64,000 bases of DNA from Chitinophagales bacterium (lineage in GTDB: Bacteria; Bacteroidota; Bacteroidia; Chitinophagales; Chitinophagaceae). The stretch is taken from NCBI GenBank assembly GCA_017303395.1, contig JAFLBN010000002.1:310001-374000 (forward strand). The letters are read 5' to 3'. Of the stretch, positions 1 through 64,000 are shown piece by piece (positions within the stretch are counted from its first letter, which is position 1; the number at the start of each line of letters is the position of its first letter). Both the position numbers and the translations under genes were made by a program. The notes below the pieces were generated by a model that searched no databases, was not told where the DNA came from, and was given only the letters and a program-made list of their open reading frames with translations.

Positions 1-602
1 AATTGTGTATTTGCAGGTGCTGTAAGCGATTTTTGTGTTACATAGTTATCTATCGGTGTCGCACCACCAAAATTATAATAACCATCCCAAAGCTTACTGA
101 TACCTAGTACATTACGTGCAGGTGTACCTTCAACAAATGCAAATTTTACATTACCTGTAAAACCCCAGGAATATCCTGAGTAATTAATGCGAACCGTTGC
201 ACTGTCTTTGAGTAATGTATAATAATCTGTAACATCAAAAACATAACGCTGCCTCCACGTCCATGGCGTACGGGGAGAACCTGCGTTGGCGTATGGAGTG
301 ATATAACGACCCAATTCAACAGTATCGCCTGTTTTTGTCATCAGGTAGGTATTAACTGTATAATCCCAATCACCACAATATTGTGGGCTACCCGGGCATT
401 GGTATTTACCCAAAGTCCAAATCATATACACCCTACGGTAGCTTTTTGTACCGTCAGGAAACTGCACGGTAGTATCATGGGCACCATAATGGTCCAGCCA
501 TTTGTCGGCATGCGCCTGTACCCAGGTTGTGTCTCCGTTAGCAGCTTGTGCTGAAAAAGCTGATATCGCTGCAAAAGCGGCAATAAGTAATTTCTTCATC
601 AT
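1..602 (-). CDS. PNGase F-like secreted protein (3' part missing, runs off left edge)
   Basis: The gene begins at the ATG pair at 602/599 and continues past the left edge, so only about 200 N-terminal residues are visible. It opens with a typical signal peptide (MKKLLIAAFAAISAFSAQA). The following region contains CPGSPQYCGDWDYTV, ELGRYITPYA, FDVTDYYTLL and EGTPARNV, which I recognise as the N-terminal jelly-roll of peptide-N-glycosidase F and related secreted proteins of Bacteroidota. Known PNGase F removes N-glycans from glycoproteins. The catalytic domain halves cannot be checked because the rest is outside the window, so glycosidase activity is inference; many relatives are only called PNGase F-related. 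A T9SS sorting domain at the missing C-terminus would be usual. It is divergent from der. Confidence 0.72.
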   Translation of the reverse strand, partial: MMKKLLIAAFAAISAFSAQAANGDTTWVQAHADKWLDHYGAHDTTVQFPDGTKSYRRVYMIWTLGKYQCPGSPQYCGDWDYTVNTYLMTKTGDTVELGRYITPYANAGSPRTPWTWRQRYVFDVTDYYTLLKDSATVRINYSGYSWGFTGNVKFAFVEGTPARNVLGISKLWDGYYNFGGATPIDNYVTQKSLTAPANTQ

Positions 603-693
603 TAAAATGTCGTTAAATCGACGTTAAATGTAATGATTATTCAGACATCATTATTAATTGTCATGGAAATACGTGTTGCTGCGATTATAGTAG

Positions 694-701
694 TATCTTT
701 G
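694..701 (+). promoter_or_regulatory. Bacteroidota promoter -7 element before der
   Basis: TATCTTTG matches the Bacteroidota TAnnTTTG consensus and lies 18 bases before the der start. No -33 TTG at the ideal distance is visible; the nearest upstream TTG (676-678) is about 15 bases away. Confidence 0.5.
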
Positions 702-718
702 CCGGCTAATTTTAATAT

Positions 719-2065
719 ATGCCCGGATTTACTGTAGCAATAGTAGGAAGGCCAAACGTTGGTAAATCAACCTTGTTTAACAGGTTGCTGGAACAACGTA
801 AAGCCATTGTAGATGACGTAAGTGGTGTAACCCGCGACCGCCAGTATGGTGTTGCCGACTGGAATGGCAAGGCTTTTAACGTAATAGACACAGGTGGCTT
901 TGTTGCCAATTCTGACGATGTTTTTGAAAAAGAAATACGCAAACAGGTAGAAATCGCCGTAGATGAGGCAAATCTGCTGCTTTTTGTATGTGATTGTGTT
1001 ACTGGTATTACGAATCAGGATGAAGATATGGCACAGATACTGCGACGTTCTACTAAGCCTGTACTTTTAGTAGTGAATAAAGTGGATAACTCTGAACGTG
1101 CTTTAATGGCAACAGAATTCTATTCGCTTGGGTTCGACAATACATTATTTTTATCCTCTATATCAGGTAGTGGTAGTGGTGAGTTATTGGATGAGATTGC
1201 TTCACACATCCCTGACTCAGAGATTAAAAAGCGGGAATATGACGAGGATGGCAACGAAATAACATTTGAAGAGGTTGCAGTACCTAAGTTCGCCATCATT
1301 GGTCAGCCGAATGCAGGTAAATCTACCCTGTTGAACGCCCTGATTGGTGAAGAACGTACCATAGTGTCTGACATCCCCGGCACTACTCGCGATACTATAC
1401 ACACACACTACAACCAGTTTGGTAAAGAATTTATACTAATAGATACTGCAGGCCTGAGGAAAAAGAAGAACGTTTCTGAAGATCTGGAGTTTTATTCTGT
1501 TATACGCGCCATCCGCGCCATGGACGAAGCAGATATATGTCTTTTAGTGGTTGACGCCGAACAAGGTATGACAGCACAGGATGTAAACATCTTCAGTCTG
1601 GCAACTCGTAAGGGTAAAGGCGTGGTGATACTGGTAAACAAATGGGATCTTGTAGAAAAGGAAACCAACACTGCCCGCGATTATGAGAAAGTAGTAAAAC
1701 AGAAAATAGCTCCGTTTAGCGATGTGCCTGTAATCTTTATCTCTGCTCAGGATAAAAAACGCATTTTCCAGGCTATGGAGAAAGCGATAGAGGTGTTTGA
1801 AAACAAACAACGCCGCATCACTACATCAAAACTGAATGAAACGATGCTGCAGGAAATTAAACACTACCCGCCGCCAATGTCTCGTGGCAATAATGTGAGT
1901 ATCAAATTCGTACAGCAATTGCCAACAGCGGTGCCATCATTCGCATTCTTTGCAAACAACCCTGATTCAATCAAGGATTCTTACAGAAACTTCCTTGAAA
2001 ACAAGCTGCGCAGTCACTACAATTTCAGTGGTGTACCTATTCGCATCTACTTCCGTAAAAAATAG
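719..2065 (+). CDS. der: Ribosome biogenesis GTPase Der (EngA)
   Basis: Der is the tandem-GTPase factor needed for 50S subunit maturation. Two complete GTPase domains are visible: the first with GRPNVGKST near residue 10 and NKVD, the second with GQPNAGKST near residue 195, DTAG and NKWD. A C-terminal KH-like domain follows and ends in a basic RIYFRKK tail. The length of 448 residues is normal for the family. The ATG at 719 places the P-loop at the expected distance from the N-terminus. rimO follows on the same strand 24 bases later, so the two are probably co-transcribed. Nothing unusual is seen, and the identification is secure. Confidence 0.97.
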   Translation: MPGFTVAIVGRPNVGKSTLFNRLLEQRKAIVDDVSGVTRDRQYGVADWNGKAFNVIDTGGFVANSDDVFEKEIRKQVEIAVDEANLLLFVCDCVTGITNQDEDMAQILRRSTKPVLLVVNKVDNSERALMATEFYSLGFDNTLFLSSISGSGSGELLDEIASHIPDSEIKKREYDEDGNEITFEEVAVPKFAIIGQPNAGKSTLLNALIGEERTIVSDIPGTTRDTIHTHYNQFGKEFILIDTAGLRKKKNVSEDLEFYSVIRAIRAMDEADICLLVVDAEQGMTAQDVNIFSLATRKGKGVVILVNKWDLVEKETNTARDYEKVVKQKIAPFSDVPVIFISAQDKKRIFQAMEKAIEVFENKQRRITTSKLNETMLQEIKHYPPPMSRGNNVSIKFVQQLPTAVPSFAFFANNPDSIKDSYRNFLENKLRSHYNFSGVPIRIYFRKK

Positions 2066-2089
2066 AACTGACAGGTAAAAACGTATATA

Positions 2090-3397
2090 GTGAAAACGAA
2101 AAAGCTACATCAGGATAAGGTAAACATCATAACACTTGGATGCTCTAAGAATATGGTGGATAGTGAGGTATTGAGTGGCCAACTGAATGCTAACGGTATA
2201 AAAGTAGCCCACGAGAGCAATAAGTTGGATCACAATATTGTGATCGTAAATACATGTGGCTTTATAGATAAGGCAAAAGAAGAAAGCGTTAATACCATAC
2301 TGGAGCAGGTAGAGCTGAAGAAAGACGGAAGGCTTGATAAAGTATACATAACAGGTTGCCTTAGCGAACGCTACCGCAACGACCTGATGAACGAGATACC
2401 TGAGGTTGATGCATGGTTTGGTACAATGGAACTGCCATTGATACTAAAACAATTCAATGCCGACTATAAAACTGAACTGGTTGGTGAGCGTCTGTTGAGC
2501 ACCCCCAAACACTATGCATACCTGAAAATATCTGAAGGTTGCAACCGTACTTGTTCATTCTGCGCTATACCACTGATGCGTGGTGGACACGTATCTAAAA
2601 CCATAGAAGAAGTAGTAGCCGAGGCTAAGAAACTGGTTTCAATGGGCGTTAAGGAAGTAATGCTTATTGCACAAGAGCTTACTTATTACGGCCTTGATAT
2701 ATACAAAAAGCGTGCGTTGAGTGATTTGCTCAAACACTTGTCAGACGTACCGGGCTTGCACTGGATACGCCTGCACTATGCATATCCTTCAAAATTCCCG
2801 CTGGACATCTTGGACGTAATGCGTGAACGCGATAATATCTGTAACTATCTGGATATGCCGCTGCAGCATATATCTAACAATATGCTGAAAGCCATGAAGC
2901 GCCAGATGGAAACACAGGAAATCTACGACCTTGTGGCTGCCATCCGCGATAAAGTACCCGGCATTTGCCTGCGCAGTACGCTGATTGCAGGCTTCCCGGG
3001 AGAAACAAGGGATGATGTAGACCAACTGAAGCAATTCCTGGAAGATGTGCGTCTGGACCGTGTCGGTATCTTCACATATTCTCACGAAGAAAACACAAGC
3101 GCATACGACCTGAAAGACAATATTTCTGCCAAAGAAAAAGAAGCCCGTGCGCAGGAAATAATGGAAGTCCAGCAGGAGATTTCTTTCGAGAAAAATCAGG
3201 AAAAAGTGGGCAAAGAATTCAAAGTAATTATCGATAAAAAAGAAGCGGGCCGCTATCTTGCCCGCACAGAGTTTGATAGTGTTGAGGTTGATAATGAAGT
3301 TATCATCAGCTCTAAGAAAGCACTGCCAATCGGCGATTTCGTAAACGTACGCATTACTAAGGCTTACGATTACGATTTGGAAGGCGAGGTTATCTAA
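2090..3397 (+). CDS. rimO: Ribosomal protein S12 methylthiotransferase RimO
   Basis: RimO is a radical-SAM enzyme that adds a methylthio group to an aspartate of ribosomal protein S12. The N-terminal UPF0004 domain has its three cluster cysteines (TLGCSKNMVDSE, NTCGF, TGCLSER). The radical-SAM motif CNRTCSFC is near residue 151, and a TRAM-like domain ends the protein. The sequence CSFCAIPLMRGGH and GCSKNMVDSE separate RimO from its relative MiaB. The start appears to be GTG at 2090, since there is no closer ATG before the conserved KVNIITLGC region. It follows der and converges on dprA, the stop codons overlapping by four bases (CTAA). Confidence 0.95.
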   Translation: MKTKKLHQDKVNIITLGCSKNMVDSEVLSGQLNANGIKVAHESNKLDHNIVIVNTCGFIDKAKEESVNTILEQVELKKDGRLDKVYITGCLSERYRNDLMNEIPEVDAWFGTMELPLILKQFNADYKTELVGERLLSTPKHYAYLKISEGCNRTCSFCAIPLMRGGHVSKTIEEVVAEAKKLVSMGVKEVMLIAQELTYYGLDIYKKRALSDLLKHLSDVPGLHWIRLHYAYPSKFPLDILDVMRERDNICNYLDMPLQHISNNMLKAMKRQMETQEIYDLVAAIRDKVPGICLRSTLIAGFPGETRDDVDQLKQFLEDVRLDRVGIFTYSHEENTSAYDLKDNISAKEKEARAQEIMEVQQEISFEKNQEKVGKEFKVIIDKKEAGRYLARTEFDSVEVDNEVIISSKKALPIGDFVNVRITKAYDYDLEGEVI

Positions 3398-4497
3398 TTT
3401 ATTCTGTACATCTTACCGGGCAAGGCTTTGATAAGGCCTTGCATTTCTAATTGCAGCAAAGTTGCAGCTAGTATTGAATTATTAAGCCCCGACTGGTGCA
3501 GTAGCTCATCTGCATGCATACTGTCTTTGGTTTGCAGCAAATCCACCAGTTTTTGTTCTTCAGGTGTTAATGCAAGTAAAAGCTGCCGCTGTACAGGCTT
3601 TGCAGCTTTGGGTTTGCCCCAATTCATCAGTTCTATCAGGTCATCGGGCTTAGTTATCATGGCTGCCACATTGGTCCTTATCAGCTCATTGCAACCACTG
3701 CTGCGCTTGTCTGATACCCTGCCGGGGAACGCAGCGACCTCTCTGTTGTAGCTGCTTGCCAACCTTGCTGTAATCAATGCACCGCCTTTTATATCGCTCT
3801 CCACTACTACAGTAATATCGCTCATACCTGCAACTATCCTGTTTCGCATCGGAAAATTATCTTTCAAAGCAGGCATCCCGGAATTGTATTCTGTCAATAC
3901 AGTACCTCCATTAGCACTCATCTCCTTTGCCAATCCTCTGTTATTAGCAGGGTACATACTATCATGCCCGTGCCCCAATACGCCCACAGTTGGCACATTT
4001 AACTTTACACATTGTTTATGCGCAACAGTATCAATACCATCCGCCAAACCACTTGCAATCAATATACCCTCCAAATCCTTCAAGCCATCAACAAGTTCTT
4101 CTGTAAGCCTTATACCATACTCTGTCAACTTTCGTGTGCCGACTATTGCGACAACTTTCTGTGCATTCAGATTAGGATTGCCTTTGGCAAACATCAATAA
4201 TGGAGAATCTATACAAGCCTTCAGCCTTTCAGGATAGTTATCATCAAAAAGCCATAGTGGAGTAATAGCATTTTCTGCCATATATGTTAATTCATCTTCA
4301 GCCTTTTGTAGTACTTCCTCATCTTTAAAGGCTTTAGCACGCATTTCGCCCATACCTTCTATCAACTTCAAATGCTTGACAGGAGCATCAAATACTGCTT
4401 TTGCATCACCAAATTGTTCCAGTAATGCCCTTCCGGTTTTAGGACCTATATTCTTAATAAATGTTAAAGCGAGTCTATATAACCAATCTTTTCCCAT
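3394..4497 (-). CDS. dprA: DNA-processing protein DprA
   Basis: DprA binds incoming single-stranded DNA and loads RecA during natural transformation, and is widespread even in species not known to be competent. The protein shows an N-terminal helix-hairpin-helix-like region (IGPKTGRALLEQFG), the Rossmann-like DprA core with AIVGTRKLTEYG, SGLADGIDTVAHK and FPMRNRIVAG, and a C-terminal winged-helix (DSMHADELLHQSGL). The length of 367 residues is normal. The gene converges on rimO with a four-base overlap. No other competence gene lies beside it. Confidence 0.95.
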   Translation of the reverse strand: MGKDWLYRLALTFIKNIGPKTGRALLEQFGDAKAVFDAPVKHLKLIEGMGEMRAKAFKDEEVLQKAEDELTYMAENAITPLWLFDDNYPERLKACIDSPLLMFAKGNPNLNAQKVVAIVGTRKLTEYGIRLTEELVDGLKDLEGILIASGLADGIDTVAHKQCVKLNVPTVGVLGHGHDSMYPANNRGLAKEMSANGGTVLTEYNSGMPALKDNFPMRNRIVAGMSDITVVVESDIKGGALITARLASSYNREVAAFPGRVSDKRSSGCNELIRTNVAAMITKPDDLIELMNWGKPKAAKPVQRQLLLALTPEEQKLVDLLQTKDSMHADELLHQSGLNNSILAATLLQLEMQGLIKALPGKMYRIN

Positions 4498-4556
4498 GGT
4501 AATGGCAGCAAATTTGCATTCACAAAAATTAAGAAAGCGACTAAAATTGTATCGCT

Positions 4557-4564
4557 TATCTTTG
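4557..4564 (+). promoter_or_regulatory. -7 element before DUF6438 lipoprotein
   Basis: TATCTTTG, a full match to TAnnTTTG, sits 19 bases upstream of the ATG at 4584, a spacing similar to that before der. Confidence 0.5.
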
Positions 4565-4583
4565 ACGCCGTAAAATAAATAAA

Positions 4584-5063
4584 ATGAAGAAATACATTTC
4601 TGTTATAGCCGCAATATTAGTTGTAGCATTTAGTGCATGCGCTAAGAAAGCATCAAAAACACCTTCTGTAACTTATGTTAAGATGGAAAGAACCGCGTGC
4701 TTTGGCCGTTGCCCTGCATATATGGTTGAAATTTATAAAAATGGTCTTATCCGCTATACAGGCCGCCAGTTTACAGAGTATACAGGTGTATATGAATCTA
4801 ATATTGGTGCAAAAGAAGCTACAAAGCTCCTGAAAAAATTTGCAGACAACAGGGTTGATACTTGCCGCGAAGTATACGACAATATCATACCCGACGCACC
4901 GGGTTTATACTATGGTTTCAAAATAAACGGTAAGGAAAAAACCATTGCCAACGCTCCTTTCGGACCTAAATTCCTGAACCTGTTAGCAAGCGAAATAGAC
5001 AAGCATGCTAAGCCTGGTGTAGGATGGAAGAAAATCAGCGACCTGACACCAAACAAACAATAA
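4584..5063 (+). CDS. DUF6438-domain lipoprotein
   Basis: The first residues form a lipoprotein signal (MKKYISVIAAILVVAFSAC, lipobox FSAC), so the mature protein is probably lipid-anchored in the envelope. The next 110 residues carry the pattern ERTACFGRCPAYMVEIYKNG and YTGVYESNIG, which I recognise as the DUF6438 domain of Bacteroidota. The paired cysteines of CFGRC, and a further Cys in VDTCREVYD, could form disulfides. No function is known for the family. At 159 residues the protein is a single domain. It is monocistronic: its own -7 element precedes it and a strong hairpin follows. Confidence 0.8.
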   Translation: MKKYISVIAAILVVAFSACAKKASKTPSVTYVKMERTACFGRCPAYMVEIYKNGLIRYTGRQFTEYTGVYESNIGAKEATKLLKKFADNRVDTCREVYDNIIPDAPGLYYGFKINGKEKTIANAPFGPKFLNLLASEIDKHAKPGVGWKKISDLTPNKQ

Positions 5064-5073
5064 GTAAATTATT

Positions 5074-5116
5074 ATAATAGAAAAGCCTCCATCAATGATG
5101 GAGGCTTTTCTATTAT
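5074..5116. terminator. Bidirectional terminator, perfect 20-bp stem
   Basis: Arms 5074-5093 and 5097-5116 are exact inverted repeats around a three-base loop, with AAAAGCC/GGCTTTT in the stem. It lies between two convergent genes and can serve both. Confidence 0.9.
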
Positions 5117-5128
5117 GCCAAACCTGTA

Positions 5129-5476
5129 TTACAGGTGCAATTTTTCTTTCTTAGCAAGCAGTTCATCTACAGTTTCCTTATACATTTCGTCAGGCACACA
5201 ACAATCTACCGGGCATACTGCAGCACACTGAGGCTCATCATGGAAGCCTTGACACTCTGTACACTTATTAGCAGTAATATAATATGTATCTACCGCTATA
5301 GGTTCATGTTTTGCCGATGCATCTGTAGTAGATCCGTCCATCAGTGTAAACGCACCTTTTACAGAAGTACCGTCTGCTATAGCCCATTCTACACCACCCT
5401 CGTATATCGCATTATTAGGACATTCAGGTTCGCACGCACCACAGTTAATACATTCGTCAGTTATTTTTATAGCCAT
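5129..5476 (-). CDS. Two-cluster 4Fe-4S ferredoxin
   Basis: A 115-residue soluble electron carrier. The N-terminal half carries [12 protein letters not shown] and the C-terminal half [18 protein letters not shown], which is the bacterial 2[4Fe-4S] arrangement with an extended second motif. The middle has an insertion of about 40 residues (near [14 protein letters not shown]), as in the Chlorobium/Bacteroidota version of the family. It is divergent from the LuxC-family acyl-CoA reductase at 5535; this pairing is common in Bacteroidota. A functional link, such as ferredoxin serving lipid reduction, is only inference. Confidence 0.9.
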
Positions 5477-5534
5477 GATATTATTATTTAGTTTTTCTGC
5501 CTGTAAAGTTACAATTTCGCACTCAGAAATTTAA

Positions 5535-6533
5535 ATGCAAATGCTGAATACAGAACAAAGAATAGCTTTATTAGTTCAGTTGGGCGAATATATGCTATCT
5601 GATAGTGAAGAATGGGACATTACCAAAGATAGGGCTGTATCTATGAATGCATGGTTTACAAGGGGTAATGTTGAACTTGCTGTAAGCAATATCTGCGCCG
5701 AATTTCTCCAAAAAGACAAGCTGGAACAATGGATAAGTAAGTATACCCCTGTCAGCAATCCTAAAACAGTGGGTATTGTGACTGCGGGAAATATTCCTTT
5801 GGTTGGCTTCCACGATTTTTTGAGCTGCTTCATGTCCGGGCATATCACAAAGCTGAAACTATCCTCTAAAGATGAAGTTTTACTGAAACATATTATTGCC
5901 AAACTAACTGAGTGGAACAGTGAGGTGGCCAACGAGGTAATTGTTGCCGATAACCTGAAAAACTGTGATGCTTATATCGCCACGGGTAGCAATAATACTG
6001 CCCGCTACTTCGAGCAATACTTTGCCAAGTACCCAAACATCATTCGTAAAAACAGAACTTCTGTTGCGATACTTGATGGCACGGAAACAGCAGAAGAACT
6101 GGACAAATTAATGAATGATGTATTCAGTTATTATGGCTTGGGCTGCCGCAATGTGACACAAATATGTGTACCAAAAGGTTATGACCTGACTAAAATAATG
6201 GAAGCTGCCAACAATTACGCAGACATCATCAACCATCACAAATACAAAAACAATTTCGACTATTACCTGGCTATATACCTGCTGAACAAAGTGCCCTATT
6301 ACAGCAACGACAGCCTTTTGATGGTAGAGAATGCAGTACCGTTTTCTGCAGTAGGTGTTTTGCACTACAGGTATTATGACAGTATTGATACCATACAAAA
6401 TGAACTGAATTCATCTGAAGATATTCAGTGTATCGTAGGACATAATAATGTACCGTTTGGTAATTCTCAAAAGCCCAATCTGGCAGACTATGCCGATGGG
6501 GTTGATACAATGCAATTCCTAACAAGCTTATAA
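5535..6533 (+). CDS. LuxC-family acyl-CoA/acyl-protein reductase
   Basis: The 332-residue protein resembles the LuxC family of NAD(P)H-dependent acyl reductases, which turn activated fatty acids into aldehydes. Family-like stretches are GIVTAGNIPLVGFHDF, a likely nucleotide-binding region, and FSYYGLGCRNVTQICVP, where the cysteine corresponds to the acyl-accepting Cys of this aldehyde-dehydrogenase-like fold. It is shorter than Vibrio LuxC (about 480 residues), as usual for the Bacteroidota form. There is no luciferase or luxD/E nearby, so bioluminescence is not suggested. The role may lie in lipid or aldehyde metabolism. The start is ATG 5535 or 5541. Confidence 0.85.
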   Translation: MQMLNTEQRIALLVQLGEYMLSDSEEWDITKDRAVSMNAWFTRGNVELAVSNICAEFLQKDKLEQWISKYTPVSNPKTVGIVTAGNIPLVGFHDFLSCFMSGHITKLKLSSKDEVLLKHIIAKLTEWNSEVANEVIVADNLKNCDAYIATGSNNTARYFEQYFAKYPNIIRKNRTSVAILDGTETAEELDKLMNDVFSYYGLGCRNVTQICVPKGYDLTKIMEAANNYADIINHHKYKNNFDYYLAIYLLNKVPYYSNDSLLMVENAVPFSAVGVLHYRYYDSIDTIQNELNSSEDIQCIVGHNNVPFGNSQKPNLADYADGVDTMQFLTSL

Positions 6534-6536
6534 CAT

Positions 6537-6562
6537 AAAGGGCTTTCAGTAGAAAGCCCTTT
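6537..6562. terminator. Bidirectional terminator between luxC-like gene and argH
   Basis: AAAGGGCTTTC (6537-6547) pairs exactly with GAAAGCCCTTT (6552-6562) around a four-base loop. It separates two convergent genes and would end the arginine operon. Confidence 0.88.
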
Positions 6563-6570
6563 ACAATTTG

Positions 6571-7869
6571 TCAGGAAAATTGTTCAAGTACTCTATCCAT
6601 TCTTTCTGCAATCTTATCATTGCATAGATTTCCGATACTGCCCTCGTGTGTGTGGTTAAGTTGTGATGTTTCATAACAGAAGTTCCCGGTATTAACCTCA
6701 TTGCCCACCAGCACATATGCATCTCTGAAAGGCATACCTGCATTTACCAGATCATTCAGCCGCTCTACTGTAAATAGGTTGTTGTACATCTCAGCATCCA
6801 ACACAAACTCATTTACAATCATATTCTCCAACATCAGCATTACCATATCAATACATGTCTTTATGGTATCAATAGCCGGGAACAAAATCTCTTTCGTCAA
6901 TTGCATTTCCCTATGATAGCCCGAAGGTAAATTGCTCATCAGCAAGACCAGCTCATTGGGCAACGACTGCAATCGATTGCATTTACCTCTTACAAGTTCT
7001 AAAACATCAGGGTTCTTTTTGTGCGGCATAATGCTGCTACCCGTCGTAAGGCTTGAAGGAAAAGTGAGGAACATAAAATTTTGACTATTGTACAGACACA
7101 TGTCCATACTTAGCTTAGCTATAGTAGATGCTATACCGGCAATGGCTATCGCTACAGTCTTCTCCGTTTTTCCTCTGCTCATTTGCGCATACACACTGTT
7201 ATAGTGCATATCATCAAAGCCCAATAGCTCCGTAGTCATTTGCCTGTTTAGCGGGAATGATGAACCATAACCTGCACCACTACCCAAAGGATTCTTATCT
7301 GCCATTCTGTAAGCAACAGCAAGCATATCTACATCATCTACCAGTGCCTCTGCGTAAGCTCCCAACCACAATCCGAATGACGATGGCATAGCTACCTGAA
7401 GATGAGTATAGCCAGGCATCAGCACTTTCTTATACTGTTCGCTCAGCGATTGCAAAAGGGCAAACAACTGATTCGTCTTTCTTTTAATCTCTTGCACTGC
7501 ATCTTTAAGAAACAGCTTAATGTCTACTGCTACCTGATCGTTCCGGCTACGGCCACTATGAATTTTCTTTCCTGCATCACCAATACGTTGCGTAAGCATC
7601 CATTCAATCTGAGAATGAATATCCTCACAGTCATCAACAATAGAAAAATCACCACATTCTATTTCGTCCAGTATCTGCTTTAGTGCTGCCTGTATCTTAC
7701 CAAAATCTTCTCTCAACAATAAACCAACACTGCTCAGCATTTCCGTATGTGCCAGCGACCCAAGCACATCATACTTTGCCAATAACAAATCAAACTCTCT
7801 ATCTCTACCAACAGTAAACTGTTCTACCAATGCAGATGTATCTGTTTCGTCTTTCTTCCAGATTTTCAT
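6571..7869 (-). CDS. argH: Argininosuccinate lyase
   Basis: ArgH splits argininosuccinate into arginine and fumarate, the last step of the pathway. The fumarase/aspartase superfamily signature GSSIMPHKKNPD is present with the catalytic serine, as are HSGRSRNDQ near the N-terminus and YTHLQVAMPS. At 432 residues it is slightly shorter than the E. coli enzyme (457). It is the last gene of the eight-gene arginine operon, and its ATG overlaps the stop of the upstream deacylase by four bases (7866-7869), suggesting translational coupling. A terminator hairpin follows directly. Confidence 0.96.
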   Translation of the reverse strand: MKIWKKDETDTSALVEQFTVGRDREFDLLLAKYDVLGSLAHTEMLSSVGLLLREDFGKIQAALKQILDEIECGDFSIVDDCEDIHSQIEWMLTQRIGDAGKKIHSGRSRNDQVAVDIKLFLKDAVQEIKRKTNQLFALLQSLSEQYKKVLMPGYTHLQVAMPSSFGLWLGAYAEALVDDVDMLAVAYRMADKNPLGSGAGYGSSFPLNRQMTTELLGFDDMHYNSVYAQMSRGKTEKTVAIAIAGIASTIAKLSMDMCLYNSQNFMFLTFPSSLTTGSSIMPHKKNPDVLELVRGKCNRLQSLPNELVLLMSNLPSGYHREMQLTKEILFPAIDTIKTCIDMVMLMLENMIVNEFVLDAEMYNNLFTVERLNDLVNAGMPFRDAYVLVGNEVNTGNFCYETSQLNHTHEGSIGNLCNDKIAERMDRVLEQFS

Positions 7870-8936
7870 ACCAGTTGATTTAATAATTGTATATAGGTTT
7901 CAATCCCTGATTTTACTTCATGCAGGTAAATAAATTCATCAGCAGTATGGCTTCTTGCTGAATCACCCGGGCCCATTTTCAATGCCGGGAAAGTCATAAA
8001 TACCATGTCAGATAAGGTTGATGAACCAAAAGGCTTTTTACCTAAACTAATTCCTGCCTGAACTAGTGGATGTTGTTTGTCAATTGATGTTGAGCGCAGT
8101 CTTAAACTTCTTGGCTCAACTGTGCAAGAAACATGTTTCCTTACTTCCTCAACAATCTCTTCATTTGTATAACATTCATTCACCCTTACATCTACCGTAT
8201 ACTTACAGCTTGCCGGCACAACATTGTGTTGCGAACCGGCATTTATCATAGTAAGCGACATCTTCACCGGCCCTAGCAATTCAGACACTTTTTCAAATTG
8301 ATAGTTTGTGAACCACTCTATATCTTTCAGTGCATTGTAGATGGCATTCTCGCCCTCATTTCTTGCAGCGTGTCCTGCAACGCCTTTGGTTTCACAATCT
8401 AATACTACTAAACCCTTCTCAGCAATTGCCATATCCAGCAATGTAGGTTCGCCAACTATAGCACAATCAATCTTACCGAGATGAGGCAATAACGCAGATA
8501 TACCATTGACACCCGATATTTCTTCTTCAGCAGTAGCCGCGAAAATCAAGTTATACTTCAGGTCTTGCCTGCTATAGAAATGTATAAATGCAGACAACAA
8601 GCAGACAAGACAACCTCCGGCATCATTACTACCTAGTCCGTACAATTTATTGTCCATTTCTTTCGGACAAAACGGATCATTGGTATATGCAGGATTAGGC
8701 TTGACAGTATCATGATGCGAATTCAACAGTATTGTCGGCTTTGTAGCATCATAATGCAAATTCTTACACCAAACATTATTCATCAATCTTTCAGCCTTTA
8801 TATTGTGCGACTGTAAGAAGTGTTGAATAACACCTGCACTACCCTGCTCTTCTTTACTAAAAGAAGGAGTAGCAATTAGTTGTTTCAGCAAGCCTACTGC
8901 TTCAGCATACAGGCTATCAATCTCTACACTGTTCAT
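7866..8936 (-). CDS. argE: M20-family N-acyl-ornithine/citrulline deacylase (ArgE type)
   Basis: A zinc-dependent M20 amidohydrolase that would remove the N-acyl group of the pathway intermediate. Metal-site motifs are visible: NSHHDTVKP, YGLGSNDAGG, the EEE triplet of ATAEEEISG, and VGEPT. The dimerisation domain contains GVAGHAARNEGENAI. The length of 356 residues fits the ArgE/DapE group. Because the operon encodes an acyl-ornithine transcarbamylase, the substrate is more likely N-acyl-citrulline than N-acylornithine. Four-base overlaps with argB upstream and argH downstream show tight coupling. The operon has no ArgJ, so the acyl group would be lost by hydrolysis, not recycled. Confidence 0.88.
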   Translation of the reverse strand: MNSVEIDSLYAEAVGLLKQLIATPSFSKEEQGSAGVIQHFLQSHNIKAERLMNNVWCKNLHYDATKPTILLNSHHDTVKPNPAYTNDPFCPKEMDNKLYGLGSNDAGGCLVCLLSAFIHFYSRQDLKYNLIFAATAEEEISGVNGISALLPHLGKIDCAIVGEPTLLDMAIAEKGLVVLDCETKGVAGHAARNEGENAIYNALKDIEWFTNYQFEKVSELLGPVKMSLTMINAGSQHNVVPASCKYTVDVRVNECYTNEEIVEEVRKHVSCTVEPRSLRLRSTSIDKQHPLVQAGISLGKKPFGSSTLSDMVFMTFPALKMGPGDSARSHTADEFIYLHEVKSGIETYIQLLNQLV

Positions 8937-9706
8937 TTTATAATAGTACCTTTTTCACCATTAATGATATTATTCAACTGTAAGGCATTACCTATTATTA
9001 CGTGCTTAACACCCGCACGTATTGCACTGCATGCATTCTGCAACTTAGGTATCATACCACCGGATATCACGCCGTCTGCAACAAGCTTATCAAAATCGTT
9101 GACTTCTATTACGGGTATTACAGAAGAATCATCATTTGCATCTTTCAGTACACCATCTTTTTCAAAACCATATACTAGCGATACTTCCATATACTGCGAC
9201 ATAGCTTTGGCTACTTCCTGTGCAATTGTATCAGCATTCGTATTCAACAATCCCCCTTTCGCATCATGAGTTATTGGAACCAAAACAGGTGTTATTCCTG
9301 CATCAAGCAATTGCTTCAACAACAGTCCGTTAACCGCTACTACATCACCAACAAAACCATAGTCAACATCCCCTATAGGGCGTTTCTTTGCAATAATGGC
9401 ATTCCCATCAGCACCCATCAAACCAAGTGCATTACAGTTGTGCGACTGTAGCTTGGCAACGATATTCTTGTTTATCAAACCTGCGTACACCATTGTCACA
9501 AGTCTCAATGTATCAGCGTCTGTAACTCTACGACCATTTACATAGTTGGGGTCTACCCCAAGCTTATGTCCTATTTCAGTTGCTATTTTACCGCCACCAT
9601 GCACCAATATCTTTTGCCCATCGAGTTGCGAAAACGCTGTCAGGAAAACAGATAGCGCTTCTTCGTCATCAAGTATGTTGCCACCAATTTTAATTACGTT
9701 TAGCAT
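8933..9706 (-). CDS. argB: N-acyl-glutamate kinase (ArgB)
   Basis: ArgB phosphorylates N-acetyl- (or here perhaps N-succinyl-) glutamate. The amino-acid kinase fold is shown by KIGGNILDDEE, VHGGGKIATEIG, the substrate arginine region NGRRVTDADTLRLV, and NTNADTIAQEVAK. Residues VISGGMIPKLQNA form the ATP-site end. At 257 residues it is the short, arginine-insensitive type, lacking the extra N-terminal helix found in feedback-inhibited enzymes. It sits four bases after argF' and overlaps argE by four. Confidence 0.95.
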   Translation of the reverse strand: MLNVIKIGGNILDDEEALSVFLTAFSQLDGQKILVHGGGKIATEIGHKLGVDPNYVNGRRVTDADTLRLVTMVYAGLINKNIVAKLQSHNCNALGLMGADGNAIIAKKRPIGDVDYGFVGDVVAVNGLLLKQLLDAGITPVLVPITHDAKGGLLNTNADTIAQEVAKAMSQYMEVSLVYGFEKDGVLKDANDDSSVIPVIEVNDFDKLVADGVISGGMIPKLQNACSAIRAGVKHVIIGNALQLNNIINGEKGTIIK

Positions 9707-9710
9707 GGCA

Positions 9711-10664
9711 TCAATTGTGTTTTAGTATTTCAGACAAAACAGCTTGTGCGGCCCACACTCTGTTTTTGGCTTGATGTGTAACAATAGACGAAGCACTATC
9801 CAATACCTCACTACTCAGCTCAACATTCCTCCTGACAGGCAGACAATGCATGACTTTCGCATTGTTTGTACATCCCAAATGCACAGGCGTCAACATCCAA
9901 ATACTATCGTCGCACAACACCTTTCCATAATCCCTTACACTACTCCAGTTTTTCACGTAAACGAAGTCTGCACCTTGTAATGCTTCAGATTGATTGGTTG
10001 TGATCGTTGCACCGTTGGTATAAACTTCGTCTAGCTCATATCCTTCAGGATGTGTAATAACAAAATCGGCCTGCCCCCACCTATTTACCCACTGCGCAAA
10101 AGAATTTGCCACACAATGAGGTATAGGCTTGATATGCGGGGCCCAAGTCAATACGACCTTTGGCTTTCTTGCTTCTTTGTGCTGCTCAGTTATTGTAATA
10201 ATATCTGCCAGGCTTTGCAAAGGATGCAATGTTGCGCTCTCAAGGCTTATAACAGGAATGCCTGCATATTTCAACAATTGAGAAATAAACACCTCGCTAT
10301 AATCTTCTTCTTTAGAGACCAATGCAGGGAATGTTCTTACACACAGCACATCAAAGTAAGCACCTAGTATAGGTGCAGCATCCTTAATATGCTCTACAGT
10401 CGTACCATTCATTATAGCCTCATCATCCAACTCAATCTTCCAGCCCTCTTTATCAAGGTTGAATACAATAGTATCCATACCCAGATTCTTAGCGGCAATC
10501 TGTGTACTGATACGTGTACGCATGCTTGGATTGAGAAAGAGCAATCCAATTCGCTTACCACTACCCAATGCACTATCCAACATCGGATTGGCTTTGTACA
10601 TCAATGCTTTTGCAACCAAAGCGTTGGTATCTTTTACATCATCAACAGAGATAAAGTTTTTCAT
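9711..10664 (-). CDS. argF': N-succinylornithine carbamoyltransferase (acyl-ornithine type)
   Basis: This enzyme carbamoylates an N-acylated ornithine to the acyl-citrulline. The carbamoyl-phosphate motif FLNPSMRTR (residues 43-51), MHCLPVRRN and the HPLQSLADI region are present. The 317-residue length and overall sequence match Bacteroides fragilis SOTCase better than classical ornithine transcarbamylase. The residue that sets acyl specificity in this subfamily (Pro90 in B. fragilis SOTCase, Glu92 in Xanthomonas acetylornithine enzyme) is Val90 here, in GTTVEHI. From memory of published mutants, replacing the Glu by Pro, Ser or Val gives succinyl specificity, so succinylornithine is the likelier substrate. 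It overlaps argD by four bases. Confidence 0.9.
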   Translation of the reverse strand: MKNFISVDDVKDTNALVAKALMYKANPMLDSALGSGKRIGLLFLNPSMRTRISTQIAAKNLGMDTIVFNLDKEGWKIELDDEAIMNGTTVEHIKDAAPILGAYFDVLCVRTFPALVSKEEDYSEVFISQLLKYAGIPVISLESATLHPLQSLADIITITEQHKEARKPKVVLTWAPHIKPIPHCVANSFAQWVNRWGQADFVITHPEGYELDEVYTNGATITTNQSEALQGADFVYVKNWSSVRDYGKVLCDDSIWMLTPVHLGCTNNAKVMHCLPVRRNVELSSEVLDSASSIVTHQAKNRVWAAQAVLSEILKHN

Positions 10665-11818
10665 ACAGCTACAGTATTATTTTTCAGTGTCATTACTTCA
10701 GATTTTATTGCCGCTATTAAAACATCTACCTCTTCTTTAGAAATATTCAATGCCGGCAATAGCCTGATTACATTTGGCTTTGCCTCGCCGGTAAAAATTT
10801 TATACTTATTCAGCAATTGCTTTTTGAGGGTAGCTAATTCTCCGTCTACATCAAAACCAATCATCAAACCTTTACCCCTTACATTTTTCAATTCTGGAAT
10901 AGATGCAAGTTCCAGTTTCAAATAATCACCAACAGTTAATGCATTATCTAACAGCGCATCCTTCTCCACAACCTCAAGCACCGCCAATGCAGCAGCACAA
11001 GCCAAGTGATTACCACCGAATGTTGTACCAAGCATGCCGTGCTTAGGGTGTATGTGCGGTGCAATAGCTATACCACCTATCGGGAAACCACTACCCATAC
11101 CTTTCGCCATACTGTAGATATCTGCATTAACACCCGCATAGTCGTGAGAGAAGAATTTACCACTACGTCCATAACCACACTGCACACTATCAGCGATGTA
11201 AACAGCTCCATACTTATCGCAGAGCGCTCTTATAGCTTGCAGAAATTCCACAGAAGCTACATTGATACCACCAACACCCTGAATGCCTTCTACAATGACA
11301 CCGGCTATATCATTCCCATTCTCAAAGAAGTATGCATCCATTGCATCTATATCATTGAAAGGCAGAAACACGATATTCTCAGTTTCATTTACAGGTGCAA
11401 CAATCCCTTTATTATCTGTAGCTGCAACGGCTAAAGAAGTGCGACCATGAAATGCTTTTTCAAAAGCGACAATCTTTTTCCTTCCTGTATGGAACGATGC
11501 CAGTTTCAAAGCATTTTCATTTGCCTCTGCTCCTGAATTACACAGAAACAACTGGTAGTCTTTCTTACCTGATACCTCTCCCAACTTTTCCGCTAGTTGT
11601 TTTTGCAATGGTATCTGAATAGAGTTTGAATAGAACCCTATGTTGTGCAATTGCTCTTCTATCCTTTTAACATAGTGTGGATGTGTATGTCCTATAGATA
11701 TTACAGCATGGCCACCGTAAAAATCCAAATACTTCTCTCCATTATTGTCCCACACATAAGACCCTTGTCCTTTTACAATGGTTATATCATTCAGTGGATA
11801 TACATCGAATAGTTTCAT
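10661..11818 (-). CDS. argD: N-acyl-ornithine aminotransferase (ArgD)
   Basis: A class III PLP aminotransferase converting the N-acyl-glutamate semialdehyde to N-acylornithine. Motifs seen are NSGAEANENALKLA, GRTSLAVAATDN, the region VEGIQGVGGINV, and SMAKGMGSGFPIGG with the PLP-binding lysine. The length of 385 residues is standard. It is the fourth gene of the operon, 12 bases after argC, with a four-base overlap into argF'. In species with an SOTCase the same enzyme handles succinylated intermediates; the sequence alone does not tell which. Confidence 0.95.
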   Translation of the reverse strand: MKLFDVYPLNDITIVKGQGSYVWDNNGEKYLDFYGGHAVISIGHTHPHYVKRIEEQLHNIGFYSNSIQIPLQKQLAEKLGEVSGKKDYQLFLCNSGAEANENALKLASFHTGRKKIVAFEKAFHGRTSLAVAATDNKGIVAPVNETENIVFLPFNDIDAMDAYFFENGNDIAGVIVEGIQGVGGINVASVEFLQAIRALCDKYGAVYIADSVQCGYGRSGKFFSHDYAGVNADIYSMAKGMGSGFPIGGIAIAPHIHPKHGMLGTTFGGNHLACAAALAVLEVVEKDALLDNALTVGDYLKLELASIPELKNVRGKGLMIGFDVDGELATLKKQLLNKYKIFTGEAKPNVIRLLPALNISKEEVDVLIAAIKSEVMTLKNNTVAV

Positions 11819-11830
11819 GTCATGTAATAT

Positions 11831-12811
11831 TTAAAACGATGCCGGCTTCAATTTCAGTCCTGCATCTTCATTAAAACCAAAAATTAAATTCATGTTTTGC
11901 ACAGCCTGTCCTGAAGCCCCTTTCAGTAGATTATCTATCGCAGCATGCACAACAGCTTTACCTGCAACTTTCTCAACATGCAGCACACATTTGTTTGTAT
12001 TCACAACTTGTTTTAGGTCAATCATAGTATCTGACACATGTGTAAATGCAGCTTGCTGATAATAAGACTTGTATAGTTGCTTCAGTTCATCCTCACTCAA
12101 TTCTGTTTTGCAATAAGCAGTCAGATAGATACCTCTAGTAAAATCTCCACGCCAAGGCACAAAACTCAATTCACTAAAGCCTACCTGCAAGTCTGACAAT
12201 GTTTGCAATACTTCAGCTTCGTGTTGATGGCAAAGTGTTTTATACGCTTGTATATTATTCTCCCTCCAAGAGAAATGTGAACTCTGTTGTAATTTTTGCC
12301 CGGCACCTGTAGAACCTGTAATACCAGTTATATGAACATCAGTTAACTTGTTTGATGAAGCCAATGGCAATAATGCCAATTGTATTGCCGTAGCAAAACA
12401 ACCCGGATTCGCAATTGATTTAGCAGATGCGATGCCGGATTTATATGCTTCCGGTAGCCCGTAAACAAAATCACGACAACACATATCGGCAGACTTCAAC
12501 CTGAAATCTTGCGACAAGTCTATTACAACGATATGCTCATCAATCTTATGCTCTTTCAAAAACGCAGTTGCCTCTCCATGTCCTACGCATAGCATCAAAA
12601 CGTCAATACATTTGTCAATAGTATCAGTAAACAACAAACTTGTTTCACCAATCAAATCTTTATGCACGCTTACAATAGGCTGACCAGCATTACTTCTGCT
12701 ATGCACAAAAACCAACTCTACATTAGGGTGATTCAACAATAGCCTTATCATTTCGCCACCTGTATACCCGGCACCGCCTACAATGCCTGCTTTAATTTTC
12801 TTAGATTCCAT
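11831..12811 (-). CDS. argC: N-acyl-gamma-glutamyl-phosphate reductase (ArgC)
   Basis: ArgC reduces the acyl-glutamyl phosphate to the semialdehyde with NADPH. The Rossmann start GIVGGAGYTGGEMIRLL and the active-site cysteine in IANPGCFATAIQL are both clear. The C-terminal region FVPWRGDFTRGIYLTAY carries the conserved histidine/arginine neighbourhood in a variant form (WRGDFTRG where many enzymes have H-xxP-xxRG). At 326 residues it is a normal type 1 ArgC. It is separated by two bases from argG and 12 from argD. Confidence 0.95.
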   Translation of the reverse strand: MESKKIKAGIVGGAGYTGGEMIRLLLNHPNVELVFVHSRSNAGQPIVSVHKDLIGETSLLFTDTIDKCIDVLMLCVGHGEATAFLKEHKIDEHIVVIDLSQDFRLKSADMCCRDFVYGLPEAYKSGIASAKSIANPGCFATAIQLALLPLASSNKLTDVHITGITGSTGAGQKLQQSSHFSWRENNIQAYKTLCHQHEAEVLQTLSDLQVGFSELSFVPWRGDFTRGIYLTAYCKTELSEDELKQLYKSYYQQAAFTHVSDTMIDLKQVVNTNKCVLHVEKVAGKAVVHAAIDNLLKGASGQAVQNMNLIFGFNEDAGLKLKPASF

Positions 12812-12813
12812 CG

Positions 12814-14013
12814 CTATGCTATTGTATCGTTGTTCACTGCGTGATAAATAGCTACCTGATTACCGAATATCTTAGCAAAGCCTTTAACATCGTCACCATT
12901 CCATGTATTATTCATCTCTCCGTAAGAGCCAAATTTGCTGTTCATCAAATCGTGCTCGCTATCTATACCTGTCACAACAAACCTGTACGAGTAAAGCGTC
13001 ACGTAAACCTTACCTGTTACCTGGTGTTGCGTGTCTTGGAAAAAGGCTTCAACGTTTCTCATTGTCGGGTCAAGCATCATACCCTCATGCAGCGAATTGC
13101 CATACCATGTACTCAATTGATCCTTCCAGTACATCTGCCACTTAGTGAGTGTATGCTTTTCTAACAGATGGTGCGCTTTGATGATAATAACAGGCGCAGC
13201 TGCTTCAAAGCCTACCCTGCCTTTAATACCTATTATAGTATCACCCACATGCACATCTCTGCCAATGCCAAATGATTGTGCTATTGATTGCAATTGTTGA
13301 ATGGCGACCACAGGATTCATGTCGGCATTATCATTCAACCCTACAAGTTCTCCGTTCTTGAAATGAAGTACAATATCAAGAGGTTCACTTGAAGTTATTT
13401 GTGTAGGCCAAGCAGACTCAGGCAAATACCCATTGCTCGTAAGCGTCTCTTTGCCACCTACAGATGTCCCCCACAAACCTTTATTAATGCTGTATTGAGC
13501 CTTTTCAAAATTCATTTCTACACCATTTACTTTCAGGTACTCAATCTCTTCCTCACGGCTCAGACGCTTATCGCGTATAGGCGTCAGTATCTTCACATGT
13601 GGTATTGCACTCTGAAAAACCATATCAAAACGCACCTGATCATTACCCGCACCAGTGCTACCATGTGCTACAAAATCAGCACCTACTTCTTTTACATAAT
13701 CTGCAACAGCTATAGCCTGTAGCATACGTTCTGCACTTACACTCAATGGATACACGGCATTCTTCAATACATTACCATACACCAAGTACTTGATACAACT
13801 ATCATAGTATTTCTGTGTAACATCAATTATCATGAATGATGATGCTCCAAGAGAAAAAGCACGATTTTCAACCTGTTGCAACTCATCAATACTGAAGCCT
13901 CCCGTCTGTACAATTACAGCATGCACATCAAGGTTCAATTCGTTTTTCAGATATAATGCACAGTATGTAGTATCTAAACCACCACTGTAAGCCAACACAA
14001 CTTTCTGTTTCAT
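12814..14013 (-). CDS. argG: Argininosuccinate synthase
   Basis: ArgG joins citrulline and aspartate using ATP. The PP-loop motif AYSGGLDTTYC is at residues 8-18, followed by EVGADFVAHGSTGAGNDQVRF and SREEEIEYLK. The 399-residue length fits. In most bacteria it follows deacylation, so in this operon it receives citrulline released by the M20 deacylase. It is second in the operon, 12 bases downstream of the GNAT gene. Confidence 0.96.
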   Translation of the reverse strand: MKQKVVLAYSGGLDTTYCALYLKNELNLDVHAVIVQTGGFSIDELQQVENRAFSLGASSFMIIDVTQKYYDSCIKYLVYGNVLKNAVYPLSVSAERMLQAIAVADYVKEVGADFVAHGSTGAGNDQVRFDMVFQSAIPHVKILTPIRDKRLSREEEIEYLKVNGVEMNFEKAQYSINKGLWGTSVGGKETLTSNGYLPESAWPTQITSSEPLDIVLHFKNGELVGLNDNADMNPVVAIQQLQSIAQSFGIGRDVHVGDTIIGIKGRVGFEAAAPVIIIKAHHLLEKHTLTKWQMYWKDQLSTWYGNSLHEGMMLDPTMRNVEAFFQDTQHQVTGKVYVTLYSYRFVVTGIDSEHDLMNSKFGSYGEMNNTWNGDDVKGFAKIFGNQVAIYHAVNNDTIA

Positions 14014-14025
14014 TACTAATATTTT

Positions 14026-14700
14026 TTACCAGATGATTGATTTAAGCACACGTGCTTTTTTAATGAAAAGTTTAGAGAACCCTGTCTTCTTAATGTTCAA
14101 CAAACGTTCAAACACTTTTGCCTTCTTCTTAAAGTTTGTAGCCGTTTCTTCAGGCGTATAATGATCTTTCGGGTCGTACAACATAGCTGTGCAAAGACAG
14201 TTCCTTCTCTCTTTACTCATCAGTATATCGTAGTTCACACAGCTTTTACAACCTGCCCAAAAAGCATCATCCTGTGTCAGCTCAGAATACGTGACAGGCT
14301 CGTAACCCAGGTCACTGTTGATTTTCATTACCGCAAGCCCTGTAGTAAGGCCGAATATCTTAGCATCTGGATACAGCTTCCTGCTCAGCTCAAATATGTG
14401 TTGCTTAATCTGTTTGGCAAGGCCACTCTTTCTGAATTGAGGCGCTACTATCAGCCCTGAATTGGCCACATATTGGCCATGGCTCCAGCTCTCGATATAA
14501 CAAAAGCCTGCCCACTCACCTTCTGTGGTAAGCGCAATTACAGCTTTCCCTTCAAACATCTTCTGCTCTACGTATTCTGTGCTACGCTTGGCAATACCTG
14601 TACCACGAGCTTTAGCAGATGCGGCCATCTCTTCGCAAATGGCATGCGCATAGCAGGTATGATGACCACCGGCCACCAATACCATAAAGGTTTGGTTCAT
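14026..14700 (-). CDS. GNAT-family acyltransferase, candidate first enzyme of arginine synthesis
   Basis: The 224-residue protein has a GNAT fold: VAPQFRKSGLAKQIKQHIF holds the acyl-CoA pyrophosphate loop (Q/RxxGxxx), preceded by ALTTEGEWAGFCYIE. As the first gene of the arginine operon, and with no ArgJ or classical ArgA here, it is the natural candidate to make N-acyl-glutamate (N-succinyl, if the Val90 argument is right). A distinctive C-terminal element, AGCKSCVNYD and RRNCLCTAMLYDP, provides two cysteine pairs (CxxC and CxC) that could bind metal or a cluster. The family occurs in arginine loci of other Bacteroidota. Activity has not been shown from sequence, and the substrate is inference. 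Confidence 0.75.
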   Translation of the reverse strand: MNQTFMVLVAGGHHTCYAHAICEEMAASAKARGTGIAKRSTEYVEQKMFEGKAVIALTTEGEWAGFCYIESWSHGQYVANSGLIVAPQFRKSGLAKQIKQHIFELSRKLYPDAKIFGLTTGLAVMKINSDLGYEPVTYSELTQDDAFWAGCKSCVNYDILMSKERRNCLCTAMLYDPKDHYTPEETATNFKKKAKVFERLLNIKKTGFSKLFIKKARVLKSIIW

Positions 14701-14825
14701 TATGTCAGTAAATTATAAATGGAATAAATACACCGACCCTTTCGTGATGAACACACGAAGGCATCGCTTTCGAAAGCCCATTACAGGCTTCATCAACAGT
14801 TAATAACTATTGGAATAGCAGTGTA
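14701..14825 (-). promoter_or_regulatory. Structured 5' leader of the arginine operon
   Basis: Between the small upstream ORF and the GNAT start are three hairpins, read on the minus strand: AAGCC/GGCTT (arms 14786-14790 and 14774-14778), the palindrome GCTTTCGAAAGC (14766-14777), and TTCGTG/CACGAA (14741-14746 with 14754-14759, seven-base loop). The first two share bases and cannot form together. No U-run follows, so a translational or processing role is as plausible as attenuation. I do not recognise a known riboswitch. Confidence 0.35.
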
Positions 14826-14960
14826 TCAACGTCGCAACCAAAGACAGGTAGTACGGTTAGAAAAAACTGACCCCGTTACAGGTTCAGCAAAAAACCCACG
14901 CCCGAAGCAAACGTCTTGCGCAGCCTCGATTATAAGCGATTTCAAAAAGGTTTTTTTCAT
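14826..14960 (-). CDS. Possible 44-residue leader peptide upstream of the arginine operon
   Basis: An ATG-started ORF (MKKTFLKSLIIE...) lies wholly inside the predicted leader of the arginine operon and ends with tandem arginine codons before the stop (WLRR, codons CGA CGT TGA). It has four arginines in 44 residues, clustered toward the end. A leader peptide that senses arginine supply is possible. It may equally be a chance ORF, since there is no ribosome-binding signal to judge and no homologue I know. Confidence 0.25.
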   Translation of the reverse strand: MKKTFLKSLIIEAAQDVCFGRGFFAEPVTGSVFSNRTTCLWLRR

Positions 14961-15005
14961 TTCTTGACGTTAATCTAAAAGAAGTATATAAAAACTTGAA
15001 CGGCG

Positions 15006-15013
15006 CAAATGTA
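15006..15013 (-). promoter_or_regulatory. -7 element of the arginine operon promoter
   Basis: Read on the minus strand, TACATTTG followed by C is an exact TAnnTTTG match. Transcription would start near 14999, leaving a leader of roughly 300 nt before the GNAT gene. No clear -33 TTG is seen at the usual distance. Confidence 0.55.
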
Positions 15014-15115
15014 TTCTATTTTTCATTTTATTGACCTGTTTTGAAAAATATTTTTTTGTCAATTAACAAAACTGATAGAATGCAGTAACTTCAACTGTCT
15101 TTTAGAACATATAAT

Positions 15116-15886
15116 ATGGAAGCACAAAGCAGTGTTCAGGAAATCTTCTTCAGACATCTGTTACAGTATAGCTACAACGAACAGGAACTGGATTACAGCA
15201 TTATAGAAAAACATGCTGCGGCATTACAAACACTTTGCAACATCAATAATTCGGGTGCCAGTATTTTTGACCTTGCGAAAAGACAAATAGTATTCTACTC
15301 TTCCAACTACGGAAAACTACTCGGCTATGCACCTGCCGACTACGAAACAACAGGACAACTTTTCTTTGAAAGCAAAATACACACAGACGATAAACTGCAA
15401 CTAAGCCTGAACGGTGTTACAGTGCTGAAGTTATTCAATAATTTTTCGAGCGATGAGAAAGTAAACTATAAAGTTATTAACGAATACAGGATGCTGAACG
15501 CACAAAACAAGTATGTGCGCCTTATAGAACAGCATCAAGTATTGGAGCTGGACGATATAGGACAGGTGTGGTTACTTGTTAGCTTTGTCGATGTGTCACC
15601 CAATCAGGAAGAATATGAAGGATCACGAAGCCAGTTACTAAATTTCAGGACAGGGAAAGTCATTCCGCTTAAAGAAACACAAAAGCAGGAGTTTGAACTG
15701 ACGAAGCGAGAACTCGAAATTCTACAATTGGTAAAAGACGGGCTTCTGAGTAAGGAGATTTCTGACAAACTATCTATCAGCGTTCATACAGTTAACACAC
15801 ACAGGCAACGCTTTCTGGAAAAATTGGGTGCCAATAATTCATTCGAAGCTGTGATGTTTGCTACCAGATACGGGCTTCTTACATAG
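15116..15886 (+). CDS. PAS-like sensor with LuxR-type HTH, transcriptional regulator
   Basis: The last 65 residues form a LuxR/FixJ-type helix-turn-helix: LTKRELEILQLVKDGLLSKEISDKLSISVHTVNTHR. The N-terminal 170 residues look like a single PAS-fold sensor (FDLAKRQIVFYSSNYGKLLGYAP and LIEQHQVLELDDIGQVWLLVSFVDVSPN). There is no receiver domain, so it is probably a one-component regulator that binds a ligand or cofactor. The 256-residue length and the layout are common in Bacteroidota. The next gene, a TonB receptor, starts 73 bases downstream on the same strand and may be co-transcribed or a target. Confidence 0.85.
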   Translation: MEAQSSVQEIFFRHLLQYSYNEQELDYSIIEKHAAALQTLCNINNSGASIFDLAKRQIVFYSSNYGKLLGYAPADYETTGQLFFESKIHTDDKLQLSLNGVTVLKLFNNFSSDEKVNYKVINEYRMLNAQNKYVRLIEQHQVLELDDIGQVWLLVSFVDVSPNQEEYEGSRSQLLNFRTGKVIPLKETQKQEFELTKRELEILQLVKDGLLSKEISDKLSISVHTVNTHRQRFLEKLGANNSFEAVMFATRYGLLT

Positions 15887-15959
15887 GCATACTGATAAAT
15901 CAGTATTGAACAAAATCAGGCATAGAGGGAGCTTTGCACCCGAAAAAAAGCTTGATTTC

Positions 15960-18287
15960 ATGATACACAGGGCAGTTTTATTGTTCATCTTACTTTGTTT
16001 AAACACTACAATACAGGCACAAACTATCAGAGGCATTATTACAGATAATGCTTCCAACAGCCCTGTGCCGTATGTTACCATTCTTATAAATGGCACTACA
16101 TCTACCACAACAACTGCTGATAGCAACGGAGCTTTCATTATCAATAACATACCAGTAGGACGCTACAATGTTGAGGCTCGCCGTCAGGGATATGAGTCTT
16201 CCATTCAAAAAGAAATAGTATTAGCTATAGCTAAAGAAACATATCTCTTCATTAGCATGAAGCAAAAAATAAACGAGTTGACAGAAGTGGTTCTAAAACC
16301 CCACGTCAATAAAGAGCTTCCTCTAAACAATATGGCTACCGCCAGTGCCAGAATGCTGAGTGTGGAAGAAGCAAAACGTTATGCAGGCGGCTTCGACGAC
16401 CCCGCACGTCTTGCTTCGTCTTTTGCAGGTGTTGCGGGTAATACAGGAGAGAATGGCATCATTGTTCGTGGTAATGCACCTAAGTTTTTGCAATGGAAAA
16501 TGGAAGGTATTGAAATACCCAGCCCAAGCCATTTCGGCGACCTGAATTCGATTGGTGGTGGTACCTTGACTGCGCTTAGCAGCCAGGTGCTGGCAAATTC
16601 AGACTTCTTCACAGGCGCATTTCCTGCTGAATATAACAATGCTCTTTCTGGTGTTTTTGACATTGCTATACGAACAGGTAATAATCGTAAACGGGAGCAT
16701 ACATTTCAGATAGGTCTTGTAGGTATTGATGCTTCTTCCGAAGGGCCTTTCAGGAAAGGAGGTAAATCTTCTTACTTGTTCAACTATCGCTACTCTACCC
16801 TTGCACTGCTAGGCTCTGCGCTGCCAGACAATGCTAACGGTTTGAAATATCAGGACTTATCTTTCAAGCTGAACTTCCCTACAAAAAAAGCGGGTGTGTT
16901 TTCATTATGGGGTATTGGCCTGCGCGACAGAGCCGGAGCAAAAGCCAAAACCGACAGTATCGAATGGAAGTACTATAACGATAGCGAGCAAGACGATATA
17001 AAACAATATATGGGCGCTGCGGGCATCAGCCATAAATACTTCTTCAAAAACAGTACCTACATTAAGACTACCATTGCGACAACTGTTAACGGGACGGACT
17101 GGGCAACACAAAAACTCAACGACCAACTATCACTTGTACCAAAGAGTAGTATCGTGAATACCAATTATAACTACATACTGTCATCTACTGTCAATAAAAA
17201 ATTCAGTGCTAGGCATACCAACAGGACAGGCATACTGATAACAGGGATGCAATACGATATTCAACTAAACAAGGCAGATAATACACAACAACCCGAGAGA
17301 AACATCGTAGATGCAAAAGGTTTCAGCTCTTTGTTATCAGCCTATAGTAGTTCATCCATCGGCATAACAGACAAGCTGCATTTAACAATAGGCATTAATG
17401 GACAGCTATTCACACTCAACAACCATTACACCGTAGAGCCTAGAATAGGCATCAGCCAACAACTCAGTACTAAACAATCCATTGCATTGGCATACGGTCT
17501 ACACAGCAGACTGGAAAAGCTTAACTACTACTTCAACAATTCGCTGACCACGGGTGCTCAGCAGGTGAATAAAGACCTTGATTTTACTAAGGCTCATCAT
17601 ATAGTAGCCAGCTACAACCTTAGTATCAGTGATGTATTGCATTTCAAAGCAGAGCCATACTATCAATACCTTTATAACGTGCCCGTAATTGCAGATAGTT
17701 CATTTTCATTCTTAAACCTGCGGAACGACTGGTTCTTTGCTGAGAAGCTACAAAACACCGGCACTGGCAGCAACTACGGGATAGACCTGACGCTTGAGAA
17801 ATACATATCTAAAGGCTACTACTACCTGTTTACGGCATCTCTATTCAACGCGGCATACAAAGGCGGTGACAATGTATGGAGAAGCACCAGGTTTAACAGA
17901 AACTTTGTTTTCAACTTCCTGATAGGTAAGGAATGGTACATGGGCAAGCGTAAGCAAAACATACTTAGCCTCAATACGCGTGTTTGTTACCAAGGCGGCA
18001 ACAGGTACTCTCCTATCAACACAGCAGCGTCTGAGGCGGCACAAAGCATTGTTTATGATGAAAGCCGAGCTTATAGCCTGCAAACTACACCTGCCCTGAA
18101 TGCCCACTTTACGGCCAGCTACAAAATGAATAAGAAAAACCGCACCAGCGAGATATCTCTTAAACTATTGAACATAACCAGACAACCAGATTTTAAAGGT
18201 TATAAATACAACCTGCAAACCAATACAGCAGAAAAAGACCTGGAATCTATATTGATACCAAACCTTAGTTACAAAATTGAATTTTAG
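15960..18287 (+). CDS. TonB-dependent receptor with N-terminal CarboxypepD_reg-like domain
   Basis: An outer-membrane receptor of 775 residues. A signal peptide (MIHRAVLLFILLCLNTTIQAQ) is followed by a beta-sandwich domain of the carboxypeptidase regulatory type (IRGIITDNASNSPVPYVTILING), then a plug domain (SFAGVAGNTGENGIIVRGNAPKFL, with VLANSDFFTGAFPAEYNNALSGVFD), then a beta-barrel ending in an aromatic residue (NLSYKIEF). The ATG at 15960 was chosen because it starts directly with the signal peptide; an in-frame ATG at 15858 overlaps the regulator gene. It has no SusD partner, so it is not a classical SusC. The substrate is unknown. Confidence 0.9.
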   Translation: MIHRAVLLFILLCLNTTIQAQTIRGIITDNASNSPVPYVTILINGTTSTTTTADSNGAFIINNIPVGRYNVEARRQGYESSIQKEIVLAIAKETYLFISMKQKINELTEVVLKPHVNKELPLNNMATASARMLSVEEAKRYAGGFDDPARLASSFAGVAGNTGENGIIVRGNAPKFLQWKMEGIEIPSPSHFGDLNSIGGGTLTALSSQVLANSDFFTGAFPAEYNNALSGVFDIAIRTGNNRKREHTFQIGLVGIDASSEGPFRKGGKSSYLFNYRYSTLALLGSALPDNANGLKYQDLSFKLNFPTKKAGVFSLWGIGLRDRAGAKAKTDSIEWKYYNDSEQDDIKQYMGAAGISHKYFFKNSTYIKTTIATTVNGTDWATQKLNDQLSLVPKSSIVNTNYNYILSSTVNKKFSARHTNRTGILITGMQYDIQLNKADNTQQPERNIVDAKGFSSLLSAYSSSSIGITDKLHLTIGINGQLFTLNNHYTVEPRIGISQQLSTKQSIALAYGLHSRLEKLNYYFNNSLTTGAQQVNKDLDFTKAHHIVASYNLSISDVLHFKAEPYYQYLYNVPVIADSSFSFLNLRNDWFFAEKLQNTGTGSNYGIDLTLEKYISKGYYYLFTASLFNAAYKGGDNVWRSTRFNRNFVFNFLIGKEWYMGKRKQNILSLNTRVCYQGGNRYSPINTAASEAAQSIVYDESRAYSLQTTPALNAHFTASYKMNKKNRTSEISLKLLNITRQPDFKGYKYNLQTNTAEKDLESILIPNLSYKIEF

Positions 18288-18620
18288 GTAGATAATTTGT
18301 TACAAAACGGCAACAAATGAAACCACACAAAAAACACAAACTATTGATATTCAATAAAAATTATTAACTAAACGGTTACAAATGGTTACGTTTTTCCTGA
18401 AACAGTGAAAATGGTTACAGACTTGAAATATACACATGGATTTATAGTTTTATTAGTACAAATATACAATTTTTATGCAAATAAACATCTGCTATTAACC
18501 TGTTTTTAGCAATCCTAAATACTTGAACGTCGTAAAAATCTACCTAACCAGTTGGCGTATAATCCCTCTTTTTTGACGCACTTATACCCTATCTAAGTTG
18601 TGATGAAGTTGTACATTTAG
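18288..18620. other. 333-bp AT-rich intergenic region, no gene
   Basis: No coding potential is seen on either strand. It contains three copies of GGTTAC, noted separately. No hairpin terminator after the TonB receptor is obvious. Confidence 0.6.
18374..18418 (+). repeat. Three direct copies of GGTTAC
   Basis: GGTTAC starts at 18374, 18384 and 18413; two copies have AATGGTTAC and the first two are spaced one helical turn (10 bases) apart. They could be a regulator's operator upstream of the VOC gene or downstream control for the receptor, or chance in AT-rich DNA. Confidence 0.4.
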
Positions 18621-19070
18621 ATGAACACTAAAACAAAGTCAATGGCAGTTATCAATCCACATATCAACTTCAACGGCAATGCAGAGGAAGCATTTACGTT
18701 TTATAAATCAGTATTTGGCGGGGAGTTCAGAAAAATCATTCGCTTTAGAGACATTCCAAGCCCGGGCTTTACAATTGCCGAAGAAGATGCAAATAAAATA
18801 ATGCACATAGCATTGCCTATAGGTAAAAGCAATGTGCTGATGGGTAATGATGTACCAACTTTCTTAGGTACAGTAAACGAGGAGGAGAACAGAAGTAAAA
18901 TTTCTATCAGCACAGAAAGCCGGGAAGAAGCAGATAAAATATTTAATGGCCTATCTGCGGGCGGAACAATAGAAATGCCAATGGAAGACAGTTTTTGGGG
19001 TACATACTTTGGTATGTTCAGAGACAAATATGGTATTGAGTGGATGGTGGATTATGAACCTCGTACATAA
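18621..19070 (+). CDS. VOC-family (PhnB/glyoxalase-like) protein
   Basis: A 149-residue protein of the vicinal oxygen chelate superfamily, PhnB-like group. The pattern INPHINFNGNAEEAFTFYKSVFGGEF near the N-terminus (in parts), IMHIALPIGKSNVLMGND in the middle and WGTYFGMFRDKYGIEWMVDY at the end is characteristic. Such proteins are small dimers that may bind metal; the biochemical role of this subgroup is mostly unknown. A second in-frame ATG at 18642 (MAVINPHINF) matches the family start better, so the true start may be there. It stands alone. Confidence 0.85.
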   Translation: MNTKTKSMAVINPHINFNGNAEEAFTFYKSVFGGEFRKIIRFRDIPSPGFTIAEEDANKIMHIALPIGKSNVLMGNDVPTFLGTVNEEENRSKISISTESREEADKIFNGLSAGGTIEMPMEDSFWGTYFGMFRDKYGIEWMVDYEPRT

Positions 19071-19198
19071 GTTCGAGAGCCGCACAATAGCATTTCTGCA
19101 AACAGAGATTTGCTGTCGATTACTCTTTGGTCCACATACTACAATCTAAATAAACTTGTCACATAAATCAATACATATATCAGGCGAGAAGGAGTGTT

Positions 19199-21106
19199 TT
19201 ATTTTTTTATAAATCGAGTAAAATATAAGCCATTCACTTTCAATAGATATACGCCAGGCGAAAATGAATCTAAATTCAATGTTGCTTCTTTTATACTATA
19301 ATATTTCTCTGAAATGATTTGTCGTCCAAGCATGTTCAAAATATCTATACTGAAAATATTTTCTTTTGCCGTAACCTTGATATTATTTCCGGCAGGGTTA
19401 GGTGTGAGTATAATATTACTACCTTCAACTAAATCATCAACTTTTGTATATGCAACATTCAAAATATTTGAAGTAATATTATTATAAGAGATACTACCTG
19501 TATTGCACAAAGAAGACAATGCAGCATCAATTCTGTATTTGTTATTACCTATAGATATAGTATTATCAATGTATGTAGTATCTATACCAACTATTTTAAA
19601 GCTTGCAAGATTGATGAATGGGCCTCCATTGGTGCTTCTTTTTACAGTATATACCAGGTTTGACACCCCTTCGTACTTATTCCAAATAATAGATGCAGCA
19701 CCTCCTATGAGATTTTTCAATGATAACCTGATTGTTTTATGCATTACAGAAGAATCAAGTAAAGTCTCCCTACTGCAACTATCCAACACAGTCAATTTAT
19801 ATTTATAACTCTGTGCTGTTGGATTTGAGGTAGCATCAATAAAACTTTGAACAGTACTACCGACTGTGCCAAGCAATGTATAGCTCCCATTTTCCCGATA
19901 AATCCTGTATGAATCCGTATGAGGGTACGCCCACCTATCCCACATAATAATATTCTTACCAGTTGCGGAATCAGTAGTAGCGGCACATATATTCACTGTA
20001 TTTACTTGTTGTGGGCACCCAAAACCCATTACTGTAGCTTTTTGTCCATTGAACCAATCCATATAACCAACATAGGGCATACCATTTTTATCAACAGCTA
20101 AAGATGGATAATACAAATCGCCATCTGAGAATCCGGCATTACCAACTAATGTCCAATTTGTACCATCGAATTTCCTAACTGTTGTTCTTGCCGCCTGTGT
20201 ACCATCTTTGTAAACTATATATGGTGTCCCTGTTTTATCAAATACAATGTCATTTTCGCCGGCATACCCACCTGAAAAACCTGCACTACCAACAGTGTTC
20301 CAATTAGTCCCATCGTATTTCATCACACAAGCCGTTTGGCTGTTTGGCACATCAGAAAAAAGCACATACGGCGTTCCATTATAAATTGCTAAGTTGGTAT
20401 AATCTGCCTGACCAGTTGAAAAACCTGCTATGCCTACATTGACCCAATTGCTACCATTATATTTCATAACACTCGCCTTAAAATTATTACCAGCATCTTT
20501 GTATGCTACATAAGGTGTATTATTGTCGAATGCTAAAGATATGTAAGCAGACTGCCCAGCAGAAAAACCAACATTACCTTCTGCAATCCAATTAGTTCCG
20601 TTATATTTCATAACAGTTACTTTTTGCCCATTAGACATATCTTGATAAGAAACATACGGTACGTTGTTATCATTAAATGCAATACTAATATACATTGCCT
20701 GTCCAGCAGAAAAACCAATGTTACCTACCGCTACCCAAGCTGAACCATTAAATTTCATAACAGCAGCTTTTGCAGAATTACTCCGATCCTGATAAGCTAC
20801 GTATGGGGTATTATTTTTGTCAAAAGCTAATGATGTATTATTCATGATAAACCCTGAGAATCCCGCATTGCCAACCAAAGTCCAATTAGTACCGTTAAAT
20901 TTCATGACACTGGCTTTACCGCCCATCGTACCATCAAGAAAAGCTATATAGGGCACGCCATTTGTGTCTAAGGCTAGGGAAGTATAATTGCATATGCCAG
21001 AAGAAAAACCAACACCACCAAGTGCATTCCATTTCATTTGGGCATTTACATAATTGTTTGTTAGTAATGCCATTACAATACATAGAGTATACCAAAGAGG
21101 TTTCAT
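19199..21106 (-). CDS. Secreted seven-repeat (beta-propeller-like) protein with T9SS sorting domain
   Basis: The 635-residue protein starts with a signal peptide (MKPLWYTLCIVMALLTNNYVNAQ). Residues 26-363 are seven tandem repeats of 46-49 residues, each with W...VGxxGFS, SLAFD..NTPYVAYxD and VMKFNGTN, consistent with a seven-bladed propeller. Two fibronectin-like stretches follow (IIMWDRWAYPHTDSYRIYRENG; IIWNKYEGVSNLVYTVKRS). The C-terminus is a T9SS type A sorting domain (ILTPNPAGNNIKV, IDILNMLGRQI, FSPGVYLLKV, FIKK). It should therefore be exported and attached at the cell surface. No catalytic motif is visible and I cannot assign a function. It is monocistronic. Confidence 0.88.
   Translation of the reverse strand: MKPLWYTLCIVMALLTNNYVNAQMKWNALGGVGFSSGICNYTSLALDTNGVPYIAFLDGTMGGKASVMKFNGTNWTLVGNAGFSGFIMNNTSLAFDKNNTPYVAYQDRSNSAKAAVMKFNGSAWVAVGNIGFSAGQAMYISIAFNDNNVPYVSYQDMSNGQKVTVMKYNGTNWIAEGNVGFSAGQSAYISLAFDNNTPYVAYKDAGNNFKASVMKYNGSNWVNVGIAGFSTGQADYTNLAIYNGTPYVLFSDVPNSQTACVMKYDGTNWNTVGSAGFSGGYAGENDIVFDKTGTPYIVYKDGTQAARTTVRKFDGTNWTLVGNAGFSDGDLYYPSLAVDKNGMPYVGYMDWFNGQKATVMGFGCPQQVNTVNICAATTDSATGKNIIMWDRWAYPHTDSYRIYRENGSYTLLGTVGSTVQSFIDATSNPTAQSYKYKLTVLDSCSRETLLDSSVMHKTIRLSLKNLIGGAASIIWNKYEGVSNLVYTVKRSTNGGPFINLASFKIVGIDTTYIDNTISIGNNKYRIDAALSSLCNTGSISYNNITSNILNVAYTKVDDLVEGSNIILTPNPAGNNIKVTAKENIFSIDILNMLGRQIISEKYYSIKEATLNLDSFSPGVYLLKVNGLYFTRFIKK
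20018..21031 (-). repeat. Seven tandem coding repeats of about 147 bp
   Basis: The repeats encode residues 26-363 of the T9SS protein. Lengths are 49, 49, 49, 48, 48, 49 and 46 codons. Copies 2 to 4 are the most alike (NxGFS, PYVxYxD, VMKxNG). The array can expand or shrink by recombination without changing frame. Confidence 0.85.
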
Positions 21107-21214
21107 AGTTAAATATTTATTTTGACGTATTTAGTTATAGGTCATTTAATGCAAAACAAATTCACAATTTACGTAATCAATTGATTGGATGAATAAAATT
21201 AACCCTTAAAAAAC

Positions 21215-21238
21215 AAAGCCGCTCAAATGAGCGGCTTT
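21215..21238 (-). terminator. Terminator after tRNA-Arg
   Basis: AAAGCCGCTCA pairs with TGAGCGGCTTT. On the minus strand the stem is followed by a run of Ts (GTTTTTT), directly downstream of the tRNA. Confidence 0.85.
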
Positions 21239-21246
21239 TCATTATG

Positions 21247-21320
<74 letters not shown>

Positions 21321-21332
21321 CTTAGAGCGGTG

Positions 21333-21340
21333 CAAATCTA
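21333..21340 (-). promoter_or_regulatory. -7 element of tRNA-Arg promoter
   Basis: On the minus strand TAGATTTG, then C, is an exact TAnnTTTG match, 12 bases before the mature tRNA 5' end. Confidence 0.6.
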
Positions 21341-21367
21341 ATAAAAAAAGTAGTAAATAAATCAGTC

Positions 21368-22258
21368 TTAATTTTCTCTGCCTTTATATGGCTGTGGTAC
21401 AGGTGCTGCACCGTCTTTCAGCGCATCTACAGGTATCAGGTCCTGTATAAAATTCCAATAACCATCTACCCAACGGAAACCATCATACTGACCAGAGGGA
21501 ACATATGTGTATTTGCGTCCGGGGTCATTGGTTTCAGATTCAAGCCTGTCAAAATATATTACTTTGTTTTCTTCTTCCCAGTTGAGCGATGCCTGTACTT
21601 GCTTTTTATATTCTAATATGAAACGTTGCACACGTTGGTCAGGATTGTTCTGCGACCTGATGTTGAATATCTGTGCCCCGAAAACAGGACCGTTCTCGGT
21701 CATCATCATCGGATCAAGTAGTTTTCTTTTTATTATCGGGCTTGCCTCGTTTACGCCAAACATTGTATATACAGTACCATTCTCTGTTTCTCTAGACATG
21801 ATTCTGTAATACAGCGCACCATACCACTTACTACCTTTCAGCACACTGTCCTCTGCACCTTTACCCAATTCGCCCGAGCAGTCTACCAGCGGATACAGCT
21901 TGAGTTTATCGCTGTTCATCTGGATGGCACCATAATATCTGCGTGTATTTTCTTCCAGTGCAATAGACCAGTTGAATATTCTGAATTTTCTGTCGTCTGA
22001 ATAAATGATATTAAAACGCTTACCCAAGCTATCAAATGCGTAATTGTAAGAACCATCCATTTTTAATGCCCTTACCAATTGCTTTACAATCCTTGCATTG
22101 TAGGTTGACATCTCATCAGGTATTTTATTCTCATACATAGAGTCAACCGTCTTAACCAGTGAGTCTTCCGTAGACCTGATTAAGGCTATATCCTGTTGAG
22201 CATTAGCGGAAGCAGTCAACATCGATGCAAACAAAACGGCATATATTTTATTCAACAT
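21368..22258 (-). CDS. Secreted protein of unknown function
   Basis: The 296-residue protein has a signal peptide (MLNKIYAVLFASMLTASANAQ) and no other membrane segment, so it is probably periplasmic or outer-membrane associated. I do not recognise a named domain. Features seen are an N-terminal helical part rich in Asp and Arg, then a beta-rich core (YSDDRKFRIFNWSI, RRYYGAIQMNSD, KWYGALYYRIMS) and a C-terminal aromatic segment (YDGFRWVDGYWNFIQDL). Similar proteins of this length occur in other Chitinophagaceae and related families, as far as I recall, without assigned function. It is divergent from the iron-sulfur gene at 22376 and separated from tRNA-Arg by 47 bases. Confidence 0.75.
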   Translation of the reverse strand: MLNKIYAVLFASMLTASANAQQDIALIRSTEDSLVKTVDSMYENKIPDEMSTYNARIVKQLVRALKMDGSYNYAFDSLGKRFNIIYSDDRKFRIFNWSIALEENTRRYYGAIQMNSDKLKLYPLVDCSGELGKGAEDSVLKGSKWYGALYYRIMSRETENGTVYTMFGVNEASPIIKRKLLDPMMMTENGPVFGAQIFNIRSQNNPDQRVQRFILEYKKQVQASLNWEEENKVIYFDRLESETNDPGRKYTYVPSGQYDGFRWVDGYWNFIQDLIPVDALKDGAAPVPQPYKGREN

Positions 22259-22375
22259 CCGGGTAAAACATTTAGCTCAAACCTAAACAATTTATACGAA
22301 ACGATGTAACTCAAGATGTTAAACTATGTTTTTAGAGCAAAAGCCATTATTTTCGAGCCATAAATCCGTTGCTGC

Positions 22376-23707
22376 ATGCATCTTGTACAACAAATATTAT
22401 TCATTCTTTGTGCCGGTATCTCGGTCTATTTTTTCAGCAAAAAAGTTGGCGAAATAAGGAGAAATATAAAACTGGGTAAAGACGAAGACCTGACAGACAA
22501 TTCCGGCGCACGTTGGAAGAACATGGTATTGATGGCACTTGGACAACAAAAAATGTTCAAAAAGCCAATACCTGCATTCCTTCACTTGGCTGTCTATGCA
22601 GGTTTCATCATCATCAATGTTGAAATACTGGAGATATTTCTGGATGGTATTCTTGGTGTACACCGCTTGTTTGCACCTGCATTGGGCAGCTTGTATGCCT
22701 ACCTGATAGGCTTCTTTGAAATACTGGCAGTGCTTGTATTGCTTGCATGTGTGGTATTCCTTATCCGTAGGAATGTGTTGAGGGTAAAACGCCTGAACCA
22801 GTCTGAACTGGAAGGATGGCCTCGTAATGATGCCAATCTGATATTGGTTACAGAGGTAGTATTGATGAGCCTGTTTCTGATGATGAACACTGCAGACCAG
22901 GTATTGCAGGCGCGCGGTGTAGAACACTATACACTTACAGAGCCATTCTGGATAAGCTCAAACTTTACAGGTATGTTTGCAGGACTTTCTGATGGTACGT
23001 TGGTAGCTATTGAGCGTGGTGGATGGTGGCTGCATATTATAGGTGTATTCCTGTTTCTGAACTACCTGCCATATTCAAAGCACCTGCACATCGTATTGGC
23101 TTTCCCGAATGCTTACTATACTCGCCTGCAACCACAGGGCGAAATGGCCAACATGAAAGAAATACAGAACGAGGTACTGTATATGATGCAGCCAGAACTG
23201 GCACCACCATCAGACGGTAGCCAGCCTGTCCAGCAACGCTTTGGTGCTAAGGACGTTACGGACCTGAGTTGGAAAAACCTCTTAGATGCATATTCTTGTA
23301 CAGAGTGCGGACGTTGCACATCTGCTTGTCCTGCCAACGCAACGGGCAAAAAACTTTCTCCACGTAAAATAATGATGGATACCCGCGACCGCTTGGAAGA
23401 AGTGGGCAAAAACATCAATGCCAATAAGACGTTTGTAGATGATGGTAAATCGTTGGTACACGACTATATATCTGTTGAAGAACTGAGGGCTTGTACTACC
23501 TGCCAGGCATGTGTGGAAGCCTGCCCTGTAGGTATAGAACCATTGTCTATCATCAACCAACTGCGCAGGTACCTGGTAATGGAAGAAAGCAACAGCCCGC
23601 AGGAATGGAACCTGATGTTCAGCAATGTAGAAAACAACATGGCCCCATGGAAATTCAGCCCAGACGAAAGGGACAAATGGGCAGAAGAAATGGCTGCAGA
23701 AGCTTAA
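22376..23707 (+). CDS. Membrane-bound iron-sulfur protein, HdrC/HdrE-like
   Basis: The 443-residue protein has five membrane helices in its first 240 residues (NarI/HdrE-like haem b membrane part; e.g. FLHLAVYAGFIIINVEI and WLHIIGVFLFLNYLPYSKHLH, with histidines suited to haem b). A soluble part then binds two [4Fe-4S] clusters: CTECGRCTSACP near residue 308 and CTTCQACVEACP near residue 372. Together with the next gene this forms an HdrDE-type module that moves electrons between a membrane quinone pool and a cytosolic partner. Which partner is unknown. Two small genes follow on the same strand. Confidence 0.88.
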   Translation: MHLVQQILFILCAGISVYFFSKKVGEIRRNIKLGKDEDLTDNSGARWKNMVLMALGQQKMFKKPIPAFLHLAVYAGFIIINVEILEIFLDGILGVHRLFAPALGSLYAYLIGFFEILAVLVLLACVVFLIRRNVLRVKRLNQSELEGWPRNDANLILVTEVVLMSLFLMMNTADQVLQARGVEHYTLTEPFWISSNFTGMFAGLSDGTLVAIERGGWWLHIIGVFLFLNYLPYSKHLHIVLAFPNAYYTRLQPQGEMANMKEIQNEVLYMMQPELAPPSDGSQPVQQRFGAKDVTDLSWKNLLDAYSCTECGRCTSACPANATGKKLSPRKIMMDTRDRLEEVGKNINANKTFVDDGKSLVHDYISVEELRACTTCQACVEACPVGIEPLSIINQLRRYLVMEESNSPQEWNLMFSNVENNMAPWKFSPDERDKWAEEMAAEA

Positions 23708-23734
23708 TTATCTAACTCTCAGAACAAATATACT

Positions 23735-24514
23735 ATGCATATCAAATCAATGGCTGAATACGCTGCAAATGGCGAAACACCTGAAGTACTGTTTTGGGTT
23801 GGTTGTGCGGGCAGCTTCGACCAAAGAGCACAAAAAATAACTAAAGCTTTTTCGCAGATACTGGATAAAGTAGGTGTGAAATTCGCCATACTTGGTAAGG
23901 AAGAAATGTGTACTGGCGACCCTGCACGCCGCAGTGGTAACGAGTTCCTGTTTCAGATGATGGCATACAACAATATACAGACCATGAATGCTTATGGTGT
24001 GAAGAAGATTGTTACCGCATGCCCGCATTGCTTCAATGTACTGAAGAATGAATACCCTGCTTTGGGTGGCGATTATGAAGTAATACATCATACTACCTTC
24101 CTGCAGCAACTGATAAACGATGGCCGCATCCGCCTGAAAGAAGGTGGCGAATTCAAAGGCAAGAAAATAACCTACCACGATAGCTGCTATCTGGGCCGTG
24201 GCAACAATATTTACGAAGCACCACGCGAAGTACTGCAAGCACTGGATGTGGAACTGGTAGAAATGAAACGTTGCCGTACCAATGGTCTTTGTTGTGGTGC
24301 AGGTGGTGCGCAGATGTTTAAAGAAGAAGAAGCAGGTACTACCCGCATCAACTTTGAACGCTCTGCAGAAGCTATTGAAACTGGTGCCAACATTATAGCT
24401 GCCAACTGTCCTTTCTGTACTACCATGCTTACGGATGGTGTTAAAAACAAAGAAAAAGAAGACAGTGTAGCAGTACTTGATATTGCTGAAATGGTTGCGA
24501 GGTCGCTTGCATAG
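23735..24514 (+). CDS. Cysteine-rich (CCG-domain) iron-sulfur protein, HdrB/HdrD-like
   Basis: Two cysteine-rich CCG-type domains are visible in 259 residues: one with WVGCAGSFDQR and CPHCFNVLKNEYP, the other with DSCYLGRGN, GLCCGAGGAQMF and NCPFCTTML. In HdrB/HdrD this domain holds the unusual non-cubane [4Fe-4S] cluster that acts on disulfides; in other families it only passes electrons. It follows the membrane subunit by 27 bases and almost certainly works with it. The start could be ATG 23735 or 23750. Confidence 0.88.
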   Translation: MHIKSMAEYAANGETPEVLFWVGCAGSFDQRAQKITKAFSQILDKVGVKFAILGKEEMCTGDPARRSGNEFLFQMMAYNNIQTMNAYGVKKIVTACPHCFNVLKNEYPALGGDYEVIHHTTFLQQLINDGRIRLKEGGEFKGKKITYHDSCYLGRGNNIYEAPREVLQALDVELVEMKRCRTNGLCCGAGGAQMFKEEEAGTTRINFERSAEAIETGANIIAANCPFCTTMLTDGVKNKEKEDSVAVLDIAEMVARSLA

Positions 24515-24522
24515 TAATATGT

Positions 24523-25131
24523 ATGAAACAACTGAATACAGGCGGAGGTAATGCGGATTGGGGTAGTAAAATCATCAAAGATTTAGCTTTCATAAAAAAG
24601 AAAAAGCGCTACCCTTTAACTGCCCGAGCTATTGCACCGTTGAGCAGCTTGCTATTGCTGAGTATATTGTACGGTTCATTTATCGGAAGGATTAATCTAT
24701 CCAAAAGTGGTACGCCACAGCTGATTGGCATCTTAATGATTGCGCTGATATCAATAACAGCCATAACAGCAATATACAATATCAGGCAAACTTTCAGCTT
24801 TAGCAGAATAGCCACTCCTTATCATATGCAGGTGAATATGAATTTGCTGCAAAAGTTTCTGCAAAGGCAACATCTTGCTTTCAGCCAGCACCCAGAAGCA
24901 CCCGAAGTATTTATGATACTCAGCAAAAACCTGAGTATACGAGGAGATTACAGAGAAGTTGTAATATTCATAGTTGATGATAATCAGGTATTATTGAACA
25001 GCCACTTTACCGGTTCGAGGTTTACCATCACTCCCCCATCCAAAAACTATAAGCTGATGGCAAAAATGCTCAAAGACTGGTTGGAGACAAACAAGCCGAC
25101 CAGTACGAGCCAGTCTCTTACAGTTAATTAA
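24523..25131 (+). CDS. Two-helix membrane protein of unknown function
   Basis: The protein of 202 residues has two predicted membrane helices (about residues 33-55 and 64-88, IGILMIALISITAITAIYNI) and a cytosolic C-terminal domain with LMILSKNL-like and VVIFIVDDNQVLLNSHF stretches that look like a small alpha/beta fold. I do not recognise a family. It begins eight bases after the CCG-domain protein and precedes the 25151 gene by 19 bases, so it belongs to the same transcript. The context suggests an accessory role to the iron-sulfur module, but this is guesswork. Confidence 0.72.
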   Translation: MKQLNTGGGNADWGSKIIKDLAFIKKKKRYPLTARAIAPLSSLLLLSILYGSFIGRINLSKSGTPQLIGILMIALISITAITAIYNIRQTFSFSRIATPYHMQVNMNLLQKFLQRQHLAFSQHPEAPEVFMILSKNLSIRGDYREVVIFIVDDNQVLLNSHFTGSRFTITPPSKNYKLMAKMLKDWLETNKPTSTSQSLTVN

Positions 25132-25150
25132 AAGCCCTTAACTTTGTACA

Positions 25151-25663
25151 ATGGATATTAGTGTTTTACAATCTGTAATACCTTCAGATTTAGCAGACAA
25201 CTCGAGAGTTTGGATATACCAAAGCAACAGGGCGTTTATAGAACGCGAAGAAACTGAAATCAACGAACAGCTTCACCAGTTCTACACCCAATGGCAGGCA
25301 CACGGTGCACCTGTTAAGGGTTGGGCCAAGCTGCTTTTCAGGCAGTTTATCGTAATCATTGCAGATGAAAACGATGTACATGTAAGCGGATGTAGCACCG
25401 ATGCATCTGTAAGGGTGATAAAAAGTATAGAACGCCAGTACGAGGTTAATATGTTTGACAGGCTGATGCTGACTTTTTTGGTGAAAGGCAAAGCAGAAAT
25501 GCTGCCATTGAACCAGATACCATATGCCATGGAAAAAGGCTACATCAGTATGGATACCCCACTCTTCAACAACCTAGTGAATACCAAAGCAGACCTGATG
25601 AAAAACTGGCTGGTACCTATTAAAGACAGTTGGTTAGCAACAAGATTGACTGCAACTACTTAA
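25151..25663 (+). CDS. Conserved Bacteroidota protein, often misnamed ABC transporter ATPase
   Basis: A soluble 170-residue protein with SRVWIYQSNRAF, HGAPVKGWAKLL, FIVIIADE, SGCSTDASVRVIK and FDRLMLTFL. As far as I recall, homologues with this pattern are widely labelled ABC transporter ATPase in Bacteroidota, yet no Walker A, Walker B or signature motif is present here, so that name is wrong for this sequence. The conserved SGCSTDASV may be an active or binding site. It repeatedly occurs beside the HdrD-like iron-sulfur genes, which suggests it belongs to that system. A terminator hairpin follows. Confidence 0.75.
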   Translation: MDISVLQSVIPSDLADNSRVWIYQSNRAFIEREETEINEQLHQFYTQWQAHGAPVKGWAKLLFRQFIVIIADENDVHVSGCSTDASVRVIKSIERQYEVNMFDRLMLTFLVKGKAEMLPLNQIPYAMEKGYISMDTPLFNNLVNTKADLMKNWLVPIKDSWLATRLTATT

Positions 25664-25669
25664 TATTAT

Positions 25670-25696
25670 TACAAAGCCTCCAAATGGGGCTTTGTA
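25670..25696. terminator. Bidirectional terminator
   Basis: TACAAAGCC (25670-25678) pairs with GGCTTTGTA (25688-25696). It separates the iron-sulfur cluster from the convergent gene at 25706. Confidence 0.8.
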
Positions 25697-25705
25697 CATT
25701 TTTAA

Positions 25706-26305
25706 CTATTTCAGCTCTTTGTCAAGAAACTTACCCAGTCCCTTTCCTGCTGTAGCATAGGCTTCTTGTATGCGTTCGCCGGTATCATAATCATTACCAC
25801 CAAAAGTGCGGCCGGGGCAATTTTGTACAGAAATCTTTGCAATCACATTGGAAGGATTAGCAGTTTCTACAATCCATGCTTCACCATCTATTTCAGCATT
25901 TTTGCGTGTTACATACACATTGAAGCCGGGCTCTGTATAAACCGTTTTGAATATGATAGTATATTTTTCATTCGGATTATCACCAATATTAATATCACAA
26001 TACTTGGCAAAAAGCTCTTTAAACTGTGGCTCGAATCGGTTCTTACGGTCTGCTTTCCATGAGCGTGCCCAGTCATCACCTTTGCCTGATTCTTTCTTGT
26101 TATAGTCTTCTTTTTTCTTATTAATATACTCCTCCTCTGTTTCAAACTTTCCAACACCCATTTTGCTGTAGTCAAACTGAATATTGATTTTAGTTACACC
26201 TTTCAGGGCGTCGAGGCTGCCGTCTAACAAACGTACTTTCTGGGCAGAAACTGTTGTTGCAGAAAGTATCGCTAATGATACGATTGTTGCTTTAAATGAA
26301 TTCAT
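25706..26305 (-). CDS. Secreted protein of unknown function
   Basis: The 199-residue protein has a signal peptide (MNSFKATIVSLAILSATTVSAQ). The mature part is highly charged, with EEEYINKKKEDYNKKESGKGDDW near residue 60 (in parts) and then a beta-rich half (YTIIFKTVYTEPGFNVYVTRKNAEIDG in parts). The C-terminal GERIQEAYATAGKGLGKFL is helical. The layout, with EAWIVE and NVIAKISVQNCPG, is like small Bacteroidota envelope proteins that I cannot name. It is monocistronic. Confidence 0.72.
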   Translation of the reverse strand: MNSFKATIVSLAILSATTVSAQKVRLLDGSLDALKGVTKINIQFDYSKMGVGKFETEEEYINKKKEDYNKKESGKGDDWARSWKADRKNRFEPQFKELFAKYCDINIGDNPNEKYTIIFKTVYTEPGFNVYVTRKNAEIDGEAWIVETANPSNVIAKISVQNCPGRTFGGNDYDTGERIQEAYATAGKGLGKFLDKELK

Positions 26306-26408
26306 CGGGTAAATATTTTACACCAAAATAAGCATAAAATGTGCATAAAAACCATGACATAAGTCTTATATAAAAAATAATTCAATGCTTATTTTGATGG
26401 TTTCCGAA

Positions 26409-26416
26409 TATTTTTG
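26409..26416 (+). promoter_or_regulatory. -7 element before topoisomerase IV subunit A
   Basis: TATTTTTG followed by C matches TAnnTTTG, 24 bases upstream of the ATG at 26440. No well-placed -33 TTG is seen. Confidence 0.45.
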
Positions 26417-26439
26417 CACGCATAAATAAGGAGCGAGGA

Positions 26440-28950
26440 ATGTCTGAACTGAATTATCACGGAGAGCAACAAACTGTTTTGATAAATGAAATGTATCAAA
26501 ACTGGTTTCTGGACTATGCCAGCTATGTAATATTGGAACGTGCCGTACCGGCAGTAGAAGACGGGCTGAAACCCGTGCAACGCCGCATACTACACGCAAT
26601 GAAGGAAATGGACGATGGCAGGTATAATAAGATAGCCAATGTGATAGGCCAAACTATGCAATACCACCCGCACGGTGATGCATCTATTGGCGATGCAGTC
26701 ATCAACATGGGGCAAAAAGACCTGCTGATAGACACACAGGGTAACTGGGGTGATGTACGCACTGGCGATAGCGCTGCGGCACCACGTTATATAGAAGGCC
26801 GCCTTTCTAAATTTGCACTGGATGTCGCTTTTAACGGTAAGACTACTGACTGGCAACTAAGCTACGATGGCAGAAAAAACGAACCTGTTACACTACCGCT
26901 TAAATTCCCACTGTTGCTATCTCAGGGTGCAGAAGGTATTGCCGTGGGCCTTTCTACCAAAATATTGCCGCATAACTTCTGCGAACTGATAGAAGCTGCT
27001 ATTAAATACCTGAAAGGCAAAAAGTTTGAACTGTATCCTGATTTCATAACAGGTGGTATGATAGATGTGAGCAACTATAACGACGGTGCCCGTGGTGGTA
27101 AAGTACGCGTGAGGGTACATATAGAAGAGGTAGATAAGAAAACACTTGCTATCAAAGATGTGCCGTATGGCACTACCACTACCCAACTGGTAGATAGCAT
27201 ACTGAAGGCAAACGACAGCGGTAAAATCAAAATAAAAAGTGTTACAGATAATACTGCCAAAGATGTAGAACTGCTTGTGCAACTTGCACCCGGCGTAACC
27301 ACAGACCAGACAATTGATGCACTGTATGCATTTACAGATTGCGAAGTATCTATATCGCCCAACGCATGCGTGATTATTGATGAAAAGCCACAGTTTGTAG
27401 GGGTTACAGAACTGCTGAAACATTCTGCAGAGCATACCAAAAAGCTATTGCTTAAAGAACTGGAGATAAAACTGGGAGAGCTGGAAGATGACTGGCACTA
27501 CTCTTCTCTCGAAAAAATATTCATCGAGAAACGCATCTATCGCGATATTGAGGAAGAAACAACCTGGGAAGGTGTATTGACCGCAATAGACAACGGCCTG
27601 AAACCATACAAGAAGAAATTTCGCAGAGAAATAACACAGGAAGACATTGTAAAACTGACGGAAATACGCATCAAACGTATTTCTAAATTCGACTCGTTCA
27701 AAGCAGACGAACACATAAAAGGCGTTGAGGATGCTATAGGCGAGGTAAAGAACAATATTGAACACCTGAACGACTATGCTATTGCCTATTACGAAGGCTT
27801 GCTGAAAAAGCATGGCAAAGGAAGAGAGAGGAAAACTGAAATCCGTCCGTTTGAAACAATACAGGTTCAGAACATTGCAATTGCAAACGCCAAACTGTAT
27901 GTAAACTTTAAAGAAGGCTTTATAGGTACAGGACTGAAGAAAGATGAATTTGCATTTGATTGTTCCGACCTCGACAACCTCATCATTTTCCGTAGGGATG
28001 GTAAGATGATGATTACCAAAGTAGCCGACAAAACCTTTGTAGGTAAAGACATCATACATCTGGCAGTATTCCAGAAGAATGATGAGCGCACTACCTACAA
28101 TATGATATACATAGATGGCAAAACAGGTATAGCATACGGTAAGCGCTTCAATGTAACGGGTATTACCAGAGATAAGGAATACGACCTCACAAAAGGCAAC
28201 CCTAATAGTAAAGTCATGTATTTCAGCTCTAATGCCAATGGCGAAGCCGAAGTAATACAAATCACATTATCTCCGGGCAGCAAGGCGCGCAATAAAGTGC
28301 TTGACTTCTATTTTGAAGAGCTGGAAATAAAAGGCCGCAGCTCTCAGGGCAATCAGGTAACCAAGTATCCTATTAAGAGCATTAAGTTTAAAGAAAAAGG
28401 ACGCTCTACTCTTTCCGGTCAAAAAATATGGTATGATGCTGCTGTCGGCAGGCTGAATAAAGACGGTAACGGACAATTACTTGGCAGCTTTGAAGAAAAT
28501 GACAGGATTATTACATTTTATAAGGACGGAACTTACGAACTTACAGACTTTGAATTGACTAACAGATTCGATGCAGATGACGTTATAAGAATTGAAAAGT
28601 TTGCGCAGGACAAAGTAGTAAGCGCCATCTACTTCGATAAAAAAGGTGACCAGTATTATCTGAAGCGTTTTGTGATTGAAAGTCAGACACTTAAGAATAA
28701 ATACAGCTTTATTAAAGAAGGCGAAGGCAACTTCCTGAAAATGGTAACAACTAAGGCAGAACCGGTAGTAATAATGAGAATGGGTAAAAGAAAGGCAGAA
28801 TTGACAGAGGAAATAGTAGCACTGCACGAAATTGCAGACGTTACCGGATGGAAGACGGTAGGTACTAAAATTGCGGGTAATGAGCTGAAAGAAGTAGTTC
28901 TTGTACAAGACAGTAACGGTGGTGATGGCGACGCACCAACTCTTTTTTAA
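26440..28950 (+). CDS. parC: DNA topoisomerase IV subunit A
   Basis: A type IIA topoisomerase DNA-cleaving subunit of 836 residues, which with ParE unlinks daughter chromosomes. The N-terminal part has EDGLKPVQRRIL, YHPHGDASIGDAV and APRYIEGRLS, with catalytic Tyr near residue 117. The winged-helix, tower and coiled-coil domains follow, and a C-terminal propeller-like domain begins around residue 500. The residue equal to Ser83 of E. coli GyrA is Ala (residue 81), the usual quinolone-contact Ser being absent; Asp at the GyrA-87 position is kept (residue 85). No GyrA-box is obvious, and the layout suits Bacteroidota ParC rather than GyrA. No parE is in the window. Confidence 0.92.
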   Translation: MSELNYHGEQQTVLINEMYQNWFLDYASYVILERAVPAVEDGLKPVQRRILHAMKEMDDGRYNKIANVIGQTMQYHPHGDASIGDAVINMGQKDLLIDTQGNWGDVRTGDSAAAPRYIEGRLSKFALDVAFNGKTTDWQLSYDGRKNEPVTLPLKFPLLLSQGAEGIAVGLSTKILPHNFCELIEAAIKYLKGKKFELYPDFITGGMIDVSNYNDGARGGKVRVRVHIEEVDKKTLAIKDVPYGTTTTQLVDSILKANDSGKIKIKSVTDNTAKDVELLVQLAPGVTTDQTIDALYAFTDCEVSISPNACVIIDEKPQFVGVTELLKHSAEHTKKLLLKELEIKLGELEDDWHYSSLEKIFIEKRIYRDIEEETTWEGVLTAIDNGLKPYKKKFRREITQEDIVKLTEIRIKRISKFDSFKADEHIKGVEDAIGEVKNNIEHLNDYAIAYYEGLLKKHGKGRERKTEIRPFETIQVQNIAIANAKLYVNFKEGFIGTGLKKDEFAFDCSDLDNLIIFRRDGKMMITKVADKTFVGKDIIHLAVFQKNDERTTYNMIYIDGKTGIAYGKRFNVTGITRDKEYDLTKGNPNSKVMYFSSNANGEAEVIQITLSPGSKARNKVLDFYFEELEIKGRSSQGNQVTKYPIKSIKFKEKGRSTLSGQKIWYDAAVGRLNKDGNGQLLGSFEENDRIITFYKDGTYELTDFELTNRFDADDVIRIEKFAQDKVVSAIYFDKKGDQYYLKRFVIESQTLKNKYSFIKEGEGNFLKMVTTKAEPVVIMRMGKRKAELTEEIVALHEIADVTGWKTVGTKIAGNELKEVVLVQDSNGGDGDAPTLF

Positions 28951-29024
28951 TATGTTTTAAAACTTTGGTAAAAAATCCCTAATTTCACAAGCCTTTTTTG
29001 CCGTGCATAAAGGCATTATAACGA

Positions 29025-29633
29025 ATGAAAAAAATAGAACTGGAAATTGTTGCCCTGTCGCACAGTATTACTCAGACTCATTCTTATGCAGTTGTATTAG
29101 GCGAGGTCGATGGCCTCAGAAGATTACCAATAGTTATCGGTGGTTTTGAAGCACAAGCTATAGCCGTTGCATTAGAAAAAATGCAACCCAGCAGGCCGCT
29201 TACCCACGATTTATTTGCCAATTTCATGACAACTTTCGGCATAGAATTGGCAGAGGTAATAATATACAAACTGGAAGAGGGCATATTTTTTGCAAAACTT
29301 GTTTGTCAGTCAGACGATAATGCAGTAGAAATAGACTCTCGTACATCAGATGCATTAGCACTTGCTGTGAGGTTTGGCTGTAAAATATATACCTACGAAA
29401 ACATTCTGGATGCCGCGGGCTTGTACCTCGATAATCCGGAAACACCACAGACACAGGCTACCGGCGAAAGGAACGAGAAAAGCAGCGTAAAAAGCAGCAG
29501 TTTTGACAGTGACTTGAAAAACATGAGCCTGGAAGACCTACACAACCTTTTGCAACAAGTTCTGGAACAAGAGGACTACGTAAGAGCCATCACTATCAGA
29601 GACGAAATAAACAGCAGGGAAAAAAACCTTTAA
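29025..29633 (+). CDS. Bifunctional nuclease-family protein (DUF151) with UvrB/UvrC motif
   Basis: Residues 1-135 form the BFN/DUF151 domain, shown by LPIVIGGFEAQAIAVALEKM, RPLTHDLFANFM and IDSRTSDALALAVRFGCKIY. A plant member of the family is reported to have DNase and RNase activity. After a serine-rich linker, the last 40 residues (LEDLHNLLQQVLEQEDYVRAI in parts, TIRDEINSRE) look like a UVR motif, the helical hairpin through which UvrB binds UvrC. The 202-residue length is typical for Bacteroidota members. It follows parC by 74 bases and precedes the M43 protease by 17. Confidence 0.88.
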   Translation: MKKIELEIVALSHSITQTHSYAVVLGEVDGLRRLPIVIGGFEAQAIAVALEKMQPSRPLTHDLFANFMTTFGIELAEVIIYKLEEGIFFAKLVCQSDDNAVEIDSRTSDALALAVRFGCKIYTYENILDAAGLYLDNPETPQTQATGERNEKSSVKSSSFDSDLKNMSLEDLHNLLQQVLEQEDYVRAITIRDEINSREKNL

Positions 29634-29650
29634 TTAATAAAATACTTTAA

Positions 29651-30994
29651 ATGAAAAAAAGCCTGGTAATGGCTGCGATATGCGGCCTTGTGATGAACGG
29701 GAATGTGGTGAACGCACAGAAATGTGCGCATGACGAATTGATTCAAACCGCAATAAATAGCAGCCCTGCCAAAAAAGCTGCTTATGAACAGTATGAAAAA
29801 GAATTGAACGAACGCGTTCAGGCTTTTGAAAAACAACAGCTGCTAAACGGATCAAGTAATAAAACTACCGGTAGTAAATACGTTATTCCAGTAGTATTTC
29901 ACGTTATGCTGACACAAGCACAACTTGATCAGATTGGTGGTGTATCTGGTATGTATGGCAGGATACAAACACAAATGAATGTATTAAACACAGACTATAA
30001 CGCACTTAATACAGAAACAATCCCTACGGCTTTTGCCTCACTGAAAGGCAATCCTGATATTACATTTGGTTTAGCCCATACAGACCCTAATGGTAAGGGT
30101 ACAATTGGTTATGAGTTGGTAATTAAACCAGCAGGCTTTACAGGTTTTGATGTTGGGGATGGTGCAGCTAAAAAAACTTCATTAGGCGGTCTTAACCCTT
30201 GGGATAATAAGAAATATCTTAACATCTGGATATTTAATATTACAGGTGCATCTTCAGGTAAAGTATTAGGCTACGCTTACAATCCTGCATTAGCAAATGC
30301 TATGGGAGATGCAAGCCTTATGGGGGTTTGCGTAGACTATCTGGCATATGGCAGAAGAACAAACTTAACACAAACATTCTATGGCAACGCCGAAAAAGGA
30401 CGTACCATGGTACATGAACTGGGACACTATTTCACACTGAATCACATATGGGGCAATACACCTGTTGGTAATGGAAATTGTAGTGATGATGATGGTGTTA
30501 GTGATACTCCACCACAAAATGATGCTAACCAAAGCACTTGCCCTACATTCCCAAAAGCAAACTGTACGGGTGCTACACCGGGTGAGATGTTTATGAATTA
30601 TATGGACTATGTAAATGACGCATGTATGAGTATGTTCTCTAAAGGACAGGTTACACGCATGCAGGCAGATCTTAATGGCTCAGGTGGTTCTGCAACATTG
30701 CCAAATAACACCAACCTGCTGAGCTGGCCTACAGGTATAGCAGCTACAGAAATGCAGGAAAACCTGACTATAGCCCCTAATCCATCAAACGGTGCATTTA
30801 CTATTACATATCATGATTACGTAAAAAGCATAACAATCGTAAATATGTTGGGACAGCCGGTAAAACAAATAGCTGGCACAGAACAACAATCAGGTGCAAT
30901 AAGTGTTGATATGACAGGAATGAGTAAAGGTATCTACACTGTACAGTGTCAATACATGGAAGGTGTAGTAAGCAGAAAAATAGTAATAGAATAA
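29651..30994 (+). CDS. M43-type zinc metalloprotease with T9SS sorting domain
   Basis: A secreted peptidase of 447 residues. A signal peptide (MKKSLVMAAICGLVMNGNVVNAQ) is followed by a propeptide-like helical stretch, the catalytic domain with HELGHYFTLNH (His255, Glu256, His259, His265), and a Met-turn region MNYMDYVNDACMSMFS. In the usual HExxHxxGxxH motif the glycine is Thr here. The rest resembles cytophagalysin/pappalysin-like M43 peptidases. The C-terminus has IAPNPSNGAFTI, IVNMLGQPVK, MSKGIYTVQC and RKIVIE, a T9SS type A domain. It likely digests external protein. Its stop overlaps the start of mqnE by one base (TAATG). Confidence 0.9.
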   Translation: MKKSLVMAAICGLVMNGNVVNAQKCAHDELIQTAINSSPAKKAAYEQYEKELNERVQAFEKQQLLNGSSNKTTGSKYVIPVVFHVMLTQAQLDQIGGVSGMYGRIQTQMNVLNTDYNALNTETIPTAFASLKGNPDITFGLAHTDPNGKGTIGYELVIKPAGFTGFDVGDGAAKKTSLGGLNPWDNKKYLNIWIFNITGASSGKVLGYAYNPALANAMGDASLMGVCVDYLAYGRRTNLTQTFYGNAEKGRTMVHELGHYFTLNHIWGNTPVGNGNCSDDDGVSDTPPQNDANQSTCPTFPKANCTGATPGEMFMNYMDYVNDACMSMFSKGQVTRMQADLNGSGGSATLPNNTNLLSWPTGIAATEMQENLTIAPNPSNGAFTITYHDYVKSITIVNMLGQPVKQIAGTEQQSGAISVDMTGMSKGIYTVQCQYMEGVVSRKIVIE

Positions 30995-32142
30995 TGACGA
31001 ATACAAACAACCTGCAAGCAATATTTCAGCAAATGCCCGCTGATAAAGGCTTGCAACAAATTGCAGATAAAGTTATTAATAAGCAACGCCTGACCGACGA
31101 GGAGGGCGTTTTGCTTTTTGAAAAAGGCGAACTGGGCTTCGTTGGGGCACTGGCTGCATATGTTACATCTCAGCTACATGGCAGCAAGGTTTACTTCAAC
31201 CGCAACTTCCATATAGAGCCTACGAATGTTTGTGTGTTCACTTGCAATTTCTGTTCCTACTCTCGCCAATACAAACATCGTGATGATGGTTGGGAACTAA
31301 GTATGGAACAGATGCTGGATATGGTTCGCAAATATGACGAACAACCGGTAACTGAAGTGCATATAGTTGGTGGTGTACACCCAAAAATGAATCTGGAATT
31401 CTTTTGCGAGGTTATAACTAAGATAAAAGCATTGCGCCCCGATATACATATAAAAGGCTTTACTGCGGTAGAGCTTGATTATATGTTCCGCAAGGCGAAA
31501 CTGACAACAGAAGAAGGCCTGAAAGCATTGCAAAATGCAGGTCTGCAATCGCTACCAGGTGGTGGCGCCGAAATATTCCACCCCGAAGTGCGTGAGCAAA
31601 TATGCCCTGACAAAGTAGATGGCGAAGGATGGTTGGATATACACAGAACTGCACACAAACTGGGCATGCACAGCAATGCTACTATGTTGTATGGCCATAT
31701 AGAAAGCTACAAGCACAGAGTTGACCACATGAGCAAACTACGTTCTCTACAGGACGAAACAGGTGGTTTCAACTGCTTCATTCCATTGAAGTTCCGCAAT
31801 ATGGATAACGACATGTCTGATGTACCTGAAGTATCAGTTATAGAAGATATGCGTACCTATGCTATTGCCAGACTGTTTATGGATAATTTCCGTAATCTAA
31901 AAGCATACTGGCCTATGTTAGGCCGTCAATCAGCACAGCTTACCCTTTCTTTCGGGGTAAACGACCTTGACGGTACAATTGATGATACTACCAAGATATA
32001 CTCTATGGCGGGCTCTGAAGAACAAACACCTGCCATGAGTACGGAAGATTTGTGCAATCTCATTACATCTGTAGGCAAACTACCTGTAGAAAGAGATACA
32101 CTGTATAATGAAATTAAGGTTTACGATGAAGTAACCGCATAA
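30994..32142 (+). CDS. mqnE: Aminofutalosine synthase MqnE
   Basis: A radical-SAM enzyme that joins 3-enolpyruvyl-benzoate to an adenosine moiety, the second step of the futalosine route to menaquinone. CVFTCNFCSYSR holds the three cluster cysteines, and TEVHIVGGVHPKM, GFTAVELDYM and LPGGGAEIFHPEVR are specific to MqnE rather than MqnC. The true start is probably ATG 30994 (MTNTNNLQ), inside the previous stop; an in-frame ATG at 30946 lies within the protease gene. The protein then has 382 residues, normal for the family. No other mqn gene is in the window. Confidence 0.94.
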   Translation: MTNTNNLQAIFQQMPADKGLQQIADKVINKQRLTDEEGVLLFEKGELGFVGALAAYVTSQLHGSKVYFNRNFHIEPTNVCVFTCNFCSYSRQYKHRDDGWELSMEQMLDMVRKYDEQPVTEVHIVGGVHPKMNLEFFCEVITKIKALRPDIHIKGFTAVELDYMFRKAKLTTEEGLKALQNAGLQSLPGGGAEIFHPEVREQICPDKVDGEGWLDIHRTAHKLGMHSNATMLYGHIESYKHRVDHMSKLRSLQDETGGFNCFIPLKFRNMDNDMSDVPEVSVIEDMRTYAIARLFMDNFRNLKAYWPMLGRQSAQLTLSFGVNDLDGTIDDTTKIYSMAGSEEQTPAMSTEDLCNLITSVGKLPVERDTLYNEIKVYDEVTA

Positions 32143-32143
32143 T

Positions 32144-32171
32144 AAAAAGGGAGGCTAAAGCCTCCCTTTTT
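32144..32171. terminator. Bidirectional terminator between mqnE and MFS gene
   Basis: AAAAAGGGAGGC (32144-32155) pairs exactly with GCCTCCCTTTTT (32160-32171) around TAAA. It separates convergent genes. Confidence 0.9.
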
Positions 32172-32175
32172 ATTG

Positions 32176-33408
32176 CTAATGCTCTAAGAAGTCGAGATCC
32201 TTACCAAATGTTTCTTCTGTCAAAAACGCTGCTACTACACTAATGAGCATAACAACCACTCCGGTAATTGCTGCAGCAGTGACATAACTAAACTGGGGCT
32301 GCATTCCCTTGAACATCATCACCATCAAAGGCAAAGCACCACGCACCATATTTGGTACTGTAGTGGCAGCTGTAGCACGCAAGTTAGTACCGAAGTGCTC
32401 TGCTGCCATGGTTACAAAGATTGCCCAGAAACCTGTGCCAAAGCCCAACAAAGCGCAAAGCGCATACATTTGTCCTGCAGACCCGTTGCTTTGATTGAAG
32501 TAGAGTATGATAGCCACAACTGTTATGGCATAAAAGATAAATAACGCCTTCTTGCGGCTCCGCAATGCCTGACTTACAAAGCCGATTGCAATGTCGCCAA
32601 TGGAAATAGCCACATAAGCCAGCATAACCGCTTTGGCGGGATTGATGGCTTCCTGTATACCAAAGTGTGTACCAAACTCTTTTGAAAAGCCAACCAATAT
32701 ACCTATTACATACCATGTTGGTAAACCAATAAGAATGCTAAGCAGGTATTTTTTGAATCGCTTTCCATTGGTAAAGAACATCAGGAAATTGCCTTTACTC
32801 ACTTCTGCATGCTGTATGGTTTTGAACATTCCTGACTCAAAAACACTGACGCGTAGCAGCAACAAAGTAAGGCCCAAACCGCCACCAATATAATAACAAA
32901 CCCTCCAGTCGAAATGCTGAGAAATGAAATAAGCCAATACTGCACCTGAAAGTCCTATACCTGCAACCATCGAAGTTGCAATACCTCGTCTTTCTTTAGG
33001 TACCAATTCGCTCACCAGTGTAATACCGGCTCCCAGTTCACCTGCAAGACCTATACCTGCTATAAAGCGGCAAATGCTATATTGTTCTATGGTATTTACA
33101 AATCCGTTGGCAATATTAGCAAGAGAATAAAGCAGAATAGAACCAAACAATACGCTGAGCCTACCCTTTTTATCGCCCATCATACCCCATACAATGCCAC
33201 CAATCAAAAGCCCCCACATCTGGTGACTAATGATTTCCATACCATTATTGGATATCATTTCTTCGCTCAATCCCAGGCTTTTTAGGCTTGGAACACGAAC
33301 TATGAGGAATAATAATAAATCGTAAATATCTACAAAGTAGCCTAATGCAGCTACAATGACGGGGATGCTGAAAAGAGATGCAGTCTTATTATTTATTTGA
33401 TTTGCCAT
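32176..33408 (-). CDS. MFS transporter
   Basis: A 12-helix transporter of 410 residues. The family A-motif appears as GDKKGRLSVLFG after helix 2, and ELVPKERRGIATSM between helices 4 and 5 is typical of the sugar/metabolite-proton symporter type. There is a central loop (KTIQHAEVSKGN) and no fused domain. The substrate cannot be told from sequence. The ATG at 33408 (MANQINNK) is preferred over 33432 because it gives a shorter overlap with the DedA gene (about 20 bases) and a normal N-terminus. It is the last gene of the minus-strand cluster starting at era. Confidence 0.85.
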   Translation of the reverse strand: MANQINNKTASLFSIPVIVAALGYFVDIYDLLLFLIVRVPSLKSLGLSEEMISNNGMEIISHQMWGLLIGGIVWGMMGDKKGRLSVLFGSILLYSLANIANGFVNTIEQYSICRFIAGIGLAGELGAGITLVSELVPKERRGIATSMVAGIGLSGAVLAYFISQHFDWRVCYYIGGGLGLTLLLLRVSVFESGMFKTIQHAEVSKGNFLMFFTNGKRFKKYLLSILIGLPTWYVIGILVGFSKEFGTHFGIQEAINPAKAVMLAYVAISIGDIAIGFVSQALRSRKKALFIFYAITVVAIILYFNQSNGSAGQMYALCALLGFGTGFWAIFVTMAAEHFGTNLRATAATTVPNMVRGALPLMVMMFKGMQPQFSYVTAAAITGVVVMLISVVAAFLTEETFGKDLDFLEH

Positions 33409-34120
33409 CAGAAGTATCGTTATCGATATCAAAAGTTTCCTCTATGATATCTTTACCTACTTCCAATATAGGCTGTTTCTTTTTACCAAAAAACATCTTG
33501 AATAATACAGGCCCTGTCGTAACCAGAATCAGCCCGATAACTATCTTTTCAAAATTGTGTTTTACCCACTCGTTTTCGCCAAGGAAATAGCCTGCAAGCG
33601 TCATGCTGGCAACCCATGCAATACAACCAACTACATTGTAGAAGAAGAATTTTTTTCTATCCATTTCCACAACACCCGCAACAATAGGCGCAAATGTGCG
33701 TACGATAGGCAGGAAGCGGGCAAGGATTACTGCACTGCCGCCACGCTTATCATAAAACTCTTTTGCCTGTATTACGTGTTTCTTTTTGAACAGTAATGTG
33801 TCTTTTCGTTCAAACAATAAGGGACCGGTTTTTCGGCCAAACCAATACCCTACTGCATTACCAATAACACCCGCAGCAGTAATAAGTGTTATCCAATATA
33901 CAAGGTTTGCAAAATCATTATTGAATGGACTTTGAGAGTTTGCAATCATCAGGCCTGTTACAAACAACAAAGAATCTCCCGGCAGGAAGAAGCCTACAAA
34001 CAAACCTGTTTCAGCAAAAATGATGAACGCCACCAGATACAAACCGCCATACATTGTTACCAATGCAGCCAGTTTCTCTGCATTCATTAGTTCCTTCAAT
34101 AATTCTATAAAATCGTGCAT
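33389..34120 (-). CDS. DedA-family membrane protein
   Basis: A polytopic membrane protein of 243 residues of the DedA/SNARE-associated (VTT) superfamily. Motif stretches are FFLPGDSLLFVTG, GYWFGRKTGPLLF and ARFLPIVRTFAPIVAG; the conserved acidic and arginine residues of the re-entrant loops are present. DedA members move lipid carriers such as C55-P and phosphatidylethanolamine in some bacteria. The C-terminal 25 residues are acidic (DIIEETFDIDNDTSDGK). The gene overlaps the MFS gene at its end. Confidence 0.92.
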   Translation of the reverse strand: MHDFIELLKELMNAEKLAALVTMYGGLYLVAFIIFAETGLFVGFFLPGDSLLFVTGLMIANSQSPFNNDFANLVYWITLITAAGVIGNAVGYWFGRKTGPLLFERKDTLLFKKKHVIQAKEFYDKRGGSAVILARFLPIVRTFAPIVAGVVEMDRKKFFFYNVVGCIAWVASMTLAGYFLGENEWVKHNFEKIVIGLILVTTGPVLFKMFFGKKKQPILEVGKDIIEETFDIDNDTSDGKSNK

Positions 34121-34172
34121 ATTTTCGTCTTGGAGGCGTGAAAATAGGGAATTATTACTAAACGAAATCTTA

Positions 34173-35567
34173 TCAACTTTCTAAATCTCCCTCCCACTTG
34201 CTTACTACTGCCGTTGCGATGCTGTTTCCTACCACATTCGTAGCACTGCGTCCCATATCAAGCAAAGGGTCTATGCCTAACAATAACGCCAACCCAGCTT
34301 CAGGAATATTGAATGTGGCAAGGGTACCAGCAATAACAACCAATGAGGCTCTCGGCACACCTGCTATGCCTTTGCTGGTCAGCATCAATACCATCAGCAT
34401 ACTCATCTGCGTTGCAAAATCCAGATGTATTCCGTAAGACTGGGCTATAAACAGTGATGCAAAAGTCATGTACATCATAGAGCCATCCAGATTGAAGGAA
34501 TAACCCAATGGCAGTACGAAGCTCACAATTTTGTTCTTACAACCAAAACGCTCCAGTTCCAGCATTGTTTTAGGGAATGCTGCCTCGCTGCTACTGGTAC
34601 TGAAAGCCAGTAATATGGGTTCTTTGATGCGTTGAATAAGTGTAATGATTCTTTTCTTCAGGAATACTGACCCTGCCAGTATTAAGACCAACCACAACAC
34701 CAACAAGCCAAAATAAAATTCACCAATAAATATGGAATATGTAGTAAGTATGCCTAAACCCTGCTTGGCTATAATTGCCGTCATAGCACCAAACACTGCC
34801 AATGGGGCAAAGTTCATTACATAACCCGTTACTTTAAGTATTACATGGGCTATGGCATCCATAGCCTTAATTACTATCTCCCCTTTTTCGCCAATGCCAG
34901 CTGTTGCTACGCCAAAGAATAATGAGAATACAACTATTTGTAGTATTTCATTCTTCGCCATTGACTCTATAACTGACGAAGGAAAAACATGGTACAGAAA
35001 TTCTTTCAGTGTCAATGCTGTTTTCTTGATCCCCGTATCTAATCCTATATCAGGCAATGGCAAATGCATGGCTTCTCCGGGTTTGAAGAAATTGACCAAC
35101 ATCATACCTAGCATCAGGCTTACAAAGGATGCACTGAAAAACCACAACAGCGTTTTACCACCTATACGTCCTACAGATTTCATATCGCCCAGCCTTGCTA
35201 CACCCACTACCAATGTGGTGAATACAAGTGGCGCCACTATCATTTTTATTAGCCTTATAAATATATCTGCAAGCAAAGAAAATGGTTCCAGTTTTTTGTC
35301 GCGTGCATCTATAGCAGCTGTCTTTTCTTTTGATATGGCAGTCTTTTTTTCTATCAGCTGTTTGTAAGCATCTGTATTTGTATCTGTTACAGCTTTTATC
35401 TGTGTTTGTACAGACTTTGCAGCAGCCTCGAACTGAACTATATTTTTATTTTCATCTGCTACATAATTTGTATTAAGCACAAAGCCAAGCAGTATGCCTG
35501 CAAACAATGCAATGATGATATATAAAGTAAGCTTGTTGCTTTTCTTAGATGTGTTTATCTCTGCCAT
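34173..35567 (-). CDS. Dicarboxylate/amino acid:cation symporter (DAACS) with extended first loop
   Basis: A sodium- or proton-coupled transporter of the glutamate/dicarboxylate family, 464 residues. The two re-entrant loop motifs are AFSTSSSEAAFP (HP1) and GIAGVPRASLV (HP2), with NLDGSMMYM in helix 7 and DMGRSATNVVGN in helix 8. The Arg in helix 8 suggests an acidic substrate, and NLDG replaces the usual NMDG. After the first helix (residues 14-32) there is a charged, Lys/Ala-rich insert of about 60 residues (34-93) that ordinary members lack or have much shorter; it looks coiled-coil-like. Substrate: glutamate, aspartate or C4-dicarboxylate. Confidence 0.9.
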   Translation of the reverse strand: MAEINTSKKSNKLTLYIIIALFAGILLGFVLNTNYVADENKNIVQFEAAAKSVQTQIKAVTDTNTDAYKQLIEKKTAISKEKTAAIDARDKKLEPFSLLADIFIRLIKMIVAPLVFTTLVVGVARLGDMKSVGRIGGKTLLWFFSASFVSLMLGMMLVNFFKPGEAMHLPLPDIGLDTGIKKTALTLKEFLYHVFPSSVIESMAKNEILQIVVFSLFFGVATAGIGEKGEIVIKAMDAIAHVILKVTGYVMNFAPLAVFGAMTAIIAKQGLGILTTYSIFIGEFYFGLLVLWLVLILAGSVFLKKRIITLIQRIKEPILLAFSTSSSEAAFPKTMLELERFGCKNKIVSFVLPLGYSFNLDGSMMYMTFASLFIAQSYGIHLDFATQMSMLMVLMLTSKGIAGVPRASLVVIAGTLATFNIPEAGLALLLGIDPLLDMGRSATNVVGNSIATAVVSKWEGDLES

Positions 35568-35595
35568 GAAACTGCATTAATGATGCAATATAATA

Positions 35596-36501
35596 TTAAT
35601 AAACCAGCTTGTCTTTGATGGTGCTATTGCCTTGTAAACCACCTGTGTGTATACATAAAATGCGGGCATTCTTTGGAAAATGCCCTGCTGCTAATTGTTG
35701 TTTAACTCCATACATCATTTTTGCTGTGTAAACCATATCGAGCGGTATCTTATTTACCTGGTAAAAGGCATTCATAAACTCAACAAGTTCATCATTCTTT
35801 TTACCAAAGCCACCAAAGTGCCAATCATCAAATAATGTATAACTGTTGTGAAGATGTGCGGGCAAGTAATTGTTTATGTCTTTACTGATGTATGCCCCAC
35901 CTTTCATGGGCACATAGCCTGATACGTTTACCTGTTCGTTAAGTGCTCTTCTTATACCGCAAAGTGTAGTACCTGTTCCCGATGATACGCAAATGTGCGT
36001 ATAACCTTCAGGTATATACTTTGCAATTGTTTCACTACCCTTTACGCCCAATTCTCCTGCGCCACCTTCATCTACTATGTAGTAGGCTTTATATTTTTCA
36101 TTGAGTGTGGCATGATATTCAGCATCGTACTTTCTGTCGTATTCTTCTTTGGTAACAAAGATCAGTTTCATACCGAATGAAACACATTCTTTGAGTGTTG
36201 GCGTCTGTGTTTCTGCAGCGTGAATACCTCTTACTATACCAATCGACTTCAAGCCGCAAGCTTGTGCCGCAGCAGCAGTTGCTACAAGATGGTTGGAATA
36301 TGCACCACCAAACGTAAGTATACCTTCGGCACCTGCTTGTTGTGCTTCCTTCAGATAATACTGCAGTTTATACCATTTATTGCCCGATACTACAGGATGT
36401 ATAACATCCAGCCTCAGCATACTTACCTCTTCAACATATTGTTGATACCAATCAGCATTGAGAGGTTGTATAAATGGTTCACGCTCAGGAATTGTAGCCA
36501 T
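35596..36501 (-). CDS. PLP-dependent ACC deaminase/D-cysteine desulfhydrase-family enzyme
   Basis: A fold-type II PLP enzyme of 301 residues. The PLP lysine is in SGNKWYKLQYYL and the phosphate-binding region in SSGTGTTLCGI. FGGAYSNHLVATAAAA is the substrate-binding stretch. The family contains 1-aminocyclopropane-1-carboxylate deaminase and D-cysteine desulfhydrase; members like this are mostly desulfhydrase-like or unknown, and sequence alone does not choose. It overlaps the end of era by 17 bases and precedes the symporter by 28, so it may share its substrate with the symporter's amino-acid role. Confidence 0.85.
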   Translation of the reverse strand: MATIPEREPFIQPLNADWYQQYVEEVSMLRLDVIHPVVSGNKWYKLQYYLKEAQQAGAEGILTFGGAYSNHLVATAAAAQACGLKSIGIVRGIHAAETQTPTLKECVSFGMKLIFVTKEEYDRKYDAEYHATLNEKYKAYYIVDEGGAGELGVKGSETIAKYIPEGYTHICVSSGTGTTLCGIRRALNEQVNVSGYVPMKGGAYISKDINNYLPAHLHNSYTLFDDWHFGGFGKKNDELVEFMNAFYQVNKIPLDMVYTAKMMYGVKQQLAAGHFPKNARILCIHTGGLQGNSTIKDKLVY

Positions 36502-37372
36502 ACTCTCTGAGGTATGTATCGTTGTCGCGCCATTTAGGGCGAACCTTAATGAATAATTCCAAGTGAACTTTTGACTCTAAGAACGCTTCAATTTCCTTCC
36601 TCGACCTAATGCCTAATTCTTTAATCATACTGCCACCCTTGCCTATCATGATAATCTTCTGCGTTTCGCGGCTAACAATAATTTCGGCTTTTATCACCTG
36701 CAGGGTTGGCTTCTCTTCAAACGACTGTATGATAACCGCAGTATGATAAGGCAGTTCCTCATGATACAATTCATATATCTGCTGGCGTATCAGCTCGCTA
36801 ACAAAGAAACGTACGGGTCGGTCAGATATACTGTCTTCAGGATAGTACGGTGGCGCTTCTGGCAAGTCTTTCAGAATAGCAGGCAGTATTTTATCTATAT
36901 CCTTTTTCTTTTGTGCCGATACGGTTAAGACTTCACTCTTCGGATATTTAGTCTTAACAGCATCTACAACAGTTTGTATTTGCTTTTTATCTTTTACTAA
37001 ATCTGTTTTGTTGAGGATAATGATAGCAGGCACTTTCAGTTTCAACGAATCAGCAATTTCATAAAACTCCTCGAGCGGTTGTGTAATATCGTGCATCAGT
37101 ATAGCCACATCTGCATCTTCCAAAGCACTCTTTACATGCATCATCATCTTCTGATGCAATTTATATTTTGGCTCTATGATGCCAGGTGTATCTGAAAATA
37201 CTATCTGATAATCGGGCTCTGTTAGTATACCTAATATACGATGACGGGTTGTTTGCACCTTTGCAGATGTGATAACTAATTGCTCGCCCAGCAAGGCGTT
37301 GAGCAAAGTTGACTTGCCTGCGTTAGGCGCACCGAATATGTTTACGAAACCGGCTTTGTGTTGTTGAGACAT
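36485..37372 (-). CDS. era: GTPase Era
   Basis: Era binds 16S rRNA near its 3' end and helps assemble the 30S subunit. The GTPase part has GAPNAGKSTLLNALLG, DTPGI and NKTD. The KH domain follows, with IIMIGKGGSMIKELGIRSR as the GxxG-like RNA-binding loop and a tail containing VRPKWRDNDTYLREYGY. The ATG at 37372 (MSQQHKAGF) puts the P-loop at the family's usual distance; an upstream ATG at 37402 adds ten residues of no likeness. It is the first gene of a minus-strand cluster of five. Confidence 0.95.
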   Translation of the reverse strand: MSQQHKAGFVNIFGAPNAGKSTLLNALLGEQLVITSAKVQTTRHRILGILTEPDYQIVFSDTPGIIEPKYKLHQKMMMHVKSALEDADVAILMHDITQPLEEFYEIADSLKLKVPAIIILNKTDLVKDKKQIQTVVDAVKTKYPKSEVLTVSAQKKKDIDKILPAILKDLPEAPPYYPEDSISDRPVRFFVSELIRQQIYELYHEELPYHTAVIIQSFEEKPTLQVIKAEIIVSRETQKIIMIGKGGSMIKELGIRSRKEIEAFLESKVHLELFIKVRPKWRDNDTYLREYGYNS

Positions 37373-37436
37373 AGAAAGTGTAAAGGTACTATCGTGCATC
37401 AAATATCTTGTGTTGAAGAAATAAAAACAGATTTAG

Positions 37437-37467
37437 TTTGTTTATTCGAAAGCTTCTCCTATCTTTG
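37437..37467 (+). promoter_or_regulatory. Full -33/-7 promoter of tRNA-fMet
   Basis: TTTG at 37437-37440 and TATCTTTG at 37460-37467 are separated by 19 bases, the textbook Bacteroidota arrangement. Start of transcription would fall just before the tRNA. Confidence 0.75.
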
Positions 37468-37477
37468 CACCCCACAT

Positions 37478-37549
<72 letters not shown>

Positions 37550-37561
37550 CAAAATAACATA

Positions 37562-37627
37562 GCTTCATTAAAGAAGCAGAGGAAAGAGCCACGTTTAGTA
37601 TTCCGTTACAGGGATGCATAACGTGGC
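37562..37627 (+). other. Two hairpins downstream of tRNA-fMet
   Basis: GCTTC/GAAGC (37562-37577) is followed by GCCACGTT/AACGTGGC (37588-37595 with 37620-37627). The second encloses a further pairing ATTCC/GGGAT, giving an extended stem. They may be the tRNA terminator or a small RNA; no U-run is strong. Confidence 0.45.
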
Positions 37628-37747
37628 TTCTTATTTATCCATATGTTTTTAACGTGTTTATGACAGATTATTAACATCAGGAAAACAAGACTGAAACAAC
37701 AAAACACAAAAACAATTAATACTTTTACTTCACATAAAAGACACAAA

Positions 37748-38251
37748 ATGAAAAACCTACTATTCTTAACTGTAACGGCAGCAATCGCACTCTCTTCTTG
37801 CGAAAAAAAAGCTAATGTAAACGGCGACCACGGCGACCGCTACGGTATGCTTGTAGCTAAGAGATGGATAATTGTGAGCAAAGAAGTAAACAATACCCCT
37901 ACATCTATCAAAGATTGTGAAAAGGATAACTATTATGTTTTTTCTGACAATGGCAATGGGCGTTGGGAAGAAGGTGCAGTAAACTGCTATTCAGGAAGTG
38001 GTAACGGAAATGGAAATGATACCACGAACGTACCTAATAAAGAAGGCGAGGATATTACCCCTACATACACAGGCTTTTCATGGTCTATGACAGGTGACGG
38101 ACTAAGCATATACATGAAAAACTTTGGTGTTCAGGGTTACAATCCTGAATGGAATATCGAGAATATGGACTTTACAACACTTGATGTACGCTCTACAGAA
38201 AAGGTAAACGGCAAACTTTACGTTTACAACATTCATCTGAAAGCACTTTAA
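37748..38251 (+). CDS. Small lipoprotein, lipocalin-like
   Basis: A 167-residue lipoprotein (MKNLLFLTVTAAIALSSCEKK, lipobox LSSC). The mature part resembles the lipocalin-like family of Bacteroidota, with KRWIIVSKEVNN, KDCEKDNYYVFSDNG and a later beta-strand series. The pair of cysteines in IKDCEKDN and GAVNCYSG likely forms a disulfide. A glycine/asparagine-rich loop (GSGNGNGND) interrupts the middle. The function is unknown. A perfect inverted-repeat terminator follows. Confidence 0.75.
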   Translation: MKNLLFLTVTAAIALSSCEKKANVNGDHGDRYGMLVAKRWIIVSKEVNNTPTSIKDCEKDNYYVFSDNGNGRWEEGAVNCYSGSGNGNGNDTTNVPNKEGEDITPTYTGFSWSMTGDGLSIYMKNFGVQGYNPEWNIENMDFTTLDVRSTEKVNGKLYVYNIHLKAL

Positions 38252-38273
38252 TCAGGTTTATATATCATTTTGT

Positions 38274-38310
38274 AAAACAGATGCTGAATATTCAGCATCT
38301 GTTTTTTTTT
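38274..38310 (+). terminator. Terminator with 16-bp perfect inverted repeat
   Basis: Arms 38274-38289 and 38290-38305 are exact complements (AAAACAGATGCTGAAT and its reverse complement), followed by a run of Ts. Confidence 0.9.
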
Positions 38311-38366
38311 ATACATTAAGAGCATATATATCCTTTACCCTGCCTGATATTACAAGCAGCAAACAT

Positions 38367-38374
38367 TAAATTTG
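38367..38374 (+). promoter_or_regulatory. -7 element before NlpC/P60 gene
   Basis: TAAATTTG followed by C matches TAnnTTTG, 17 bases upstream of the ATG at 38391. Confidence 0.45.
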
Positions 38375-38390
38375 CGCTGCTACACGGGAA

Positions 38391-39044
38391 ATGAGAATCT
38401 TACAATCTACATATCGGGTATTCTTTTTAGCACTATGCTTAGTAGCTACCGGATGTGTGAGCAGCGAAGAACTACTCCACCCCAAATCGCTGAAACAAAC
38501 TAACAACAATCCCAACTTTCTCAGCGAACTACCCATTAGCCCAAGTGGTTCAACAGTCATAAAAACAGAAACACCTGGCACCAGAAGAAAATCTATAACA
38601 GCACAAGAGGCAGATCAATTGCAAGAGAAATATGGCCAGCTGATGCGTGTAGCTCCGGAGGCTGTAAAAAGCCTTTTACTGTATTCATTTATTGATGAAT
38701 GGTACGGTGTACGATATCGCCTTGGTGGCAATGACAAATCAGGCATAGACTGTTCTGCATTTGCGCGCAGGTTGTACGAAGAAGTTTTTCATATAGACTT
38801 ACTGCGTACGTCTATAGAGCAATATGGCATTTGCAAGTTTGTAACAGACAAAACAGAACTAATGGAAGGCGACCTTGTATTCTTCCGCGTTCATGGCAAG
38901 CGCATATCGCACGTGGGTGTGTACCTGATGAACGGACGCTTTGTACATGCTTCCATCAGCAGCGGAATCATGATCAGCAGCCTCGACGACCCATACTGGA
39001 GCAAGCGCTATGCGGGCGCAGGCTATATACCTAAAAGAGATTAG
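38391..39044 (+). CDS. NlpC/P60 (C40) peptidoglycan hydrolase lipoprotein
   Basis: A lipid-anchored cell-wall hydrolase of 217 residues. A lipoprotein signal (lipobox VATGC) precedes a low-complexity linker and the C40 domain. The catalytic Cys is in GIDCSAFARRLYEE, the His in SHVGVYLMNG, and the third polar residue in GRFVHASISSG. The family cleaves gamma-D-glutamyl-meso-diaminopimelate bonds in stem peptides. It is similar in size to E. coli MepS (Spr). It converges on the phosphatase gene with a gap of four bases. Confidence 0.9.
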   Translation: MRILQSTYRVFFLALCLVATGCVSSEELLHPKSLKQTNNNPNFLSELPISPSGSTVIKTETPGTRRKSITAQEADQLQEKYGQLMRVAPEAVKSLLLYSFIDEWYGVRYRLGGNDKSGIDCSAFARRLYEEVFHIDLLRTSIEQYGICKFVTDKTELMEGDLVFFRVHGKRISHVGVYLMNGRFVHASISSGIMISSLDDPYWSKRYAGAGYIPKRD

Positions 39045-39048
39045 GCTA

Positions 39049-40677
39049 CTACTCAATCACTTCTTGTATCACAGTACCCACACAACCATTTGGCATTTGT
39101 ATGTGCAGTAGCGCACTCAGTGTTGCAGCAATGTCTGTCATGTGAATAGTTCTGTGTGTCTCCCCTTTCTTTATACCTGTACCGTACCATAACAGAGGTA
39201 TATGCGCATCGTAGGGATTCCATGTACCGTGAGTAGTACCTGTTGGCCCATAGCCACTATACCAACCCGGCTCTAATATCACTTGTATGCAACCGCTGCG
39301 CTTTCTGTTATAGCCATTTACAATCATTTCTTTTATAGTTGCAGGAATAACAGCATCGTCCATATCCTCCATATCAACAACATAAGCTACTCCCTCTTGT
39401 TTTTTAAACCATTCGGCAACAGCTTCTTTCACATCTTCTCTGTCTTGCTTCAGACTTGCAATTCGCTTTTCATTCAGATACACCTGATAGTTGCTCAAAT
39501 CCAATACCAGACTGTCCTTGCCTACTCTTTCTTTTACATAAGCGTTCACCTCTTTCAGGGCAGCACTTTCAGCTTTGTTGCCAGCAGGGATATTGATGCT
39601 TTTCAGGTAATTGGTGTTGTGCGCTGCGCCATGGTCGGCGGTTATAAACAGTGTATAATTACCTTCGCCGATTTTCCTGTCCAGATAGTTGAAAAAAGAC
39701 GCCAATTCAGCATCAAGCCTTAGGTACATATCTTCAGCTTCTATAGAATTAGGAGTAAACATATGGCCAACATAATCAGGCGTTGAAAGACTCATACACA
39801 GCATATCCGTTACATCATCTTTGCCCAAACCCTCTGCATTGATGCAAGCTTTCGCAGCTTTCAGCACTATGGTATTACCACCCGGTATATATCGCAAAGC
39901 CCCATAACCTTTTGCATCTCGTTTTACCAAATGTGGGAATACGGGTGCCTTCTCACCTTTCAGTTTACCTTCATACGGATTATCATCTGCCAAGCTCAGT
40001 TTATAGCTTTCAATAGGATATATGGTATTCCACTGCTGCTTAATAAATGTATCTGCCCATCTTTTATTATTAAAACCGGTCATCCATTCAGGCAGCTCTT
40101 TCCCGTAATAACTACTGGTTACGAAATTGCCACTCACATCATCAAACCAATAAGCGCCATTGGCTGTGTGTCCTGCCGGCAATATGGCTCCTCTGTCTTT
40201 TATAGCCAATCCAAATACTTTTGCCTGCATGTTTGTTGCAAGCTTCAGTTCATCTGCCACCGTTGTAGCCAATAAATTTGCAGGGCTGTTCAAGCCTGCT
40301 TTGCTATCGCTACCTATAGTGCGCACAGTGTTATCTTCTGTGCAATAAACAGTCTTTTCAGTTGCATTATCAATCCAGTCATTAGCCACTATACCATGAA
40401 TAGCAGGTACACTACCCGTGTATATGCAAGTATGCCCAGGTGCAGTGAATGTTGGCAGATAATTTATCATAGTCTGTTGACAATTGAAGCCTTCATTCAT
40501 GATGCGCTTAAAGCCACCATCGCAATATCTGTTCTGAAACCTGTACAAATAGTCCCAACGCATCTGGTCAATTACAATACCAACAACCAGTTTTGGCTGC
40601 TTTGCAGATTTCTTTTGTTTTGCGGAAGCTATAGCAATACATTGTAAAAAAGCTATAGACAAGAACAAATACTTCAT
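39049..40677 (-). CDS. pafA: PafA-type alkaline phosphatase
   Basis: A secreted phosphomonoesterase of the alkaline phosphatase superfamily, 542 residues, with a signal peptide (MKYLFLSIAFLQCIAIASA). Active-site residues fit PafA of Elizabethkingia: Asp37, nucleophile Thr78 in LPTFTAPGHT, Asn99, the substrate-binding pair Lys160 and Arg162 in AIKDRGAIL, Asp301 and His305 in STPDYVGHM, Asp348-His349 in TADHG, and His483 in THGTWNPYD. The Lys/Arg pair is what separates PafA monoesterases from diesterases. It would release phosphate from many organic phosphates in the periplasm. No Pho box is identified. Confidence 0.9.
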   Translation of the reverse strand: MKYLFLSIAFLQCIAIASAKQKKSAKQPKLVVGIVIDQMRWDYLYRFQNRYCDGGFKRIMNEGFNCQQTMINYLPTFTAPGHTCIYTGSVPAIHGIVANDWIDNATEKTVYCTEDNTVRTIGSDSKAGLNSPANLLATTVADELKLATNMQAKVFGLAIKDRGAILPAGHTANGAYWFDDVSGNFVTSSYYGKELPEWMTGFNNKRWADTFIKQQWNTIYPIESYKLSLADDNPYEGKLKGEKAPVFPHLVKRDAKGYGALRYIPGGNTIVLKAAKACINAEGLGKDDVTDMLCMSLSTPDYVGHMFTPNSIEAEDMYLRLDAELASFFNYLDRKIGEGNYTLFITADHGAAHNTNYLKSINIPAGNKAESAALKEVNAYVKERVGKDSLVLDLSNYQVYLNEKRIASLKQDREDVKEAVAEWFKKQEGVAYVVDMEDMDDAVIPATIKEMIVNGYNRKRSGCIQVILEPGWYSGYGPTGTTHGTWNPYDAHIPLLWYGTGIKKGETHRTIHMTDIAATLSALLHIQMPNGCVGTVIQEVIE

Positions 40678-40740
40678 AAAATGGCGTTAAACACTACAAA
40701 AATGAGGATAAACGGCTTATAATAAGAGTAATATTTTATT

Positions 40741-40748
40741 TAATTTTG
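40741..40748 (+). promoter_or_regulatory. -7 element before the alpha-oxoamine synthase gene
   Basis: TAATTTTG followed by C matches TAnnTTTG. It lies 33 bases before the ATG at 40781. Confidence 0.45.
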
Positions 40749-40780
40749 CCGATTATTTACAAAACACATTTATATCATAT

Positions 40781-42043
40781 ATGGATTTATTTGCCAAGTT
40801 TGAGAATAAGTTAGGTCCTATAGGTGACTATGCAGAACAAGCACCGGGTTATTTTGCGTTTCCTAAGCTGGAAGGTGAAATTGGTAACCGCATGTTGTTT
40901 AATGGTAAAGAACGCATTGTTTGGAGCCTGAACAACTATCTGGGTTTAGCAAACCATCCGGAAGTGCGTAAAGCGGATAAAGATGCTGCTGAACAATATG
41001 GCTTGGCATACCCAATGGGCGCGCGTATGATGAGTGGTAACTCTAACCACCACGAGAAACTGGAAAAAGACCTGGCTGAATTTGTTGGCAAACCAGATGC
41101 AATGCTGTTCAACTACGGCTATCAGGGCATGGTGTCGGCTATCGACAGTCTGTGCTCTCGCAGAGACGTTATCGTATACGATGCTGAATCTCACGCATGT
41201 ATCATAGATGGTCTGCGTATGCACCCGGGCCACCGTTATGTATTCAAACACAATAACGTAGAAGATTGCGAAAAGCAACTGCAGCGCGCTACGGAGATGG
41301 CAGAACAAACAGGTGGTGGTATACTTGTTATTACAGAAGGTGTGTTTGGCATGAGCGGCAACCAAGGCAGAATCAAAGAAATTGCTGCGCTGAAAAGCAA
41401 ATACGAGTTCCGCTTGTTTGTAGACGATGCACACGGCTTCGGTACAATGGGTAAAACAGGTGCGGGTATTGGTGAAGAACAAGGCTGCATGGACCAGATA
41501 GATATCTACTTCTCTACTTTCGCCAAGTCTATGGCAAGTATCGGTGGCTTTATTGCTGCAGATACACAAGTACTGAAGTTCCTGCGTTACAACATGCGTT
41601 CTCAGGTGTTTGCTAAATCGCTGCCAATGGCTATCGTTGTTGGTAACCAAAAACGCCTGGATATGCTGAAAAGCATGCCGGAACTGAAAGAAAAACTGTG
41701 GCACAATGTAAACCGCCTGCAAAACGGCCTACGCGAGCGTGGTTTTGATATCGGCACAACAAACACTCCTGTTACGCCTGTGTTGATGCATGGTGGCCTG
41801 TTCGATGCTACTCAGTTGATTTTCGACATGCGCGAAAACTATAACATCTTCTGCTCTGTGGTAGTTTATCCGGTTATCCCTAAAGGCCAGATTATTCTGC
41901 GCCTGATACCAACAGCAGCACACACAGACGAAGACATCGACCTGACGCTGAAAGCATTCAGCGAACTACGCGATAAAATAGCTAACAAAGAATATCCGCA
42001 GGAAATGCCGGATATCAAAGGCGCAATCATGCAGTCTGCATAA
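40781..42043 (+). CDS. Alpha-oxoamine synthase, serine palmitoyltransferase- or cysteate acyltransferase-like
   Basis: A PLP enzyme of 420 residues that condenses an amino acid with an acyl-CoA or acyl-ACP. The PLP lysine is in STFAKSMASIGGF, the cofactor Asp and His in VDDAHGFG, and LNNYLGLANHP and GARMMSGNSNHHEKLE are conserved at the N-terminus. The likeness is to the acyl-accepting enzymes of Bacteroidota that make sphingolipids (serine palmitoyltransferase) or sulfonolipids (cysteate acyltransferase); KBL/BioF are less like it. The two options cannot be separated here. No lipid-pathway gene adjoins except possibly the reductase at 42145. A terminator follows. Confidence 0.88.
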   Translation: MDLFAKFENKLGPIGDYAEQAPGYFAFPKLEGEIGNRMLFNGKERIVWSLNNYLGLANHPEVRKADKDAAEQYGLAYPMGARMMSGNSNHHEKLEKDLAEFVGKPDAMLFNYGYQGMVSAIDSLCSRRDVIVYDAESHACIIDGLRMHPGHRYVFKHNNVEDCEKQLQRATEMAEQTGGGILVITEGVFGMSGNQGRIKEIAALKSKYEFRLFVDDAHGFGTMGKTGAGIGEEQGCMDQIDIYFSTFAKSMASIGGFIAADTQVLKFLRYNMRSQVFAKSLPMAIVVGNQKRLDMLKSMPELKEKLWHNVNRLQNGLRERGFDIGTTNTPVTPVLMHGGLFDATQLIFDMRENYNIFCSVVVYPVIPKGQIILRLIPTAAHTDEDIDLTLKAFSELRDKIANKEYPQEMPDIKGAIMQSA

Positions 42044-42063
42044 TTGAAGCTAATATATTAATG

Positions 42064-42087
42064 AAGCCATCCGTTATCGGGTGGCTT
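42064..42087 (+). terminator. Terminator
   Basis: AAGCCATCC pairs with GGGTGGCTT (one T-G pair) and is followed by a T-rich tract (CTCTTTTTC). Confidence 0.75.
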
Positions 42088-42116
42088 TCTCTTTTTCAAT
42101 AAACGGCAGAAACCAT

Positions 42117-42124
42117 TAGCTTTG
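42117..42124 (+). promoter_or_regulatory. -7 element before RmlD-like gene
   Basis: TAGCTTTG followed by C matches TAnnTTTG, 21 bases before the ATG at 42145. Confidence 0.5.
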
Positions 42125-42144
42125 CTGCCATTACTAATATTCTT

Positions 42145-43020
42145 ATGAAAGTATTTATAGCCGGTGCTTCGGGCCTTGTAGGCGGCAACTGTATGAAGCA
42201 CTTCACTGAGCAAGGCTGGGAAGTAGCAGGTTCTTATTTTTCATTTCAGGTACCTGGCACAGTCTATTATAACACACTGCAACCGAAAGATACCAATAAC
42301 TTTGATGTGAAAGCATTCAACCCAGATGTGATTGTACACTGTGGTGCTATGACACACGTAGATAACTGTGAGCTGAACCCAGACCAGAGCTATCAGCAAA
42401 CAGTGCAAAGCACTATCAACCTGATAGCATTAGCAAAAGAATGCAATGCACGCTTTGTGTACATATCTACAGACTATGTGTTTGACGGCAAACAAGGGCC
42501 TTATGCAGAAGATGCGCCTGTTAATCCATTGAGTGTGTATGCACGCCACAAACTGGAAGCTGAACAATTATCGCTGAAAGACATTGACAACACACTTGTA
42601 CTGCGCATTACCAACGTGTACGGAGATGAAGTACGTGGTAAAAACTTTATAGCTCGCATCATAGAGCAATGTGTAAACAAACAAAAACTGACGCTGAAAC
42701 TTCCGTACGATCAATATGCATCTCCTGCGAATGCATGGGATATAGCGCGTGCCATGTTTGTATTGCTGCGCGATGGTAAACAAGGCATTTATCACATTGC
42801 CAGTACTGATTACCTGAATCGTGTAGAGCTTGCAATGCGCGTATTGAAATATTTCCCTGATGCGGAATATGATATGATACCGATGAGTACTGCTGAATTG
42901 AAACAACCTGCTGCAAGGCCTTTACTTGGTGGATTTACAAAAATGAAATTCAGCAATGAATACCCGGAGTTTATGTTTAGCAATGTAGATGATTATCTGC
43001 GTAGCAAAGTAAACAACTAA
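42145..43020 (+). CDS. RmlD-like extended-SDR reductase
   Basis: A sugar-nucleotide-type short-chain dehydrogenase of 291 residues. The Rossmann start is FIAGASGLVGGNCM; the active-site motif is YISTDYVFDG with the STDYVFDG typical of dTDP-4-dehydrorhamnose reductase, and YARHKLEAE carries the YxxxK pair. There are no rmlA/B/C neighbours, so it may act on another sugar or a keto intermediate. It is on the same strand as the alpha-oxoamine synthase but separated by a terminator and its own -7 element. Confidence 0.85.
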   Translation: MKVFIAGASGLVGGNCMKHFTEQGWEVAGSYFSFQVPGTVYYNTLQPKDTNNFDVKAFNPDVIVHCGAMTHVDNCELNPDQSYQQTVQSTINLIALAKECNARFVYISTDYVFDGKQGPYAEDAPVNPLSVYARHKLEAEQLSLKDIDNTLVLRITNVYGDEVRGKNFIARIIEQCVNKQKLTLKLPYDQYASPANAWDIARAMFVLLRDGKQGIYHIASTDYLNRVELAMRVLKYFPDAEYDMIPMSTAELKQPAARPLLGGFTKMKFSNEYPEFMFSNVDDYLRSKVNN

Positions 43021-43064
43021 CCTCTTCTCCACTTTATTCCCGATAACAATCCTGGACAAAAAAT

Positions 43065-43093
43065 AATCCCGATGTATAGAATACATCGGGATT
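43065..43093 (-). terminator. Strong hairpin, 13-bp stem, U-run on the minus strand
   Basis: AATCCCGATGTAT pairs exactly with ATACATCGGGATT around AGA. The T-run (TTATTTTTT) lies on the minus-strand side, so it best serves transcripts from the right, although no minus-strand gene is seen there. It may still stop the upstream plus-strand gene. Confidence 0.65.
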
Positions 43094-43397
43094 GGACTGT
43101 ACTTACTAACCCATCGTAAGCATAACAAATATCTGAAAAAGGTTTGGGAAATGGAAATTATTTTTCCCATTTATTTCTTTCATAAGCCTGCTTATAGCTC
43201 CAATAGTTCAATTATGCCCATCAGAAACGCTATCACAATCCATTTTTAGCATATAACAGACGAAACAACAGTACAAAATAGACATTTTGTCATTTAAAAT
43301 TATAAAAAAATGCCCTTTTGTCTTTAAAAATGAATTGGTATTCCTTTTGAATAGGTATGTACAAATCAATAATTGAAACAACTAAAAACAATAAGTT
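43094..43397. other. Intergenic region before hsp20, no gene
   Basis: About 300 bases of AT-rich DNA without a convincing gene. It contains the short inverted repeat GACATTTTGTC and the element GTATGTACAAATCAATAA (43355-43372), discussed elsewhere. No CIRCE sequence is seen. Confidence 0.55.
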
Positions 43398-43823
43398 ATG
43401 TACAACTACAGAAAAGGATACGGATTGACTCCTCGCACATTTGGTGGCATGATCGAAGACATGAACAAATTTTTCTATGATGACAACTGGAGCAACACAA
43501 CCGCACCGGTAAACATCAAAGAAACTGAAAACGGCTATGAACTACACCTAGTAGCACCTGGACTGAAAAAAGAAGATTTTAAGATTAATGTAGATGACAA
43601 TGTGCTGAAAATCTCTTTCGAGCACAAAGAAGAGAACAAGTCTGAAGGTGACAAATGGTTGAGGAACGAGTATCGTTTCCGTTCATTCAAGCGCAACTTC
43701 ACGCTGAATGAAAACATCAATGCAGAAGGAATTACTGCAAGGTATAACGATGGCATACTGAATGTGATGCTGCCTAAAAAAGAAGCAACAGAAAAAACAA
43801 CAAAAGATATTACGGTAGCGTAA
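43398..43823 (+). CDS. Hsp20/alpha-crystallin small heat-shock protein
   Basis: A 141-residue small heat-shock chaperone. The alpha-crystallin domain has VNIKETENGYELHLVAPGL, FKINVDDNVLKISFEHKEE and the conserved C-terminal strand with ITARYNDGILNVMLPKKE. A loop with WLRNEYRFRSFKRNF is the dimerisation region. It prevents aggregation of unfolded proteins without ATP. A terminator with an imperfect 10-bp stem follows. Regulation by heat is expected of the family, but no CIRCE or known heat-shock promoter is recognised. Confidence 0.93.
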   Translation: MYNYRKGYGLTPRTFGGMIEDMNKFFYDDNWSNTTAPVNIKETENGYELHLVAPGLKKEDFKINVDDNVLKISFEHKEENKSEGDKWLRNEYRFRSFKRNFTLNENINAEGITARYNDGILNVMLPKKEATEKTTKDITVA

Positions 43824-43846
43824 GTTGATAGATTGACAGAGTGAAG

Positions 43847-43870
43847 AAAGCGGTGTTTTTACACTGCTTT
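43847..43870 (+). terminator. Terminator after hsp20
   Basis: AAAGCGGTGT pairs with ACACTGCTTT (one G-T pair) around TTTT, then T-rich sequence. Confidence 0.8.
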
Positions 43871-43900
43871 TTATTTGTTAGTATGTATGTACAAATAAAT

Positions 43901-43924
43901 AAGCCTTGAGTTTCCTCAAGGCTT
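43901..43924. terminator. Terminator of ompH operon
   Basis: AAGCCTTGAG (43901-43910) pairs exactly with CTCAAGGCTT (43915-43924) around TTTC. It lies 24 bases past the last gene of the operon and could act both ways. Confidence 0.85.
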
Positions 43925-43947
43925 TAATCTTATATATTTAACAGGGC

Positions 43948-44454
43948 TTATTTGATACCCAGTTTAGTTTTTACCAGTGGCAGAATATTATCTGATTCTT
44001 TTGCATGCAGCAATGTACCTGTGCTAGAATCGAACACGTAATCGAAGTTCTTTTCTTTGGCTACATCTTTGATTGCTTTATCAGCTTTGTCCAGAATTGG
44101 TTGCAGCAGTTCCTGCCTTTTCTTCTCTACTTTTTCCTGTGCGCTTTGGTTAGTGCTTTGGATGCGACCTTCCAGATCTTGTATTTCTTTAACCTTTACT
44201 TCTTTTACAGCATCGGTCATTGTTTTTTCTGCAGCCTGAAACTCTTTTACTTTCTTCTCATACTCTGCACTCATAGATTGCAGCTGATCTTGAAACTGTT
44301 TTGTATAAGCCTGAATATCACTTTCAGCTTTAGTCATTTCGGGCATAGCTTTCAATAGTTCACGAGAGTCTATATAGCCAAATTTTTGAGCTTGCGCAAA
44401 AGCCATGTTACCAATCAACAATCCGCAAGCAAGAAACAATACGATTTTTTTCAT
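43948..44454 (-). CDS. ompH: OmpH/Skp-family periplasmic chaperone, second copy
   Basis: A secreted coiled-coil chaperone of 168 residues that holds unfolded outer-membrane proteins. The signal peptide is MKKIVLFLACGLLIGNMAFA; the mature protein opens with KFGYIDSRELLKAMPEM, which is the Skp core strand, and has long helices rich in Lys, Glu, Gln (EKKVKEFQAAEKTMTDAVKE) that form the jellyfish tentacles. The closing strand is FDYVFDSSTGTLLHAKESDNI. It is the last gene of uppS-bamA-ompH-ompH and 47 bases after the first ompH copy. Confidence 0.9.
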   Translation of the reverse strand: MKKIVLFLACGLLIGNMAFAQAQKFGYIDSRELLKAMPEMTKAESDIQAYTKQFQDQLQSMSAEYEKKVKEFQAAEKTMTDAVKEVKVKEIQDLEGRIQSTNQSAQEKVEKKRQELLQPILDKADKAIKDVAKEKNFDYVFDSSTGTLLHAKESDNILPLVKTKLGIK

Positions 44455-44501
44455 TTTTATATATGTACTTTATTTATTTAGGCTGTGCAAAGTAAATGCC
44501 A

Positions 44502-45017
44502 TTATTTGTTTATTCCAAGTAATTTTAACACATCGTCGCTTTTATCCAGCTTAGGGTCTGCGTAGAACAGTGTAATACCTCCCGATTTGTCTAATACAAT
44601 ATCAAAACCTTTTGACTGAGCATATTTTTGCACCGCATTGTATACTTTGTCCTGTATAGGCTTTACCAGTTTCTGGCGCTCTTTAAACAAATCTCCCTCA
44701 TAGCCAAAACGCTGTTTCTGCAAATCTTTGGCGGCTTTCTCTTTTTGCACTATCTCGTCTTCGCGCTTTTTACGCAAGTCATCAGACAGCATTGCACGCT
44801 CAGCTTGGTATGCTTTGTACATTTTGTCTACTTCCTGCATACGGGTATCTATTTCCGTCTGCCATGTTTTAGAAGTCTGGTCGAGTCTTGTTTGTGCGTC
44901 TTTATACTCTATCAGTTTATCTAAAATATACTTTGAATCAATTACGCAATAGCGTTGTGCATTAGCAGCCAGTGCAGAAAACACGACTACCGCAATACTT
45001 AAAACAATCTTTTTCAT
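44502..45017 (-). CDS. ompH: OmpH/Skp-family periplasmic chaperone, first copy
   Basis: A paralogue of the next gene, 171 residues. The start at 45017 (MKKIVLSIAV) gives a clean signal peptide ending in ANAQ; an upstream ATG at 45065 would add 16 residues and overlap bamA. The fold is the same: CVIDSKYILDKL as the first strand, then long charged helices (RKKREDEIVQKEKAAKDLQKQ in parts) and the final strand FDIVLDKSGGITLFYADP. It sits 44 bases downstream of bamA, so its product likely carries client proteins to BamA. Confidence 0.9.
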   Translation of the reverse strand: MKKIVLSIAVVVFSALAANAQRYCVIDSKYILDKLIEYKDAQTRLDQTSKTWQTEIDTRMQEVDKMYKAYQAERAMLSDDLRKKREDEIVQKEKAAKDLQKQRFGYEGDLFKERQKLVKPIQDKVYNAVQKYAQSKGFDIVLDKSGGITLFYADPKLDKSDDVLKLLGINK

Positions 45018-45061
45018 ACTCCTTGAGTTTATAATTTTAAACAAATGTTGTTTTAACAAAA

Positions 45062-47770
45062 TCAATCCGGTTCAAAACCAAGCATGAAGGTAAAGTTAGC
45101 TATATCGCCCATCTTGGTCGTTCCGTTTGCTTTAGAATAACGGTCGAAACCTATACCATAGTCTAAACCAAGCAAACCAAACATAGGCAAGAAGATGCGA
45201 ACACCCAAACCGGCTGACCTGTTCAGTTTGAAAGGATTATAATCTTTATAGCTATTCCATGCGTTGGCAGCTTCCACAAACATCAAACCATAAATAGTAG
45301 ATGTAGGACTGAGCGAGAATGGATACCTAACCTCTGCAGTATATTTATTGAATATGATTGCGTTTGTTTCATAAGGGTTCTTAAAGCCCCTGTGCGCTAT
45401 TATGTCTTTACCCACAAAGAAGTTTCTGCCAGACAAACCATCGCCACCCAACTGGAAGCGCTCGAATGGAGAATACCCAATCGTTGAATTATAGTATCCC
45501 ATATAACCATACTTGGTAGCCAGCTTAAAGACCATATTACCGACTATCTTCTGATACCACTCTGCAGTGAAACGATATTTGTGATACTCAACCCATTTAA
45601 ACTTCTCTGCATCTGTAGAATTGGTGTAATCCTTTCCTGAGAACAAACTATACGGAGGTGTAAACTGGAATGTAAAGTTGATATTAGAACCACTTGTAGG
45701 ATACAACGGTTTATCTACTGAATACCTTGACAATACAAGTTTGAAATACAGGTTGTTACTGTAACCACTGTCAAAGTTTGCCAACAATTGATAATCTTTC
45801 AACCTGAAGTTCTGATAGTTGATACCATAGGTGAATACGAAGTTATCATCAGGCCATTTGATACGCTTGCTCAACGATACACCACCACCCCATACACGCA
45901 TGTATTGAGAATCGGCACGCGGAGGGTCGCCAACTGCACTGGCAAAACGGCTATACAACAAGTTTGTTGTGAGCGCAGTAGGTTTTTTACCGCCCAGCCA
46001 TGGCTCGGTAAATGAGAAGTTTACAGAATTGTAGAACTTACCGTTAGACTGATAGTTGAGCGACAAACGCTGGCCATCGCCAACAGGCAACGGATCCCAG
46101 AATTTAGGCTTGAAGATATTTCTGATAGAGAAGTTGCTGAATACAATACCGATGTTGCCATAGAAGCTAACACCACCACCAAAACCTGCTGATAATTGCA
46201 ACTGATCGCTCGATTTTTCAACAAGGCTATATTCAATATCTACTGTACCATCTTCCTGATTAGGCTTAGGTTGTATACCAATTTTTTCCTGGTCGAAGAA
46301 ACCTAGGTTTGCAATCTCACGCTGTGTACGAATCAAATCGCTACGACTGAATTTATTGCCCGGCAATGTACGAAGTTCGCGACGCACAACGTGTTCATTA
46401 GTGCGGTCGTTACCTGTTATGGTCACATTACGGATGGTAGCTTGTGGCCCTTCTGTAATGCGCATCTCATAATTGATAGTATCGCCCACAATAGATGTTT
46501 CTACTGCATCTACATTGAAGAAAAGATAGCCGTCATCCATGTACAGGCTGCTCACATCTTCACCACCTTCAGGGCTCAATTGCTTACCCAGACGCGTATC
46601 TAACAGTTGCTGATTGTAAACGTCACCTTTCTTTATACCCAGTATCTTAGATAAAGCATCGCTGGTATATTTAGTATTGCCCTTCCATTCTATATCACCA
46701 AAGTAATATTTGCGGCCTTCTCTTACCTTGATATCAATATTTACATTCCCGTTCTTTACTGCATAGATTGTATCTTTTTCTACAGAAGCATCGCGGAAAC
46801 CGAGCGAGTTGTAATACTCAACCAAAGACTGCTTATCATCATCGTATTTCTTCTGATTGAACTTAGATGAAGAAAAGAAATTGTACCTGAAGTAAGGGTC
46901 AAGTGCGTTCAAGGTTTTTGACACTGACAAGAAACCAAAATTCTTTACATACTTGCTGAAAGAGCGCTTACTTGTACTATACACACTGGTTTCGTCTGCA
47001 GGGTACAGAGATATACGCGCCATCTCTTTTGTAGAACGCAAAATGCGTTTCAGCTTCAGTTCATTAGCATTATCGTTACCAACAATATTTACCTGATTGA
47101 TGTGTGTTTTATTACCCTTGTCTATATCAAAAGTTAGTACTATAGAGTTAACATTGATAGTATCAACCCTCTCCTTCGCATTAATCTTTACATCACCATA
47201 TCCTTTTTCAGAGAAATACTTACGAATCCTAACAATAGCTTCCATCTTCAGGGCATCTGTCACTACCCTGCCTTTTACAAGGCCTGCTTTGTCTTTCAAC
47301 TCTGTAGCTTCACCTTTCTTAATGCCTCTGAAATTGTATTTTGACAATCTTGGACGCTCTTCTACTTTAATATCAAGAAAAATCTTATTGCCTATAGTTT
47401 TGCTGATACTGATACCAACATTAGAAAACAGTTCCTGCTTCCAAAGGCTTTTAATGGCCTTGGCAACACTCTCGTCGTTTACAGGTTTTATTTTACCACC
47501 TATTGTCAGGCCTGTAACTGCAATCAACAAATCTTCATCAAGATATTTTGTACCACTTACTGTAATACCTGCAATCTCATATTCTTTATATAAACCTTCA
47601 GATGATGAGCCTTGTGCACCTGACAACCCGGTACCGGTATTGCGTCTGAGGCCAAGCCCCCCGCCTGAAGACGTAGAGTCTCCAGACAATGACAATTGTG
47701 CATTAGCGTTGATGCCCGCTAATAACGAACAGCATAACAATAGTGTTAAGCGCGTTGAGAATTTAAACAT
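45062..47770 (-). CDS. bamA: Outer-membrane protein assembly factor BamA
   Basis: BamA folds beta-barrel proteins into the outer membrane. The protein is 902 residues, with a signal peptide (MFKFSTRLTLLLCCSLLAGINANA), five POTRA-type repeats (for example IAGITVSGTKYLDEDLL and DIEWKGNTKYTSDALSKI) and a 16-strand barrel with the C-terminal FMLGFEPD. LDIKVEERPRLSKYNFRG is a POTRA core. The ATG at 47770 was chosen because it starts directly with the signal peptide; the longer frame to 47908 overlaps uppS. It overlaps uppS by eight bases. Confidence 0.96.
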   Translation of the reverse strand: MFKFSTRLTLLLCCSLLAGINANAQLSLSGDSTSSGGGLGLRRNTGTGLSGAQGSSSEGLYKEYEIAGITVSGTKYLDEDLLIAVTGLTIGGKIKPVNDESVAKAIKSLWKQELFSNVGISISKTIGNKIFLDIKVEERPRLSKYNFRGIKKGEATELKDKAGLVKGRVVTDALKMEAIVRIRKYFSEKGYGDVKINAKERVDTINVNSIVLTFDIDKGNKTHINQVNIVGNDNANELKLKRILRSTKEMARISLYPADETSVYSTSKRSFSKYVKNFGFLSVSKTLNALDPYFRYNFFSSSKFNQKKYDDDKQSLVEYYNSLGFRDASVEKDTIYAVKNGNVNIDIKVREGRKYYFGDIEWKGNTKYTSDALSKILGIKKGDVYNQQLLDTRLGKQLSPEGGEDVSSLYMDDGYLFFNVDAVETSIVGDTINYEMRITEGPQATIRNVTITGNDRTNEHVVRRELRTLPGNKFSRSDLIRTQREIANLGFFDQEKIGIQPKPNQEDGTVDIEYSLVEKSSDQLQLSAGFGGGVSFYGNIGIVFSNFSIRNIFKPKFWDPLPVGDGQRLSLNYQSNGKFYNSVNFSFTEPWLGGKKPTALTTNLLYSRFASAVGDPPRADSQYMRVWGGGVSLSKRIKWPDDNFVFTYGINYQNFRLKDYQLLANFDSGYSNNLYFKLVLSRYSVDKPLYPTSGSNINFTFQFTPPYSLFSGKDYTNSTDAEKFKWVEYHKYRFTAEWYQKIVGNMVFKLATKYGYMGYYNSTIGYSPFERFQLGGDGLSGRNFFVGKDIIAHRGFKNPYETNAIIFNKYTAEVRYPFSLSPTSTIYGLMFVEAANAWNSYKDYNPFKLNRSAGLGVRIFLPMFGLLGLDYGIGFDRYSKANGTTKMGDIANFTFMLGFEPD

Positions 47771-48524
47771 GCTGGGTTGATGTCTTTTGGATTTGTTCAC
47801 TTGTTTTGCCGAATCGTCTTTCTCTCTTCTGATAATCAAGCAGCGCTTCGTATAAATTTTGTTTGCGGAATGCAGGCCAGTGTACCGGGGTAAAGTACAA
47901 TTCTGCATACGACAATTGGTACATTAAGAAATTACTAATCCTGTATTCACCACTTGTCCTTATCATCAATTCCGGATCAGGAAACTGTGCCGTATTTAAA
48001 TATGAATTAAACAATTCTTCTGTTACGTCTTCTTCTTTTAGTTTGCCTGCCAATGCATCTGCAACCATTTTCTTTGATGCATTTACCAACTCCCATCGAG
48101 AGCTGTAACTCAGCGCCAAAATCAAATTCAACCCTGTGTTTGAAGACGTGATTTCCATCGCCTCATTCAATTCTTTTTTACACACATCGGGCAGGCTGTC
48201 AAAATCACCTATAACATGCATACGCACGTTATTCTTCTTCAGTTCGTCTACTTCTTTACGTATAGTATTTACCAGCAACTCCATCAGTGCATCCACCTCT
48301 GCTTTGGGCCTGTTCCAATTTTCTGTAGAAAAAGCATACAAAGTGAGATAACCAATACCTATTTCTGCACAACCATTCACGATATCTCGTACACTCAACA
48401 CACCTTCGTGATGGCCATATACCCTGTCCTGCCCGTGCTCTTTTGCCCAACGCCCATTACCATCCATGATGATGGCTATGTGCTGCGGCAGCTTTGTGCG
48501 GTCGAGAGATTGAAGTAAATCCAT
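47763..48524 (-). CDS. uppS: Undecaprenyl diphosphate synthase
   Basis: A cis-prenyltransferase that makes the C55 lipid carrier for peptidoglycan and other surface polymers. IAIIMDGNGRWA carries the catalytic Asp, HHEGVLSVRD and AFSTENWNRP the substrate region, and DLMIRTSGEYRISNFLMYQ plus ELYFTPVHWP the C-terminal signature. The start at 48524 (MDLLQSL) is chosen over 48608 because the added 28 residues are not like the family. Length is 253 residues. It begins the envelope operon uppS-bamA-ompH-ompH. Confidence 0.95.
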   Translation of the reverse strand: MDLLQSLDRTKLPQHIAIIMDGNGRWAKEHGQDRVYGHHEGVLSVRDIVNGCAEIGIGYLTLYAFSTENWNRPKAEVDALMELLVNTIRKEVDELKKNNVRMHVIGDFDSLPDVCKKELNEAMEITSSNTGLNLILALSYSSRWELVNASKKMVADALAGKLKEEDVTEELFNSYLNTAQFPDPELMIRTSGEYRISNFLMYQLSYAELYFTPVHWPAFRKQNLYEALLDYQKRERRFGKTSEQIQKTSTQHV

Positions 48525-48559
48525 ACTTATTCTTGAAACCTTTAATTTGAAAAGGTGTG

Positions 48560-48567
48560 CAAAGGTA
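48560..48567 (-). promoter_or_regulatory. -7 element of the uppS-bamA operon
   Basis: On the minus strand TACCTTTG, then C, matches TAnnTTTG. It lies about 36 bases before the uppS ATG. Confidence 0.55.
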
Positions 48568-48739
48568 CAAAAATAGCAGCTTGCCGCATCTGTCAAAATT
48601 TGACACATCTAGTTTAACGCGGTTTTAACTGCATGAGAACTAAAACTTTAGATTTTAAACAGCTATTTAACAAAAAAGTGACCTATAAATGATGATTTGA
48701 GGCATATCAATGCAGATTATTTTGAGGTATATTTATACT

Positions 48740-49390
48740 ATGGTCAATAATCTTAGTGAGTACAATTCAATTTTCAGCGAATGGGTTCGCGAAATAAGAG
48801 ACGTAGATATACAACAAGACAGGATGCGTTTTCGCAGAAACATGGAACGCATTGGAGAAATTGCAGCTTATGAAATCAGTAAACACTTACCCTACAGCGT
48901 TGTAACCATCCAAACCCCTATGGGAGAATCTATTTGCCACATTCTTGAAAAACAGCCTGTTTTGGGCACCATTCTGCGTGCCGGCATACCTTTACATCAG
49001 GGGTTATTGAACTATTTTGACAAAGCAGACAATGCTTTTATTGCAGGATACAGGAAACATCACAGAGACGGCACCTTTGAAATTGAGCAACAATATATTA
49101 CATGCCCAGACATTAATGGCAGGCCACTGATTATAGCAGACCCAATGCTTGCCACCGGTTCATCGCTTGTTTTGGCAATTGAAAGCCTCTTAGACACGGG
49201 AAAACCATCACAGATACATATAGTTTGTGCCATAGCCTGTACCGAGGGTATAGAGTTGCTGAAACGTAAAATACCGGAAGCTTACATATGGGCTGGTGCC
49301 ATAGATGAGGAGCTGACGGCACGCGGATACATAGTGCCGGGACTGGGCGATGCAGGCGACTTGTCGTTTGGAATAAAAAAACAGTCATAA
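48740..49390 (+). CDS. upp: Uracil phosphoribosyltransferase
   Basis: Upp turns uracil and PRPP into UMP in the salvage pathway. The PRPP-binding motif appears as LIIADPMLATGSS, and GTILRAGIPLHQG is the loop before it. The C-terminal uracil-binding region is GYIVPGLGDAGDLSFG. With the ATG at 48740 (MVNNLSEY) the protein is 216 residues, close to the family norm; the ATG at 48710 would add ten residues. It is divergent from uppS and appears to be monocistronic. Confidence 0.93.
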   Translation: MVNNLSEYNSIFSEWVREIRDVDIQQDRMRFRRNMERIGEIAAYEISKHLPYSVVTIQTPMGESICHILEKQPVLGTILRAGIPLHQGLLNYFDKADNAFIAGYRKHHRDGTFEIEQQYITCPDINGRPLIIADPMLATGSSLVLAIESLLDTGKPSQIHIVCAIACTEGIELLKRKIPEAYIWAGAIDEELTARGYIVPGLGDAGDLSFGIKKQS

Positions 49391-49490
49391 CCCAACTAAA
49401 ATTATATATCCAACTGTCTTGGATAATAAGATAATTTAACTTATTTTGGTCTTTCGAAACTCATTTAAACAATTCATAAACGATACCCAG

Positions 49491-50528
49491 ATGAAGAAAA
49501 TATTACTAGGAGTGGGTGCATCATTGATGTTGGCGACTTCAGCTATGGCACAGGATCCGCACTTTACTCAATATTTTGCATCACCTCTCACGCTAAACCC
49601 GGCGCTTACTGGCCTTGTGTCTTGTGACCTGCGTTTGGCAGCAAACTACCGTACACAATGGGGAAGTGTATCTCCTAATCCATATGTTACTGGTACTATC
49701 TCTTACGATATGGCGACTATGAAAGGCCGTCTTAACAACGGTGATGCCGTAGGTATAGGTGTACTTGGCTTGTTTGACAGGTCTGGTAAAGGTGGTTTGC
49801 AAAACACATCTGTTGGCTTGTCTCTGGCTTACCACAAAGCTTTCGGTCATGAAAAGCAACATACTTTGTCACTTGGTTTACAAGGCGTGTTGGTTCAGAA
49901 AAACATAGATTTCTCTCAATTGGCATTTGAAGACCAATTTGACTTCTCTACTGGTGGTACTCCATACCAAACAGGTGAAAATCTTGGCAATGCGGATCTT
50001 ACGTATCCGGACTTCAACCTTGGTTTAATGTACTCTGGTCGTGTTAGTGAAAACTCTACAATGTATGCAGGCTTTTCTTACTACCACCTGACACAACCTG
50101 TTGAAACATTCCTGAACAGCAATCACAAAATACATGCACGCTACACAGGTTATCTGGGTGGTTCATTCGATCTGAATGAAAACATGGTATTGTATGCAAG
50201 CGGTATGTTCCAGTCTCAAGCTTCTGCTTCAGAAGTATTAGCAGGTGCTGCAGTTGGTTTCGTTCTGAATCCTGGCCACGATGCTGAATATGCTAAAAAC
50301 ACTATACTGTATCTGGGTGGTTGGTATCGTTACAACGATGCATTGGCTCCTTACATCGGTCTGGAATGGTCTAAGATGAAATTGGGTATCACTTACGACC
50401 TGAACATGTCTGGTTTATCTGCTGCAACAAGAGGTAACGGTGGTTATGAAGTTTCTCTGATATTCAACGGTTGCATCAACAAACGCGAATTCAAACCTAC
50501 TTACAACTTTGCTTGTCCTAAGTTCTAA
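49491..50528 (+). CDS. PorP/SprF-family T9SS outer-membrane protein
   Basis: A 345-residue outer-membrane barrel of the PorP/SprF family. The start at 49491 (MKKILLGVGASLMLATSAMAQ) gives a signal peptide. The family's opening is DPHFTQYFASPLTLNPALTG, with CDLRLAANYRTQWGS after it. Strands rich in aromatic residues continue to the end (CPKF). Members work with adhesin-like T9SS substrates to place them on the surface (SprF with SprB). This gene stands alone with no PorK/L/M/N genes beside it, so it probably serves a particular substrate encoded elsewhere. Confidence 0.92.
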   Translation: MKKILLGVGASLMLATSAMAQDPHFTQYFASPLTLNPALTGLVSCDLRLAANYRTQWGSVSPNPYVTGTISYDMATMKGRLNNGDAVGIGVLGLFDRSGKGGLQNTSVGLSLAYHKAFGHEKQHTLSLGLQGVLVQKNIDFSQLAFEDQFDFSTGGTPYQTGENLGNADLTYPDFNLGLMYSGRVSENSTMYAGFSYYHLTQPVETFLNSNHKIHARYTGYLGGSFDLNENMVLYASGMFQSQASASEVLAGAAVGFVLNPGHDAEYAKNTILYLGGWYRYNDALAPYIGLEWSKMKLGITYDLNMSGLSAATRGNGGYEVSLIFNGCINKREFKPTYNFACPKF

Positions 50529-50547
50529 GTTTGATATAATTCAAATT

Positions 50548-50576
50548 AAAAAAGCTGCTCAATGAGCAGCTTTTTT
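50548..50576 (+). terminator. Terminator after PorP/SprF gene
   Basis: AAAAAAGCTGCTC (50548-50560) pairs exactly with GAGCAGCTTTTTT (50564-50576) around AAT. Confidence 0.9.
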
Positions 50577-50631
50577 AATTTACCAACTTCTTTAGTTTAC
50601 GTAAATTAGCAAGAGATATACTTATACTGAT

Positions 50632-51039
50632 ATGCCACTGTTTACAAAGCTTGGAAAATATAACAATACAGCCCTTCTTTTACTACGTATAGGCATCGGG
50701 GCTATGATGATGATGCATGGCTATCCAAAATTATCAGGTGGTGTAGAAAAATGGGAAAAGCTTGGTGGCGCGATGTCGGCTATTGGTATAAAAGTATTGC
50801 CAACAGTTTGGGGCTTTATGGCTGCTATTACAGAAAGTATTGGTGGCTTGTTCTTCTTATTAGGTCTTTTCTTCAGGCCAACATCTTTCTTTCTGTTATT
50901 CACAATGGTAGTAGCAACTGCCATGCACCTTAAAGATGGCGAAACCATTATGGATGCATCTCATTCCATAGAGCTTGCTGTTGTGTTTTTATCAATGTTT
51001 ATAATAGGCCCGGGCAGATATTCAGTAGATAGAGATTAG
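50632..51039 (+). CDS. DoxX-family membrane protein
   Basis: A four-helix membrane protein of 135 residues. LLRIGIGAMMMMHGYPKLSGG is the DoxX opening, and AITESIGGLFFLLGLFFRP and MVVATAMHLKDG are the next segments. DoxX members are linked to redox or thiol stress in some species, but the role here is unknown. It ends one base before the stop of the convergent gene at 51041. Confidence 0.88.
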   Translation: MPLFTKLGKYNNTALLLLRIGIGAMMMMHGYPKLSGGVEKWEKLGGAMSAIGIKVLPTVWGFMAAITESIGGLFFLLGLFFRPTSFFLLFTMVVATAMHLKDGETIMDASHSIELAVVFLSMFIIGPGRYSVDRD

Positions 51040-51040
51040 A

Positions 51041-51418
51041 TTAGGCAATCTTTGCCGTATATCTATTAGTTACAGATCTACTAACAGAGTTGCGAATACC
51101 ATCAATAATATTGTCTGTGACAAGCTTCACTAACTTGTTTGCCTTGTTCCTTATGTTCACAAGATATTGTTCATCCTCTGCCAAGGTATAAACGATGGGT
51201 ATCTTGAAGTGACGTAACAATTTATGATACGTCTTTGTGATACCCGCACTTGGCACATCAGGGTTTACCAAAACAACGTCCGGCGAAAGCTCGACAACCA
51301 TATCTTCTGCAATAGCATCATTACAGGTATATACAAGCATCCCACGCTCCTTTAGCACCTCTGCATCAAGGCAACTTTCGCTTTCACCGTTAGTAACCAT
51401 TAATATTTTCAAACGCAT
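51041..51418 (-). CDS. Receiver-like protein lacking the phospho-acceptor Asp
   Basis: A single-domain protein of 125 residues. It follows the CheY pattern: LKILMVTNGESES at the start, the strand SPDVVLVNPDVPS, and IPIVYTLAEDEQ as the strand carrying the switch Thr (near residue 78). At the site where receivers have the phosphorylated Asp (DVVLLD..) there is Asn (residue 52, VLVNPD), and the N-terminal acidic pair is replaced. It is therefore probably a pseudo-receiver signalling by protein contact and not by phosphorylation. No kinase gene is near. Confidence 0.65.
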   Translation of the reverse strand: MRLKILMVTNGESESCLDAEVLKERGMLVYTCNDAIAEDMVVELSPDVVLVNPDVPSAGITKTYHKLLRHFKIPIVYTLAEDEQYLVNIRNKANKLVKLVTDNIIDGIRNSVSRSVTNRYTAKIA

Positions 51419-51543
51419 AGCCTTCAGTTTATTGATACTATATACGATAGGAAAACTATGCCAGTTTAGGTTAAAGAAAACTTAAGGACTCATTATCAAC
51501 CATGTTTTACAAAAACGTGATAATTGGCGGTTCAATCAAACTA

Positions 51544-52524
51544 TCAGACTCTAGGCTTCCATTTTACAACCTGATTTTTCTGAGCTTTTACTGTTTTCAG
51601 GTAAGCGTAAATAGCTGCCAAATCACTTTCTTTCATTTTCGCGTACATTGTCCATGGCATCATAGTTGCAAAATCTTTTGTAAAGTCTATTTTTTGAGGA
51701 ACATAGTTTGAATCAGCATACATTTTAAACCTGTTTACAAAAGCCTCTTTGGTCCACAAGCCAATACCGGTTTCATTATCAGGACTGATGTTGGGTGTTG
51801 TAAGCATACCACCCGGCATTTCGAATGCCCTGCCTCCGCCAAATTCTGTACCTTCTACAAACTGTCCTTTTTCAAATTTTGTGTGGCACTCTGCACAAGC
51901 AGTGGCATTTACAAGGTATTCGCCATAGGCAATAGTATCAGACTCAGCCGGGCGCTTTACAGGTTCGGCTTTTTTAGGAATCAGTCGCATTATCATACTG
52001 AATGGAAAATCAGCCTTTGATTCAGGAATATCATTTTTCACTTCCGGAACACTACGCAGGTAAGCGATGATGGCATATATATCTTCAGGATCCATCTTGC
52101 CATATCTGTGATAAGGCATAACAGGCATCAATGGTTGCCCGTTCTTATCAACACCAGTAGTAATAGTTCTGTACAGCTCACCATCTGTCCAATCTTTCAA
52201 TCTATAAGGGGTAATGTTTCTTGAATAAAACACACCAGGGAAGCCCATCTTTTGGTCAAAAACCTCTCCACCTGCTCCTAATGTTCCTGCCGTTGGTGGT
52301 GCTGTAAATGTGTTCCAGTCTCTTTTAGAATGGCAATCCATACATACAGTTACACAATTGGCCAGATACTCACCACGTGCTACCCTATCAGGTGTTAATT
52401 CTACTTTCAGGTCTGCAGGCTTACCTACATCGGGCAAAAACAGTTTGACATAACCCAACAAACCAATAACGATAACGGCAATAACGGATACGGCAATACC
52501 CAGCCATTTAAAGAACTTTTTCAT
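51544..52524 (-). CDS. Membrane-anchored dihaem cytochrome c
   Basis: A 326-residue cytochrome with an N-terminal membrane anchor (KKFFKWLGIAVSVIAVIVIGLLGYV) and two haem-binding sites: CMDCH (in NCVTVCMDCHSKRDW) near residue 62 and CAECH near residue 215. Methionine ligands are likely in MPVMPYHRYG and ATMMPWTMYAK. The repeat of two cytochrome c domains is like the cytochrome subunits of alcohol or gluconate dehydrogenases. No dehydrogenase is beside it. It may take electrons from an unlinked periplasmic enzyme. It stands alone. Confidence 0.88.
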   Translation of the reverse strand: MKKFFKWLGIAVSVIAVIVIGLLGYVKLFLPDVGKPADLKVELTPDRVARGEYLANCVTVCMDCHSKRDWNTFTAPPTAGTLGAGGEVFDQKMGFPGVFYSRNITPYRLKDWTDGELYRTITTGVDKNGQPLMPVMPYHRYGKMDPEDIYAIIAYLRSVPEVKNDIPESKADFPFSMIMRLIPKKAEPVKRPAESDTIAYGEYLVNATACAECHTKFEKGQFVEGTEFGGGRAFEMPGGMLTTPNISPDNETGIGLWTKEAFVNRFKMYADSNYVPQKIDFTKDFATMMPWTMYAKMKESDLAAIYAYLKTVKAQKNQVVKWKPRV

Positions 52525-52617
52525 AGGAGCCTTGTTTAGTTTGATATAAAAATAATATCGAATTTCAATATTTCATAATAGCTTAAGCAATTTGAAACAA
52601 ACCATTAGCTTTACAAC

Positions 52618-53397
52618 ATGGTAAAAGATATACTGAACGATAAGCCAACAAAGCTGTTCATTGTAATAGCCTCATTCTTTGTAGCCAATGCCCTGATAGC
52701 AGAATGTATAGGGGGTAAGTTGTTTTCTTTGGAAAGGCTGCTAGGCTTTGAGCCGCAACCATTCTCGTTATTGGGAGAAGAAGGACTTACCTATACGCTG
52801 ACATGCGGTGTACTGCTATGGCCGCTTGAGTTTATCATGACCGATATAGTTAATGAGTATTTTGGTCCAAAAGCCGTGAGAAGGATATCATACATTGCTG
52901 TGGGACTGATTTGCTATGCGTTCCTGATGTTTTACCTAGCAATTGAAGTACCTGCAAATAAGGAATTTTGGATAACCAGTCATGTACAAGATGGCATACC
53001 CGATATGCAAACTGCATTTAGTGGCATCTTTGGGCAAGGCATGTGGATAATAGTTGGTAGCCTTACAGCCTTTCTGGTTAGCCAGCTATTGGATGTGTGG
53101 GTGTTTCATAAAATAAAGAAAGCTACTGGAGAAAAGAAGGTATGGCTAAGGGCTACAGGTTCTACCCTTGTATCCCAATTTGTTGACAGTTTTATTGTAC
53201 TGTTCATAGCTTTCAAAATAGGTAACGGATGGAGCTTTCAGCGTGTGCTGGCTATAGGACTTGTTAACTATAGCTATAAAGCATTAATGGCGTTATTACT
53301 AACGCCATTAATATACATTATCGAAAACCGTATTGAAAACTATCTTGGTAAAGGCACAACTGCAGAACTTAAGGCAGCAGCTATGAGCAAGGATTAA
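52618..53397 (+). CDS. Queuosine precursor transporter (YhhQ/QueT family)
   Basis: A six-helix membrane protein of 259 residues of the VUT/YhhQ family, which imports preQ0/preQ1 or queuine for tRNA modification. The signature is FIMTDIVNEYFGPKAVRR and GSTLVSQFVDSFIV, with LVSQLLDVWVFHKIKK in the middle. No preQ1 riboswitch is recognised upstream. It converges on the barrel protein gene with a four-base overlap (53394-53397). The identification is firm, though the exact substrate is inferred from the family. Confidence 0.9.
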   Translation: MVKDILNDKPTKLFIVIASFFVANALIAECIGGKLFSLERLLGFEPQPFSLLGEEGLTYTLTCGVLLWPLEFIMTDIVNEYFGPKAVRRISYIAVGLICYAFLMFYLAIEVPANKEFWITSHVQDGIPDMQTAFSGIFGQGMWIIVGSLTAFLVSQLLDVWVFHKIKKATGEKKVWLRATGSTLVSQFVDSFIVLFIAFKIGNGWSFQRVLAIGLVNYSYKALMALLLTPLIYIIENRIENYLGKGTTAELKAAAMSKD

Positions 53398-55148
53398 TAG
53401 TTTAGTTCGCGCGGTTTATATTTATTGTTAGAGAACTTATACGTAAAGTTCAATTGGAATGAAGGTGCTCTGTACAGTTGTTTTGAGACAATCGCAGTAC
53501 TCTTCGTTCCAGCATTGCTTTCCATTAATGGTTGTGTTGCTCTGAAGTCTATACCAATATTTGGTGAAACCTGATAGCCAGCACCTACTACATAGCCAAG
53601 CATGAAACGTGCTTTGAAAGCATCATAACCGATTATAGGATTTTCACCCCATTGCTGTGTTACTTCTTGACGGCTTGTAGAGTTTGATACATATGAGCGG
53701 CTATACTTTTGTGTGTATTCATCAACTTTAACAGCAAAGTTGTATGTACCGTTCACACCAACAAAAGCATTCAACCTATTAGCAGAATATCTTACAGCAA
53801 TAGGCAACTCTACACTGGTAGAAGAAGATATATTAAATGAATGAGCAACTGAATCCCATTCGTGGCTGTAAGTATTATTACCAATGTAATTTATGCCTGT
53901 ATAATCTTTATAATTATTAATAAGAGACTTACCATTACCGAAACGATAAATACCTTTCAGTTCTGCAAACATACCCCAGTGGTCGCTGATATTCATAATA
54001 CCTACAAGACCAAGTTGTACTCCCATCATATTGTATGCACCAACAGAACTGCTGATACCGGCAACAAGACCCGGATGGAAACTTACTTTGCCGAAATCTA
54101 CTTTCATATTCTGCACCATTTCTTCGAAGCGACGAGGATTGTAAGCATTTTTAGATTGTTTCTTCTCCGCTTTGCTATCAAGAGAAGCACTTGCATTAAT
54201 TACCTCAGGACTGTTACGTTCCATTAAAGTAGCTGAAGGAAGTATCACTCTTGGAGCCTTGTTTGTAGCCGGAGCTGCGGCAACTTCTGCAGGAACATCT
54301 ACCAACTTTTCAGTAGCCACCATCCCTTGTGCAATGGTATCTACTTTACGCAGACCTTTTCTGCTACTTTCTTTAGTTGTGATAACTTCTACAGAGTCAA
54401 TCGTTTTTATCTGTTTTCTGTATCTCGGGTTAGTAACTTCCACAGGCAATTGTTGCGTTTTGTTGCGTTTTGTTGCAGCAAAATTGTTGTTAGCAATAGT
54501 TGTGCTAGGTTTATTTTCATTTACCTGTACATTATTATCCACAGCTTTGGCAACAGGCGTAGTAACTATAACATTACTATTTCCGGGCTTATTTTCAGGT
54601 GTAGGACTATTTGTTACTGTATTTGATACGGTATTAAGCGTAGTATTTTTATTGATTGTGGTATTGTGACCAGCCTTGGTGATGGCGATTGTACTTGCAT
54701 CTTTTCCTGTTGATGCTACCATACCGCTTTGTTTAGAACTTGTATTATCTTTTATCAGCCTACGAGCATTATCATGATAGCTGTTAGCAGCAACATCTTT
54801 CTTGTCCGAAGCAGAACTACCAGTTGTGTTACCTGCAGTATTGTTAGCTACTACTGCGCCGGATAGCATTGCGTTGTTTGCACGGTCATATTTATTAACC
54901 GAGGCAATATCTTCATCTGCTTGCGTTTGTGTAGCCTTGTAACCAGCAACACCTGCTGCAGCCAACAATACTAAACCTGCTGCGTACGAAAAGATGCGCT
55001 TCCAGCTAAAGTATGCGGCACCCCTTACAGGTTGCTCTTTATCAAGCAATTCCTGCATTCTGAGCCACGCCCCTGCACGCTCCTCCTCTTCACCGCCACT
55101 TAAGCGCTGCCTTACCAGGTCATCTATGTTAATCATGTTTTTATCCAT
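53394..55148 (-). CDS. Inner-membrane helix fused to outer-membrane beta-barrel, beside ECF sigma factor
   Basis: A 584-residue protein. Residues 1-45 are cytosolic (NIDDLVRQRLSGGEEEERAGAW, in parts, with WLRMQELLDKEQP), residues 50-68 form one membrane helix (RIFSYAAGLVLLAAAGVAGY). Then comes a long Asn/Thr/Lys-rich linker to about residue 340. The C-terminal 240 residues are a small outer-membrane beta-barrel (FHPGLVAGISSSVGAYNMMGV; SFQLNFTYKFSNNKYKPRELNY in parts). The start is ATG 55148 or 55136. The gene follows the sigma factor by 11 bases, so it is probably its membrane partner, perhaps an anti-sigma-like regulator that senses the envelope. Confidence 0.78.
   Translation of the reverse strand: MDKNMINIDDLVRQRLSGGEEEERAGAWLRMQELLDKEQPVRGAAYFSWKRIFSYAAGLVLLAAAGVAGYKATQTQADEDIASVNKYDRANNAMLSGAVVANNTAGNTTGSSASDKKDVAANSYHDNARRLIKDNTSSKQSGMVASTGKDASTIAITKAGHNTTINKNTTLNTVSNTVTNSPTPENKPGNSNVIVTTPVAKAVDNNVQVNENKPSTTIANNNFAATKRNKTQQLPVEVTNPRYRKQIKTIDSVEVITTKESSRKGLRKVDTIAQGMVATEKLVDVPAEVAAAPATNKAPRVILPSATLMERNSPEVINASASLDSKAEKKQSKNAYNPRRFEEMVQNMKVDFGKVSFHPGLVAGISSSVGAYNMMGVQLGLVGIMNISDHWGMFAELKGIYRFGNGKSLINNYKDYTGINYIGNNTYSHEWDSVAHSFNISSSTSVELPIAVRYSANRLNAFVGVNGTYNFAVKVDEYTQKYSRSYVSNSTSRQEVTQQWGENPIIGYDAFKARFMLGYVVGAGYQVSPNIGIDFRATQPLMESNAGTKSTAIVSKQLYRAPSFQLNFTYKFSNNKYKPRELNY
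54451..54476 (-). repeat. 10-bp tandem repeat inside the barrel protein linker
   Basis: TGTTGCGTTT (plus-strand reading) occurs 2.6 times in a row. The unit is not a multiple of three, so a gain or loss of one unit would shift the frame and remove the barrel domain. Confidence 0.8.
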
Positions 55149-55159
55149 ATGGATAAAAT

Positions 55160-55735
55160 TTATTTTTTTAAATGTAAATTCAGTTTCTCTATCTTATCTT
55201 TTAGTATCCGTCGGCCTTCTGACAAATGCCATTTTGAAGTTCCCTCACTGATACCCAGTACTTTACCTATTTCTTTATGAGATAGCCCTTCCATCACATA
55301 CATATTGAAAACTGACCTTGTAGCTACAGGTAATGATTGTACCATCTCCAACAACTCATTGTAGTACATCCTGTCTGCATGGTCTTTTTCTATGTATTGA
55401 TCTTTTTCTACCAGCATTATCTTCTCATTGTATCGCGAATTTTGCTTTACATAGTCTGATACTGCATGAAAGACTATTTTCCTCAACCAACCTTCAAAAG
55501 AACCTTGAAACGTGTACTGGTCTATCTTCTGAAACGCCCGCAAAAAACCATTATTCAACACCTCTTCAGCCTGTTCCGTATGATCTATATACCTTCTCAC
55601 AACGCCCATCATACGCGGGTAGAACAAGTGATACAACTTCTCCTGTGCGCCACGCTCATTGCGCGCGCACCCATGAATCAGTTCTTGCAGCTCGTTCGTC
55701 TGTCCGGGTATTGTATAGCTCAATGCAATAGACAA
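55160..55735 (-). CDS. ECF-family RNA polymerase sigma factor
   Basis: A sigma-70 family factor of 191 residues with the two ECF regions. Sigma-2 runs around LYHLFYPRMMGVVRRYI, EQAEEVLNNGFLRAFQ and FEGWLRKIVFHAVSDYVK; sigma-4 is LPVATRSVFNMYVMEGLSHKEIG and ISEGTSKWHLSEGRRILK (both in parts). It lacks sigma-3 and region 1.1. It precedes the barrel protein gene by 11 bases, which is a repeated layout in Chitinophagaceae. Its targets are unknown. Confidence 0.92.
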   Translation of the reverse strand: MSIALSYTIPGQTNELQELIHGCARNERGAQEKLYHLFYPRMMGVVRRYIDHTEQAEEVLNNGFLRAFQKIDQYTFQGSFEGWLRKIVFHAVSDYVKQNSRYNEKIMLVEKDQYIEKDHADRMYYNELLEMVQSLPVATRSVFNMYVMEGLSHKEIGKVLGISEGTSKWHLSEGRRILKDKIEKLNLHLKK

Positions 55736-55881
55736 GTAACGGGAATTAAAGATTTCCTACATAATAGACTGTAGCCACAGTATTTACGTTGGGTATTACC
55801 ATTACATTTTTGAATTTATTAATAAATTTTCCAGCTGGACTATGAATAATATATCAAAATGACCATATTCATATAAATAAA

Positions 55882-55912
55882 AACCACTATTTGAGAAGCC
55901 CAAATAGTGGTT
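55882..55912 (-). terminator. Terminator after the gene at 55932
   Basis: AACCACTATTTG pairs exactly with CAAATAGTGGTT around seven bases, followed on the minus strand by T-rich sequence. Confidence 0.8.
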
Positions 55913-55931
55913 AAAAAGCAATTAAAATATA

Positions 55932-56483
55932 CTAAATAGTTTTACCCGTAGGGTCTATTTCGACACTCATGAGATTAACTTTCAACCTGCTAATCATGTA
56001 GTAATAATCAATATACGGACTGTCGTATGGCATTCTGATATACAGAACAGGTTTCATTCTAGCGGGGTAGTTTTGATAATATGGAACAAAGTCAATGTTC
56101 TCCAGTTTACCATCAAAAGAATACTTGTTAGAATCTAACTTAGTCTTTACTATAGGTACTTCAACACTGTCTGTTTCTGTCAATTTCATGTATGCTTTAA
56201 CATCCATGAAATTACCCCTTACACGTACGTTAACACCACCTTTCTCGGCAGTACAAAGATCTGTAAAAGTAGCACCGCTATACCTGATGACACATGACTT
56301 CCAAGCATCTAACTCATAAAATCCCCAAAGTTTATCAAATGTTTCTGCACCATAAACATGTTGATACTGTGTAACCGGGTATTTGCAAACTGGCTGAACA
56401 TAGTTAGCTTCTGTCCTTCTGCATGATGATGAAAAGATAACAGATGCGATAGCTAACGGGAACAATAGAGATTTGATTTTCAT
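55932..56483 (-). CDS. Lipoprotein of unknown function
   Basis: A 183-residue lipoprotein (MKIKSLLFPLAIASVIFSSSC, lipobox SSSC, then RRTEANY). Three further cysteines (PVCKYP, KSCVIRY, DLCTAEKG) may form disulfides. The mature region is beta-rich with many Tyr (YVQPVCKYPVTQYQHVY). I do not recognise a domain. It is monocistronic and ends at a terminator. Confidence 0.72.
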   Translation of the reverse strand: MKIKSLLFPLAIASVIFSSSCRRTEANYVQPVCKYPVTQYQHVYGAETFDKLWGFYELDAWKSCVIRYSGATFTDLCTAEKGGVNVRVRGNFMDVKAYMKLTETDSVEVPIVKTKLDSNKYSFDGKLENIDFVPYYQNYPARMKPVLYIRMPYDSPYIDYYYMISRLKVNLMSVEIDPTGKTI

Positions 56484-56582
56484 AAATGTTATATTATAAC
56501 AGGGTGTGAAAATACTATATTTTACAATTTTTGAAGCAGTTTTGTGGTTATATTTTTATACAATAACCTGTAATCAACTATT

Positions 56583-58052
56583 TTGAACAAAATCATATAC
56601 CGACTAAACCAACTCTTCGAAGGGAAAACCGCCATTATAGTAGCATTGTGTCTATTCGTATTACTGATATTATCATCGGGACTGAAATATGATTTGAACG
56701 AATGGGACGAATCTCGCTTGGGTTCGAATTGCTATGAAATGCATTTAAACCATGATTATATAAACCTTTACTATAACGGAAAGCCCGACACATGGATAGC
56801 TAAACCAGTGCTTCTTAACTGGTTAATATTAATTAGTTCTAATGTATTGGGGTTTAATGAATTATCACTAAGACTACCAACTTACTTAGCCACCATTGCA
56901 TTGGTTTATTTCTTAATGCGATTAATACAGCAATATGAAGGCACTAAAACAGCATTTATAACATCTCTCATACTACTAACATCAAAAACATTGTTGGGGT
57001 GGCACAGTGGGCTTACAGGAGATTATGATATGACATTAACGCTTTTCCTTACACTATCAATTTCAAGCTTTTTGCAATATATAGAAACAAAGAATCCTAA
57101 ACAGCTTTTCTTATTTGCTGTTTTTACAGGGCTTGCATTTTATACAAAAGGAACCGCTGCTTTTATTTTTATACCAGGTATAGCCGCATATCTGATAATA
57201 AAACGCAAATTTATTTTAGTAGTAAAGACACGGGAATTCTTAATTGCCAGCCTGATACTGTTGGTTTTTGTGCTTAGCTGGGTACTACTCCTTTTGATAT
57301 TGGGAAATCACTTCGACTCATCATTTTATGGAAGTAACAATGCAGTCAGCATACTATTCTTTGACGATACTTTCAGACGCATAACAGACAATAGCTTTCA
57401 GGATAAAACGGGCAATAATCCTTTTTTTGTTTTCGTTGCTATGGATGTGAGACTTAATCTGTGGAATTATATTTTCTACATCATACTGTTCGCGCTTACT
57501 GTTCGGTTATTAATAAACACAAAAAGCAAAACAGACAAAGCAAGTTCAACTACAAGCGAACTAATTGAACTATCATTCTGTATAACAATACCAGTATTTC
57601 TACTACTTAGCATTTCAAAAACGCAACATGACTGGTACCTAATACCATGTTTTGTATTTATAGCATACATTATAGCCCATTATATAGTAGTGGCATATGT
57701 AAAATACAGACCAATACTAATTGGTTTTACTCTGCTTACCTGCTTTACATTATCGAGACATGCGTATTATATATACTCACAACCAACAATAATACATAAG
57801 ACACTGAACAGAAATAATCCAGTGCTTAAAAATGCAAAACGCATTGTTTCTGTAGGCATGCCCAAACATCATATATTCCTTTATCTGCAGTGGATGCAAA
57901 TGAAAGTTATAACACTCCAGAATACCCAAACACTATCAGAACAAAAAGGCGAACTCCTATTATTGTGCAATGGCCAACTAAAAGACATACCCTTACAACA
58001 AATCCATATTATGCAAAGGTTTGATGAGTTTGTGATAGCCCGAATCAATTAA
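56583..58052 (+). CDS. GT39/ArnT-like membrane glycosyltransferase
   Basis: A polytopic membrane protein of 489 residues with about eleven helices. DLNEWDESRLGSN near residue 40 is the periplasmic acidic motif of lipid-phosphosugar transferases (PMT/ArnT superfamily), followed by KPVLLNWLILI and LSLRLPTYLATIAL. It would transfer a sugar from a polyprenyl phosphate donor to an acceptor outside the inner membrane. The start seems to be TTG at 56583 (MNKIIYRLNQLF), since no ATG is near. It converges on the btuB-like gene with an eight-base overlap. The acceptor is unknown. Confidence 0.82.
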   Translation: MNKIIYRLNQLFEGKTAIIVALCLFVLLILSSGLKYDLNEWDESRLGSNCYEMHLNHDYINLYYNGKPDTWIAKPVLLNWLILISSNVLGFNELSLRLPTYLATIALVYFLMRLIQQYEGTKTAFITSLILLTSKTLLGWHSGLTGDYDMTLTLFLTLSISSFLQYIETKNPKQLFLFAVFTGLAFYTKGTAAFIFIPGIAAYLIIKRKFILVVKTREFLIASLILLVFVLSWVLLLLILGNHFDSSFYGSNNAVSILFFDDTFRRITDNSFQDKTGNNPFFVFVAMDVRLNLWNYIFYIILFALTVRLLINTKSKTDKASSTTSELIELSFCITIPVFLLLSISKTQHDWYLIPCFVFIAYIIAHYIVVAYVKYRPILIGFTLLTCFTLSRHAYYIYSQPTIIHKTLNRNNPVLKNAKRIVSVGMPKHHIFLYLQWMQMKVITLQNTQTLSEQKGELLLLCNGQLKDIPLQQIHIMQRFDEFVIARIN

Positions 58053-59976
58053 TACTATACCTGATACCAACCAGCCAATTGATACCTGGCATTGGCCTGC
58101 CATTTACTACCTGATATTGTTTATTCCACACATTATTACACTGTGCTGTGCATTGAAGGTTATTACTACCTAAAGGTAGTGTATATAAGACCTGCACATT
58201 GCCCGTGTTATAAGGCATCAACCATTGCGATTCATCGACGGTTATGAAGCGATAACCGGTATAGGTATGATTGTAATTGAAGTATAGCTGCCTGAAATTA
58301 AACCCAATATTTATCTGACCATTGTAGCGGGGAGCATAAGGGATTTGCTTGCCTATACTGCCATCTCCTGATATATAGGATGAAACTGTTGTAGATAAAA
58401 CATAAGATGTATTTACGGCTAAGTGCAGGTTTAGCTTGCCAAAGCCGACAGTCAGTTTATTATCGGTCTCTACCCCACGGCTGTGCACAGTTGCTATGTT
58501 ATGTGGTGTCCAGATAGCGCCACCAAACCAGACTATCCAGTTGTCAATGACACGGTTAAAAACCGATAGCTCATGGTTCAACACTACTCTATTGGCAGAA
58601 TTGGAATGGAATACATAGCCCGCATCTGTACTCCACCCACTTTCAGGAAGCAGATTTCTGTTACCACCGGGGTTGTAGTACAATTCATTAAGCGTTGGCA
58701 CTCTATATGTTTTTTGAGCGTTTGCCTTTAAGGTCAACCAGCTTGTAATATCGTATGCAATATTACCTCCGGGCAATAAGTAGCTGTTATCGTCAACTGC
58801 TTCGCCCCTCAGATTTAATGCAACCTTCAGTTTACCGCTAGGGTTACTGTACAGGTAATTTGCGGCAAGTGCATACCTGTTTTGCGTATTTGTTTGGCTG
58901 ATGCTGGCACTATCTACCCATTGTACAGATATAGGTGCCATTATCATAATGCGATGGCGCGTACCAACTGCAAAACGCATAGCAGCCTCTGTATATAGTT
59001 GATTGCTTGCATTTTTTGTATTGAGTAATGCAAGTGTGTCCTGATAGCGCATGTAGTCTCTGATATAAGACAGCTTTACGGATGTGTGAACGGATTTGTC
59101 TGTTCTATTCCAATCTGCCAATAAGCGCAATGATTCATCGCGCTGATTTTTTACTGATTGAGATTCGAACAATGCGCGGGGTACTTCTCTGTAATATTGT
59201 TGATACCACCCTGTGAGAGATATAACATTCTTGCTATTTGCTTTATATGCCACTTGCAATAAACCGACGCCGCTGCTCAAAGAGGCATTACTCATGTTAC
59301 GTTTAATAGCGCCGTCTATGTAGCTGAAATTATTCTTTGCAGACTGTCCGAACCCGTTAACAGCCACGTACCATTTGCTTGTGCTGAATCCAGAACGCAG
59401 CCCCAATTGATATTGGCTGAAACTGCCTGCTACGGCATAAACTGAGTGATGAAATACATTACTGGTATCGAAGTATGGCTTTTCGTTTTCTACCACCAAT
59501 GCACCGCCAACATTGCCACTACCCCACATGGCGGAAGAGCTGCCGTACACAAGGTTTATCTTATTCATCAAAGCAACAGGCAGCAGGGAAACATCTGAAA
59601 TCCCCATTGCAGCATTTTGTAGTGGCACACCATTCCAATACACTTGCGACTGCGCAGCGGATGCACCGCGAAAGCTAAGTGTAGCCAAGCCATTGATACC
59701 ATATGTTTTGATAAATACAGGCGACTGTTGAGCGAGCATATTTGCCACGCTCTGAAACTGATATTGCCTGAGCGTAATGCTATCGATACTTGTTATTTTT
59801 TGCCCGGGAGCATAAGTGTTGATACGCTCATCATTTGATATCTGTAGCTTTTTCTTAGCCTTGACCTTAACATCTTTCAATGTATCTGCCAACTGCCCTT
59901 TGGACACAGAAAAAGAAAGTAACAATACAATCAGTATTGCTACTCCTTTGTTCACCGTGAAAGGGGACTTGCTCAT
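58045..59976 (-). CDS. btuB: BtuB-like TonB-dependent cobalamin receptor
   Basis: An outer-membrane TonB receptor of 643 residues with a signal peptide (MSKSPFTVNKGVAILIVLLLSFSVSKG). The plug has SVANMLAQQSPVFIKTYG, LATLSFRGASAAQSQVYWNGVPLQ and LVYGSSSAMWGSGNVGGALV. The barrel follows, with LNELYYNPGGN in its last third, typical of vitamin/siderophore receptors. It is assigned to B12 because it is the third gene of the operon starting with a cobalamin riboswitch and follows a BtuG-like gene by nine bases. The substrate is inferred from this context. Confidence 0.85.
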   Translation of the reverse strand: MSKSPFTVNKGVAILIVLLLSFSVSKGQLADTLKDVKVKAKKKLQISNDERINTYAPGQKITSIDSITLRQYQFQSVANMLAQQSPVFIKTYGINGLATLSFRGASAAQSQVYWNGVPLQNAAMGISDVSLLPVALMNKINLVYGSSSAMWGSGNVGGALVVENEKPYFDTSNVFHHSVYAVAGSFSQYQLGLRSGFSTSKWYVAVNGFGQSAKNNFSYIDGAIKRNMSNASLSSGVGLLQVAYKANSKNVISLTGWYQQYYREVPRALFESQSVKNQRDESLRLLADWNRTDKSVHTSVKLSYIRDYMRYQDTLALLNTKNASNQLYTEAAMRFAVGTRHRIMIMAPISVQWVDSASISQTNTQNRYALAANYLYSNPSGKLKVALNLRGEAVDDNSYLLPGGNIAYDITSWLTLKANAQKTYRVPTLNELYYNPGGNRNLLPESGWSTDAGYVFHSNSANRVVLNHELSVFNRVIDNWIVWFGGAIWTPHNIATVHSRGVETDNKLTVGFGKLNLHLAVNTSYVLSTTVSSYISGDGSIGKQIPYAPRYNGQINIGFNFRQLYFNYNHTYTGYRFITVDESQWLMPYNTGNVQVLYTLPLGSNNLQCTAQCNNVWNKQYQVVNGRPMPGINWLVGIRYSIN

Positions 59977-59985
59977 GTATTATCT

Positions 59986-61068
59986 TTATTCAAAATAAAA
60001 GCTGCCAGGACCTACGCCTACTGCAAAACTATTTACCTGATTACCTGCGGCATTATATACCGTTACAACACCTTTTTGTATAAAACCCTTCGGGTCTCCC
60101 ACATAAATATTGCCCGACTGTGGCTCTACACCTAATGCCCAAAAGTATTGAAACTTCTGCGCAGCAACGAATGGTGCTTTAGGCAACTGAGTATCATTGA
60201 TACTCATTCTATAGATACCGTTATTATCTGTCCCCCCATTGTAATCTACCTGTATGAAATACAACACATCTTTAGCAAGGTTGAATACGGGTTTTATAAC
60301 ATCTGACTTTGCAGAAAAGTAAAACGTCTTCATCACCTCGTCCTTACCATTCAGTTGGGTAATGGCTGCCTGCTTGCCTTTATATACATTGCCCGATACA
60401 ACCCAGAGATTACCATCTTTATCTACAGCCAGGCCATGTGGCGCTCTGTTATTGATGGCAATTGCATCCTGTACTTTGTCTGTAGCAATATCTACTGTAT
60501 AAATATTGCCACATGCAGTATCCCAGGTGCTGATGTAAGCTTTATTGTTCCGCATGACCATAAACTCGGGGTTCTGGTATGGCATATCTATCGTTCCGCT
60601 TACAGACATACTTTGCGGATTGATGATATAGACCTTATTGCTAAACAACGTAGATACATAAGCCTTAGTATCACTGACAGGCAATATATATCTTGGCTTA
60701 GGGATATTGATGATACCTATTTGTTTTCTTGTAGAATCAAGCACCAGCACTTTATCTGAATTGTTGATACACAGAAACCACTTATCGCCTATCCTGCGTA
60801 TGCTTTGAAACACGTCTCCAAGCTTTGAGCCTGTATTTACAGTCTCATAAATATTACCGTGATCTGTAGCTGTCTTATAGTTATATAAGTACAATGTACT
60901 GTTACCGTTGCCAAGACTCCCCTCGCAGACAGTATATACATTGCCTGAAGGTCCGGTAGTAGCTGGAGGCTTAGTATCAGGCTCTGTCGGCTTGTCTTTT
61001 ACACAAGCCGACAGTAGCGATACTACCAGTATACCCGATATTATATTTTGGAAATACGTTCTACCCAT
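59986..61068 (-). CDS. BtuG-like surface lipoprotein, beta-propeller
   Basis: A 360-residue lipoprotein (MGRTYFQNIISGILVVSLLSAC, lipobox LSAC; then VKDKPTEPD, an acidic/lysine tail as found in surface-exposed Bacteroidota lipoproteins). The mature part is a seven-bladed propeller of the DUF5074/YncE type (NVYTVCEGSLGNGNSTLYLY, RNNKAYISTWD, APHGLAVDKDGNLWVVSGN, GNIYVGDPK). In gut Bacteroides, BtuG binds cobalamin with very high affinity and caps BtuB. The riboswitch and the following btuB support the same role here. Its start overlaps the end of the upstream gene by 28 bases. Confidence 0.82.
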   Translation of the reverse strand: MGRTYFQNIISGILVVSLLSACVKDKPTEPDTKPPATTGPSGNVYTVCEGSLGNGNSTLYLYNYKTATDHGNIYETVNTGSKLGDVFQSIRRIGDKWFLCINNSDKVLVLDSTRKQIGIINIPKPRYILPVSDTKAYVSTLFSNKVYIINPQSMSVSGTIDMPYQNPEFMVMRNNKAYISTWDTACGNIYTVDIATDKVQDAIAINNRAPHGLAVDKDGNLWVVSGNVYKGKQAAITQLNGKDEVMKTFYFSAKSDVIKPVFNLAKDVLYFIQVDYNGGTDNNGIYRMSINDTQLPKAPFVAAQKFQYFWALGVEPQSGNIYVGDPKGFIQKGVVTVYNAAGNQVNSFAVGVGPGSFYFE

Positions 61069-62714
61069 TTGTTACCATTGGTATCTGTTACCACAAGGTA
61101 ATAAACCCCTGTAGTTAAAGATGCTACAGAAAGTTTGTTGTTAACCACAGCACCATACATTACCACACTACCCTTCATATCTGTTACAGTAGCATAAAGC
61201 TCGCCCTGTGGCGCTTTATTGAAAGCAATATTTATATCTGTTGCAGATGGATTAGGGAACACACTCATACTATTGCCCGACGCAATTGTTGTGTTCACAG
61301 AGCTTGCCCATCTCAGGTACATAGCGCCTACAGCTTCCAGATCGAAACCACCACTTACTACATTGGTAGGGTACGGGTCGTTGATTTTACGTCCGTTTTT
61401 GTCTGACTGACCATGAACGCCTATTGAACCGACAACATCCACCAATCGGATATGCGTAATATTATTGATGTCGAGGCCAGGTGTGCCAGCCAGCTCTTGC
61501 AAATCGAACGGTGTACCGAAGCCACCTATGTATTTACCTGCCAGATTATCTACCTGACGTGCATTTTCATACACACCGGAAGCTGGTGTTTGCAACGTAT
61601 CTGCAAAGCTGGTAGCAGGGAAACGTGTATAGTTTATGCCATCTGAACTTACCTCTACAAATGCATATTCCAGGAATGCCTCTTCAGGATTGTTAGGATT
61701 TGCGAACCCATTTTCAAACACTACAAAGTCAGGCCCGTTACCATTATAGATTATGTTATTGAATGTAAGTACTGCTGTACCACTGTCACCAAGGCTTACC
61801 AGGAAGTTATCAGGCATGCCGATTGCGTTGGTATCTGCGCCCAATGTTGGTTTGCCTAAAGATTTATCGGCAATATCCAACCAACCACGGTTCAGCTGGC
61901 AATGTGTTGCCCAACCTTTGATTGCAGGGTCGTTTTTGTTGATGGCAGTACTGCCTGAAACAGTAGCCTGTGGCGCAAAAGGGAATAAGTTTTCCTGTGT
62001 TATGAAATTGTCTATGCAGTAGTATGCGGGCGTATTCATACCAAACTGACCAACATCGCTGGAACTGAGCATTAAACTAAGGCTATCAACCTTACCAAGT
62101 GGCATCAGGTTTACCCATTTCCATGTTTTAAGGATATAGTCTTTTGAGTTATCTGAAAAACGGAAGTCTGCCAGATACACCTCAACGCTATCCTGTTTTT
62201 TAACACCGTTATGGTAACCGTAGATTACCATTTTGAACCAGTCCTGATCATTGCCTGTAGTACCACCAAACTTTTTGGCAAAGGCATCGCCATCGCGCAT
62301 ACTGTTGTAAGCGTATGTAGCATTCGTGATATAAAACCCAGCAGCAAAGCCACCCTTACCGGCATTAATCAGTTTTATATAATTGTCTGATCCGTTTGCA
62401 ACAATGTATTGATTAGAGCCGTTGTAGCCTTTCGCTGTTTTTGCAGAATATGAGTTGGTATAGCCACTTTTTACGCTATCCGTCATATTGGTATATGCAA
62501 AACCACTACTCCAAAAACCGCCCCATGCAGTATTATAAACGCAAGGGAAGTGAGCTAAACCATTGTCGAACCCAACATCGTTTCCTGAATTTGAGTAGTT
62601 GACATAAAACGTGTCTGTCTTTGGCAAAGTAAGGCCTTCAAAATCGGCCACAGTTTGGGCATTAGTTGCCATAGTAGCAACCATTGCCGAGATGAACAGT
62701 GTAAATCTGCGCAT
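61041..62714 (-). CDS. DUF4465-type secreted protein with T9SS sorting domain, B12 operon
   Basis: The first gene under the cobalamin riboswitch encodes a 557-residue secreted protein (MRRFTLFISAMVATMATNA). Residues 20-235 look like DUF4465 (TFYVNYSNSGNDVGFDNG, WGGFWSSGFAYTNMTDS, GSDNYIKLINAGKGGFA, KTWKWVNLMPLGKVDSL). A second domain, about residues 250-465, has FVVFENGFANPNNPEEAF and THIRLVDVVGSIGVHGQ. The C-terminus is a T9SS type A domain (SVFPNPSATDINIAF, VASLTTGVYYLVV, KWVERISKI). The position suggests a surface B12- or cobamide-binding or -scavenging protein; its function is not established. Confidence 0.82.
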   Translation of the reverse strand: MRRFTLFISAMVATMATNAQTVADFEGLTLPKTDTFYVNYSNSGNDVGFDNGLAHFPCVYNTAWGGFWSSGFAYTNMTDSVKSGYTNSYSAKTAKGYNGSNQYIVANGSDNYIKLINAGKGGFAAGFYITNATYAYNSMRDGDAFAKKFGGTTGNDQDWFKMVIYGYHNGVKKQDSVEVYLADFRFSDNSKDYILKTWKWVNLMPLGKVDSLSLMLSSSDVGQFGMNTPAYYCIDNFITQENLFPFAPQATVSGSTAINKNDPAIKGWATHCQLNRGWLDIADKSLGKPTLGADTNAIGMPDNFLVSLGDSGTAVLTFNNIIYNGNGPDFVVFENGFANPNNPEEAFLEYAFVEVSSDGINYTRFPATSFADTLQTPASGVYENARQVDNLAGKYIGGFGTPFDLQELAGTPGLDINNITHIRLVDVVGSIGVHGQSDKNGRKINDPYPTNVVSGGFDLEAVGAMYLRWASSVNTTIASGNSMSVFPNPSATDINIAFNKAPQGELYATVTDMKGSVVMYGAVVNNKLSVASLTTGVYYLVVTDTNGNKWVERISKI

Positions 62715-62849
62715 AATAAATTGATTAATACAATTTGTTTAATGCGGCTTGAGAGAAATTGGCAGATAACAATACAGCGATGGTTCCGGATCCATGCCCT
62801 GATTTTACCTGTGCTTTTATTCCCGAAAGCAGCGTAAATAAAAAATGTC

Positions 62850-63016
62850 CAAAGGCAGGTCTTCTGACTCGCTTCACTTTTTGCGGCCTTCCCATCACGC
62901 AGTAGCGTGACAGTGGCGTTGGCTGTGCAAAAAGCTGTAAAATGAAGCTTACAGCATCGGGTAATGTTCAGGATTTTCACCTGATTCCCTTTTAATTCCG
63001 TTGTTGAGCGGAAACC
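62850..63016 (-). ncRNA. Cobalamin riboswitch
   Basis: On the minus strand the order of conserved blocks is GGGAA, GGTGAAAATCC, GCTGT, GCCACTG, GGGAAGGC and GAGTCAGAAGACCTGCC, the B12-box. This is the standard layout of the AdoCbl/cobalamin riboswitch. It ends about 136 bases upstream of the DUF4465 gene, leaving room for an expression platform. It is the reason for assigning the operon to cobalamin. Confidence 0.93.
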
Positions 63017-63026
63017 AATGTTGTTG

Positions 63027-63034
63027 CAAATGTA
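63027..63034 (-). promoter_or_regulatory. -7 element of the B12 operon
   Basis: On the minus strand TACATTTG, then C, matches TAnnTTTG; transcription would start just ahead of the riboswitch. Confidence 0.6.
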
Positions 63035-63094
63035 GGAAAATTTATCGCAGAAAGCCTTAACAAGATTTCCACCTGATAATAACAGTTGAATATA

Positions 63095-63844
63095 CTAACC
63101 TGCCGTGCGCTGCCTGATAGCCTCGTACAATATCATACCTGCGGCTACAGAAACATTCAAAGAATCGAACTGTACGGCCATAGGTATGCGTATCAGTTTA
63201 TCGGCACGCCTAAGCACGTCTTTACTAATGCCTGTATCTTCTGCCCCCATTACGATACAGGAAGGAATTGTAAGGTCTGACTCTGCAACGGGTACACTCC
63301 CCCTCATTTCGGTACCTAATACCTGAATACCATTCAGTCGCAATACGTCAATAGCCTGTGGTACAGATGGCGTGCGGCATAGCATTATCTTATGCAATGC
63401 ACCTGCAGATGTTTTAATGGCCTCTTCTGTTAGTGAGGCTGATGAAGATGTCGGCAGAATAAGCCCTTGCGCACCGCAGCAATAGGCACTGCGGGCAATG
63501 GCGCCTACATTTCGCACGTCTGTAACACCATCCAACATGATAAATAATGGCACATCGCCTTTATCTACCACCATAGATATTGCGTCTTGGAGCTCTACAT
63601 AGTGTAGCAGGCTTGCCCATGCTACCACACCCTGATGCTGTGCTCTGGTAAGATTATTCAGCTTTTCAACCGGCACCTGGCTTACAGGGATATTAGCATC
63701 CTTGGCCAGCTTTTTAATAGCCGTTATTTCATCGCCCGAAGCAGAACGAAGCATGAATATTTTCTCTATTGCTTTTCCTTGTTGAATAGCTTCCATTACA
63801 GGCTTGCGGCCAATAAGCATCGGGAGTGAACGTGCCGGTTTCAT
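63095..63844 (-). CDS. rlmB: 23S rRNA 2'-O-ribose methyltransferase (RlmB/TrmH family)
   Basis: A SPOUT methyltransferase of 249 residues that methylates a guanosine of 23S rRNA. The N-terminal substrate-binding domain has LIGRKPVMEAIQQGKAIEK, then the SPOUT domain with LDGVTDVRNVGAIARSA, VMGAEDTGIS and IPMAVQFDSLNVSVAAG, the knot region with the conserved Asn and Ser. The ATG at 63844 (MKPARSLPM) is chosen because the upstream gene ends at 63883; a longer frame to 63937 would overlap it. Confidence 0.9.
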   Translation of the reverse strand: MKPARSLPMLIGRKPVMEAIQQGKAIEKIFMLRSASGDEITAIKKLAKDANIPVSQVPVEKLNNLTRAQHQGVVAWASLLHYVELQDAISMVVDKGDVPLFIMLDGVTDVRNVGAIARSAYCCGAQGLILPTSSSASLTEEAIKTSAGALHKIMLCRTPSVPQAIDVLRLNGIQVLGTEMRGSVPVAESDLTIPSCIVMGAEDTGISKDVLRRADKLIRIPMAVQFDSLNVSVAAGMILYEAIRQRTAG

Positions 63845-63882
63845 TGGTGTAAAGATAATGCCTGAACCGGGATTTACAGGAT

Positions 63883-64000
63883 TTATTGGTTTTCGGCCTG
63901 ATAATCTTCTGCATATGTAGCCAAACACTGCGGACACAAACAGTCAGCATAATTACCTTTTAAATGCTGAAGTACTTCTTGGCTGAGTGTGTATTGTTGG
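63883..64000 (-). CDS. Cysteine-rich CWC-family protein (3' end only)
   Basis: Only the last 38 residues are inside the window; the start lies beyond the right edge. The visible part has LKGNYADCLCPQCLATYAEDY, in which CLCPQCL is the C-terminal cysteine group of the Cys-rich CWC family found in Bacteroidota. The rest of the zinc-binding-type cysteine set cannot be seen. The stop at 63883 precedes rlmB by 38 bases, so the two are probably co-transcribed. Confidence 0.55.
   Translation of the reverse strand, partial: QQYTLSQEVLQHLKGNYADCLCPQCLATYAEDYQAENQ

What the first reader, a model, noticed from the sequence alone, without database searches (positions are those of the whole stretch)
58045..63034. 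Cobalamin-riboswitch operon with a T9SS-secreted DUF4465 protein, BtuG-like propeller and BtuB
A cobalamin riboswitch with a -7 promoter element heads three genes. The last two (BtuG-like lipoprotein, BtuB-like receptor) match the known capture-and-import pair of gut Bacteroides. The first gene encodes a two-domain protein with a T9SS sorting signal, so it would be attached to the cell surface separately from BtuG. Its position as the first riboswitch-controlled gene suggests an extra extracellular B12 or cobamide binder or a scavenger of bound B12. I know of no characterised function for a DUF4465 protein with a T9SS tail in this role.
Basis: partly seen in the sequence, partly recalled or inferred. 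Interest (0 to 1): 0.72.

Follow-up and report, generated by a model that had tools for sequence, protein, structure and literature searches.

The report
Two-part secreted vitamin B12 catcher
A bacterium that seems to rely on outside vitamin B12 has, under a B12-sensing switch and next to its B12 import genes, a gene for a surface protein that joins two different known kinds of B12-holding domain and carries a type IX secretion tail.

The parts
63027..63034 (-). Bacteroidota -7 promoter element TACATTTG (TAnnTTTG), at the 5' edge of the riboswitch match
   Evidence: direct reading; TAnnTTTG around that edge in 59 of 83 loci, about 5% in shuffles
62837..63034 (-). cobalamin riboswitch aptamer RF00174
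   Evidence: 105.3 bits, E 2.6e-25
62715..62836 (-). leader between aptamer and first start codon
   Evidence: direct reading; no strong fold of its own, z -1.21
61041..62714 (-). J: T9SS-tailed DUF4465-D2 protein, 557 aa
62655..62714 (-). signal peptide of J, about res 1-20, no lipobox (read by eye, no predictor run)
   Evidence: direct reading
61998..62660 (-). D1: DUF4465/BtuJ domain, res 19-239; B12-contact equivalents W64 Y85 Y134 N227 T228 Y231
   Evidence: Pfam; PDB; contacts from PMC12751083 mapped by eye on the alignment
61317..61988 (-). D2: BtuH-type domain, res 243-466; E334-N335-x-F337 stands where BtuH2 has N399-x-F401
61044..61262 (-). T9SS type A C-terminal sorting domain, res 485-557
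   Evidence: PF18962 and TIGR04183
61041..61068 (-). 28-nt overlap of J and btuG-like reading frames
   Evidence: same exact overlap in 39 of 55 D2-BtuG pairs, start codons taken mechanically
59986..61068 (-). BtuG-like propeller lipoprotein (lipobox SLLSAC read by eye)
   Evidence: DUF5074 over cut-off; PDB chains 8p97 E 2.6e-37, 8blw_B E 9.4e-7
58045..59976 (-). BtuB-like TonB-dependent receptor
   Evidence: Pfam plug and barrel over cut-off; TIGR01779 E 1.9e-24 but below its cut-off

Best explanation
J is a B12-starvation-induced surface capture protein that carries two different kinds of B12-binding-type domain in one chain: an N-terminal BtuJ (DUF4465) domain and a BtuH-type domain (D2). 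When B12 is plentiful the riboswitch shuts the operon. When it is scarce, J is made together with a BtuG-like lid and a BtuB-like TonB receptor, crosses the inner membrane by its signal peptide and the outer membrane by T9SS, and is held on the surface or on vesicles. The BtuJ domain catches cobamides; D2 binds them too or takes them over; BtuG/BtuB imports them. Shown here: riboswitch, gene order, domain make-up, predicted fold of D2, tails, recurrence, fused and split forms. Inferred: direction of the switch, binding by D1 and D2 of this protein, order of transfer, surface or vesicle location.
Against: No binding data. Only two of eight published BtuH2 contact residues could be matched in D2. 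Foldseek alone gave no D2 match at E <= 0.001 (best 8blw_B 3e-3, TM 0.48 by query, rmsd 11.2), and a profile of close D2 relatives only (A3) found no BtuH chain. In the even phylum sample D2 occurs in 44 of 392 genomes and DUF4465 over cut-off in 9 of 392, both in only two; in one of these (G017) they are in separate loci without BtuG/BtuB hits nearby, and no riboswitch was found by the D2 there. Two further DUF4465 genomes (G158, G064) have a T9SS-tailed DUF4465 with riboswitch and BtuB-like gene but no BtuH-type hit in the locus. The 80-locus set was ranked by likeness to J, so its pairing rate is biased upward.
Confidence: 0.77

Rival explanations
1. Only D1 binds B12. D2 is a galactose-binding-like module that does not bind cobamide and serves to hold J to surface glycan, to BtuG or as a spacer before the T9SS tail.
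Against: BtuH chains stand above the CBMs (12.2 and 11.9 against 9.6 or less). D2 occurs without D1 in the locus beside cobalamin riboswitches (24 of 43 loci), BtuG-like (34 of 43) and BtuB-like (23 of 43) genes, so it seems to have a B12-linked job of its own.
Confidence: 0.17
2. J is a released decoy that hoards B12 against competitors and does not feed BtuG/BtuB.
For: T9SS cargo can be released or packed in vesicles (recalled; abstracts of PMC10202324 and PMC12704123 in the listing); BtuJ on B. thetaiotaomicron vesicles binds B12 (PMC12751083, passages).
Against: Same operon and riboswitch as the BtuG/BtuB-like genes, with an exact 28-nt overlap of D2 and btuG frames in 39 of 55 pairs; in B. 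thetaiotaomicron vesicle-borne BtuJ does deliver B12 to cells.
Confidence: 0.1
3. The operon serves another corrinoid or tetrapyrrole rather than B12 itself.
For: The BtuB-like receptor scores 86.2 bits with TIGR01779, far below its cut-off of 599.7.
Against: Cobalamin riboswitch, BtuG-like partner and DUF4465 contact residues point to cobamides.
Confidence: 0.05

Closest known systems
BtuJ1/BtuJ2 (DUF4465, IPR027828) of Bacteroides thetaiotaomicron
   Same: Domain family, fold and the six BtuJ1 B12-contact residues checked; B12-riboswitch locus with BtuG and BtuB
   Different: BtuJ1 and BtuJ2 are lipoproteins without a D2 domain; J has a T9SS tail, no lipobox seen, and a second domain
BtuH2 (7biz) and the H domain of BtuG1 (8blw)
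   Same: D2 fold (best structural matches) and the Asn-x-Phe at the nucleotide loop
   Different: D2 is shorter, six of eight contact residues not matched, not a lipoprotein, no PKD/Ig domains
BtuGH fusion BT_1490
   Same: Precedent for a BtuH domain fused to another B12 binder
   Different: There BtuH is fused to BtuG; here a BtuH-type domain is fused to BtuJ
DUF4465 survey proteins (PMC13398666, parts 1-4 of 5 read)
   Same: Eight distant members bind B12
   Different: That paper reports over 70% lipoproteins and the remainder with periplasmic signals; T9SS, type IX and sorting were not found in its main text

Membership tests
DUF4465 / BtuJ | Pfam PF14717 over its cut-off | tested here: met
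   170.9 bits, cut-off 25
DUF4465 / BtuJ | augmented jelly-roll fold of the B12-bound structures | tested here: met
   9hmu E 5e-17, TM by target 0.81
DUF4465 / BtuJ | B12-contact residues W78 Y97 Y146 N241 T242 Y245 of BtuJ1 | tested here: met
   identical in J (alignment; contacts named). Across 71 D1 rows: Y146 65, N241 66, T242 66, Y245 45 (24 F), W78 24 (27 F, 15 Y), Y97 25 (32 F)
DUF4465 / BtuJ | lipoprotein signal, as in BtuJ1 and BtuJ2 | tested here: not met
   no lipobox seen by eye; T9SS tail instead. Not family-defining (the survey has non-lipoprotein members), but a real difference
DUF4465 / BtuJ | B12 binding | not testable with these tools
   needs protein
BtuH domain (D2) | sequence likeness to BtuH2 / BtuG1 H domain | tested here: met
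   profile of 30 D2 proteins: 8blw E 4.9e-7, 7biz E 0.0035; hhalign 89-90% probability over 57-63 columns; but the window D2 alone and the narrow profile A3 found neither
BtuH domain (D2) | fold | tested here: met
BtuH domain (D2) | B12-contact residues Q333 N399 F401 H476 Y510 W511 W577 L578 | tested here: inconclusive
   N399 and F401 matched; the others lie outside the columns aligned by sequence
BtuH domain (D2) | B12 binding | not testable with these tools
   needs protein
T9SS type A cargo | Por_Secre_tail / TIGR04183 over cut-off | tested here: met
   37.0 bits (cut-off 27) and 32.7 bits (cut-off 23)
T9SS type A cargo | T9SS machinery in the genome | tested here: met
   SprA_N E 2.9e-156; other components not searched
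T9SS type A cargo | secretion and anchoring | not testable with these tools
   needs experiment
BtuG | PF16819 propeller and likeness to a solved BtuG | tested here: met
   63.5 bits, cut-off 27.2; 8blw_B (BtuG1) E 9.4e-7, and closer 8p97 E 2.6e-37, deposited as a putative surface layer protein
BtuB (TIGR01779 equivalog) | curated cut-off of 599.7 bits | tested here: not met
   86.2 bits, though its best NCBIfam family; called BtuB-like only
Cobalamin riboswitch RF00174 | gathering score | tested here: met
   105.3 against 31.5

The most novel reading that the evidence does not exclude
J and the paired D1/D2 genes are a two-domain B12 relay or clamp: the BtuJ domain holds the cobamide with its nucleotide loop outward, the BtuH-type domain grips the opposite face, and the vitamin is passed between (or held by) the two before BtuG takes it, a bacterial counterpart of the two-domain wrap of the eukaryotic B12 carriers. 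Its export route was set independently by each phylum's sorting system, T9SS in Bacteroidota and PEP-CTERM in Planctomycetes/Verrucomicrobia.
Probability: 0.3. Interest if true: 0.78.

Novelty: new variant of a known kind. Interest (0 to 1): 0.62.

Why it matters
A BtuJ-to-BtuH hand-over has been proposed for B. thetaiotaomicron from the opposite faces by which the two hold B12 (PMC12751083, passage). A natural BtuJ-BtuH fusion, with adjacent-gene forms in the same genus, gives a single protein on which to test it. It also extends likely surface B12 capture from gut lipoproteins to T9SS-tailed proteins in records titled Chitinophagales/Chitinophagaceae, Flavobacteriales, Cytophagales and others, gives a likely function to a domain without a Pfam family found in 44 of 392 sampled Bacteroidota genomes, and suggests that surveys scoring only lipoprotein signals miss this class.

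Tried and rejected
Single-sequence PDB search with D2 found no BtuH, and the narrow alignment A3 found none; the wider alignment A1 and the structure did. Foldseek for D2 gave no match at E <= 0.001. The window leader does not fold much better than shuffles (z -1.21, 28 of 200 as good), so no expression platform is claimed. D2 as a plain CBM32 is kept as a rival. Paper searches that paired T9SS or type IX with B12, BtuB, BtuG, BtuH or BtuJ (15 of 63 listed; 51: 15 of 50; 86: 7 of 7; 92: 8 of 276), DUF4465 alone (4 papers, 3 listed), BtuH with fusion (10 of 3,701), PEP-CTERM with cobalamin riboswitch (1 of 1) and DUF4465/BtuH/cobalamin (4 of 5) showed, in the rows listed, no title or abstract on T9SS- or PEP-CTERM-sorted DUF4465 or BtuH proteins; the lists are capped and cover open-access PMC papers only. 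Passages of PMC9723704 and PMC8620254 were also looked at and gave nothing on these proteins. Rows dropped: L109 and L111 (same records as G404 and G401) from the tree and the overlap count; L157 from the tree (short D2 match).

Full report
What is there. On the minus strand a cobalamin riboswitch (62837-63034, 105.3 bits) is followed by three ORFs of 557, 360 and 643 aa. Pfam gives DUF4465 plus a T9SS C-terminal sorting domain in the first (J), a DUF5074 propeller in the second and TonB plug plus barrel in the third. The propeller matches 8blw_B, which is BtuG1 (E 9.4e-7), and more closely chains deposited as surface-layer or YncE proteins (8p97 E 2.6e-37). The receptor's best NCBIfam family is the TonB vitamin B12 receptor, but far below its cut-off (86.2 against 599.7 bits), so it is called BtuB-like.

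DUF4465 is no longer unknown. PMC13398666 (parts 1-4 of 5 read) reports B12 binding by eight distant DUF4465 proteins and a B12-bound structure (9HMU); PMC12751083 (passages) names the B. thetaiotaomicron members BtuJ1 and BtuJ2 and reports that vesicles bearing them deliver B12. J matches these chains by sequence (9qpm E 3.1e-23) and by its model (9hmu E 5e-17). Reading the alignment against the contacts listed, J W64, Y85, Y134, N227, T228 and Y231 stand for BtuJ1 W78, Y97, Y146, N241, T242 and Y245: six of six identical. The same 2026 paper says over 70% of the family are lipoproteins and the remainder bear periplasmic signals; T9SS, type IX and sorting were not found in its main text.

Fused and split forms. 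Of 15 genomes of the window's genus, 9 have the fused J, 4 have two adjacent genes that cover the two halves, each with its own T9SS tail, and 2 have neither. All 13 with the gene(s) have the riboswitch upstream. Of the two without, one (G395) has its only riboswitch before what read like ribonucleotide reductase genes and the other (G398) has none at the threshold (no family search was run on the reductase). In a D2 tree the nine fused genus members form one group (SH-aLRT 93, not starred) among split neighbours, and the fused state needs 7 changes over the rows, at least 2 by starred branches alone (quick tree of 90 rows, 18 fused, 60 split, 12 without D1; root not inferred). Fusion in this genus is thus probably a later step, with loss of the first tail.

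Wider recurrence. Of 80: 53 have adjacent D1 then D2 genes (gap -41 to 106 nt), 12 are fused, 3 have both apart, 12 have D2 only. A riboswitch somewhere in the locus is found in 72 of 80 (nhmmer at E 0.01, a model that recovered 36 of 36 of its own training loci; cmscan confirmed it in 8 of 8 loci tried), a BtuG-like gene in 61 and a BtuB-like gene in 55; contig ends cut some loci. T9SS tails were found in 53 of 53 D1 and 63 of 63 D2 proteins scanned at E 0.01; left out were 5 of 58 D1-only ORFs (three Planctomycete/Verrucomicrobial, two over 450 aa) and 5 of 68 D2-only ORFs (two Verrucomicrobial, three cut by contig ends). Of 9 Planctomycete, Verrucomicrobial and Lentisphaeral proteins scanned, 3 carry a PEP-CTERM motif over cut-off (L146 D1, both L155 proteins), three more below cut-off (L146 D2, L148 D1, L151) and three none.

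Unbiased view, including results against. In the even sample DUF4465 is over cut-off in 9 of 392 genomes and D2 at E <= 0.001 in 44 of 392, together in two only, and in one of these (G017) in separate loci without BtuG/BtuB hits. In four further DUF4465 genomes (G238, G245, G320, G230; five loci) BtuH-like ORFs stand in the same locus; in G158 and G064 none was hit. Of the eight DUF4465 genomes other than the marginal G077, four have T9SS-tailed forms (G000, G158, G064, G017) and four lipoprotein-like forms (five ORFs; lipoboxes read by eye; J). For the 43 D2 loci outside the window genome, 24 have a riboswitch on the same strand within 7 kb upstream, 34 a BtuG-like and 23 a BtuB-like gene in the fetched stretch. 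With one or a few riboswitches in about 3 Mb, chance would give well under one of 43 (my estimate, not computed).

How it probably works. The genome has B12-dependent methionine synthase, lacks CbiC, one marker of corrin-ring synthesis, and has SprA of the T9SS: it probably depends on imported cobamide and can export T9SS cargo. Under B12 shortage the riboswitch lets the operon be made. J is exported and anchored by T9SS; its BtuJ domain catches cobamide, D2 binds or takes over, and the BtuG/BtuB pair imports. An exact 28-nt overlap between the D2 (or J) frame and btuG in 39 of 55 pairs (start codons taken mechanically) suggests coupled translation. PMC12751083 proposes BtuJ-to-BtuH transfer because the two grip opposite faces; J would be a covalent form of that pair. 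PMC13398666 notes that eukaryotic carriers wrap B12 between two domains, the basis of the clamp reading. Transfer, clamp and location are inferences.

Novelty. The DUF4465 function is known; the BtuH fold is known; a BtuH-BtuG fusion is known (PMC10404256, passages). The BtuJ-BtuH fusion or pair, the T9SS and PEP-CTERM tails, and the assignment of D2 to the BtuH fold were not seen in the rows listed by the paper searches made, which are capped and cover open-access PMC papers only.

Noticed in passing
61041-61068 and L097-L188: Exact 28-nt overlap of the D2/J and btuG-like frames in 39 of 55 pairs, a hint of translational coupling.
   Followed up: partly
L189 (G395), L190 (G405): A cobalamin riboswitch directly before what read like class I ribonucleotide reductase genes in two genus members; in G395 it is the only one found, and that genome lacks J.
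   Followed up: partly
L048 and L049, about 2.7-6.8 kb: Three tandem BtuH/BtuK-like lipoprotein ORFs, all three hit by the iterated D2 profile, suggesting that BtuK may belong to the same superfamily (the BtuK name is from gene order and size, not from a search).
   Followed up: partly
L113 7983-10259, L157 5003-8218: Tandem DUF4465-DUF4465-D2 proteins; L137 has two DUF4465 genes before D2.
   Followed up: no
L155 7797-9536: Planctomycete protein with two PEP-CTERM motifs, one after each domain, as if two sorted proteins had been joined.
   Followed up: partly
L062, L064, L066, L069, L070, L078, L089: Two BtuG-like propeller genes in one D2 locus; in three of the seven (L062, L064, L066) one of them has a T9SS-type tail. 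L073 and L077 have a single long tailed one.
   Followed up: no
   Followed up: no
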